Assembly (NCBI GenBank): GCA_003222535.1
Contig: QHWJ01000242.1
Coordinates: 1-41,478 of the forward strand
DNA: 41,478 bases
Origin: Acidobacteriota bacterium
GTDB taxonomy: Bacteria; Acidobacteriota; Vicinamibacteria; Vicinamibacterales; CAVVIG01
Reading direction: 5' to 3'
Both the position numbers and the translations under genes were made by a program. The stretch's first letter is position 1; each line of letters opens with the position of its first letter. This document shows positions 1 to 41,478 of the stretch, one piece after another. The notes under the pieces are model-generated. The model saw nothing but the letters and a program-made list of their open reading frames with translations. It did not search any database and was not told where the DNA came from.

Positions 1-3
1 TCC

Positions 4-2865
4 CTACGCGCATCCAGACGTGTTCGCACAGTTCATGCACTTGTAGCAGGCGCCGCTGCGAATCATGATCGATCCGCACGTGGAGCACGGCGGCGCGTCT
101 TCCTGATTCTGAATCGTCGCGTGCGGATTCACCGCAGTCGGCTTGCCCGCCGAAGCGGCCGGGTGATTGGGTTCGGCCGCGGAGGTGGACGTGAGCTGGT
201 GACCGTGACCGTTCTCATCGAGCTCGAGGCCGTTCACTCCGGCATGGAACTGCGCCTCGGGCGACAGGAACTTCGACGCCATCCACCGGAAGATGTAATC
301 GACAATCGACTTCGCGAACCGGATCTCCGGATTGCGCGTCATCCCGGACGGCTCGAACCGCACGTGGCTGAACTTGTCGACCAGCGCCTGGAGCGGCACG
401 CCGTACTGGAGCGCGTAGGAGATCGCCTGCGCGAACGCGTCGGCGAAGCCCGAGATCGTCGAGCCTTCCTTCGCCATCACGAGGAAGATCTCGCCCGGCT
501 GGCCGTCGTCGAACAGACCGACGGTGATGTAGCCCTCGTGGCCGGCGATGTCGAACTTGTGCGTCAGCGCCTTGCGCTCGTCCGGCAGCTTTCGCCGCGT
601 CGGCTGCCGGATGAGCGCATCGGCGGCCGCCGCCAGGGCACCGACGTCGGCGCCCGTCTTGTCCCGCGACGTGTTGAGCGGCTGCGTCCGCTTGCTGCCG
701 TCGCGATAGATCGAGATCGCTTTGGCCCCGAGCTTCCACGACTGGATATAGGCCTGCATGATCTCGTCGACGGTCGCTTCCTTCGGCACGTTCACCGTCT
801 TCGAGATCGCGCCGGAGATGAACGGCTGCGTCGCGCCCATCATCTTGATGTGGCCCATGTAGTGAATCGACCGCTGGCCCCTGGACGCCTTGAACGCGCA
901 GTCGAACACGGGCAGGTGCGAGTCCTTGAGGCCCGGCGCGCCTTCGATCGTCTCCTTCGTGTCGATGTAGTCGACGATTGCGTCAATCTGCGGCTGCGTG
1001 TAGCCGAGCTTCCTGAGCGCCATCGGCACGGTCTGGTTGACGATCTTCATCAGCCCGCCGCCGACCAGCTTCTTGTACTTGACGAGCGCGATGTCCGGCT
1101 CGACGCCGGTCGTATCGCAATCCATCATGAAGCCGATCGTTCCGGTCGGCGCCAGCACGGTGGCCTGCGCGTTGCGATAGCCGAACTGCTCGCCCAGCTC
1201 CACCGCATCGTCCCAGGAGGTCTTCGCCGCGCCGTACAGGTCCGACGGCACGTTGCGCGCGTTAACGTCGCGCATCGCGTCGCGGTGCTTCCGCATGACG
1301 CGGAGGAACGGCTCGCGGTTCTTCTCGAAGCCCGGGAAGGGACCGCCGTGGTCGCGCGCGATCCGCGCCGACTGCGCATACGCCTCGCCCGTCATCAGCG
1401 CCGTCAGCGCCGCGGCGTAATCGCGGCCGCCGTCACCGTCGTAGGGCAGCCCGCGCGACATCAGCAGCGCGCCGAGATTCGCGTAGCCCAGCCCGAGCGG
1501 CCGGTACGCGTGGCTGTTCTTCCCAATCGCCTCGCTCGGGTAGCTCGCGTTGTCGACGATGATCTCCTGCGCCGTGATGAGCGTACGAACCGCCGCTTTG
1601 TAGGCGGCGACGTCGAGCTCCCCGTCCTCCTTCACGAACTTCATCAGGTTGATCGACGCGAGGTTGCACGCCGAATCGTTCAGGAACATGTACTCGGAGC
1701 ACGGGTTGCTCGCGTGAATGCGATCCGTCTCCGGACACGTGTGCCATTCGTTGATGGTCGTGTCGAATTGCATGCCCGGGTCGCCGCAGATGTAGGTCCC
1801 CTCGGCAATGAGGCGCATGAGGTCGCGCGCCTTGTAGGTCCCCATCACCGACCCGTCGCGTACCGCCCTGGTGTCCCACTCGGCGTCGTCGAGCACCGCG
1901 CGCATGAACTCGTCGGTCACGCGCACGCTGTTGTTCGAGTTCTGGAAGAACACGGATGAGTACGCCGGACCGGTGAACGACCCGTCGTACCCGCCGTCGA
2001 TGAGCGCCCACGCCTTCTTTTCTTCCTCGACCTTGCAGTTGATGAACTCGACGATGTCGGGATGGTCGGCGTTGAGGATGACCATCTTCGCGGCGCGCCG
2101 CGTCTTGCCGCCCGACTTGATCACGCCCGCAAACGCATCGTAGCCCTTCATGAACGAGACGGGCCCCGACGCCGTACCGCCGCCCGCGAGCAGCTCCTTC
2201 GACGACCTGATCGGCGACAGGTTGGTCCCGGTCCCGGATCCGAACTTGAAGAGCATGCCCTCGGTCCGCGCGAGCGACAGGATCGAGTCCATCGTGTCCT
2301 GGACGGAGTTGATGAAACAGGCGGAGCACTGTGGCGCCTTTTCGAATCCACAGTTGAACCAGACCGGGCTGTTGAACGCCGCCTTCTGGTACACGAGGAT
2401 GTGCTTCAGGTCGTCGCTGAATGCCTGCAGGTCCTCCTCGCTCGCGAAATACCTGTTGGCGCGCGCCCACTCGGTGATCGTGGCGACGACGCGGCCGATG
2501 AGCTGCTTGACGCTGCGCTCGCGCTCGGCCGTCCCGATGGGCCCGCGGAAATACTTCGAGACGACGATGTTGGTCGCCTGCTGCGACCAGGACTTCGGGA
2601 TCTCGACGTCGCGCTGCTCGAACACCACCTCGCCGCGCTCGTTGCCGATGACCGCGTCGCGCAACTGCCATTCGACCTCGTCGAACGGATCGACGCTGTC
2701 TTCGGTGAAGAAGCGCGGGAACGTCAGGCCCGGGACGGCTGCGGCCGTCCGCGTCTTCGCGCGCGGCTTCTCCGACTCGACGATTGACGGCACAGCAGCC
2801 GTTCCACCGTTCTCAATCGTCTGCGATCCGGCACTTGAAGCTTGGTAGGCACCGCCCTCTTTCAT
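4..2865 (-). CDS. nrdJ: Vitamin B12-dependent (class II) ribonucleoside-diphosphate reductase
   Basis: This 953-residue protein reduces ribonucleotides to deoxyribonucleotides with adenosylcobalamin as radical source, so it works without oxygen dependence. Visible family marks: the radical cysteine in NPCSE (N387, C389, E391), the redox pair C183 (in CFINSV) and C400 (in DSACNLASINL), the conserved GSGTGTNLSPIR segment near residue 209, and a Cys-rich C-terminal tail (CSTCGSIM, then CYKCMNC) typical of long NrdJ proteins, which bind zinc and re-reduce the active site. The stop lies at the window edge, so the gene is complete. The first 45 residues are low-complexity, and the true start could be slightly later. 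It is transcribed alone from a good upstream promoter with NrdR-like boxes. No cobalamin riboswitch was recognised in the leader. Function is confident from the catalytic residues. Confidence 0.96.
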   Translation of the reverse strand: MKEGGAYQASSAGSQTIENGGTAAVPSIVESEKPRAKTRTAAAVPGLTFPRFFTEDSVDPFDEVEWQLRDAVIGNERGEVVFEQRDVEIPKSWSQQATNIVVSKYFRGPIGTAERERSVKQLIGRVVATITEWARANRYFASEEDLQAFSDDLKHILVYQKAAFNSPVWFNCGFEKAPQCSACFINSVQDTMDSILSLARTEGMLFKFGSGTGTNLSPIRSSKELLAGGGTASGPVSFMKGYDAFAGVIKSGGKTRRAAKMVILNADHPDIVEFINCKVEEEKKAWALIDGGYDGSFTGPAYSSVFFQNSNNSVRVTDEFMRAVLDDAEWDTRAVRDGSVMGTYKARDLMRLIAEGTYICGDPGMQFDTTINEWHTCPETDRIHASNPCSEYMFLNDSACNLASINLMKFVKEDGELDVAAYKAAVRTLITAQEIIVDNASYPSEAIGKNSHAYRPLGLGYANLGALLMSRGLPYDGDGGRDYAAALTALMTGEAYAQSARIARDHGGPFPGFEKNREPFLRVMRKHRDAMRDVNARNVPSDLYGAAKTSWDDAVELGEQFGYRNAQATVLAPTGTIGFMMDCDTTGVEPDIALVKYKKLVGGGLMKIVNQTVPMALRKLGYTQPQIDAIVDYIDTKETIEGAPGLKDSHLPVFDCAFKASRGQRSIHYMGHIKMMGATQPFISGAISKTVNVPKEATVDEIMQAYIQSWKLGAKAISIYRDGSKRTQPLNTSRDKTGADVGALAAAADALIRQPTRRKLPDERKALTHKFDIAGHEGYITVGLFDDGQPGEIFLVMAKEGSTISGFADAFAQAISYALQYGVPLQALVDKFSHVRFEPSGMTRNPEIRFAKSIVDYIFRWMASKFLSPEAQFHAGVNGLELDENGHGHQLTSTSAAEPNHPAASAGKPTAVNPHATIQNQEDAPPCSTCGSIMIRSGACYKCMNCANTSGCA

Positions 2866-3032
2866 CTCTCCGCTCCGTTCATCGTTGGGGCGACGATCGC
2901 ATCCACCCCCCGGAGGTGATCGTCGAAGCTGTGTTGGAAAATCCGTGGCCGACCAGAACTGTGGAACCTGACGCGTCCTACGAGAAAGCTGGGAGGTTTC
3001 GGCGCGATCGCTCTCGACTCGCTCGGCGGACC

Positions 3033-3061
3033 AATATGCTTCGCGGCTGTTCGTTTGTCAA
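3033..3061 (-). promoter_or_regulatory. Sigma-70-type promoter of nrdJ
   Basis: Reading the minus strand, a perfect -35 TTGACA (3056-3061) is followed after exactly 17 bp by CATATT (3033-3038, four of six consensus bases). A start near 3026 would give a leader of about 160 nt before the nrdJ ATG. Two NrdR-like boxes lie directly upstream. Confidence 0.65.
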
Positions 3062-3069
3062 GCGTGTAA

Positions 3070-3117
3070 ACACCACATATTGTGCCTTTCTTTTAGGTCG
3101 CTCGCAAGATGTTGACA
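3070..3117 (-). promoter_or_regulatory. Tandem NrdR-like boxes upstream of nrdJ
   Basis: Box 1 (3070-3085) reads ACACCACATATTGTGC on the plus strand and matches the known NrdR consensus acaCwAtATaTwGtgt at about 13 of 16 positions. Box 2 (3102-3117) has the core CAAGATGTTG, 8 of 10 core positions, with poor flanks. Their centres are 32 bp apart, three helical turns, which is the spacing known for paired NrdR boxes. Both lie just upstream of the -35 element. NrdR is a nucleotide-sensing repressor of ribonucleotide reductase genes. Its own gene is not in this window, so the assignment rests on the motif and the neighbouring gene. Confidence 0.55.
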
Positions 3118-3239
3118 TCCAGCGTCTTGGGGCCGGGCCGCAAATTCATCGATGGCTGAGCTGTTGAACCGTGGCCGGGACGCTCGTCCCTCGACCGCCT
3201 CCCTGATGCGCTGGCAGGTGCTTTTGAGCTTCCGTGGCG

Positions 3240-3281
3240 GGTAACGGAATGCCGGACCTCGTCTCGAGACGACGAGTTACC
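3240..3281 (-). terminator. Possible terminator hairpin after the lipoprotein gene
   Basis: Just beyond the stop codon of the lipoprotein gene lies a perfect 12-bp palindrome CGTCTCGAGACG (3260-3271), enclosed by GGTAAC and GTTACC. No U-tract follows, so intrinsic termination is uncertain. The rest of 2866-3276 holds only the nrdJ promoter region; I see no further gene in it. Confidence 0.3.
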
Positions 3282-3852
3282 GTCCACCCAGCTGAGCGGC
3301 GATCGTGGCCGCTTTGTCCGCAAAGCTTTTGGCGAAGACCAGATTCTTCGATCGAATCGCATCGTCCGCCTGACGAATGAAACGCTTCGCCGTGTCGTAC
3401 TGGGTACGCGCGTCGGGGTTCAGTGCGCGGTAGTCGATGCGACTGAGCTCGGCCGTCGCGCGCGTGAGCGACGCGCGAATGCCGCGCTCAACTTCGGCTT
3501 CCGCCGTCGCCGGCGTCGTCTGCAGGGTGGTCGGCGCTCTGGCCGGATCATCGGCCGTTCTGGGGGGCGGCTCGGGGGCCGGCTCCGGCACGGGCGGCTC
3601 CGCCCTGGCCGGCTCCGGCTTCGACGGTTCGGGCTTCGGCTGCTCGCGCGGCGCCGACGGACGCGGCAGCGCGCTGCGCGCGGGCTCTGCCACGAGCGGC
3701 ACCGGCGGCGGCGGCTCCACGTCGTTCGGAGCCACTTCGCGCGGCGGAGGCTCCGGCACGTCGAGCGGCGCGTCGGGCGTCGTGTTCGCGCGAGCGCGCA
3801 CGCACCCGGACGCCAGCGCCGAGACGAGCAGCATCGAATAGAGGACCTTCAT
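3277..3852 (-). CDS. Proline-rich lipoprotein with helical C-terminal domain, linked to a two-component system
   Basis: A 191-residue exported protein of unknown function. The N-terminus (MKVLYSMLLVSALASGC) is a lipoprotein signal with C17 as the likely lipidated residue. Residues about 25-110 are a Pro/Glu/Arg-rich linker, which could span part of the envelope. Residues about 125-191 form Ala-rich helices (many A, K, Q and R, ending AATIAAQLGGR) that resemble the helical lipoproteins often labelled DUF4398; that resemblance is by eye. The start codon overlaps the kinase stop (ATGA), so translation is probably coupled to the kinase. It is therefore the third member of the regulator-kinase operon and may be an envelope accessory of that system. 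The alternate-frame translations of the linker are also low-complexity and were discounted. Confidence 0.8.
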   Translation of the reverse strand: MKVLYSMLLVSALASGCVRARANTTPDAPLDVPEPPPREVAPNDVEPPPPVPLVAEPARSALPRPSAPREQPKPEPSKPEPARAEPPVPEPAPEPPPRTADDPARAPTTLQTTPATAEAEVERGIRASLTRATAELSRIDYRALNPDARTQYDTAKRFIRQADDAIRSKNLVFAKSFADKAATIAAQLGGR

Positions 3853-5720
3853 GCTTGCAGCAGCAGGATGCGAAACCTGGTCCCGGCGCCCGGCGTCGAT
3901 TGCACTTCGACCTCGCCGTCGTGCATCTGCACTGTACGATAAACCATCGACAGGCCGATCCCGCTACCTTTTTCCTTCGTCGTGAAATAGAGATCGAAGA
4001 TCCGTTTCAGATCCGGCGGCTTGATGCCGACGCCGGTGTCGGAGAAGTCTATCGAGACCCGGTGTCCGCGCGCCCGCTCGCAGTGAATCCGCAGTGTGCC
4101 GCCGGTCGGCATCGCCTGGCACGCGTTCAGCGCCAGGTTGAGAAACGCCTGGCGGAGCATCCCGGGATCGGCATTCACATCGGGCACGTCGTCGCACTCG
4201 ACGACCAGGTTGACGCCGGCGCGCTGCGCTTCGGGCTGCACAATCGGCACGATCTCGTCGAAGAGCGCCGCCAGACCGACCGGCTGCAGCGTCAGATCCT
4301 CGGGCCGCGTGAACTTCAGGAAGCCCTGCACGACGCCGTCGAGGCGATGGATTTCGTTGGCAATGATCTCGACGTGCTGCAGCGCTTCCGTGCGATCGAA
4401 GGCGGGCGGCTCCACGACCGCGAGCGCGCGTGGTTCGGCAAGGTCACCGTGAGCGGAAACCGCCCGCCGGGCGCTCGTCGAGGAACGAGCCGACCCGAAC
4501 TGCTGCCGCAGCAGCTCGAGGTGAATCATCATCGCGTTCAGCGGGTTCTTCACCTCGTGGGCCACTCCGGCAGACAAGCGTCCGAGCGCCGCCAGCTTGC
4601 GTGAATAGCGCACCGTCGACTGCACCTGGCTCAAATACTCCGTGTTGCGGGCGATGAGCATGATGCCGACCAGCTCGCCGTTCGGATCGTTGATGGTGTG
4701 GGCCATCACCAGACGCTCGCCGCTCTCGCCGAACGTTGCCGGGAGCGGACCGCGCGATCGCCGGCTGGCCAACGTCTGGTCCGAGAGCTGCCGCAGCGGA
4801 TGATCGGCCGGCAGCATCGTCCCGAGCGAGGCGCCGCACGCGGCGCCGGGCAGCAGCGCGCGCATCGCGGGATTCACGAACAACACTTCGCCGTGCGGGT
4901 TGACAATCGCGACCGAGTCCTCGAGGCGTTCGACCGCCGACTCCAGGTTCGCGACCTGCCCCGCCATCTGTGTGCGGTCCGCCGACAACTGCTCGCTGAC
5001 GGTGTTGAAGAACGTCCCGAGCTCGCCGAACTCGTCGTTTTGTTTCAGATCGAGCTGGACACCGAACTCGCCGAGGCCCAGCCGCGTCAACCCGCCGCGG
5101 ATCACGTGGATCGGCCGCAGCAGGAGCTGCGCGAGCAGCATCGCGCCGAGCACCGACACGGCCAGCGCGCCCAGCGCGCTCACCAGCGCGGGGCCCAGCG
5201 ACCCGTCGAGCTCCTGACGAATCAACAGCGTCGAAACGCCGACACGGATGGATCCGATTTCCGCGTCGCCAATCAGGAGCGGCTGCCGGAACTCGAGGTT
5301 CTGTCCCTGGCTCGAGTAGATGGCGATGAGCTTCGACAGGTCCGAGCGGTCGAGCAGCTTCAAGAGATCGCCGCCGAGCGGCAGCGCCTGCCCGTCGAGG
5401 GAGGGGTCGGCATGCGCGACCGCCACCCCCTGGACGTTGACCACCGCCGCGAACGTCACGTCCGTCGAATACACGCTGGACTCCAGGATCGATCGCAGGC
5501 CCGGATCGGCGCGCAGCGCGGCGTACGGATCGGCGCCCGCGACCACCACATCGTGCCCGCGCTGAAAAACGGCTTTGGCCAGCAGCTCAGCGCGCGCGCG
5601 GCTCTCGTCGAGGCTCACGCTGGCAAGCCGCGACAGGTGCAGCACGCTCAACACGACGACGACCGCGACGACGATCGACGTCACGCCGAGGACCTGCTTG
5701 CTTTTGATGCCTAAACGCAT
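3849..5720 (-). CDS. Membrane sensor histidine kinase (NtrB/AtoS-like)
   Basis: A 623-residue inner-membrane kinase. Residues 9-30 form the first membrane helix, about 31-175 a periplasmic Cache-like sensor, and 176-200 the second helix. A HAMP linker (about 200-255) and a PAS domain (about 258-370) follow. The dimerisation helix carries H388 in AGVAHEVKNPLNAM, and the ATPase domain has N532, the G1 box DTGVGI (561-566) and the G2 box GSGIGLSM (585-592). It should autophosphorylate H388 and pass phosphate to the sigma-54 activator encoded 15 bp upstream. Oddity: about 38 Ala/Arg/Ser-rich residues (409-447) are inserted between the two dimerisation helices, where kinases normally have a short turn. 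The signal sensed is unknown. Confidence 0.93.
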   Translation of the reverse strand: MRLGIKSKQVLGVTSIVVAVVVVLSVLHLSRLASVSLDESRARAELLAKAVFQRGHDVVVAGADPYAALRADPGLRSILESSVYSTDVTFAAVVNVQGVAVAHADPSLDGQALPLGGDLLKLLDRSDLSKLIAIYSSQGQNLEFRQPLLIGDAEIGSIRVGVSTLLIRQELDGSLGPALVSALGALAVSVLGAMLLAQLLLRPIHVIRGGLTRLGLGEFGVQLDLKQNDEFGELGTFFNTVSEQLSADRTQMAGQVANLESAVERLEDSVAIVNPHGEVLFVNPAMRALLPGAACGASLGTMLPADHPLRQLSDQTLASRRSRGPLPATFGESGERLVMAHTINDPNGELVGIMLIARNTEYLSQVQSTVRYSRKLAALGRLSAGVAHEVKNPLNAMMIHLELLRQQFGSARSSTSARRAVSAHGDLAEPRALAVVEPPAFDRTEALQHVEIIANEIHRLDGVVQGFLKFTRPEDLTLQPVGLAALFDEIVPIVQPEAQRAGVNLVVECDDVPDVNADPGMLRQAFLNLALNACQAMPTGGTLRIHCERARGHRVSIDFSDTGVGIKPPDLKRIFDLYFTTKEKGSGIGLSMVYRTVQMHDGEVEVQSTPGAGTRFRILLLQA

Positions 5721-5735
5721 AGAGTCTGGCGACTC

Positions 5736-7160
<1,425 letters not shown>

Positions 7161-7254
7161 TCAACACCTCAACCATGTCATTTTTACATTCTGGGGGCCG
7201 AGGCCGACCGATGCAAGCTGAAACGATTCCGTTTTTTTAGCATGACCTCAGCCG

Positions 7255-7270
7255 TGGCCAATTCCTTGCA
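7255..7270 (+). promoter_or_regulatory. Sigma-54-type (-24/-12) promoter
   Basis: TGGCCAATTCCTTGCA keeps the invariant GG and GC with exactly 10 bp between them, and has TGGC and TTGCA intact (consensus TGGCACGnnnnTTGCW). Transcription would begin near 7281, giving a leader of about 20 nt that contains the GGAGG of the lipoprotein gene. A small palindrome, AAACG-ATTC-CGTTT (7221-7234), lies just upstream. The adjacent divergent gene encodes a sigma-54 activator. Confidence 0.65.
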
Positions 7271-7299
7271 GCATCCATGCGCGACACATGGAGGCATTC

Positions 7300-8010
7300 A
7301 TGCGACTGATGACAGTTGGTGTTCTGGCCCTGAGCGCGGCGGCGGGCGGATGCAACCGCGCTGACGCGACGGCTCCGGCGGGGGCTCCGCCGGCGGTGAC
7401 GACGGCAGCCGACGCGAACCGCGCGTCTGTCGCAACGCCCGTCGCAACCACGGGGCACGCGGACGCCGCGGACGCGCCGGCATGGCGCGAGGTCACGATT
7501 CCCGCTGGCACGGCCCTGGCGGTTGTCCTCGATACTCCAGTCACCTCGGCGACGAGTCGCGTCGAAGACCATGTGACGGCGCACCTGGCGCGATCGCTGA
7601 GCGTCCACGGAGAGACGGTGCTCGCCGAAGGCACTCGGGTCAGCGGCGCCGTGACCGACGCGACCCGATCCGCCAAGGTGAAAGGCCGCGCCCACGTCGC
7701 CGTCCGGTTCGATACGCTCACGCCGCGCGGAGACGATCGGCGATACACCATTCACACGGCATCGGTCGGACGGACTGCGCCCGGCACCAAGAAAAAGGAT
7801 GCCCTCGAAATCGCCGCGCCGGCCGCGGGCGGCGCGATCATCGGCGCGCTGATCGGCGGCAAGAAAGGCGCGGTGATCGGCACCGCGGCCGGCGGCGGCG
7901 CCGGCGCCGCGGTCGTGCTGTCGACGCGCGGCAAGGAAGTCAGTTTGCCAAAGGGCTCGGCGCTCATGCTTCGGCTGTCCCAACCACTGACGATTCGTGT
8001 CAAGAGCTGA
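7300..8010 (+). CDS. Glycine-zipper lipoprotein
   Basis: A 236-residue exported lipoprotein of unknown function. I chose the ATG at 7300 over one at 7288 because GGAGG sits 5 bp before it and it gives a clean lipoprotein signal (MRLMTVGVLALSAAAGGC). An Ala/Thr-rich linker is followed by a beta-rich domain (starting near WREVTIPAGTALAVVLD). A glycine zipper (GGAIIGALIGGKKGAVIG, then GGGAGAA) follows, of a kind known to pack in or on membranes, and a short beta segment ends the protein. It lies directly behind a sigma-54-type promoter and diverges from the sigma-54 activator, so it is probably controlled by that two-component system. An envelope-stress or surface role is an inference. Confidence 0.85.
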   Translation: MRLMTVGVLALSAAAGGCNRADATAPAGAPPAVTTAADANRASVATPVATTGHADAADAPAWREVTIPAGTALAVVLDTPVTSATSRVEDHVTAHLARSLSVHGETVLAEGTRVSGAVTDATRSAKVKGRAHVAVRFDTLTPRGDDRRYTIHTASVGRTAPGTKKKDALEIAAPAAGGAIIGALIGGKKGAVIGTAAGGGAGAAVVLSTRGKEVSLPKGSALMLRLSQPLTIRVKS

Positions 8011-8033
8011 GTCAATGATGATCCCTGAGGGCC

Positions 8034-8182
8034 AAGTGCTGATGGCTTAGGGCTGATGGCTTAGGGCTGATGGCTTATGGCAGGATCGCACTACCTTGTC
8101 CGAGCAGCAGCCATCAGACCATCAGCCGTCAGACGATCGACGCCCGGATCATAGCCCCCAGCCCTCAGCCCTGAGCCCTGAC
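8034..8182 (+). repeat. Word-repeat hairpin region (GCTGATGGCT / AGCCATCAG)
   Basis: The left part contains three copies of GCTGATGGCTTA (about 8038-8080). The right part (about 8106-8180) carries the complementary words CAGCCATCAG, CATCAGCC, CAGCCCTCAGCCC and AGCCCTGA. Together they can form a long imperfect hairpin. The right half is read as the first 30 or so residues of the CPBP protein, which are therefore low-complexity. The same words occur as a cleaner hairpin at 29904-29980. Confidence 0.7.
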
Positions 8183-8920
8183 GTCGGGCGTCCGCCAGCC
8201 CTCGGCCATGATGTCGAGCGTCCGCCCCTGGTCGGGCGCATCGTGGCGTTCATCGAGGTTTTGATCTGCTCCGACTTCCCCACACAGCTTGCGCTCGACC
8301 GCACACTCACGGCGCTCGGGTACCCGCCCTTCGTGCACGGCCGGCTCAGCGTCGGCTACGTGCTGACGCTATCGCTCGGCGATGCCGTGTTCCTGGTCGG
8401 GCTCATACTCCTCATGCTCCACGCGCACGGCGAGCGGCCGCGCGACGTCTTCCTGGGCCGCCGTGCCGTTATGCCGGAGATCAGGATCGGCGTGCCGCTG
8501 GTTGTCGCCGCGCTCGGGATCGGCGTGATCGTCCTGCTGCCCGTCCGGCGGCTCGCGCCCTGGCTCCACACGGTCGCGCAGAATCCGCTGCAGGAATTGC
8601 TGCGCTCGCCTCGCGACGCGTGGCTGTTCGCGCTGGCCGTGCTGGTGGCCGGCGGCGTCCGCGAGGAGATCCAGCGCGCGTTTCTGCTGCACCGCTTCGA
8701 CGTCTGGCTCGGGGGGCCGGCGGTCGGCGTCGTCGTGACGAGCGCCGCGTTCGGAGCAGGGCACCTGATTCAGGGTCAGGACGCCGCGATCGCCACCGGC
8801 CTCCTCGGCGCCTTCTGGGGGGTCATCTATCTGCGCCGCCGATCGTGTGTCGCGCCGATCGTGAGCCACGCCGGCTTCGACCTGATCCAAATCATCCAAT
8901 ACAAGATCGTCAGTCGCTAG
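8096..8920 (+). CDS. CPBP-family intramembrane metalloprotease (CAAX protease/bacteriocin-processing type)
   Basis: A membrane protein of up to 274 residues. The three family motifs are present: EEIQR (in GGVREEIQRAFLL), the His in FGAGHLIQG, and HAGFD near the C-terminus. Several hydrophobic helices surround them. Family members cleave membrane-bound substrates or act as adaptors; the substrate here is unknown. The start is uncertain. The longest frame begins with TTG at 8096, but its first 30 residues come from a word repeat, followed by an in-tandem pair (DVGRPPALG, DVERPPLVG). An in-frame GTG at 8243 would start just before the first conserved hydrophobic segment (AFIEVLICSDFPTQ). It may be co-transcribed with the lipoprotein gene 85 bp upstream. 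Confidence 0.85.
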   Translation: MSEQQPSDHQPSDDRRPDHSPQPSALSPDVGRPPALGHDVERPPLVGRIVAFIEVLICSDFPTQLALDRTLTALGYPPFVHGRLSVGYVLTLSLGDAVFLVGLILLMLHAHGERPRDVFLGRRAVMPEIRIGVPLVVAALGIGVIVLLPVRRLAPWLHTVAQNPLQELLRSPRDAWLFALAVLVAGGVREEIQRAFLLHRFDVWLGGPAVGVVVTSAAFGAGHLIQGQDAAIATGLLGAFWGVIYLRRRSCVAPIVSHAGFDLIQIIQYKIVSR

Positions 8921-8930
8921 CCGGTATCGA

Positions 8931-9006
8931 TAGTCGTTGGTCGTGAGTCATGGTCGGTCGCCGGTCCGCTGAACGACCAGGATCGTCGATCGATGACCAA
9001 CGACTA
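8931..9006. repeat. Hairpin between convergent genes (TAGTCGTTGGTC)
   Basis: Perfect 12-bp arms TAGTCGTTGGTC (8931-8942) and GACCAACGACTA (8995-9006) enclose further related words (GGTCGGTCG and CGACCAGGATCG). The right arm includes the stop codon of the surA-like gene. The position between two converging genes suits a bidirectional terminator, although there is no long T-tract beyond a short run at 9010-9014. Confidence 0.6.
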
Positions 9007-9564
9007 CCGTTTTTCGTTCACCGCCGCCGGCAAGTACACGTCCATCACGTCGCCGCGTTTGCGGAGGCCGGCCATCCATTCATCGATCAGCGCCTGGCGG
9101 CGAGGCACGGCCATCGGAAAGCGCTGGTCGAGATACGCGCGCGTCCGCAGATCCTGGCGGAGCGTCTCGCGCAGATGTTTCTCGTCGATGCCCGATCGCC
9201 CGAGCGCGGCGTCGAGGGCCGCCCGCGAGGGGAAGCGCTCCCGCACGCGCTGTACCTCGCGGTCCACAGCGTCGGCGGTCGGCTCGGGCGGCGCGTAGCG
9301 TTCGACCTCGGCGAGCACCAGCTCGCGATCGATCAGCTTCGTGAGCACGGCGCGAACCGGATCGGACGCGCCTTCAGCCGACTGCAGGCCGAGATCGCGG
9401 GCCGCCGTCACGTCGGTCAACGTGATCAACTGACCGGCGACGACCGCCAGCACCCGGTCGATCGTTTCCGCACGCGGCGCGCTTGTGACGACGAGAGCGC
9501 CGAGCAGCCCGACGCCAATCTGCATTCCAATGTGCGATCTGCATTCTGCCATCCGTAATCTCAT
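9004..9564 (-). CDS. SurA N-terminal-like periplasmic chaperone lacking a PPIase domain
   Basis: A 186-residue exported protein. A hydrophobic signal (GVGLLGALVVTSAPRA) is followed by a SurA-like chaperone core (starting TIDRVLAVVAGQLITLTDV, then helices with LIDRELVLAEVERY and LRETLRQDLRTRAYLDQRF). SurA proteins escort unfolded outer-membrane proteins to the Bam machine; the parvulin isomerase domains of full-length SurA are absent here. I chose the ATG at 9564, 2 bp after the stop of the bamA/tamA-like gene. Starts at 9552 and 9525 are possible, and all lie in or next to an AATCTGCA word repeat. Co-location with BamA/TamA and TamB genes supports an outer-membrane assembly role. Confidence 0.75.
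   Translation of the reverse strand: MRLRMAECRSHIGMQIGVGLLGALVVTSAPRAETIDRVLAVVAGQLITLTDVTAARDLGLQSAEGASDPVRAVLTKLIDRELVLAEVERYAPPEPTADAVDREVQRVRERFPSRAALDAALGRSGIDEKHLRETLRQDLRTRAYLDQRFPMAVPRRQALIDEWMAGLRKRGDVMDVYLPAAVNEKR
9518..9546. repeat. AATCTGCA word repeat in the N-terminal coding region of the surA-like gene
   Basis: Two exact copies of ATCTGCATTC (9518-9527 and 9537-9546) lie in the DNA encoding the start and n-region of the surA-like protein. The core AATCTGCA is the complement of the GCAGATT words at 35037-35078. Confidence 0.55.
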
Positions 9565-9566
9565 GA

Positions 9567-12506
9567 TCAGAATGCCTGTCCGAAGCTGACGAACCACGCG
9601 GTCAACGCCTCGCCGGCCTGGCGACCGACCTTGAATCCGAGGTCGAAGCGAATCGGGCCGAACGGCGACTTGTAACGGACGCCGCCGCCAACCGCGCTCC
9701 GCATCTCGCCGAAGTCGATGTCGGCAACCCGCGCGAAGATGTTGCCGGTATCGAGGAAGCCGACGACACCGAGTCCGCCGGCGACCGGCGCGCGCAATTC
9801 CGCATTGAAGATCACGAGCCCGTTGCCTCCACGTGGCAGGCCGCTGGCGTCGATGGTGTCGCGCTGCAGGTCCTCGGGATCATGGCGAACGCCGAGGCGA
9901 TCGAGCGCGAAGCCGCGGATGGTCGTGTCGCCGCCGGCATAAAACCGCTCGCTCGCCGGCAGAGCCGTGATGACGAGCGGCTGGCCGTCCTCGTCGACGA
10001 GCGGGACGCCGCGTGGATCGAGCAGCGGATTGCCTTTGTTGTCGACGGCGGGGCGCGGAAATCCCGCGGCGAGTCCCAACCTCGCGTTGCCGGCGAACAC
10101 CATGCGGCTGGTGTGGGGCAGCACGTGGAAGGTCTGCGCCGTCAGGAACGATTTCGCGAACCCGACCTGCCCCCCGATCGCGCGGCCGAACAGCTGGGCG
10201 TTGGCGCTGACAAATCGCCCCGCAGTCGGCTCGACCTGATCGTCGCGCGTGTCCCGGATGATCGTGCCGGAAAACCCCGAGAGCAGATAGTCGGGAAACG
10301 TGCGGTCGATGAGCAGCCGGTTTTCCGCGTCGGTCGTGCTCGAGTTGAATGTCACCTCGGTCCGCTGGACCTGGTAGCTCCCGCTGATGCTGACGGCTCG
10401 CGACAGGTGACGGGCGATGTCGGCGCTGCCGCTCTGGCGCTTGAAGTGGAAGCTCGATCGAATCTGCTGCTCGACGGTGCCGTTCAGGAACCCGTCGGCG
10501 GCGGTGTCCAAGATGCGCGGCTCCCGGAAGGTGCCGACACCCCGATACTCCGCGGTCGCTTCGGGATCGAGGGGATGCGAGAAGCTCGCGAAGAAATTCA
10601 CCGATCGGTTTTTGCCGAACACGTTCCGGCGGCCGATTTCGAAGAAGGCGCGCGGCGCGACCTCGAAGCGCTCGGTCGCCACGCTGCCGGCCTCCCTGGC
10701 GCCCACCACGCGCAGCCGCCCCTCGACGCCCCCGCCGTAGCCCACCGTCGTCGGCGGCGCCTCCTCGATCGTCACGAGCAGGTCGCGCGTCGTCTCTCCG
10801 CCGTGGCGCAGCTCCGATATGCGTGCACGGCGGAACAGCCCGAGCGCGGCGAGCCGGCGCTGGCCCTCGTTGATCGCGCTGAGGCTGAACGGGTCGCCCG
10901 CCTTCACCTGCAGCTCGCGCTCGATCGTCCCCGCGCTGGTGCGCACGTTGCCGACGATGAGGACGTGATCGACGAAGACCTGGGGGCCTTCACGAACGGC
11001 GAACGTCACGGCCACGTGCGTGCCGCTCTCGCTGAACTCGGGCCTGGCCTCGACGGTCGCGCTCTCGTAGCCAAGATCCTGGTACGCCAGCTGAATCGCG
11101 TCGCGATCCACGCCCAGCTGCCCGGGCACGTACGGCGCGCCCGCCTGCAGTCTGACGCGCGCCCGCAGCGTCGCCTCGGGCAGCGCCTGGTTTCCGGCGA
11201 ACGCCAGGCTGTCGACGATCGTCCGCGCGCCCTCGGTGATCACGGCCCGCACGGCCACCGGCACCTGTGCCGGGGGCGGCGTAGGCGTGACGACCTCGAC
11301 GGCGGACTGCACCTTCGCCGACGCGAAGCCGCGCCTGTGGTACAGGTCCTCGATCATCTGCACGTCGCCATCCAGCCTGGCGCCGGAGAACGGCTGGCCG
11401 TCCCGCAACCGCAGGCCCGATTCGAACTCGGCCAGCGGGATCGAGGCGTTGCCGGAGATTTCGAACGTCGACACCCTGAACTGCTGCCCGCGATGCACGG
11501 CGAACGTGATCACCAGCTCGGCGTTCGCCTCCTCGCGGGTATGAGGCGCCGTCGCGTCCCGATAGCCCTGCGCTCGCAGGTACTCTTCGATGCGGTTGCT
11601 CGAGTCCTCGAGCAGATCCTCGTCCACCGACCCTTCGCGCTCGACCGGCACGAGCTCGACGCGTCGGTCCGACGGCAGCGGGTCCCCCGTGAACACGACG
11701 CGCACGCGCGGGCCCGGCGACACCGTCAGCGTCAGGTCGGCGACGCGATCGCCGTCGGTCAGGCGCACGACCGGCAGAATCTTCGCTTCGTAGTAACCGC
11801 CTTTGCGACGGGCGTCGATGTACCGCTCGATGCGTGCGTTGAGCGCCTCGCGCTGATACGGCGCGCCGGGCGCGAGGCCAAGGCGGTCGAGGAGCTCGGC
11901 GTGCGTCACCGGCGGCGGTCCGATGATCTCGATCGAGCCGATCTTCGTCCGCACGCCCGGATCGATCGCGAAGACCAGGGTGGCGCGCTCGGGCGCGTGC
12001 TCGACGTCCGATCGCGGAGAGATGGCGGCGTGCAGGTATCCGCGCGCGCGCAGCGCGTCGGCAAGAATGCGCGTCATGTCCGCGGTCCGGCCGAGCGGCG
12101 GCGAGACGCCGAACCGGTCGACGATGGCGCGGCGCAGCGCACCCTGGTCGATGCCGGGCGCACCGAGCGGGCCGTCGAAGCGGATGCTGGCGACGGGATG
12201 GAGCGGCACCAGCTCGTAGGTGAGCGCGACGCGGCCGTTCTCGATCGCCGCATCGACGCTGACGCCCTCGAATCGCCCGAGGCTGAAGAGGTGCGCCACC
12301 GTCTCGCGCACCTGCACCATCGACAGCGGCTGGCCGGACGCGGTCCCGACGATCTGCATCATCAGCGGCTCGGTCGAGTCGCGCCCTTCGATCACGAGGC
12401 GAACTGATCCAACGGGCCGCCCGAGGTAGTCCGCCACGGCCGCGGCTGCGGCCGTGGCACAGAGGACACAGAGGGAACAGAGGACACAGAGGAGACGACG
12501 GCGCAT
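9567..12506 (-). CDS. BamA/TamA-family outer-membrane protein insertase
   Basis: A 979-residue Omp85 protein. A signal peptide (residues 1 to about 22) precedes an unusually long periplasmic part (to about residue 600) that looks like six POTRA modules, recognisable by recurring IxFxGN-type strands (ISGNASIP, FAGNQALP, IVGNVRTS) and ARGYLHA, SRGFASA or DLGYESA-like helix ends. The C-terminal beta-barrel keeps the lid-loop IRGF motif (in GGDTTIRGFALDRLG) and ends in phenylalanine (SFGQAF), the usual barrel signal. It overlaps the upstream tamB stop (TGATG), so the pair probably forms a TamA-TamB-like complex that inserts proteins or moves lipids. No second Omp85 gene is visible, so BamA and TamA cannot be told apart here. 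The signal peptide is Cys-rich and built from DNA repeats. Confidence 0.92.
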   Translation of the reverse strand: MRRRLLCVLCSLCVLCATAAAAAVADYLGRPVGSVRLVIEGRDSTEPLMMQIVGTASGQPLSMVQVRETVAHLFSLGRFEGVSVDAAIENGRVALTYELVPLHPVASIRFDGPLGAPGIDQGALRRAIVDRFGVSPPLGRTADMTRILADALRARGYLHAAISPRSDVEHAPERATLVFAIDPGVRTKIGSIEIIGPPPVTHAELLDRLGLAPGAPYQREALNARIERYIDARRKGGYYEAKILPVVRLTDGDRVADLTLTVSPGPRVRVVFTGDPLPSDRRVELVPVEREGSVDEDLLEDSSNRIEEYLRAQGYRDATAPHTREEANAELVITFAVHRGQQFRVSTFEISGNASIPLAEFESGLRLRDGQPFSGARLDGDVQMIEDLYHRRGFASAKVQSAVEVVTPTPPPAQVPVAVRAVITEGARTIVDSLAFAGNQALPEATLRARVRLQAGAPYVPGQLGVDRDAIQLAYQDLGYESATVEARPEFSESGTHVAVTFAVREGPQVFVDHVLIVGNVRTSAGTIERELQVKAGDPFSLSAINEGQRRLAALGLFRRARISELRHGGETTRDLLVTIEEAPPTTVGYGGGVEGRLRVVGAREAGSVATERFEVAPRAFFEIGRRNVFGKNRSVNFFASFSHPLDPEATAEYRGVGTFREPRILDTAADGFLNGTVEQQIRSSFHFKRQSGSADIARHLSRAVSISGSYQVQRTEVTFNSSTTDAENRLLIDRTFPDYLLSGFSGTIIRDTRDDQVEPTAGRFVSANAQLFGRAIGGQVGFAKSFLTAQTFHVLPHTSRMVFAGNARLGLAAGFPRPAVDNKGNPLLDPRGVPLVDEDGQPLVITALPASERFYAGGDTTIRGFALDRLGVRHDPEDLQRDTIDASGLPRGGNGLVIFNAELRAPVAGGLGVVGFLDTGNIFARVADIDFGEMRSAVGGGVRYKSPFGPIRFDLGFKVGRQAGEALTAWFVSFGQAF
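12434..12492. repeat. Repeat and palindrome encoding the BamA/TamA-like signal peptide
   Basis: Two exact 15-bp copies of ACAGAGGACACAGAG (12460-12474 and 12478-12492) adjoin a perfect 11-bp inverted repeat, GCCACGGCCGC (12434-12444) and GCGGCCGTGGC (12449-12459), with a 4-nt loop. Read on the minus strand this DNA is the signal peptide: the repeat gives LCVLCSLCVLC and the palindrome gives the Ala-rich cleavage region. Confidence 0.8.
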
Positions 12507-15500
12507 CAGAACACGTGCCTCACGCGGAACTCCAGCGCATAGGTCTGCTGGTCCTCGTTGCGCGACAGAATCCAGGACACGCGATCGCTCTCGTCGATCT
12601 CGAGCAGCACAATCTGATCGTTGAACGTCGTGTTGAGGCTGCGGGAGAACGTCAGGTAGACGCGATCGGAGATGCGCTTGCCGATGGTGAGGCGCGCGGT
12701 CGGGTTCAGGCGCGACGACTGCTGGCTGTACGGATCGAAGAACGACGGCGTGAGCTGGAACGTATCGACGCCGAACGTCTGCTCGACGACCTTGCCCACT
12801 TCCGACGACAGCGTCCCCGTGATCGCCTGCGTCGCGCGTGTCGTGATGATGTCGGTCTGCGTCTGGGTCTGATAACGCTGTGCGCGCAGCTCCGGCGCCA
12901 TGTCCTGCGTGCCCGTCCGGCGCACGTCGCTGAAGAGAAGGGCCAGCACCTCCGACGTCGGCAGCGGCGGATCGGAGTTGAGCGTCGGCCTGAGCTGATC
13001 GCTGGTGCCCGCGAAGGCGACGGTGACCCGGTAGGTCTGGCCGGGCACGCGCACGCTGGTCACGGCCTCGATGTCGAAGAACGGCTCGATCCGCGCCGGG
13101 TTCGTGAAGTCCATCGTCCCGCGCGTGATGCGGTAGCGACGTCCCTCGAACGTCACCTCACCGCGCTCGATGTCGGCGTGCCCCACGATCACGGGGCGAT
13201 CGTAGGTGCCGCGCAGCGTGAGGTCGGCGTTGGCCAGAAGACGCGCCAGGTTGTTCTCGACGCGCAGCGTGGACGGCACGAGGAGGTGCACGTCGAACTT
13301 CAACGGCACGGCCGGCGCAGGATCGCCGCCGCCGCCGGCGGGCGGTGCGGATCGTCTCGACGCGAGATCGAAGACGCTGCCCGGCGTGTCGATCCGGCGG
13401 CTCCAGATTGCGCTCCTCACCGTGACCGTCCCGCCGAGCGTCGGTGATTTGTAGTTGCCGCGCAACGCGAGGTCGGCGTCGACGACCGAGCGGATGCCTT
13501 CGGGAACCCGCAGGTGCATCTCCTCGCCCCGTGCCGTGAGATCGAGATCGCCGGGCAGATAGCCGTCCAGGCCGATCCGGCCGCCAAACTGCACGTGCCC
13601 TCCGCCCATCGTCGCCGCCACGTCGTCGAGCCGGATGCCGCTGGCGTCGAAATGAATCGTGCCATTGATGGCGTCGAGCGCGTTGGGAATCGAGAAGTGG
13701 CGGATGCGGCCGCCGGCGATCGTCGCGCTGCCGGAGAACCGCGGCTGCTGCAGCGGACCGTCGATCGCGGCGGTCAGCTCTGCCCGGCCCGATCCGCGGA
13801 CATCGCGGAAGAAGCCCTGGAGGATGCCGAGGTTGGCGTCACCGGAGGCCTCGAGCGCGATCCGATCGTCCTTCAGCCCGATCGCGCCCGACACCCGCAG
13901 CCGCGTGTCCACGCCGACCAGCTGCAGCTCCTGGATCCTGATCCGCTGCTCGTCGAGCGCGATCCGGATCGGCGCGGCGTTCTTCACGGCATAGTCGAGC
14001 AGCCGCATGTCGAGCGAGTCCACCGTCCCGTCGACGAGCAGGTGATTGGCATCGGCCAGCTCGCCCACGACACGAATGGATCCGCTCACGACTGCCGTGG
14101 TGAACGGCGAGAGGCGTGGCACGAACAGACGGACGTATGGATCGAGCGACGTGTCGTGGAACCGGAACGTCAGCTCCGCGTCGGACTGCGGCGTGAGGGC
14201 GATGCGGCCGCCGCCCGTGAGCGCCAGGCGCGGCGAGGCGGCGTCGATCTCGCCGCTCAACTGGTTGCCTCGGAGCGCGAGCGTGCCGGTGACCTGGCCG
14301 ACGCCCTCTTCTCCAATAAAGAGATCATTGACCCGAAACTTGAAGTCGTTGCGCGGGTTGTCGAACGTACTGCTGCCGCCGGCGGTGAACTCGGCGATGC
14401 CCGACAGCGGCGCGCGCGGATACGCCAGAAACGCGAGGCGTTCGACCGGGATGCGACGGCCGTCCACGTTGAACGAGTAGGTGGAATCCCAGCCGACGAA
14501 CGCGGCGCCGGTAATCGTGCCGGCGCCTTTCTCGACGATCATGTTGTCGAGCCGCACGCCCGACCCGTCGAACCGCAACGCCGACGCCGCCTTCTGAAAC
14601 GGCTCGCCGTACGCGATCCCGTCGTCAATCGTCATGGCGCCGAAGCCGATGGGCCGCTCGTACCCGCCGGTCAGGTGAAACTCGCCCGACAGCAGGCCGG
14701 ACACCGGGTACACATCGATTCCGAACGCATGCCGCAGGCTGTCGAGGTCGCGGCGCGCCACGCGCAGGCGGGCGTTGATTTCTTCGCCGCCGTCCTCGCG
14801 GGGGTAGCCGAGCGAGAAGAGGCCGTCGGCGCGAATCTCCGAGTCGCCCAGCCGCACCGCGCCGTCGCGCACGTTCACATACCGGTTCTCGACGACGATC
14901 TGCGCCGAGCCGCCGCCCCAGAGCGTGTCGAACGCGCGGAGATCCTCGCCGGTGAACAGGCCTTCGACGCGCGGATTGTGAAAGGCCCCGGTCATGACGC
15001 CGTCGAACTCGCCGCGGCCGCCGAACGGGACCGCGCCGGTCGGCGACCCGAAGTCCGTGATGATCCCGGCGAGCACCTGATCGCTTTCCTGCCAGTCGCT
15101 GGTCGTCACGTGAAACGCCAGGCGGGAGCGATCGCCGTAGGACGTCGTGCCGCCGAAGGTGACGTGCGTGCGCTCGGTCGCGAAACGCCCCGACTCGATG
15201 GTGACCTCATCGGGTGTGTAGCGATACGTGAGCTCACCGGCGATCGGCAGATGCGCCGGGAGCGGCACGGGCGCAAACGGTCCCCATTCGTGCCGCGCAT
15301 GGTCGGCGTCGGCCGCGCGCGCGGCCTCCAGCGACGCGGTCATCGGCGTCACACCAGGCGGCGGCGTCACCACCAGACGCCCCTCGCCGCGATGATCGGC
15401 GAAGCGGCCGGACGGCCACTCGAGCAGGTTGTGCAGCGACGCGGCGCCCGCAAAGCGCAGTCCGGGGAACTGCTCGAAGTCGCTGAACCTCGCCAGGTCG

Positions 15501-16618
15501 AGGTCGGTCACCGTGGCATCGAAGCGGTGCGTCGGCCGCGTCTTCTTACCGAACGGCTGGATCGAATATGCGAACTGCGCGGCCCCTCCGTAGAACTGCG
15601 AGCCGGCGTTCCAGACCTCGAACCCGTGCCGCGTCCACCGCAGCGATCCGTACAGATATGGAAATCGATACTCGTTCACGCCGGCAAGCTCGCTCGAGAA
15701 CGTGCCCGTGAGATCGCGGTTGGTGTCGCCCTCCGCGCCGTTCTTGAACAACCGGAACGTGCCGGTGAAGTCGCCGTCGCCGGAGATCCGCCACGGTTCG
15801 TTCTTGAAAAACAGCTCCCGCATGCGCGGGAACTTGACGCGCGACCGGACCTGGTAGCCCTGGTTGGGCCAGTGCGCCACGTCCACCTCGCCGCGCGCGA
15901 CCGTTGTCGCCCCGTCGGTGTCGAGGTCGACGCGCTCGAGATGGATGCGCGAGCCGTCGATGACGAACCGCGCCTTCATGTTCGCCCACATCGGCTCGAA
16001 GTCCTGGATCGTGACCGTTCCGCCCGTGAACGTCGCCGTCCCGTGGTAGGTGGGGAGGTTGCCGATGTTGATGTCCAGATTGCGGCAGACGATGCCCCAC
16101 GGCGTTTCGTGATCTTCGAACGTGAACTGCCCTCGGGACGCCCGCAGGTATTTGAGGGTCGTCGTGACGCGTCGCGGGCCCGGCGGCTTCCCGTCGTCGT
16201 GGTTGAACCGCGGGAAGTTGTGCGCGTTCTCCCACTTCTCGACCAGCATGTGCCAGTCGGTCATCTCGACGGCGGTAATCGTGATGTCCGGCCGGCGGGC
16301 GATGGCCGGCATCCAGTCGAGCGACACCGCCAGCTGCCGGGCGGTGAAGAACGGACGATCGCCTTCGTGCAGGCCGTCGATCGTCAGGTTCTCGACGAGG
16401 AACTTGCCGGTGAGGAGACGGATCCTGAGCGACCCGATGTGCATCGGCCGCTCGATGTACTTGGAGCCCTCGATTTCCGCCTTCTGTCGCGCGATCGGTC
16501 CGAGATCGACCGTGACGGACGAGACGATCGCCGCCGCCAGCAGCGCGACGACCAGCGTGAGGCCGAGGCCGACACATCGAAGGGCCTTGTGATGACGCAG
16601 GCGCTTGAAGGATTTCAC
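12506..16618 (-). CDS. tamB: TamB-like translocation and assembly module protein
   Basis: A 1370-residue envelope protein. One N-terminal membrane helix (about residues 14-36) anchors a very long beta-rich periplasmic region with AsmA-like character. The C-terminal 300 or so residues match the TamB (DUF490) domain, including LALLFSDVRRTG, then TFGVDTFQLTP, TIGKRISDRVYLTFSR and a terminal EFRVRHVF. TamB proteins bridge inner and outer membranes and are linked to barrel-protein insertion and phospholipid transport. The start is GTG at 16618, overlapping the BCCP stop (GTGA), so translation is coupled to a fatty-acid-type carboxylase subunit. Its stop overlaps the start of the Omp85 gene. The domain assignment is confident; the exact cargo is not known. 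Confidence 0.9.
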   Translation of the reverse strand: MKSFKRLRHHKALRCVGLGLTLVVALLAAAIVSSVTVDLGPIARQKAEIEGSKYIERPMHIGSLRIRLLTGKFLVENLTIDGLHEGDRPFFTARQLAVSLDWMPAIARRPDITITAVEMTDWHMLVEKWENAHNFPRFNHDDGKPPGPRRVTTTLKYLRASRGQFTFEDHETPWGIVCRNLDINIGNLPTYHGTATFTGGTVTIQDFEPMWANMKARFVIDGSRIHLERVDLDTDGATTVARGEVDVAHWPNQGYQVRSRVKFPRMRELFFKNEPWRISGDGDFTGTFRLFKNGAEGDTNRDLTGTFSSELAGVNEYRFPYLYGSLRWTRHGFEVWNAGSQFYGGAAQFAYSIQPFGKKTRPTHRFDATVTDLDLARFSDFEQFPGLRFAGAASLHNLLEWPSGRFADHRGEGRLVVTPPPGVTPMTASLEAARAADADHARHEWGPFAPVPLPAHLPIAGELTYRYTPDEVTIESGRFATERTHVTFGGTTSYGDRSRLAFHVTTSDWQESDQVLAGIITDFGSPTGAVPFGGRGEFDGVMTGAFHNPRVEGLFTGEDLRAFDTLWGGGSAQIVVENRYVNVRDGAVRLGDSEIRADGLFSLGYPREDGGEEINARLRVARRDLDSLRHAFGIDVYPVSGLLSGEFHLTGGYERPIGFGAMTIDDGIAYGEPFQKAASALRFDGSGVRLDNMIVEKGAGTITGAAFVGWDSTYSFNVDGRRIPVERLAFLAYPRAPLSGIAEFTAGGSSTFDNPRNDFKFRVNDLFIGEEGVGQVTGTLALRGNQLSGEIDAASPRLALTGGGRIALTPQSDAELTFRFHDTSLDPYVRLFVPRLSPFTTAVVSGSIRVVGELADANHLLVDGTVDSLDMRLLDYAVKNAAPIRIALDEQRIRIQELQLVGVDTRLRVSGAIGLKDDRIALEASGDANLGILQGFFRDVRGSGRAELTAAIDGPLQQPRFSGSATIAGGRIRHFSIPNALDAINGTIHFDASGIRLDDVAATMGGGHVQFGGRIGLDGYLPGDLDLTARGEEMHLRVPEGIRSVVDADLALRGNYKSPTLGGTVTVRSAIWSRRIDTPGSVFDLASRRSAPPAGGGGDPAPAVPLKFDVHLLVPSTLRVENNLARLLANADLTLRGTYDRPVIVGHADIERGEVTFEGRRYRITRGTMDFTNPARIEPFFDIEAVTSVRVPGQTYRVTVAFAGTSDQLRPTLNSDPPLPTSEVLALLFSDVRRTGTQDMAPELRAQRYQTQTQTDIITTRATQAITGTLSSEVGKVVEQTFGVDTFQLTPSFFDPYSQQSSRLNPTARLTIGKRISDRVYLTFSRSLNTTFNDQIVLLEIDESDRVSWILSRNEDQQTYALEFRVRHVF

Positions 16619-17166
16619 TGAATGACGATGAGCAGCGCGCCGGCGTCGACCGACATCCCCTCGCGGGCATGGATCTCCGTCACCGTGCCGTCGCGGCTGG
16701 CGCGCAGCTCGTTCTCCATCTTCATCGCTTCGACCACCACCACCGGTTGACGCGCGCCGACTGTGTCCCCCGCCTTGACGAGCAGCCGCACAACCTTGCC
16801 GGGCATCGGCGCCGTCAGGCGCTGCGGCCCGGAGATCGAGCCGTCACCGTGAAGCCTCCGGCCCCGTCGCCGGCCGTTCACGGTGACCGTTATCGGCACG
16901 CCACCGACGTGCACCGTGAGCGGACCACCAACGGGATCCCTGGCGAAGCTCACATCGTACACGTGCGCCCGGGCGTGCCGATCCCCTGTACCCGTGATGG
17001 TGTCCACCGGCGACACGCTGTCCACAACAAGCGACAGCGTATGCGCGTGGATGCGCGCCGCGTCGACCTGCCGGGTGTGGCCGTTGACGGTGACTGCAAT
17101 ATCGTCGCCCGTTCGTGCGACTACGACCTGCCACCGCCGGCCGCCGATCTCGACTTCGAATCGCAT
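16615..17166 (-). CDS. Biotin carboxyl carrier protein
   Basis: A 183-residue protein that carries carboxybiotin from the biotin carboxylase to a carboxyltransferase. The C-terminal biotinyl domain (about 112-183) contains the biotin-accepting K149 in EAMKMENE and the conserved APMPGKV. The first 110 residues hold a beta-rich region (MRFEVEIGGRRWQVVV) like that of acyl-CoA carboxylase carrier subunits. It follows the biotin carboxylase gene by 45 bp and overlaps the tamB start by 4 bp. A carboxyltransferase beta gene sits 11 kb away on the same strand (28359-29903) and is the likely partner, which would make an acetyl- or propionyl-CoA carboxylase. Confidence 0.93.
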   Translation of the reverse strand: MRFEVEIGGRRWQVVVARTGDDIAVTVNGHTRQVDAARIHAHTLSLVVDSVSPVDTITGTGDRHARAHVYDVSFARDPVGGPLTVHVGGVPITVTVNGRRRGRRLHGDGSISGPQRLTAPMPGKVVRLLVKAGDTVGARQPVVVVEAMKMENELRASRDGTVTEIHAREGMSVDAGALLIVIQ

Positions 17167-17211
17167 CTCGCCGCGTAACCTCCGCGCCGATCGAGTGAAG
17201 GCAGCGCCGCG

Positions 17212-18741
17212 CTACAACGCGCGCAGCCTTTCGACGCGCGCCTGCGTCCGCCACGCACCAGCCACGGCGCCGTTGCCGCCGTGTTCGGGCGCTGCCAGGG
17301 CGGAGGGAGAGAGCGCGGCCTCCAGGGCGGCGGCGATGACGGCGATCTCCTGCACGTCCGGGCTCGCCTCCACGAACGGACGGCCGTTTCGTGCCTTCAG
17401 CACCTCGTCCAGGTACGTCGTGTGAAATCGCCCGTCGACGAATTCAGGCTGTGCCAGCAGCCACGTGAAAAACGGCACGGTCGTCTTGATGCCCGTCACG
17501 AGGTATTCGCCGAGCGCGCGGCGCATGCGCGCGATGGCGAGCGGCCGATCTTCGGCCCAGGCGGCGAGCTTCGAGATCATCGGGTCGTAAAAGATCGGCA
17601 CGTCCAGGCCGGCGGTCGCGCCGCTGTCGTCGCGGATGCCGGGTCCGGCCGGCACCGAGAGCTGCTGGATCCGTCCGGGCGACGGCAGGAAGTTGTTGTC
17701 GGGGTCTTCCGCGTAGATGCGGCATTCGATCGCGTGCCCGTTCGGCGTCAGGAGGCGGGCGGGATCGAGATCGAGGCGCTCGCCGCGCGCGATGCGAATC
17801 TGCCAGCGGACCAGATCGAGGCCCGTCACCATCTCCGTGATCGGATGCTCGACCTGCAGCCGCGTGTTCATCTCCAGAAAATAGAACCGGCCGTGTTCGT
17901 CGAGAAGGAATTCGATCGTGCCGGCGTTGGTGTAGCCGACGGCCCGTGCGACGGCGGCCGCGGCCGACGTCATCGCCCCGCGCAGCACCGGCGAGACGGC
18001 GAGGGACGGCGTTTCCTCGACGACCTTCTGGTGGCGCCGCTGAATCGAGCACTCGCGTTCGACGAACGGCAGCACGGTGCCGTGCGCGTCGCCGAGCAGC
18101 TGCACCTCGATGTGGCGGGGCCGCGTCAGCCGGCGTTCGAGATACACCGCCGCATCGCCAAATGCCGCGCCCGCTTCCGAGCGGGCCGCGCGCACCGCGC
18201 CCGCCAGATCGCCCGGATCCGTGACCGTGCGCATGCCTTTGCCCCCGCCGCCGGCGACGGCTTTGACCAGCACGGGGTACCCCAGCGATTCGGCGATTCG
18301 CGCGACGTGCACGTCGGACGCATCCGGGCCGATCGGGTCTTCGGTGCCGGGCACGGTCGGTACGCCCGCGCGCGAGGCCGCCATCCGCGCCGCGGTCTTG
18401 CTGCCCATCGTTCGAATCGCGCCGGCCTCCGGCCCGATGAAGATCAGCCCCGCGGCGCGCACGGCCGCGGCGAAGTCTTCGTTCTCCGCCAGGAAGCCGT
18501 ATCCGGGGTGCACGGCGTCGGCTCCGCTCTTCTTCGCGACGTCGATCAGCCGGTCGATGCGCAGGTAGCTTTCACGCGGCGCGCTCGGCCCGATCGGGTA
18601 CGCCTGGTCCGCGAAGCGGACGTGCAGCGCCGTCCGATCGCATTCGGAATAGACCGCGATCGGCGACACGCCCAGCTCCCGGCAGGCCCGGATGACGCGC
18701 ACGGCGATCTCGCCGCGATTGGCGATGAGAATTTTTTTCAC
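17212..18741 (-). CDS. accC: Biotin carboxylase subunit of acyl-CoA carboxylase
   Basis: A 509-residue ATP-grasp enzyme that carboxylates biotin with ATP and bicarbonate. It shows the N-terminal domain (KKILIANRGEIAVRVIRA), the glycine-rich ATP loop (GGGGKGMR), the metal and catalytic region (FLEMNTRLQVEHPITE) and the C-terminal domain (ECRIYAEDP). It is about 50 residues longer than the AccC of acetyl-CoA carboxylase in enteric bacteria; the tail (to RTQARVERLRAL) resembles propionyl/acyl-CoA type subunits. The start is GTG at 18741, without a Shine-Dalgarno and only 11 bp below a TACAAT box. It heads the accC-BCCP-tamB-bamA/tamA-surA-like gene run. Confidence 0.94.
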   Translation of the reverse strand: MKKILIANRGEIAVRVIRACRELGVSPIAVYSECDRTALHVRFADQAYPIGPSAPRESYLRIDRLIDVAKKSGADAVHPGYGFLAENEDFAAAVRAAGLIFIGPEAGAIRTMGSKTAARMAASRAGVPTVPGTEDPIGPDASDVHVARIAESLGYPVLVKAVAGGGGKGMRTVTDPGDLAGAVRAARSEAGAAFGDAAVYLERRLTRPRHIEVQLLGDAHGTVLPFVERECSIQRRHQKVVEETPSLAVSPVLRGAMTSAAAAVARAVGYTNAGTIEFLLDEHGRFYFLEMNTRLQVEHPITEMVTGLDLVRWQIRIARGERLDLDPARLLTPNGHAIECRIYAEDPDNNFLPSPGRIQQLSVPAGPGIRDDSGATAGLDVPIFYDPMISKLAAWAEDRPLAIARMRRALGEYLVTGIKTTVPFFTWLLAQPEFVDGRFHTTYLDEVLKARNGRPFVEASPDVQEIAVIAAALEAALSPSALAAPEHGGNGAVAGAWRTQARVERLRAL

Positions 18742-18752
18742 GCGAAGCGGAT

Positions 18753-18782
18753 ATTGTACTTCGGCACCGCTGAAGCGGTGCC
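18753..18782 (-). promoter_or_regulatory. -10 element and overlapping palindrome upstream of accC
   Basis: TACAAT (minus strand, 18753-18758) matches the -10 consensus at five of six bases. A start 6-7 nt downstream would leave a leader of about 5 nt before the GTG. A perfect inverted repeat, GGCACCGCT-GA-AGCGGTGCC (18763-18782), covers the place where a -35 would lie, and no good -35 is visible. It could be an operator or simply part of the neighbouring repeat. Confidence 0.4.
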
Positions 18783-18826
18783 CTACGAAGACGCATCCGC
18801 TGAAGCGGTGCCCTACGAAGACACAT
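18767..18826. repeat. Tandem 30-bp repeat between accC and the amidase gene
   Basis: Two 30-bp units (18767-18796 and 18797-18826) differ at one base. Each begins CCGCTGAAGCGGTGCCCTAC. The 12-mer GGTGCCCTACGA inside them also occurs, inverted, at 24992-25003 between the two receptor genes. Confidence 0.75.
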
Positions 18827-18910
18827 CGGCGCCGGTAGAGCGCACGACGGCGTACACGGGCACGCCTTCAGACCGAAGTTCCCTGTAAAGCCCGGGGAAC
18901 TTCCGTTTGG

Positions 18911-19006
18911 AGCCTGTGAAAAATCGCGCCGCCCGTGGCGTCCGGCTTCAGCCGGACCCGGCGAGGTCCGCCCCTAAAGGCTGGTGACACAGCGATTTTG
19001 TCACCC
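18911..19006. repeat. REP-like intergenic element with inverted ends
   Basis: The ends GTGAAAAATCGC (18916-18927) and GCGATTTTGTCAC (18992-19004) are inverted copies differing by one inserted base. Inside lies a perfect stem-loop, GTCCGGC-TTCA-GCCGGAC (18940-18957). The element sits just after the amidase stop codon, where it might also end transcription. The remaining spacer (18827-18910) holds nothing I recognise. Confidence 0.5.
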
Positions 19007-19020
19007 GTTCTTCGGCCGTC

Positions 19021-20577
19021 CTATCGCAGCGGCGGGGTGGCCGCCGGAGGGTGACGATGATGCGTCGCCTGTTCGTAGGCGTAGGCCAGCCGAAGCAGCG
19101 TCGGCTCGCTCCATGCCCGGCCGAAGAACTGCAGACCGGCCGGCAGCGTGCCGCCGCGTGTGTAGCCCATCGGGACCGTGATGGCGGGAAAGCCGGTGCT
19201 CGGCGAGAAGAACTGGTTGTTGTCGCCGCCGGGCGTGTTGAGATCCCCGATGAGTCGAGGCGGATTGCTCCAGGTCGGGTACACGAGGGCGTCGAGCTCG
19301 GCGGCATCCATGAGCGTCACGACGGCGGCGCGCAGCTTCGCGTTGAGCTCGTCGCGGCCCCGGCACCCCGCCGACTGGCCCGGCACCTCGTCTGCCGCCT
19401 GAGCGCTCTCGAGCCGCGCCTGAATCGACGGATGGAATCGGCGCGACCTGATGATCTCCTCGAGCGTGTGCATCGGCGCCTTGTCGCCGAGGTCCGCGAG
19501 GTACCGGTTCAGGTCGTGCTTGAACTGATTGCAACGTCCGCCCGGCGCGCGCGTCGCGTCGAGCGCGTCGACCATCACGGGCGCCACCGGATCGATCACC
19601 TCGGCGCCCAGATTGCGGAGCTCACCGAGCGCGCCGCGAAACACCTCGTCGACTTCACGGTCGAGCGTCGGCGTGTCGTACGCCTGGTGCAGGACGCCGA
19701 GGCGGGCCCCCTTCAAGCCGTCCTTCCGCAGCGACGCCGCGTAGTCGGCGCTCACATGCCCGCGGCTCGCCGCAGTGACGGCATCGTTCGGATCGTCGCC
19801 CGCAATCGCCTGCAGCACGCCCGCCGTGTCGGCAACCGTCCGCGTCACTGCGCCCGCGATGTCCGCGGCGAGATTGAGCGGCACGACGCCGGCGCGGCTC
19901 ACCAGGCCCATCGTAGACCTGAGCCCGACGAGCGCCTGATGAGCAGCCGGCCCGCGAATGGAGTCGCCGGTATCGCTCGCGAGCGCGATGGCGCCGAAGT
20001 TCGCGGCCGCGGCGGCCGCCGATCCGCCGCTCGATCCGGCGGTGACGCGGCGCGTGTCGTATGGGTTGCGCGTGTAGCCGGGGAGGATCGAGTTCACCGT
20101 TTCCACCGGGCTGAACGCGAACTCCGCCATGTTCGATTTCGCGATCATCACGGCGCCGGCGTCGCGCAGCCGCTTCACGACGAACGCGTCCCTCCCTGTC
20201 ATCATGCCATCGAGCGACAGCGACCCCGCGGTCGTCGGCATGTCGATCGTCTCGTAGTTGTCCTTCACGATCACCGGCACGCAGTGCATCGGGCCGATCG
20301 GTCCCGACTGCTGGAGGCGGCGATCCAGATCGTCCGCCGTCCTGAGCGCGTCGGGATTGATCCTGACGATGGCGTTCAGCGTGGCGCCGTTCTTGTCGTA
20401 CGCGTCAATCCGCCTGAGGTACTGCTCGACGAGCCCGCGGCACGTCAGCGAGCCGTCACGGAACGCGGCCTGAATCTGCTGGATGGTGGCTTCCTCGAGT
20501 CGGAACGGCGCCGCAGGTTGCGCCGCGAGCGTGGCGAGGACGAGAGTGACGGCGATCACGACGAGCGGCGTTCGCAT
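19021..20577 (-). CDS. Secreted amidase, amidase-signature family
   Basis: A 518-residue hydrolase with an N-terminal signal peptide (MRTPLVVIAVTLVLATLAAQ). The Ser-cisSer-Lys triad of the amidase-signature family is visible: K105 (PVIVKDN), cis-Ser S182 (AGSSGGS) and nucleophile S206 (SDTGDSIRGPA). The 24-residue gap between the two serines equals that known in the family. The usual DTGGSI reads DTGDSI here, a Gly-to-Asp change beside the nucleophile. It is probably periplasmic or extracellular and hydrolyses amide or ester bonds; the substrate is unknown. The ATG has no Shine-Dalgarno, and a G-rich 9-bp array begins 17 bp upstream. It is followed by a REP-like element and then accC. Confidence 0.92.
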   Translation of the reverse strand: MRTPLVVIAVTLVLATLAAQPAAPFRLEEATIQQIQAAFRDGSLTCRGLVEQYLRRIDAYDKNGATLNAIVRINPDALRTADDLDRRLQQSGPIGPMHCVPVIVKDNYETIDMPTTAGSLSLDGMMTGRDAFVVKRLRDAGAVMIAKSNMAEFAFSPVETVNSILPGYTRNPYDTRRVTAGSSGGSAAAAAANFGAIALASDTGDSIRGPAAHQALVGLRSTMGLVSRAGVVPLNLAADIAGAVTRTVADTAGVLQAIAGDDPNDAVTAASRGHVSADYAASLRKDGLKGARLGVLHQAYDTPTLDREVDEVFRGALGELRNLGAEVIDPVAPVMVDALDATRAPGGRCNQFKHDLNRYLADLGDKAPMHTLEEIIRSRRFHPSIQARLESAQAADEVPGQSAGCRGRDELNAKLRAAVVTLMDAAELDALVYPTWSNPPRLIGDLNTPGGDNNQFFSPSTGFPAITVPMGYTRGGTLPAGLQFFGRAWSEPTLLRLAYAYEQATHHRHPPAATPPLR

Positions 20578-20593
20578 GCGCCGTAGTGTACGG

Positions 20594-20825
20594 CGAGTGG
20601 GTCGCGTGGGTCGCGCCGGTCGCGTCGGTCCGTGGGTCGCGTGGGTCGCGTGGGTTGGGTCGGTCGCGTCGGTCGCGTGGGTTGGGTCGGGTGGGCCGAG
20701 TGAATCGCGTGGTCGCGGGGGTCGGGTGAGTCGAGCGGGTCAGGTGGGTAGCTGCGCCGTCACGTTGGGGTTTGCCCCTGCTGACCCACCCGCCCGACCG
20801 GCCCGACCCGACCTACCTGGCCCCG
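20594..20825. repeat. G-rich 9-bp tandem array with C-rich counter-arm
   Basis: About 17 imperfect copies of a 9-bp word close to GGTCGCGTG fill 20594-20755. After a 20-bp spacer, a C-rich stretch (20777-20822, words like CCGACCCGACCTACC) is roughly complementary and could fold back on it. The array starts 17 bp from the amidase ATG. Confidence 0.75.
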
Positions 20826-20836
20826 CCGGTAGTGGG

Positions 20837-21303
20837 GTCAGTTTGAATCTGGCTCAGGAATCGCTATCGCGTCAGCGTTGGGTGTTGGCGTCGGTTTGCG
20901 CGGCGCCAAGATCAGCGAATCGCGGTCACCGTTGTCTGGGCCTTTGTCTAGCCCTCTGTCTGGACCATGCCCGACTGATATTTGTGGGCTGACAAAAATC
21001 GGTCCGTGCGTCGGACACTCATATGTGCGGACTTCCGTGTAACCCCAGAGACCACGGAAGGCCCAAGAGCCGAGAAAGCTCAGATCTGTCTGACAATCTT
21101 GGCACATCGGCACATCGTTGCTGGGCACCCGCCATGTTTTCGGCATGACCTTTACCCCAAACCAGCGTGTTTCAAGGCCACGATTCCGTCAACCGACCAG
21201 ACGTGATCTGCGATGCCCGCTTCCGTCGCTGGCGTCACGCGCAGCGTCTAATGCACCCGTCCGAACGGACCACGGCCGCGAGGTCAGCAGAATTCAAACT
21301 GAC
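20837..21303. mobile_element. Small unit with 12-bp terminal inverted repeats carrying a zinc-ribbon gene
   Basis: GTCAGTTTGAAT (20837-20848) and its exact complement ATTCAAACTGAC (21292-21303) bound a 467-bp unit. The match can be extended outward imperfectly (GTAGTGGG at 20829-20836, CTCTAC at 21305-21310). One terminal repeat supplies the stop codon of the only gene inside. The unit interrupts C-rich 9-bp word arrays, and the gene's codon use looks less GC-rich than its neighbours. No transposase is present, so movement in trans by another element is an inference. Confidence 0.5.
20838..21146 (-). CDS. Small zinc-ribbon-like hypothetical protein
   Basis: A 102-residue protein that I cannot assign to a named family. 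The N-terminal half is compact and protein-like, with CQDC (residues 15-18) and CPTHG (residues 44-48) as a possible four-ligand zinc site around a Trp/Tyr-rich core (GSWAFRGLWGYTEVRTYE). The C-terminal half is Asp/Pro-rich and looks disordered, and its last residues (PDSN) are encoded by the terminal inverted repeat. It starts at ATG with AAAGG shortly upstream. It is the only gene in a unit with inverted-repeat ends, so it could be a cargo or accessory gene of a small mobile element. It could instead be an accidental frame; the cysteine spacing and aromatic core argue against that. Confidence 0.55.
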   Translation of the reverse strand: MPKTWRVPSNDVPMCQDCQTDLSFLGSWAFRGLWGYTEVRTYECPTHGPIFVSPQISVGHGPDRGLDKGPDNGDRDSLILAPRKPTPTPNADAIAIPEPDSN

Positions 21304-21334
21304 GCTCTACGACTCGTCTGCCCGACCTGACCAT

Positions 21335-21570
21335 GACCTACTTGGCCTACCTGCCCTACCCGACCTCCTGCCCTACCCGACCTACCCGACCTCCTGCCCT
21401 ACCCGACCTACTTGACCTACCGGCCCTACCTGACCTACCCGACCTCCTGACCTACCCGACCTACCTGACCTACCCGACCTACCCGACCTACTTGACCTGC
21501 CCGACCTACCTGCCCTACCCGACCTACTTGACCTACGCGACCTACTTGACCTACCCGACCTGCCCGACCT
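21335..21570. repeat. C-rich 9-bp tandem array (ACCTACCCG)
   Basis: About 26 copies of ACCTAC[CT][CT]G, a few of them 8 bp long, end right at the stop of the first receptor gene. The period equals three codons, so a plus-strand frame reads as repeating Thr-Tyr-Pro/Leu. The minus strand is rich in GG and GGG runs. I regard it as a non-coding repeat that transcription of the receptor gene would run into. Confidence 0.85.
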
Positions 21571-21572
21571 TG

Positions 21573-24500
21573 TTAGAAGAGGAACTTCGCCGCGAACTGC
21601 ACCTGACGTGCGGACCCGGAGTCGCCGGTCGGGAAACGCGTATTGCTGATCACGCCGAACGAGGTGCTTCCGACCGAAGCGGTGCGACCCGGTTGTCCGA
21701 GGTTCGCCTGGTTGAACAGGTTGAAGATCTCGAGGCGGAGCTGCGCGCGCGCGCGGCCGGTCAGGGTCACGTTCTTGATGAACGACAGGTCGGTGTTGCC
21801 GAATCGTGGTCCGATAATCGTGTTGCGCGGCAGATTGCCGAAGTGCGCGACGCCCGCCGCGTTGTAGGGCAGCGCGAACGCCGACGAGGACGTGCAGGAG
21901 CCGGCGATGCGCGGGTCGCACACGATGTTGCTGGTGAACCACTGGTAGCTGATCACGTTGCCGTTGGCGTCGAGGTTCGGCGTCGGGACGATCGTCGGCA
22001 GGGGCCCGATGAGGTCGGGCCGCACCGACGAGAACCCGGTGATCGTCGAAATGTTGGTGATGACGTTCAGCGGGTTCCCGCTCTGCGCCTGCTCGACGAC
22101 GACGACCTGCCAACCTTCCTTCAACCGGTTGCCCTTGAACGGTAGATCGTAGCTGGCATTGATTGAGAAGCGATGGCGGACGTCGAAATCGGACAGCCCT
22201 TCGCTATCGGCGAGGTTCGTGCTGTCTTGCAGCGAGCCGTTGGTGTTGGCGCCCGTGCCTTCGTACGAGTTGCTGTCGGTCGACTTCGACAGCGTGTACG
22301 AGCCCGAGAGCTGCAGCCCCTTCGACAGCCGGCGGTTCGCCGTGACCCACAGACCCTTGTAGTGCGACCAGCCCAGGCTCGTGCTCTCGGTGATGTTGCC
22401 GAGAGTCGCGCCCGGTAGAATCGGGCTCGTCGTCGAGAGCCGCGGGTACGGGCGCACGGTGCCGCCGGGCGTCGTGAACTGGTTCAGGTTGATCGGAATC
22501 CGCTGGCGATCGCCGTACGATCCGAAGTACCCGACCATCAGGCCCGTTCCGCCGAGCTCGCGCTCGACGTTCACGTTCCACGACTGCATGCGGCCGGGCA
22601 GGAAGTTCGGGTCGGTGAACGCCGGCGACACGCTCGTCGCGGCGGCCGCTCCGCCGATCGCGTTGTCGAGCTTGATGTTGCTCGCGGCGGTTCCGGACGC
22701 CTGCGCCGACAGCGGCGTGACGAGCGGCGGATTGCCGGTCTCGCCGGTGAAGTAGCCGGTGTTGCTCTGGTTGACCAAGACGGCGTATGCGCCGCGGACG
22801 ACAAGCTTGCCGTCGCCGGTGGGATTCCAGATGAGGCCGACGCGCGGCTGGAAGTCGCTGCCGTTCTTGGTGACCTTGCTGAATCCCCCCGTGCCGATCT
22901 GCAGCAGCGACAGAGTCGCCGGGTCGAAGGTGACGAGCTTGTTGTCCGCTTCCGTCGGCGAGGGCAGGAAGTCGTAGCGCAGCCCGAGGTCGGCCTTCAG
23001 GTTCGGGCCGAGCGAGATGCTGTCCTGGACGAATCCGCCGACGGCGTTCACGTAGGCGTTGTACGCACGCTGCCCGAGCATGATGTTGAGCTGGCTCGCG
23101 AAGCCGGACTGGAACGCGGCGACGCTCGGATAGGTCACGCTGCCCGGATCCGAGTTGAAGTTGAAGTGCTTCACGCGTCGAACCTCGCCGCCGAACTTCA
23201 CGATATGGTTGCCGTGGAGGTAGGTCGCTGTGTCGCCGACGGCGAACGTGGTCACCTCGCGGCCGCTCGGGAACCCGCCGGGACCCCCGAAGTTCAGCCC
23301 GGGACCCGAAATCGTAATCGCCGGCAGCGCGATCGGCATGGCCGTCTGACCGACGTTGATCCCGAGCGCGCTGGTGTCCACCAGCGTGTTCGGAATGAAG
23401 GTGATGCTGATGCGGTTGTACCCGGCGCGTACCTCGTTGACGAGCGTCGGACTGAAAATGTGAGTCTCATTGACCGTCAGGATCTGCCGGTGGCCGCCGC
23501 GCGTGTCGCTGAAACCGGCGACGGTCTGGCCCTGGGCGTTCGACTCGATACGACTATCGGCCTGGAACGCGTAATAGACGTGCAGGTCGTCGCCCTGCCG
23601 GAGATTGTTGCGGGAGTCGATCGTGTACTGGTTGATCTGGACCGGCGCCAGCGGAGAGCCGATCGCTCGAGTGCCTGTCAGATCGTTCGCCGCCGGGATG
23701 TATGCGAGCAGTCGCCTTGCGGTTGGATCGGTGACACCCGCGCGCTGCGTGTCGGTCAGCGTTCCGGAATTGAGGTCGACGCCCTGCTTGTGACGAAGTC
23801 CTTCATAGCTGCCGAAGTAGAACGACCGGTCCTTCACCACCGGTCCACCGAGGTTCACGCCGAACTGCTTGCGATTGAAGAGCGACTGCGGTGTCACGTT
23901 GCCACTGGCATCGACGCTCGGCGGGTTGAAGTAGTTGCGCGAGTCGAACCGGTCGTCGCGGTAGAAGTCGAACGCTTCGCCGTGCATCGCGTTGGCCCCC
24001 GACCGGGTGGCGACGTTGACGATCGAGCCGGAATTCCGGCCGTACTCCGCGCTGAAGGTCGAGTTGTCGACCTTGAACTCGGACACCGTGTTGATCGACG
24101 GCTGGAAGGTGACCTGCGAGTTCGACAGGTCGTTCAGGTTGATGCCGTTCACCATGAAGTTGACGGACGTCTCCCGGTTGCCCGCCGACATGAAGGAGAA
24201 CGACCCCTGGCCGCGCAGCGGCGCGCTCAGCCCCGCGTTCTGCGGCGACGTGCTGCCGCCGGGCATCAGCGGCCCGAGGTCGACGAAATGCCGGCCGTTC
24301 AGCGGAATCTCCTGGACCGTCTTCTCGGCCATGACCTGGCCGACAGAGACGGTCGCCGTCTCGATGAGCGGCGACGAGCCGGTCACGGTGACGTTTTCCG
24401 CGATTGCGCCAACACTCAGCTTCAGATTGAGGGCGACGGTCTGGGCGGGCCCGATCGGGACCTCGCGCTTCTGGTCCGTAAACCCTTCGAGATGCGCGGT

Positions 24501-24752
24501 GACCTCGTAGGTGCCGGGCGCGAGCGCGGCCGCCACGAACTGGCCGGCGGCATCGGTCACGACGTTGCGCTCCTGATTGGTCGCGGTCTGGCGCAGCACA
24601 ATCGACACGCCAGGCATGACGGCGCCCTGCGAATCGGTGATGGTTCCCTGGATCGTGGCCGTGGACTGCGCGCGCACCGGCGTGACGGCCGCAAGCACGG
24701 CGCCAATGACGAAGGCCGCGAGCGCAAGGCTGTGTGTGAGTGTTCGCCTCAT
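21573..24752 (-). CDS. Oar-like TonB-dependent outer-membrane receptor (first of two)
   Basis: A 1059-residue protein when started at the ATG at 24752, which has AGGAG 10 bp upstream and begins a clear signal peptide (MRRTLTHSLALAAFVIGAVL, ending near VRAQS); a longer frame starts at 24842 but lacks these. A carboxypeptidase-regulatory, Ig-like domain follows (IQGTITDSQGAVMPGVSIVL, to about residue 110). A plug domain (EIPLNGRHFVDL, then SAGNRETSVNFMVNGINLND) precedes a long beta-barrel ending in phenylalanine (FAAKFLF). This architecture is typical of Acidobacteriota and myxobacterial Oar proteins, which import or bind large ligands; the ligand is unknown. No polysaccharide-utilisation partner lies next to it. 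Its promoter and leader resemble those of the second receptor. Confidence 0.93.
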   Translation of the reverse strand: MRRTLTHSLALAAFVIGAVLAAVTPVRAQSTATIQGTITDSQGAVMPGVSIVLRQTATNQERNVVTDAAGQFVAAALAPGTYEVTAHLEGFTDQKREVPIGPAQTVALNLKLSVGAIAENVTVTGSSPLIETATVSVGQVMAEKTVQEIPLNGRHFVDLGPLMPGGSTSPQNAGLSAPLRGQGSFSFMSAGNRETSVNFMVNGINLNDLSNSQVTFQPSINTVSEFKVDNSTFSAEYGRNSGSIVNVATRSGANAMHGEAFDFYRDDRFDSRNYFNPPSVDASGNVTPQSLFNRKQFGVNLGGPVVKDRSFYFGSYEGLRHKQGVDLNSGTLTDTQRAGVTDPTARRLLAYIPAANDLTGTRAIGSPLAPVQINQYTIDSRNNLRQGDDLHVYYAFQADSRIESNAQGQTVAGFSDTRGGHRQILTVNETHIFSPTLVNEVRAGYNRISITFIPNTLVDTSALGINVGQTAMPIALPAITISGPGLNFGGPGGFPSGREVTTFAVGDTATYLHGNHIVKFGGEVRRVKHFNFNSDPGSVTYPSVAAFQSGFASQLNIMLGQRAYNAYVNAVGGFVQDSISLGPNLKADLGLRYDFLPSPTEADNKLVTFDPATLSLLQIGTGGFSKVTKNGSDFQPRVGLIWNPTGDGKLVVRGAYAVLVNQSNTGYFTGETGNPPLVTPLSAQASGTAASNIKLDNAIGGAAAATSVSPAFTDPNFLPGRMQSWNVNVERELGGTGLMVGYFGSYGDRQRIPINLNQFTTPGGTVRPYPRLSTTSPILPGATLGNITESTSLGWSHYKGLWVTANRRLSKGLQLSGSYTLSKSTDSNSYEGTGANTNGSLQDSTNLADSEGLSDFDVRHRFSINASYDLPFKGNRLKEGWQVVVVEQAQSGNPLNVITNISTITGFSSVRPDLIGPLPTIVPTPNLDANGNVISYQWFTSNIVCDPRIAGSCTSSSAFALPYNAAGVAHFGNLPRNTIIGPRFGNTDLSFIKNVTLTGRARAQLRLEIFNLFNQANLGQPGRTASVGSTSFGVISNTRFPTGDSGSARQVQFAAKFLF

Positions 24753-24803
24753 CAGACTTCTCTCCTTCGACGCGTGGAAACAATCGAGCTGTTCTGGAGC
24801 ATG

Positions 24804-24834
24804 AGAGGCGCGCCACGCCCGTGCGGCCGCCTCT
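24804..24834 (-). promoter_or_regulatory. Leader hairpin of the first receptor gene
   Basis: In the leader transcript, AGAGGCG (24828-24834) and CGCCTCT (24804-24810) pair perfectly, with partly paired GCCGCAC/GTGGC words inside. It lies about 52 nt before the ATG. The second receptor has a similar hairpin with the same AGAGGCG-type base. Confidence 0.45.
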
Positions 24835-24889
24835 AGCGACACATGCAGGTGAGTGTGGTGAAACAGCGGTGCATCAGAAACTGATCAGA

Positions 24890-24918
24890 TCAGTACGCCG
24901 CGTGTTTCAGGTTGTCAA
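24890..24918 (-). promoter_or_regulatory. Promoter of the first receptor gene
   Basis: Minus-strand TTGACA (24913-24918), 17-bp spacer, then a weak -10 TACTGA (24890-24895). The -35 lies in CCGTTGACAACC, identical to the sequence at the second receptor promoter. The predicted leader is about 130 nt. Confidence 0.5.
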
Positions 24919-25076
24919 CGGCTGATTCACTCGCGGCTCGCTGCAACATAAAGATTCACTGATTCTCGCGGCGCTTCTCCACTTTTTCGGATCGTAGGGC
25001 ACCAGCTCCCTTGCGGTCGCTCACTCTTGTACGGCGTTTCTTCGAAGAAAGTCGCCCGGCGCAGTTTCGGGCAAGG

Positions 25077-25106
25077 GTCGCCGCCGCGAAGAACCGCGGC
25101 GGCGAC
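25077..25106 (-). terminator. Strong hairpin after the second receptor gene
   Basis: GTCGCCGCCGCG (25077-25088) and CGCGGCGGCGAC (25095-25106) form a perfect 12-bp stem with a 6-nt loop, about 80 nt past the stop codon of the second receptor gene. No U-tract follows. Nearby are a perfect 14-bp palindrome, TTTCTTCGAAGAAA (25037-25050), and an inverted copy of GGTGCCCTACGA (24992-25003). I see no convincing gene in 24919-25184. Confidence 0.5.
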
Positions 25107-25184
25107 TGAATGGGTTCGCATGCGCGCGTTGTCTACGCGCACACGGCGGGAGGCGAGATGACTCCGCTGTTAGGCAGCCGGCCG

Positions 25185-28163
25185 TCAGAAGTCGTACCTG
25201 ACATTGAACTGCGCCGTCCGGCTCGGGCCGCCGTTGCGGATCGACCGCACGATCAGGAACGTCGCGGCGTCGCGCCGGTCGGCGCTCGTCACGCCTCCAG
25301 CCGTGCTGGTTGGGTTGTTGAAGTTGGCCCGATTCGTGACGTTGAAGACGTCCACATACGCCATGATTCTACGGTTGCCGTTGCCCGGGAGCTTGAATCG
25401 GTAGGCGGCGCGCAGGCTCGCCAGGGAGAAGTCGGGTCCGCGCGCGCCATTGTAGCCACCTTTGTTCTCAACCGTGAGGGCATCGGGATTGGACGCCGCA
25501 CCGCTGTACGTGCCGGCGGGCAATGGCTCCTGGAAGATGCCGTTCCGATCCGGATCGGTCGTGCTGTCCGTGAGCGTGAACGGCGTTCCGCTGTTGTACT
25601 GCCATACGCCGCTGAGGTTCAGCCCACCTGTATGCGGCACTTCGAGCGCGCCGCTGATCGAGAGAATGTGCGGCCGATCCTGATCGCCCAGCGAGATGCG
25701 ATCGTCCAGGTGAAGGTCGGTCACCTTCGTGAGCGCATCGGCCGTGTACGTTTGGATCGTGTCGGTGGCACCAGGCGCTCCGACAATGCCGCGTCCGCGC
25801 GAATAGGTGTACGACACCCGGAGCTGGTAGTGATTGCTGAAGCGCTTCTGGACGCTGGTCTGCAGGCCGTTGTAGTCGAACCAGCCGAGGTTGACGAGCT
25901 CCAGGACGCTGGCGTTGAACTCCGTGACCGGCCTGATACGCGTGACCGCCGACGTCCGGGCGGTCGTGGCGCGGTTACCAGGATTCAGTTCCTGGAGCAT
26001 GTAGAGATCGCGGTGGTTTGCGTGGACGTAGTCGGCACTGACCGCGATGCTTCCGGCGAACTGTTTTTCAACCCCGACGCTTGCCTGATGTGCGTACGGC
26101 AGATGCCGGTCAGGGTTATCGAACCGGACGGTGCCGGTGTTCTTCGTCGTCGAGCCAGCCGGATACTGCTGGTTCAACAGCGTCCGATTGACAGTCGGTC
26201 CGTTGACAAGGAATGGGTCGGTCGGCAGACGCCCTTGCGACGGTCCCGGATCGATATTGTTCGTCGGGAAGTTGACCGTGAATGAATTGGAGGTCAGGCC
26301 GGCCGAGACGATCGGGGTGAAGTTGGAATACGCCGTCTTCTGGAAGTAGAGGCCGTATCCACCGCGGAGGACGGTGGTGCCGGCGTCGTCGAGGATCCAG
26401 GTGCCGCCCACCCGGGGCGACACGTTGTTCTTGTCGACTGGAGACTGCTGGCCGGCGGAGAACAGGAAGTTCCCGGTGTTGTCCATCCGTACGATCTCGA
26501 CGTCGTAGCGCAGGCCGAGGCTCGCGGTGAATCGGCCGTTCACCTTCCATTTGTCCTGCAGGAACAGGCCGACTTCCTTGCCTTTCGCGAAGTAGTCCGA
26601 CACACCGGGCACACGGATGGACATCCGATCGGGATAGGTGCGGGGATCGGCGGCGTTGAAGTCGCGATCGCTGGCAGAGAAGGTGAACGTCCCATTCTGG
26701 TTGCCGGCGTCGAACACGTGGAGAGGCAAGTAGTAGTAGCTCGCGCCGAACTTGACGTCGTGGTCACCCTTCCTGTCGGGGAGAAACCAGGCGAACGTCT
26801 CATCCAGTTGGTACGCCGGATCCATGCGCCGGTTCGCGCGTGTCGCGTAGCCATCCTCGAACGTCTGGTGGACGAGCAAGGGCTTCAGCGCCGTCTGATC
26901 GTTGGTCTCGAAGTAGCCGGGGTTGCCGAAGAACACGTCCTCGTGCGTGTACGAGAACTTCAGCGTGTTGACTTTCGTGTTCGCGATCACCGAGTTCAGG
27001 GTGCCGACCATCGTCCAATCGGTGTCCTGTTCCTCCTCGGCACGCGTCCGCGTGTAGTTGGTCTGAACCAGCTGATTGGTTTGAGGAGACGTCTCGCGCA
27101 GCCAGCGGACGGCCCACGTATTGTTGGCGTTGATCTGGTGGTCCATGCGCACCATCCAGTTCCAGACGTTGTCGTGGGTGAAGTCGGTGAAATTGAGCTC
27201 CGGCCGGGCGTTGATGTTCATCGTCCGGCCGCGATTCTGATCGATGCGCTCCAGGTTCACGAAGAAATGGACCTTGTTCTTGACGATCGGACCGCCCAGG
27301 TTGCCGCCCCACTGCTTCTGCTGCGCCTCCGGCTTCGTCAGGTTCTGCTGCTTCGCGAAGTAGTCGAGCGACGTCATCGACTGGTTCTGATCGAAGAAGA
27401 ACGCAGTGCCGTGCATGCTGTTGGTCCCCTGCTTCGAGACCGCGTTCACGACTCCGCCCGATGTCTGGCCGAACTCGGCGTCGAAATTGCTCGTGAGCAG
27501 CTGGAACTCCTGCACGGCTTCTACCGGTGTCCGCGCCTGAGCGCCGCCGTTGCCGTTGTTGAAGTTGTCGTTGTTTCCCGCGCCGTCCAGCATGTAGTTC
27601 GAGTTCTGCGTCGCCTGACCGTTGACGCGGATGGAATCGGCGCCGAACGAATCGACGGAGATCGTCGAGGTGATGCCCGGCAGAAGACTGAGATACGACG
27701 TGAAGTTTCGATTGAGCGAGGGCACGTCCTGCAGCTCCTGCGTCGGAACGCTGCCACCAAGCTGCTTGGACGTCGTATCGACGAGCGGCGTTTCGGCGGT
27801 GACGGTCACCTCCTGCTCGATGCCGCCGACCTGCAGCTGGACGTCGATGGAAAAGGTCTTGCCGACCTCCACGCGGACGCCGCCGCGCTGGTACTTCTTG
27901 AAGCCCGAGAGCTGCGCGGTCACCTCGTAGGTGCCCGGAGTGAGCGAGCTCATGAAGAACGACCCGTCGGCGCCGCTGACGATCTCGCGAAACTGGCCCG
28001 ACGCCGCATTGGTGGCGATCACGCTGACGCCCGGGAGCACGGCGCTCTGTGCGTCGAGGACACGCCCGCGCAATTCGCCAGTCCCCTGCTGACCGTGTGC
28101 GGACCCCACGGCCAGCAGCCATCCTCCGAGCGCGACTGCCGCAACCGATGCAGATCGATGCAT
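25185..28163 (-). CDS. Oar-like TonB-dependent outer-membrane receptor (second of two)
   Basis: A 992-residue protein when started at the ATG at 28163, which has a GGGGA Shine-Dalgarno and a clean signal peptide (MHRSASVAAVALGGWLLAVG, cut near AHGQQ); the longer frame from 28274 has neither. Domains: carboxypeptidase-regulatory domain (ELRGRVLDAQSAVLPGVSV), plug (VPSLNRNFTSYLSLLPG, then VNGQATQNSNYMLDGAGNND) and a long barrel ending in RYDF. It is clearly related in plan to the first receptor but far from identical, so the pair is an old duplication or two separate recruitments. They share direction, promoter -35 context and a GC-rich leader hairpin, which suggests common control. Ligand unknown. 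Confidence 0.93.
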   Translation of the reverse strand: MHRSASVAAVALGGWLLAVGSAHGQQGTGELRGRVLDAQSAVLPGVSVIATNAASGQFREIVSGADGSFFMSSLTPGTYEVTAQLSGFKKYQRGGVRVEVGKTFSIDVQLQVGGIEQEVTVTAETPLVDTTSKQLGGSVPTQELQDVPSLNRNFTSYLSLLPGITSTISVDSFGADSIRVNGQATQNSNYMLDGAGNNDNFNNGNGGAQARTPVEAVQEFQLLTSNFDAEFGQTSGGVVNAVSKQGTNSMHGTAFFFDQNQSMTSLDYFAKQQNLTKPEAQQKQWGGNLGGPIVKNKVHFFVNLERIDQNRGRTMNINARPELNFTDFTHDNVWNWMVRMDHQINANNTWAVRWLRETSPQTNQLVQTNYTRTRAEEEQDTDWTMVGTLNSVIANTKVNTLKFSYTHEDVFFGNPGYFETNDQTALKPLLVHQTFEDGYATRANRRMDPAYQLDETFAWFLPDRKGDHDVKFGASYYYLPLHVFDAGNQNGTFTFSASDRDFNAADPRTYPDRMSIRVPGVSDYFAKGKEVGLFLQDKWKVNGRFTASLGLRYDVEIVRMDNTGNFLFSAGQQSPVDKNNVSPRVGGTWILDDAGTTVLRGGYGLYFQKTAYSNFTPIVSAGLTSNSFTVNFPTNNIDPGPSQGRLPTDPFLVNGPTVNRTLLNQQYPAGSTTKNTGTVRFDNPDRHLPYAHQASVGVEKQFAGSIAVSADYVHANHRDLYMLQELNPGNRATTARTSAVTRIRPVTEFNASVLELVNLGWFDYNGLQTSVQKRFSNHYQLRVSYTYSRGRGIVGAPGATDTIQTYTADALTKVTDLHLDDRISLGDQDRPHILSISGALEVPHTGGLNLSGVWQYNSGTPFTLTDSTTDPDRNGIFQEPLPAGTYSGAASNPDALTVENKGGYNGARGPDFSLASLRAAYRFKLPGNGNRRIMAYVDVFNVTNRANFNNPTSTAGGVTSADRRDAATFLIVRSIRNGGPSRTAQFNVRYDF

Positions 28164-28233
28164 GAGCTTCCCCTTCCGTTGTGCGTGACGCGAGTTTTGC
28201 CAACCAGCCGACGCGGCCGACGTGGATGACCGG

Positions 28234-28265
28234 GAGGCGACGCGCGTCGAAGCGCGCGTCGCCTC
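28234..28265 (-). promoter_or_regulatory. Leader hairpin of the second receptor gene
   Basis: A perfect 13-bp stem (28234-28246 with 28253-28265, arms GAGGCGACGCGCG and its complement) with a 6-nt loop, in the predicted leader about 71 nt before the ATG. The stem base resembles that of the hairpin in front of the first receptor gene. Confidence 0.55.
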
Positions 28266-28322
28266 TATCAACAACGACAGCGGGCGCGGCTGGTGAAAGA
28301 TCTGCCGGGCATCGGGAACGTA

Positions 28323-28351
28323 TAAATACGACGCCCGTTCCGGGTTGTCAA
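28323..28351 (-). promoter_or_regulatory. Promoter of the second receptor gene
   Basis: Minus-strand TTGACA (28346-28351) in the context CCGTTGACAACC, with an AT-rich -10 region (TATTTA at 28323-28328 after 17 bp). It lies just after the carboxyltransferase stop codon. The leader would be about 150 nt and includes the 13-bp hairpin. Confidence 0.5.
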
Positions 28352-28358
28352 CGGATGT

Positions 28359-29903
<1,545 letters not shown>

Positions 29904-29980
29904 GGCTGATGGCTGATGGCTGATGGCTATGGTCGATGGCTGCCAATGTCCTCATAGCCATCAGCCATGAGCCATCAGCA
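29904..29980. repeat. 27-bp-arm word-repeat hairpin (GCTGATGGCT)
   Basis: Left arm 29904-29930 consists of repeating GATGGCT words; right arm 29954-29980 is its complement with two mismatches; the loop is 23 nt. It fills the whole gap between the transaldolase stop and the carboxyltransferase ATG, leaving no room for a ribosome-binding site outside the structure. The words match those at 8034-8182. Confidence 0.85.
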
Positions 29981-29982
29981 TT

Positions 29983-30636
29983 TCAGGCCTTTACCGCCTG
30001 CGCTTTTTCCCAGTCCTTCAGGAATTTCTCCAGGCCGATTGAGGTGAGCGGGTGATTGAACAGCTGATCGATCACCGCCGGCGGGCACGTCGCGATGTCG
30101 GCGCCCATGCGCGCCGCTTCGACGACGTGGATTGGATGGCGGCAGCTCGCGACGAGCACATCCGTCGTGAAGTCGTAGTTGTCATAGATGTCGACGATCT
30201 CGCGAATGAGCTCCATGCCGTTGGTCGCGACGTCGTCGAGCCGGCCGACGAACGGGCTGACGAAGGTGGCGCCCGCCTTCGCGGCGAGGAGCGCCTGCGC
30301 CGCCGAGAAGCAGAGCGTCACGTTGACGCGGATGCCTTCGCCGGACAGCGCCTTGCACGCCCTGATGCCGTCGCGCGTGAGCGGCACCTTGACGATCATG
30401 TGCTGATGGATCTTCGCGATGTCGTGCCCCTGCTGGAGCATGCCGGCGAAATCGGTCGACGTCACCTCGCCGCTGACCGGGCCCTTCACGATCTCGCAGA
30501 TCTTCTTCAGGTTCTCGCGGTAGTCGCCGGGCTCCCTGGCGAGCAATGTCGGGTTGGTCGTGACGCCGTCGATGATGCCGATGGCGGCCAGCGTTTCGAT
30601 GTCCTTGATGTTGCCGGAGTCGACGAACAGTTTCAT
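29983..30636 (-). CDS. Transaldolase / fructose-6-phosphate aldolase family protein (short, subfamily 3B)
   Basis: A 217-residue class I aldolase. I start it at the ATG at 30636 (MKLFVDSGNIKDIE), which has AGGAG 5 bp upstream and is where family members begin; an in-frame ATG lies 30 bp earlier. The Schiff-base lysine is K83 in IVKVPL, and the family segments GVTTNPTL, NVTLCFSAAQA and GADIATCPP are present. It acts in the non-oxidative pentose-phosphate pathway (dihydroxyacetone transfer) or as a fructose-6-phosphate aldolase; sequence alone does not settle which. A TAGAAT box at 30681-30686 could be its own -10. It lies downstream of the hslVU-lipoprotein genes on the same strand. Confidence 0.92.
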   Translation of the reverse strand: MKLFVDSGNIKDIETLAAIGIIDGVTTNPTLLAREPGDYRENLKKICEIVKGPVSGEVTSTDFAGMLQQGHDIAKIHQHMIVKVPLTRDGIRACKALSGEGIRVNVTLCFSAAQALLAAKAGATFVSPFVGRLDDVATNGMELIREIVDIYDNYDFTTDVLVASCRHPIHVVEAARMGADIATCPPAVIDQLFNHPLTSIGLEKFLKDWEKAQAVKA

Positions 30637-30688
30637 AGGAGCTCCTGAGATGGCTTCGTTATTCATCCATGATCCGCGGAATTCTAGA

Positions 30689-31216
30689 TCATTCGCGCGC
30701 GCTTTCCACGACGCGAATCGACGGCGGACTCGCGTTGCCGGCCTTGTCCACGGCTTTCACCATGTAGACGTACGGCACGCCGGCCGGCACCGCGTCCTTG
30801 AGCCCCGTCTCCGGGATCGGCGACGGCGTGATCGGCTCGAGCATCTCGCCCGTCGCGACCCCGCGGATCACGATGTAGCCGGCGAGATCCTTCTCGTCGT
30901 TCGGCTCCCAGATCAGGTTGATCGCGCCTTCGCTGGGAATGGCCTTGAGCTCCTTGGGAGCCGCCGGAGGGAACGTGTCGGTCAGCGTCTCACACAGCCG
31001 GGGGCTCGCGTCGCTTTCAATCGTCGACCCGCCGACCGTCTCCGCCGCGCGCACGACGTAGCACCGACGCTCGCCCCAGACGATCCGTGCATCCGAGAAA
31101 CGCGTCGCGGTGACGGGCGACTTCGTCAGCTTGACGGCGGTCTCGGGGGCCTCGATGGCAACACGTCGTCGGTGTCTGCCGCCTGGACCGATGCTCCGGG
31201 CGCCACTGGTGTCCAC
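30689..31216 (-). pseudogene. 3' part of a frameshifted fibronectin type III lipoprotein gene
   Basis: This frame carries the second half of the protein begun at 31953. Meaningful sequence starts near 31163 (AIEAPETAVKLTK) and completes the fibronectin type III domain broken in the other frame. A second such domain follows (PKELKAIPSEGAINLIWEP, then YMVKAVDKAGNASPPS). The residues before 31163 are out-of-frame translation. Joining the two frames needs removal of one base near 31155-31165. Whether this is a real mutation or a read error cannot be told here; no slippery sequence is visible, so programmed frameshifting is unlikely. Confidence 0.7.
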
Positions 31217-31953
31217 GTCAATGAGACCGCGCGCTCGTCGTAGGCGATCTTCGGCGCGGACGGAGGGGACGGGGGCGCAATCAGCGGCACCTCGATACGC
31301 CTCGACAAGGGACCCTTCCGGCCGCGAGGCGATGTGCCGAACGCGGCGTACGTGCGCGACACGACGGTCGGCGGCGGCGACAGCAGCGGCCCGGACGCGT
31401 CATCGCCGGGGAGCGGGCCCTTCGAGCGCTTCGAGTCCTTCGGCAGCTCCACCGGCTGCAGCATGTCCTCGGTCAGCGACTCGGCGAGGCGCGCGAGCGC
31501 CCCCTGATCGAGACCAGGACCTTCCGGCGGGTCGACTTCGTCGGCGGGATCGTCCGCGTCGGCCGTCTCGTTCGGATCCTTTGGCGCCTTCACGGTCACG
31601 CCGCCGACCCGGGTGCCGCGCTTCAGCAGCTGTTCATCGGTCAGAGGGGGCACCGTCTTCGGAGCGGTTATCGCGTAGACCTCGGCGCGCGACATGTTGG
31701 CGGGGCGCGTGCCGTCGGTATTCGTGCTCGGCACGGTGAACTGCAGATCGACCGTGTCACCGCGGCGCTCGGCCACGAGATCGGCTGGCGCCACCGGGAG
31801 CTTGACGAGCGGCGGCAGCGGCGGTCCTTTCTTCCCGCATGCCATACACATGATCACGACGATCAACGCAGAACTCGCAGAAACCGCAGAGCCAAGCCTT
31901 TTCTGCGTGTTCCGCGGGTTCTGCGTTGTACGTCGTCTGCGCCGTCGCCTCAC
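31126..31953 (-). pseudogene. 5' part of a frameshifted fibronectin type III lipoprotein gene
   Basis: The frame starts with GTG overlapping the hslU stop (GTGA). The N-terminus has seven arginines, a hydrophobic stretch (SAVSASSALIVVIMCMAC) and then CGKKGPPLPP, like the CGxKGP start of small LptM/YifL-type lipoproteins. An Ig/fibronectin-like strand region, an acidic linker (NETADADDPADEVDPP) and the start of a second fibronectin type III domain (APKIAYDERAVSLTWTPV) follow. After DTDDV the frame is lost and ends in LPSRPPRPPSS, while the true continuation is in the frame at 30689-31216. Part of the signal peptide is encoded by a CGCAGAAC word-repeat hairpin. Confidence 0.75.
31864..31928. 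repeat. CGCAGAAC word-repeat hairpin inside a signal-peptide coding region
   Basis: CAACGCAGAAC (31864-31874) and GTTCTGCGTTG (31918-31928) are perfect 11-bp complements, with further CGCAGAA/TTCTGCG words between them. The minus-strand reading of one arm gives AVSASSAL, part of the hydrophobic core of the lipoprotein signal. Confidence 0.75.
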
Positions 31954-33326
31954 AGAATGTACCGGGACAGATCTTCGTTCTTCACGATGTCAGCGAGCAT
32001 CTTCGTGACGTACGCCTCGTCGATCGTGACCGTCTTGTCCTCCAGGTCGGGGCCCTCGAAGGAGATGTCGTCCAGCAGCTTCTCGAGGACCGTGTGCAGC
32101 CGCCTCGCACCGATGTTCTCGGTTCGCTCGTTGACGGTCGTCGCGAAATCGGCGATGCGGCGGATCGCGTCGACGGTGAACGTCAGGTCGATGCCTTCCG
32201 TGTCCATCAGCGCCATGTACTGCTTGATGAGGGCGCTGCGCGGCTCGGTGAGAATCCGCACGAACTCGTCCCTTCCAAGCGGTTCGAGCTCGACGCGGAT
32301 CGGAAAGCGCCCTTGCAGCTCCGGGATGAGATCGGAGGGCTTCGAGACGTGAAAGGCGCCCGCGGCGATGAAGAGAACGTGATCCGTGCGGACCATCCCG
32401 TACTTCGTGTTGACGGTCGTGCCTTCGACAATCGGCAGGATGTCGCGCTGGACGCCTTCGCGGCTGACGTCCGGGCCGTGCGCACCCTCGCGTCCCGCGA
32501 TTTTGTCGATCTCGTCGATGAAGATGATGCCCGCCTGCTCGACGCGCTCCACCGCGGCGCGCGCCACACTGTCCATGTCGATCAGCTTCTGCTCTTCCTC
32601 CTGCGTGAGGTACTGCAGCGCTTCGGGGACCTTCAGCTTGCGCCTCTTGGTCTTGCCCTGGAACAGGCCCGGCAGCATGTCCTTGAGATTGATGTCCACT
32701 TCCTCGACCGACGAGCCGGCGATGATCTCGAACGAGGGAAACGATTTTTCACGCATTTCGATTTCGACGACGCGGCTCTCGAGACGGCCGGCGCGGAGCT
32801 GCTCGCGAAATCGCTCGCGCGTCTGCTGCTGTGCCTCGCGCGCCACCCCGGCCTCTTCGTCCGGCGCGCCCGGACGGGGCGGCAGCAGGATGTCGAGCAG
32901 CCGATCCTCGGCGTTCTGCCCCGCCTTCACGCGCACTTCCTCGAGGCGCTCTTCGCGCACCATGTCGACGCCGAGCTCCACCAGATCCCGGACCATCGAC
33001 TCGACGTCGCGGCCGACGTAGCCGACCTCGGTGAACTTCGACGCTTCGACCTTCAAAAAAGGTGACTGCGCGAGGCGCGCGAGCCGGCGGGCGATTTCGG
33101 TCTTCCCCACGCCGGTCGGCCCGATCATCAGAATATTCTTCGGCGCGATTTCCTCGGCAAGCTCCGGCGCAAGCTTCTGCCGCCGCATCCTGTTGCGCAG
33201 CGCGATGGCGACCGCGCGTTTGGCCGCTGTCTGGCCGACGACGTATTTGTCCAGCTCGGCGACGATCTGCCGGGGTGTGAGGGCGCCGGCCGACGTCCGT
33301 GTTGTTTGCGGGAGATAAATGGCCAC
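31950..33326 (-). CDS. hslU: ATPase subunit of the HslUV protease
   Basis: A 458-residue AAA+ unfoldase. I start it at the GTG at 33326 (read MAIYLPQTT), which overlaps the hslV stop (TAGTG) and gives the normal HslU length; an open frame continues upstream through hslV but is not coding. Visible parts: [17 protein letters not shown], Walker A GPTGVGKT, the [10 protein letters not shown] pore-loop region, a mid-protein intermediate domain, Walker [12 protein letters not shown], the arginine-sensor segment [14 protein letters not shown] and the conserved C-terminus LSRYIL, which docks into HslV. It unfolds proteins for degradation by HslV in the cytoplasm. The stop overlaps the start of the fibronectin lipoprotein gene. 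Confidence 0.97.
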
Positions 33327-33853
33327 TACAGCTCTTCCACCTCGATAACCGCGTTCGTATAGATGCAGATTTCGCCCGCGATGGCCATCGACTTTTCGGC
33401 AATTGCACGGGCGCTGAGATCGGTATTGTTTGCCAGCGCCTTGGCGGCCGCCAGCGCGAAGGGCCCTCCCGATCCGATCGCGACGATCCCATCGTCGGGC
33501 TCGATGAGGTCGCCGGTGCCCGACAGCAGGAAGGTCGACGTCGTGTCGAGCACGATGAGCATCGCCTCGAGGCGCCGCAGGATGCGGTCGCTGCGCCAGT
33601 CCTTGGCAAGCTCCACGGCCGAGCGCGCGAGGTTGCCGCGATACTGTTCCAGCTTCGATTCGAAGCGGGAAAACAGCGCGAAGGAATCCGCCGCGGAGCC
33701 GGCGAAGCCCGCGAGGATGCGATCGTTGTAGAGGCGACGGAGCTTCTTCGCGCGCTGCTTGACGACAGTCTGGCCGAAGGTCACCTGGCCGTCGCCCGCC
33801 AGCACCGCACGGTCGCGGTGGCGGACGGCAAGGATGGTCGTGCTGTGAAACAT
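33326..33853 (-). CDS. hslV: Proteolytic subunit of the HslUV protease
   Basis: A 175-residue N-terminal threonine hydrolase. The catalytic threonine is T5 in [11 protein letters not shown], so the first four residues must be removed; a short pro-peptide of this kind is common in non-enteric HslV proteins. Conserved segments include [45 protein letters not shown] and [14 protein letters not shown]. It forms the double-ring chamber capped by HslU. The gene has a good sigma-70-type promoter (TTGACA-17-TACAGT) whose -10 lies only 11 bp before the ATG, with no Shine-Dalgarno, so the mRNA is probably near-leaderless. Confidence 0.97.
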
Positions 33854-33864
33854 CGATTTTTCTG

Positions 33865-33893
33865 ACTGTATCGGCCGGGGATCGGGGTGTCAA
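33865..33893 (-). promoter_or_regulatory. Promoter of hslVU
   Basis: Minus-strand TTGACA (33888-33893), exact 17-bp spacer, TACAGT (33865-33870, four of six). Transcription should start near 33858, about 5 nt before the hslV ATG. No heat-shock inverted repeat (CIRCE) or typical sigma-32 box is visible. Confidence 0.65.
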
Positions 33894-33997
33894 GAAAACG
33901 GGACGCATGCAACCGGCCGAGGACAGCTCCTCACGTTTTAACGCGTGCAAAACGAGAATTTTAGGCGGATACTTGGGCGACCCTGAGATCGATACGA

Positions 33998-34013
33998 TGG
34001 CAGGGGGGTTGCT
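33998..34013 (+). promoter_or_regulatory. Sigma-54-type (-24/-12) promoter
   Basis: TGGCAGGGGGGTTGCT has TGGCA, the G at position 7, TTGCT and the exact GG-N10-GC spacing; only one fixed consensus base differs. Transcription would begin near 34024, giving a leader of about 16 nt that includes AAGAGG ahead of the ATG at 34040. An inverted repeat, CGTTTT-N9-AAAACG (33934-33954), lies 44 bp upstream and could bind an activator. Confidence 0.7.
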
Positions 34014-34039
34014 GTTTCCTTACGAAGAGGTTCTCTGCC

Positions 34040-35035
34040 ATGAAGCGAACTTTACCGGCGTGGACCGGCGTGGTACTGGCGGTGGCCGTCCCGGCCTGGC
34101 TCCTCGCCGTGCCGGCGTCTGCGCAGGAGCGGACCCCTCCGGGTGGCGGTGGTGGTGGTGGTGGTGATCGCGGCGCGGCGGCCGCGGGCGCCGGCGGGGG
34201 CGGAGCGACTCACAGTGGGGCCAGTTCCGGTGGCTCGAGCGCGGGCGGCGGCGGAGCCAGCAGCGGCGGCGGCGGCTCGTCGAACGGCGGCGGCGGATTC
34301 TCGGGAGGCGGACGCAGCGATCCTGACGGCGGCCGTCGAAGCGGTGCCACCGGAGGCGGCGGGTATGCCGTGCCGCGGGGCGACCGTGGAGGATCGGCCG
34401 GCGCACGCGCGACAGGAGGCGGCAGCGGATCCGGCACGACGTCGACCAACGGAACCTCCGGGGCGACCCGTGGCGATCGGGGGACCGTGCGTAGCGTTCC
34501 GGTCGGCGAACGTACCAACCGTGCGGACGGCACTCCAAGCGGCGGCTCCGACGGCGTACCGGCGTACGCACGTCCGCGCGACGGCGCTCCGCCGATTGGG
34601 ACCGCGGTGCCGCGTGGGTCCGCACCGCCTGCCCCGACGGGCGGCGTGGGTATCTTCGTGCCCGGCGGTTATTACGGCGGCTACGGCTACTACGATCCGT
34701 GGGGGTACAGCGCCGGCGGGTACGGCGGGTACTACGGCGGCTATTACGACCCGTGGTACGGCGGTTACCCATCCTCTCAGCCACCGAACTCCACTTACAA
34801 CGACGAAGGGTCGCTTCGTCTGAAGCTGAAGCCGCGCAACGCCGAGGTTTACGTCGACGGATACTTCGTCGGCGTCGTCGACGACTTCGACGGGATGTTC
34901 CAGCGGCTGCACCTCGACTCGGGTCCGCATCGCGTCGAAGTGCGCGCGCCGGGATACGAGACGTTGGCGTTCGAAGTGCGCATCACGCCGGACCACACCA
35001 CGACGTATCAGGGTGAGCTGAAGCGCATTCAATAG
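34040..35035 (+). CDS. Exported Gly-rich protein with C-terminal PEGA domain
   Basis: A 331-residue exported protein. Residues 1 to about 29 are a signal peptide (MKRTLPAWTGVVLAVAVPAW, cut near ASAQE). Residues about 33-215 are dominated by Gly, Ser and Ala with Arg-rich patches and are probably disordered. A Tyr/Gly-rich stretch (GGYYGGYGYYDPWGY) leads to a PEGA domain at about 255-331 (LRLKLKPRNAEVYVDGYFVG, then GPHRVEVRAPGYET), a small beta-fold common on surface proteins and thought to bind polysaccharide or stabilise the surface. It has its own sigma-54-type promoter, as does the lipoprotein at 7300, so the two may belong to one regulon. It diverges from hslVU. Confidence 0.85.
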   Translation: MKRTLPAWTGVVLAVAVPAWLLAVPASAQERTPPGGGGGGGGDRGAAAAGAGGGGATHSGASSGGSSAGGGGASSGGGGSSNGGGGFSGGGRSDPDGGRRSGATGGGGYAVPRGDRGGSAGARATGGGSGSGTTSTNGTSGATRGDRGTVRSVPVGERTNRADGTPSGGSDGVPAYARPRDGAPPIGTAVPRGSAPPAPTGGVGIFVPGGYYGGYGYYDPWGYSAGGYGGYYGGYYDPWYGGYPSSQPPNSTYNDEGSLRLKLKPRNAEVYVDGYFVGVVDDFDGMFQRLHLDSGPHRVEVRAPGYETLAFEVRITPDHTTTYQGELKRIQ

Positions 35036-35036
35036 G

Positions 35037-35078
35037 TTGCAGATTATAGATTGCAGATTGATCGCAGATTGCAGATTG
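35037..35078. repeat. GCAGATT word repeat at the start of a small gene
   Basis: Four GCAGATT words (35039, 35053, 35064 and 35071) lie between the PEGA gene stop and the first codons of the next frame, and supply its TTG start and first residues (MQIDRRLQIV). The word is the complement of the AATCTGC found at 9518-9546. Confidence 0.65.
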
Positions 35079-35452
35079 TTGCGGCCGTTTCGGGCATCTA
35101 CGACGCCCTCGTGGGCTCAGCGATGCTGGCGGGACGGCCGCTTCTCGCTCAGGTCCTGAACGTCCCGCTTCCCGACCCGCCGATTCACGCCGATCTGAAC
35201 GGCATTTTCCTGTTGTCGGTCGCCGCCGGGTATCTGATTCCGTACCGCGATCCGCAATCGCCAGGCGGACGCGCGTATCTCTGGATCATGGGGCCGTTGC
35301 TGAAGGGCGGGGGCGCCCTCACTTTCGTGATCGATCACTACGTCCGTTACTCCCCGTCGGCTTTCCTGCTTTTCGCGCTGAGCGACGGAACACTGGCGTT
35401 GCTGACGCTCTGGGCGCTGCTCGGGAGCAGGCCTGCCCTGCGACAGCTGTAA
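35051..35452 (+). CDS. Small hypothetical membrane protein
   Basis: A protein of up to 133 residues with about four hydrophobic segments (AVSGIYDALVGSAMLAG, GIFLLSVAAGYLIPY, YLWIMGPLLKGGGALTFVI, FLLFALSDGTLALLTLWALL). It is probably an integral inner-membrane protein. I do not recognise the family. The start is uncertain: TTG codons at 35051 and 35069 are both in a GCAGATT repeat, and no clear Shine-Dalgarno precedes either. It lies 16 bp after the PEGA gene and may be transcribed with it from the sigma-54-type promoter. It converges with the lipoprotein gene that ends at 35462. Confidence 0.7.
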   Translation: MQIDRRLQIVAAVSGIYDALVGSAMLAGRPLLAQVLNVPLPDPPIHADLNGIFLLSVAAGYLIPYRDPQSPGGRAYLWIMGPLLKGGGALTFVIDHYVRYSPSAFLLFALSDGTLALLTLWALLGSRPALRQL

Positions 35453-35461
35453 GGCGTCCTT

Positions 35462-35947
35462 CTACTTCGTGAGCAGTCGACGCGTGATGGGGTAGGTGCC
35501 GATCCGCGCCCATTGCCGCGACCCGTACTTCGCGAACAGCTCGACCTTCGCATCCACGAAATGGCTGTTCTCGAGCATTTCCTGCCGTGATTGCCCGGTA
35601 CCGGTATAACCGAGCTGCGACTTGGCGGTGAGCGGCTGCGTGGTCGCGCCGGGCGGGAGACCCTCGGAGCCCACGATGGGCATGAAGGCGCTGCCCCACT
35701 CGTCATTTTCGTTGACACGGCGGAAGATCGCATTGATCTGCAGCGTCACGAGCTTCTGGTCCGACAGATTCTTCAACGTGAAGATGACGGTAGGGACGAG
35801 CTTGTTCTGACCGTTCACGATGCCGGCGTCGAACCAGCCGGTGTTGTCGATACTCACCTGCAGACGCCTGGTCAGGTCGACCGGCGGTGCGCAGCCGGCA
35901 CATGAAACGAACGTGAGCAGGAGGAGCAGCCGGACGGACGCGCACAT
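35462..35947 (-). CDS. Lipoprotein of unknown function in an ECF sigma operon
   Basis: A 161-residue lipoprotein when started at the ATG at 35947 (MCASVRLLLLLTFVSCAGC); the longer open frame upstream is the reverse of other coding and was rejected. After the lipidated Cys the protein looks like a single beta-sandwich (VPTVIFTLKNLSDQKLVTLQ, VDAKVELFAKYGSRQWARIG). The fold guess is by eye, and no family name is offered. It is the fourth gene of the sigma, anti-sigma, secreted protein, lipoprotein series, 10 bp from its neighbour, so an envelope function under ECF control is likely. Confidence 0.8.
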   Translation of the reverse strand: MCASVRLLLLLTFVSCAGCAPPVDLTRRLQVSIDNTGWFDAGIVNGQNKLVPTVIFTLKNLSDQKLVTLQINAIFRRVNENDEWGSAFMPIVGSEGLPPGATTQPLTAKSQLGYTGTGQSRQEMLENSHFVDAKVELFAKYGSRQWARIGTYPITRRLLTK

Positions 35948-35957
35948 GCGCGCTATT

Positions 35958-36767
35958 CTAAAATATCCGCACCTCAATCCGCTGGAGCGCCTCTTCCTTC
36001 GAGATTCTGCCCGCCAGGAACTCGGCCAGGTCGGATCCGCGGAGACGAATGATGCGCGTGCGCGCGTCGCTGTCAGCGGGCGCGAGCCGCGGCCTGTCGT
36101 CGTTGCCCTTGGCCGCAATGGTCAGCCACTCGTTCAGGCCGATGCCGAGCGAGCCGCTGTGCGCCAGCATGGCGTCCTTCAGGGCCTGAGTGACTTCGGT
36201 GCGATACGCTTCGTTCGGATCAGTCAGGATCGGATCATCCGCGGGCGGCTTATCGGCGGTGGTCGACGCCGCGGAGCCGGTCGTGGTGCGCGCGTCGGCG
36301 ACGTCCGGCACAGCCGTTCGGGCGAGCACGCCCGGATTCACCTGCAACTCGAGGCGCTTGAGCGCCTGCTCGAGGTTCGGATCGCCCGCGGTCTTGATGT
36401 GGCTCTGCAGCGTCCGCAGGGCGCTGTCGAGCCCCAGATCGTTCTGGTCAAGCGTACGGAGGCTCCACGTCAACGTCGTTTCGAACGACGGCACGACAAT
36501 GTCGAAGAAGACGCCGTAGCCTTCGAGGCGGAACCCGCGCGCGTGGGCGTTGTCGCTCACGAGCAGATCCGCCGGCACCTGCGCCAGCGCCTGCACCCGA
36601 TCGCGGGTGACGGTGACGCCGTGCTCGACGGCGCCTTCGAGCACCCGCTCCATCTGACCGATCTGATAGCGCTGTTCCGCCGCGGCGCGCGCGGCTGTCG
36701 GCTGGGCCGACGCCGGCACCGCCGCCGCCGTGACTGTTCCCGCAATGATCAAGGCAAGCCGTTTCAC
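35958..36767 (-). CDS. Secreted protein of unknown function in an ECF sigma operon
   Basis: A 269-residue exported protein with signal peptide MKRLALIIAGTVTAAAVPAS (cut near ASAQP). The first part is helical (AAEQRYQIGQMERVLEGAVE), followed by a region naming a soluble surface (ARGFRLEGYGVFFDIVVPSF), a Thr/Ala/Asp-rich linker near residues 155-180, and a second globular part (EVTQALKDAMLAHSGSLGIG, GLNEWLTIAAKG). I do not recognise a named domain. It sits 9 bp after the anti-sigma factor gene and 10 bp before the lipoprotein gene, so it is probably an effector or sensor of that system. Confidence 0.8.
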   Translation of the reverse strand: MKRLALIIAGTVTAAAVPASAQPTAARAAAEQRYQIGQMERVLEGAVEHGVTVTRDRVQALAQVPADLLVSDNAHARGFRLEGYGVFFDIVVPSFETTLTWSLRTLDQNDLGLDSALRTLQSHIKTAGDPNLEQALKRLELQVNPGVLARTAVPDVADARTTTGSAASTTADKPPADDPILTDPNEAYRTEVTQALKDAMLAHSGSLGIGLNEWLTIAAKGNDDRPRLAPADSDARTRIIRLRGSDLAEFLAGRISKEEALQRIEVRIF

Positions 36768-36776
36768 AAGTTCCCC

Positions 36777-37610
36777 CTACTGCCTCTGCGATGTGCGATA
36801 GAGAATATCCATCTGGTTCATCTTCTGCCGGTTCTTCAGGACTTCGACGCCCACCTTGCTCTCAACGGCGCCGACGTAGCGGTCGATTTTCACCAGATCC
36901 GCCTGACGCTGCAAGTTGACGTCGCGCATCACCTCCGCGACGCGTAACGCCAGCTCGCGCTGCTGGCGCTTCTCGCTCTCGTCGAGCAGCGCGCGGGCTC
37001 GGCGCAGGACGTCGGCGTCAGCAGTCGCCCGCACCGGCTGCGGGCGCGCCGCAATCGTGGCGGCCGACAGCTGCATCGCGCGGAGCTCGGCCTTGAGCTG
37101 TCGCTCGAGGACTGCCAGGTCGGCGCGCCACGGCTCGGCCGGGCCGCCGCTCGGTGCGACGGCGGCTGGTGCGATCGGCACGGCCGATATCGCGGTTGCG
37201 AGACCTGGCTGGGAAGGCGTTTTCAGCCAGCCGGTGCGCACACTGAGACCGTTCCGGTCGTACCGCACGTCGAGGTTCGCGAGGCCCGCGGACACGCCGA
37301 GGAACAGCAGCGCGGCGGCTACCTGCGCCCAGGCGGGGATTTCGCGCCACCAGGACGGCTGACCGACCTGGGGACCTGCGACCGCCGCCTGGCGGCTGGT
37401 GACGGCGAAGCCGGGCTCCGGAGGAGACCAGCGGGCCAGCTGTTTCCGCACGACGCGAAGCGCCGCAATCTCGTCCTGGCAGCGCGCGCACGTCTCGAGG
37501 TGGGTCTCGAAGAGCGCCCGCCCCGCCGGCTCGCCTGTGACGTCGTCGTAGAGAAACCCGATGAGCGCTTCGTCGCGGTCGCCGGAATATCCGCAGAATG
37601 ATTCAGTCAT
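36777..37610 (-). CDS. Zinc-finger anti-sigma factor
   Basis: A 277-residue single-pass membrane protein. The N-terminal part has the zinc anti-sigma motif H-x3-C-x2-C (H37, C41, C44, in THLETCARC), which clamps an ECF sigma factor. A membrane helix follows at about 89-113 (AWAQVAAALLFLGVSAGLAN). The C-terminal region (about 150-277) is helical, with charged repeats (VLRRARALLDESEKRQQREL) that suggest a periplasmic coiled coil. It overlaps the sigma factor gene by 4 bp (ATGA), as is usual for such pairs. Signal release, by proteolysis or by zinc/thiol chemistry, is not shown by the sequence. Confidence 0.9.
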   Translation of the reverse strand: MTESFCGYSGDRDEALIGFLYDDVTGEPAGRALFETHLETCARCQDEIAALRVVRKQLARWSPPEPGFAVTSRQAAVAGPQVGQPSWWREIPAWAQVAAALLFLGVSAGLANLDVRYDRNGLSVRTGWLKTPSQPGLATAISAVPIAPAAVAPSGGPAEPWRADLAVLERQLKAELRAMQLSAATIAARPQPVRATADADVLRRARALLDESEKRQQRELALRVAEVMRDVNLQRQADLVKIDRYVGAVESKVGVEVLKNRQKMNQMDILYRTSQRQ

Positions 37611-38179
37611 AAGGTTGCTTTCGTGTTTTTGGCCAGCTCACGCCGCAGAACGATCAACCCCTGATACAGCCGCGTCTTCACCGTGCTCAACGGACAGCCA
37701 ACCAGCTCCGCGATCTCCTGGAACGTCAGCCCGTGGTACTCCTTCAGGACGATCGCCGTGCGCTGTTCTGCGGGCAGAAGCGCCATGGCGCGCTCGACCA
37801 GGCGCGTCAGATCCTTGCGCGCGACCAGGTCCTCGATGGACTCCGAGGGCTCGGCAGCGGCCGCCAGCTCCAACAGATCGACGTCCTCGGGCGGCTGCAC
37901 GACCTGCGCGCGGCGCTCGCGCCGCATCCAGTCGCGGCACAGGTTCAGCGCGATCCGATACAGCCACGACGAAAACTTCGCCTGGCCGCGAAAGCCGGGC
38001 AGCGCGCGAAACGCCCGGAGAAACGTCTCCTGGCACACGTCCCGCGCATCCTCTTCGCGACCGATTGTCCGGTACGCGAGGGCGTAGATGGGGCGTTCCC
38101 ATCTCAAGACCAGCTCGTTGAAACTGTCGGAGTCGCCGCTGATCGAACGTGCGACGAGCTCTTCATCCGTCCACGTCAT
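37607..38179 (-). CDS. ECF-family RNA polymerase sigma factor
   Basis: A 190-residue sigma factor with only regions 2 and 4, as in the ECF group. Region 2 spans about 18-85 (WERPIYALAYRTIGREEDAR, QETFLRAFRALPGF, FSSWLYRIALN) and region 4 about 125-180 (LPAEQRTAIVLKEYHGLTFQ, then EIAELVGCPLSTVKTRLYQG). A short acidic linker joins them. It heads a four-gene operon with its anti-sigma factor, a secreted protein and a lipoprotein, which points to control of envelope functions. I did not find a convincing ECF-type autoregulatory promoter in 38180-38310, although such promoters vary widely between ECF groups. Confidence 0.93.
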   Translation of the reverse strand: MTWTDEELVARSISGDSDSFNELVLRWERPIYALAYRTIGREEDARDVCQETFLRAFRALPGFRGQAKFSSWLYRIALNLCRDWMRRERRAQVVQPPEDVDLLELAAAAEPSESIEDLVARKDLTRLVERAMALLPAEQRTAIVLKEYHGLTFQEIAELVGCPLSTVKTRLYQGLIVLRRELAKNTKATL

Positions 38180-38309
38180 GCGGAGCGCGGAAGGCCCTCT
38201 TTTCTCACGAGTTAAGACGGCGAACGCCGGCGGACAGTCGGGACACCCAACATCTTGAGTTTATTGATGTTACGGCGACGATTCAAGCGGCAGCCGCCGA
38301 CCGCCGTGG

Positions 38310-38339
38310 TTGGCGGCCGTGAATTGATCGCAGTAGAAT
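38310..38339 (+). promoter_or_regulatory. Candidate promoter of the soluble histidine kinase gene
   Basis: TTGGCG (38310-38315), 18-bp spacer, TAGAAT (38334-38339, five of six). A start near 38346 would give a 26-nt leader to the ATG at 38372, which supports that start over an upstream frame opening at 38255. Confidence 0.4.
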
Positions 38340-38371
38340 CGCGAAGCGACGACCCCGCCGAAACGAATTCA

Positions 38372-40480
38372 ATGCCCCGAGACACCCGAACCCGGCGAGC
38401 GACGCGTCCGGCCTCCGCCTCTCGGTCCACGACCGCGAGCACGGTCCAACGACCGCTCGCGTCCCGGCTCGCGCACACCGCCCGATCGAACGACCTGTTG
38501 CCCGAGCTGCATCAGCACGCGCTCGATGTGACCGGCGGCTCCTGCTCGCTGCTGTTCCAGCACAATCCGCGCAGCGGCGGGCTGCAGGCGACCTCAGGGT
38601 TCGCCCTCGATGTCCTGCGGACCGACCCGTGGCTGCCCGGTCCCGACGAGGCCGCGCTCGTCGCCGACGCGTTCGCCCGGGGCGTGCCGACTCTCGTCGC
38701 CGACGCAAACCGTCAGGCGCCCGATCTCGCCTCGCGTCTGAATTCCCGCGCCGCGCTGCTGCTCCCGCTGGTCCGCGGCGCGGAGCGCGTCGGCCTGCTC
38801 ACGGTCGGTTTCCACACGCCACCGTCCGAGTCGAACGTCGAGGGCGACATCGTCGAAACGGCCGACGCCTTCATGACCGCGCTCGAGCTGTTTCACCTCC
38901 GTCAGGCCGCGGAGCTGCATGGCGACATTCGTGAGCTGCTGGACGAATTCACGGCGAGCCTGTCGGCGACGCTGAATCTCACGGCCGGACTCGATATCTT
39001 CTGCCACGGCGCCAACCGGTTGTTCGGCGCGGATCGCACGTCGGTCTGGATTCACGATCGGCGCGCGCGCCATCTGGTCCTCAGGGCGTCCTCCGACGGC
39101 GCGGACGTGGCGAGCGGCGTCAGCGTCGGCACCCACGATGCCTCCGCGCCCGCGGCGCTCGCCATGCGCCAGATGCGCGCTGAAATCGTGTCCCCGTCGG
39201 AAGGCGAGGTCACGGCGATGGTCACGGTACCGCTGCGGGGCTGCCGCCGGGCGCTCGGCACGATTGTCTTTGAACGCGTACGCGTCGAAGCAGGCGGCGA
39301 GCTCGATTTCCTCGATCGCGCCGACGAGCTCGGCCGCCAGCTCTCCAGCGCCATCGAGAACATGCAGCTTCTCGACGACGTCTTGCGGTCACGGATGGAG
39401 CTCGAGAACACGTTTGATTCGATCTCGCACCTGGTCGCGGTGGCAGACACCGGCGGCCTCATCGTGCATGTGAATCAGGCGTTCGCGTCCCGGGTCGGCC
39501 GCAGTCGTGACGAGTTGATCGACCGGCCGCTCGCCGACTACGTCGGCGTCGAGCTCGGCGGATGGCTGCAGCGTCACAAATCCGCGCCCGGGCGGGCCGG
39601 CGCCGACGCCGCGATCACCTGTGAAGTCGTGGATCCGGTGCTCAACGGACCGTTCATGGTGACGGTGACCGATCTGCTCAATCACGACCGCGAGCCGTGC
39701 GGCAGCGTCATTGTCGCGCGCGATTTGACCCCGCAGACCCAGCTCGAGGCGGAGCGCGAAGAGCTGCGGAAGCGGCTGACCCAAAGCGAGAAGCTCGCGG
39801 CGCTCGGTCAGTTCGTCGCCGGAATCGCGCACGAGCTGAACAACCCGCTGCAGGGCGTGCTCGGGCATCTCGAGCTCCTTCGCACGACCGGAGCCTTCCC
39901 GAAACAGCTCCGCCGTGAGGTGCAGACAATTTATCGTGAAGCCGACCGCGCGGCGAAGATCGTACGCAACCTGCTGGTCTTCGCCGGATCACGACGCCTG
40001 GCCCGCCGATCGGTCAGCTTGAACGCGGTCATCCAGAAAGTTCTGGCGCTGCGCACACCCGCACACCGCGCCGTGCGCATCGAAGTCGTGCGACACTATG
40101 ACGAGAAGCTGCCACGCGTGCAAAGCGATCCGTTACTGCTTCACCAGGTCTTCCTGAACATGGTGATGAACGCCGAACACGCAATCGCCGCGACCGGCCG
40201 CGAGGGACGCATCGAGATCAACACGATGGTCGCGGGTTCGGGCGACCGGATCATCGCGACGGTGCGCGACACCGGCATCGGGATTCCCGAGGACGCGCTG
40301 TCGCACATCTTCGAGCCGTTCTACACGACCAAGGAAGTCGGCAAGGGCACGGGGCTCGGTTTGGCGATCGCGTATGCGATCGTCCAGGAGCACGGCGGGC
40401 AAATCGTCGCGGCGAATCATCCCGACGGCGGCGCGCTGTTTACCGTCGAACTGCCCGCCCAGCCGCCGGCGAGACGCTGA
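38372..40480 (+). CDS. Soluble sensor histidine kinase (GAF-GAF-PAS-HisKA-HATPase)
   Basis: A 702-residue cytoplasmic kinase; no membrane helix is visible. Two GAF-like domains occupy about 45-170 and 195-330, a PAS domain about 345-450, and the kinase core the rest. The phospho-acceptor is H487 in AGIAHELNNPLQGVL. The ATPase domain has N600 (MVMNAEHAI), DTGIGI (633-638) and GKGTGLGLAIAYAI. I start it at ATG 38372 because a promoter-like pair lies just upstream; the open frame reaches back to 38255 with an unlikely Arg-rich lead. Three bp downstream lies a receiver-domain gene, its probable partner. GAF/PAS input suggests sensing of a small molecule, redox state or light, but no specific cofactor residue can be claimed. 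Confidence 0.9.
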   Translation: MPRDTRTRRATRPASASRSTTASTVQRPLASRLAHTARSNDLLPELHQHALDVTGGSCSLLFQHNPRSGGLQATSGFALDVLRTDPWLPGPDEAALVADAFARGVPTLVADANRQAPDLASRLNSRAALLLPLVRGAERVGLLTVGFHTPPSESNVEGDIVETADAFMTALELFHLRQAAELHGDIRELLDEFTASLSATLNLTAGLDIFCHGANRLFGADRTSVWIHDRRARHLVLRASSDGADVASGVSVGTHDASAPAALAMRQMRAEIVSPSEGEVTAMVTVPLRGCRRALGTIVFERVRVEAGGELDFLDRADELGRQLSSAIENMQLLDDVLRSRMELENTFDSISHLVAVADTGGLIVHVNQAFASRVGRSRDELIDRPLADYVGVELGGWLQRHKSAPGRAGADAAITCEVVDPVLNGPFMVTVTDLLNHDREPCGSVIVARDLTPQTQLEAEREELRKRLTQSEKLAALGQFVAGIAHELNNPLQGVLGHLELLRTTGAFPKQLRREVQTIYREADRAAKIVRNLLVFAGSRRLARRSVSLNAVIQKVLALRTPAHRAVRIEVVRHYDEKLPRVQSDPLLLHQVFLNMVMNAEHAIAATGREGRIEINTMVAGSGDRIIATVRDTGIGIPEDALSHIFEPFYTTKEVGKGTGLGLAIAYAIVQEHGGQIVAANHPDGGALFTVELPAQPPARR

Positions 40481-40483
40481 CGC

Positions 40484-41071
40484 ATGATGGATGAAACATT
40501 CCTGACGACCGAAGAGGTCCTGGAGTATCTCCAGGTCAATCTCCGGACGGTTTACCGGCTGATCAAAGCCGGCAAGATTCCGGCGGTGCGCGTGGGCCGC
40601 CAGTGGCGCTTCCGCAAGCGCGACATCGACGCCTGGCTCGACAGCCAGCGGCCGCGCGGCGGATCCCGCCCGGCCCCCTCACAGCCTGTGCGCCCGGCGG
40701 CAGGCAACACGCGCCCGCGAATCCTCGTCGTCGACGACGAGGCCAGCATCCGCGATCTGCTGGCGAAGACGCTCGCGCTTGCCGAATACGAGGTCGACGT
40801 CGCGCCCGACGGCCGCTCGGCGCTCGAGCGAATGCGGATTTACCCGTACGATCTGCTGATCGCAGATCTGAAGATGCCGGGCATGGACGGCCTCGCCGTG
40901 ATTCGGGAGGCCAAGCGATACAAATCCGATTTGCCGGTCATCATCATTACCGGCTTCTCCACCGAATCGAGCGCGATCGAAGCGGTGAACCTCGGCGTCG
41001 CCGGCTATCTCACCAAACCGTTCCGCGTCCCGCAAGTTCTTGCCGTCGCGGCGAAAGCGCTCGGCGAATAG
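40484..41071 (+). CDS. Response regulator with N-terminal excisionase-type helix-turn-helix and C-terminal receiver
   Basis: A 195-residue protein with inverted domain order. Residues 5-55 are a MerR/excisionase-type DNA-binding domain (FLTTEEVLEYLQVNLRTVYR, then RLIKAGKIPAVRVGRQWRFR). A Pro/Ala/Arg linker (56-77) leads to a receiver domain (79-195) with acidic pocket D84/D85, phospho-acceptor D128 (LLIADLKMPGMDG), T156 and K178 (YLTKPF). Most response regulators carry the receiver first, so this order is uncommon. It is encoded 3 bp after the soluble histidine kinase gene and is almost certainly its phosphorylation target. DNA targets are unknown. The tandem ATG codons (40484, 40487) make either a possible start. 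Confidence 0.92.
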   Translation: MMDETFLTTEEVLEYLQVNLRTVYRLIKAGKIPAVRVGRQWRFRKRDIDAWLDSQRPRGGSRPAPSQPVRPAAGNTRPRILVVDDEASIRDLLAKTLALAEYEVDVAPDGRSALERMRIYPYDLLIADLKMPGMDGLAVIREAKRYKSDLPVIIITGFSTESSAIEAVNLGVAGYLTKPFRVPQVLAVAAKALGE

Positions 41072-41089
41072 ATCACCACGAGGGACACC

Positions 41090-41121
41090 AAGGACACAAA
41101 GGACTTCAATTTTGTGTCCTT
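41090..41121. terminator. Word-repeat hairpin (AAGGACACAAA) after the regulator gene
   Basis: AAGGACACAAA (41090-41100) and TTTGTGTCCTT (41111-41121) form a perfect 11-bp stem with a 10-nt loop, extended by partly paired flanks (CACC and GTG). It lies 19 bp after the regulator stop and probably ends that transcript. The word belongs to the GGACACAAAGG type that I have seen described only as low-complexity peptide in annotations. Confidence 0.6.
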
Positions 41122-41153
41122 TGTGATGGAGTGAGGCCTGCCCGCGCGTGACG

Positions 41154-41162
41154 TGATAAAAT
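41154..41162 (+). promoter_or_regulatory. Extended -10 element of the ABC-F gene
   Basis: TGATAAAAT fits the extended -10 form TGnTATAAT with one mismatch. The predicted start near 41169 is about 12 nt before the ATG. No clear -35 or Shine-Dalgarno is visible. Confidence 0.4.
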
Positions 41163-41180
41163 AAGTCGTTTAACGTCAGC

Positions 41181-41478
41181 ATGATCCAGCTATCCAACCT
41201 GACCAAGGCGTTCGGGGACCACGTGCTCCTCGACGCCGTCACCTGGCAAATCGACGACGGCGAGCGCGTCGGCCTGTGCGGCCCGAACGGCGCCGGCAAA
41301 ACCACGCTGCTGCGCATGATGGCGGGGCTCGACGAACCCGACCGCGGGGCCATCGTCAAGCCCGCGGCGCTGACGGTCGGCTATCTTCCGCAGGACGGTC
41401 TGACGCATGCGGGCCGGACCGTCTTCGAGGAAGCGAGCAGCGCGTTTGGCGACCTGCTCGCGGTCAAGGATGAAATGC
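41181..41478 (+). CDS. ABC-F family ATPase (N-terminal fragment, cut by the window end)
   Basis: The first 99 codons of a cytoplasmic ATPase with no membrane part: MIQLSNLTKAFGDHVLLDAV, Walker A GPNGAGKTTLLRMMAGL, and the Q-loop region GYLPQDG. Family members (EttA, Uup, YbiT) have two ATPase domains and act on the ribosome, easing stalled translation or giving antibiotic resistance. The long Q-loop-adjacent segment TVFEEA is typical of the group. The signature motif, Walker B and the second domain lie beyond the window, so no subfamily is assigned. The frame is open to the last base. Confidence 0.88.
   Translation, partial: MIQLSNLTKAFGDHVLLDAVTWQIDDGERVGLCGPNGAGKTTLLRMMAGLDEPDRGAIVKPAALTVGYLPQDGLTHAGRTVFEEASSAFGDLLAVKDEM

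Follow-up and report, generated by a model that had tools for sequence, protein, structure and literature searches.

A dispersed 9-bp-unit repeat at the start of a tamA-like gene and its probable recruitment as a signal peptide core in Acidobacteria

The tamA-like gene and the repeat array at its start

The window, that is, the whole stretch of 41,478 bp analysed here, comes from an uncultured Acidobacterium genome of 8.06 Mb. The features needed below are the following.

9567..12506, minus strand: tamA-like gene, 979 aa, with POTRA domains and an Omp85 barrel (Pfam POTRA 6e-56, Omp85 1e-38)
12506..16618, minus strand: tamB-like gene directly upstream of tamA (Pfam TamB 2e-48)
12432..12506, minus strand: predicted signal peptide (SP) coding region, translated as MRRRLLCVLCSLCVLCATAAAAAVA followed by D, with cleavage inferred between AVA and D
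12458..12498, minus strand: 9-bp repeat array TCGTCTCCTCTGTGTCCTCTGTTCCCTCTGTGTCCTCTGTG, forming the h-region of the predicted SP, units in register, 52 bits
12433..12458, no strand: perfect 11-bp inverted repeat, arms 12433-12443 and 12448-12458, loop 4, directly next to the repeat's outer end
41077..41125, no strand: repeat of this class lying between genes, its two arms opposed (36.8 and 24.3 bits) and forming a hairpin

Four POTRA stretches followed by an Omp85 domain at residues 628-979 place the tamA product in the TamA/Omp85 superfamily by Pfam. The specific POTRA_TamA_1 model scored 20 bits against a cut-off of 26 bits, and the tamB gene is adjacent. The tamA ATG at 12506 overlaps the TGA stop codon of tamB as TGATG, an arrangement common to most orthologues. 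If the in-frame GTG downstream of the repeat served as the start instead, this outer-membrane protein would be left with no SP. With the conserved TGATG coupling, this places the predicted true start upstream of the repeat, and the objection raised in the first-pass annotation, that the start might lie downstream of it, is unlikely to hold.

As that annotation had claimed, two exact 15-bp copies of ACAGAGGACACAGAG lie over the SP code, at 12459-12473 and 12477-12491, and a degenerate third copy (2 mismatches) was found at 12468-12482. On the minus strand the array reads as about four 9-bp units, CTCTGTGTC CTCTGTTCC CTCTGTGTC CTCTGTG. Repeat arms were scored in bits with a log-odds scorer; compared with the 52 bits of this array, 10 Markov-shuffled windows gave a mean of 0.1 hits of at least 20 bits per window. 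Words of the ACAGAGGACACAGAG type with at most 3 mismatches occurred 5 times in the window, versus 0.72 expected. The 35-bp core of the array is identical at 33/35 positions to one other genomic copy and at 32/35 to several, and its best match in the remainder of the window is 20/35.

Read in frame, the array translates to RLLCVLCSLCVLC, in line with the Cys-rich core proposed earlier, and gives MRRRLLCVLCSLCVLCATAAAAAVADYLGRP within the 979-aa gene. The predicted SP has an MRRR n-region, a hydrophobic core and AVA before D26, and qualifies by rule as a Sec SP. Its best 11-residue Kyte-Doolittle mean was 3.1, versus 2.4-2.6 in four repeat-free orthologues. The repeat-encoded peptide would probably work as an export signal. 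The adjoining inverted repeat was likewise expected to encode the Ala-rich cleavage zone, and the translation agrees; the palindrome itself is present and perfect, but its original coordinate was one base off. Its right arm is the conserved AAVAD coding sequence, and inverted repeats of this size numbered 0-2 per shuffled window.

The repeat family and the tamA orthologues

The sequence GTGTCCTYYGTG gave 61 matches in the 8.06-Mb genome and its reversed control 1. The view that such words are otherwise an intergenic repeat style agrees with a dispersed, hairpin-forming family. Most copies lie between genes and have two arms, with non-LCV linkers. An arm usually comprises two to eight units, and many arms are paired in opposed orientation and can form a hairpin; a canonical arm is CCTYTGTGTCCTYTGTNNCCTYTGTGTCCTYTGTG. 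The 41077-41125 hairpin has a predicted RNA fold of -20.6 kcal/mol (z -2.8). Most of the genomes compared are fragmented MAGs. The canonical arm is patchy (11/27 genomes of the family), and a strict 21-mer occurs in 18/396 genomes of the phylum. No Rfam match was found in the window and five loci. A RAYT-type transposase was considered as a possible mobiliser; the genome yielded a single Y1_Tnp gene, and no strong repeat adjoins it.

One subfamily (L387, L388, L392, L400-L404), about 95 bp long and ending in the inverted termini CAACTCTCCACCACGG...CCGTGGTGGAGAGTTG, looks like a MITE, and it is this element that lies at the start of tamA in genomes G005 and G017. Constant terminal inverted repeats were seen by eye in the CTCTCCACCACGG subfamily but were not evident in the tamA copy of the present genome.

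The consensus unit is CTYNGTGTC. Because this 9-bp unit is a multiple of three and stop-free, each reading frame gives a three-residue repeat. In the CTYNGTGTC direction the LCV and SVS/FVS frames are hydrophobic, and the third frame reads LCP. The earlier statement that the repeat can encode a hydrophobic peptide as Leu-Cys-Val was therefore right for that frame and is refined here, as the SVS/FVS frame serves too.

Alignment of tamA orthologues, which had been proposed as a check, showed a conserved mature TamA-like protein, whereas the SP region contains the 9-bp repeat in 6/33. Two of these arrays have visibly decayed (G020, MRRRFGDVLRVLGVLCAAAS; G009, MRLRVLRALCLLCGLS), G005 and G017 carry a full two-armed element (LILCVLCVLRGGEL), and G011 has MERVFLCVLSFLYVLG. 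Most other orthologues have an ordinary repeat-free SP right after TGATG at the same tamB-tamA junction, for example MRAAPTIAGGLALLIVGVSAAARAAVGDYLGKP; in those members of the same family that were checked, the score did not exceed about 12 bits. The SP is thus the opposite of a peptide conserved as protein over unrelated DNA, the pattern named as fatal to the idea. On the tree of mature proteins the repeat label needs 3 changes of state, 3 of them forced by well-supported branches, and sister pairs differ (G017 with the repeat and G014 without; G011 with and G002 without). A single old gain followed by losses would still be compatible with part of the tree. Both the patchiness and the recurrence described below support the earlier proposal that the repeat entered the gene start and was kept as a predicted export signal.

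Related repeats adjoin the tamA SP in G025 and G047. In more distant Vicinamibacterales other simple repeats were seen at the tamB-tamA junction, within about 100 bases either side of position 1501 of L090 and L092: the tamA SP core of L090 consists of TTGGGCA units (WALGIGHWALGI) and that of L092 of CACTTTG units with an opposed arm. A Vicinamibacterales-type tamA is also present in public MAG records whose titles give Bifidobacterium breve or Acidimicrobiia (L074, L087, L089), and these names are probably wrong.

Recurrence in other genes, frame contrast and codon positions

From the sampled family genomes, 244 distinct arms were collected, and coding-like sequence continued in frame downstream of the repeat in 60 genes. 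On visual inspection of N-termini and Pfam families, the repeat was judged to make up the SP core in 12/28 cases in the LCV frame, 11/18 in the SVS frame and 1/14 in the LCP frame, about 24 genes. They include penicillin amidase, DsbD, cytochrome c lipoproteins, M16 and M28 peptidases, LptE, SCO1, lytic transglycosylase and VWA-like proteins. The suggested search for other SPs with LCVLC-type cores turned up many such genes, both in this genome and among its relatives. The LCP-frame cases were cytosolic enzymes with the true start after the repeat, except for one HlyD-type protein and one membrane transporter.

When we assigned the downstream Pfam families as extracytoplasmic or not, 20/36 genes in the LCV and SVS frames were extracytoplasmic versus 1/14 in the LCP frame (Fisher p 0.003; p 0.012 after merging orthologues). 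This frame contrast is an internal control. The gene for an MPDPKQM.. protein, which has no Pfam family, carries a repeat-derived SP of at least 33 bits in 12/23 family genomes, and the repeat SP is therefore old in this gene. Between orthologous cytochrome c lipoproteins the frame in which the repeat is read differs (LCV in L222, SVS in L261).

To assess selection, 17 SP arms from two sets of orthologues, tamA and the MPDPKQM gene, were compared with other arms. Departures from the unit at third and non-third codon positions were 14/116 and 12/290 in the orthologous SPs, and 164/2018 and 548/4997 in the other arms. The resulting third-position skew had an odds ratio of 3.9 (p 0.0008), and 8.3 (p 0.002) when linker positions were left out; both p-values are optimistic because the orthologous SPs are not independent. 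The skew is consistent with selection for the peptide and, since the sequences are related, is supportive rather than conclusive. The one-arm-per-gene set, representing independent young SPs, showed few departures from the unit, too few for a selection test.

Proposed origin, known systems and the palindrome

Taking together the observed identity, position and frame of the repeat, its phylogenetic patchiness, its recurrence and the third-position skew, we consider it very probable that an intergenic repeat became the h-region of the tamA SP and that such recruitment was repeated in many genes. A dispersed hairpin-forming repeat of CTYNGTGTC units would lie across the tamA start with one arm serving as the h-region. 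As the LCV and SVS/FVS frames appear hydrophobic enough for SP cores, a repeat falling in either of them where the gene of a secreted protein begins could replace the old core. Because an SP needs just charge, hydrophobicity and a small-residue cleavage zone, a repeat-made SP would be tolerated and then held by selection, in tamA as presumably in numerous further proteins of these Acidobacteria that are secreted or belong to the envelope. The insertion as an event we infer, since the comparison is between genera, as we do the export function and the mode of spread.

The repeat might instead be only a 5' regulatory or untranslated element, with the apparent SP arising from an over-extended reading frame. 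Many copies indeed stand just before genes with a downstream true start (biotin carboxylase, enolase, HisG, ProS, ScpA). We nevertheless regard this as unlikely for tamA, whose TGATG start is conserved and whose outer-membrane product has no SP once the repeat is removed; moreover, extracytoplasmic genes are concentrated in the hydrophobic frames. It is also conceivable that old SPs of repeat composition were the source and that the copies between genes descend from gene fragments that spread, as the age of the repeat SP in the MPDPKQM gene would allow. The intergenic, two-armed nature of most copies, their non-LCV linkers and the inverted termini CAACTCTCCACCACGG owned by one subfamily leave that route very little probability. 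Chance or convergent Leu, Cys and Val codons, unrelated to the intergenic repeats, might be suspected, since hydrophobicity is inherent in SP cores and short L/V-rich cores also occur in some repeat-free orthologues. Such an origin is hardly credible, however, given the 33/35 DNA identity to a genomic copy, the 52 bits versus a maximum of about 12 bits in the repeat-free orthologues checked within the family, and the full two-armed elements that G005 and G017 have at this position.

Recruitment of repeat DNA into an SP has a precedent in Yersinia, where the dispersed palindromic repeat YPAL/RU-2 supplies the first 30 residues of the predicted SP of YPO1552, while SPs are likewise predicted for relatives that lack the repeat (Delihas 2007, PMC2759123; PMC2229807). 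Likewise, a dispersed repeat forms part of the predicted SP of tamA, and repeat-free relatives keep predicted SPs. However, YPAL/RU-2 is a 168-bp element in one putative exported protein of Yersinia, whereas the present repeat has 9-bp units and occurs in many genes, several lineages and two reading frames, including a conserved envelope-assembly gene. Rickettsia palindromic elements also lie in frame inside conserved protein genes (PMC2229807, PMC10969869). They occur within diverse proteins including metabolic enzymes, unlike the coding copies here, which are concentrated in SPs. Like MITEs and REP-type bacterial repeats, the family is short, dispersed, mostly intergenic and hairpin-forming; it differs from them in its tandem 9-bp units of variable number and in having constant inverted termini in a minor subfamily only. 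A literature search for the repeat sequences found nothing related, and searching for Acidobacterial repeats was equally uninformative.

Because of the Yersinia case and the in-frame Rickettsia elements, the principle of repeat DNA as part of an SP is already known; its repeated recruitment appears to be new. What is added here is the scale, the frame logic and the presence of fresh and decaying states side by side in one conserved gene. The birth of new SPs is rarely seen, and a single gene displays ordinary, fresh-repeat and decaying-repeat SPs in related bacteria. Many unrelated genes appear to show the same route, by which ordinary repeat DNA would have been turned into protein-targeting code again and again. 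This offers a dated and testable system for studying how repeat DNA gives rise to a protein-targeting signal, along with a warning that gene starts and repeats are easily misannotated in such genomes.

The palindrome beside the tamA array has counterparts. In this genome a stem of at least 10 bp lies directly at the outer side of 7/84 arms versus 2/420 random places (p 8e-5); outer versus inner flanks gave 7/84 and 1/84 (p 0.06), which is suggestive only. Perfect inverted repeats of 10-14 bp abutting the outer repeat end were seen at L006, L182, L187, L198, L199 and L261 in this genome and at L311 in G025. The outer stems differ in sequence between arms of this genome and are rare or absent in other genomes; the palindrome therefore seems not to be a fixed part of the repeat, and arm plus palindrome as one constant element was rejected. 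Where the stems were inspected by eye, at tamA, biotin carboxylase, cytochrome c lipoprotein and the MPDPKQM protein, the right stem arm is the gene's own coding sequence. In this genome the palindrome thus seems to be an inverted copy of adjacent gene DNA, and it may be the trace either of a hairpin-shaped target site or of an inverted duplication that accompanied the arrival of the repeat. A broader idea, which we put forward tentatively and hold to be rather doubtful, is that SP-coding DNA acts as a landing zone whose tolerance of inserted repeats is similar to that of intergenic DNA, that export signals are continually rebuilt from several repeat families, and that repeats abut or create an inverted gene copy on arrival.

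Two perfect GC-rich hairpins of 11-13 bp also occur near gene starts in the window without the 9-bp repeat, at 28234-28262 and 25077-25106. In addition, degenerate tandem repeats of gacctaccc / gacctactt with a spacing of about 9 bp form a long, apparently intergenic run at 21331-21573, whose sequence is unrelated to that of the tamA repeat.
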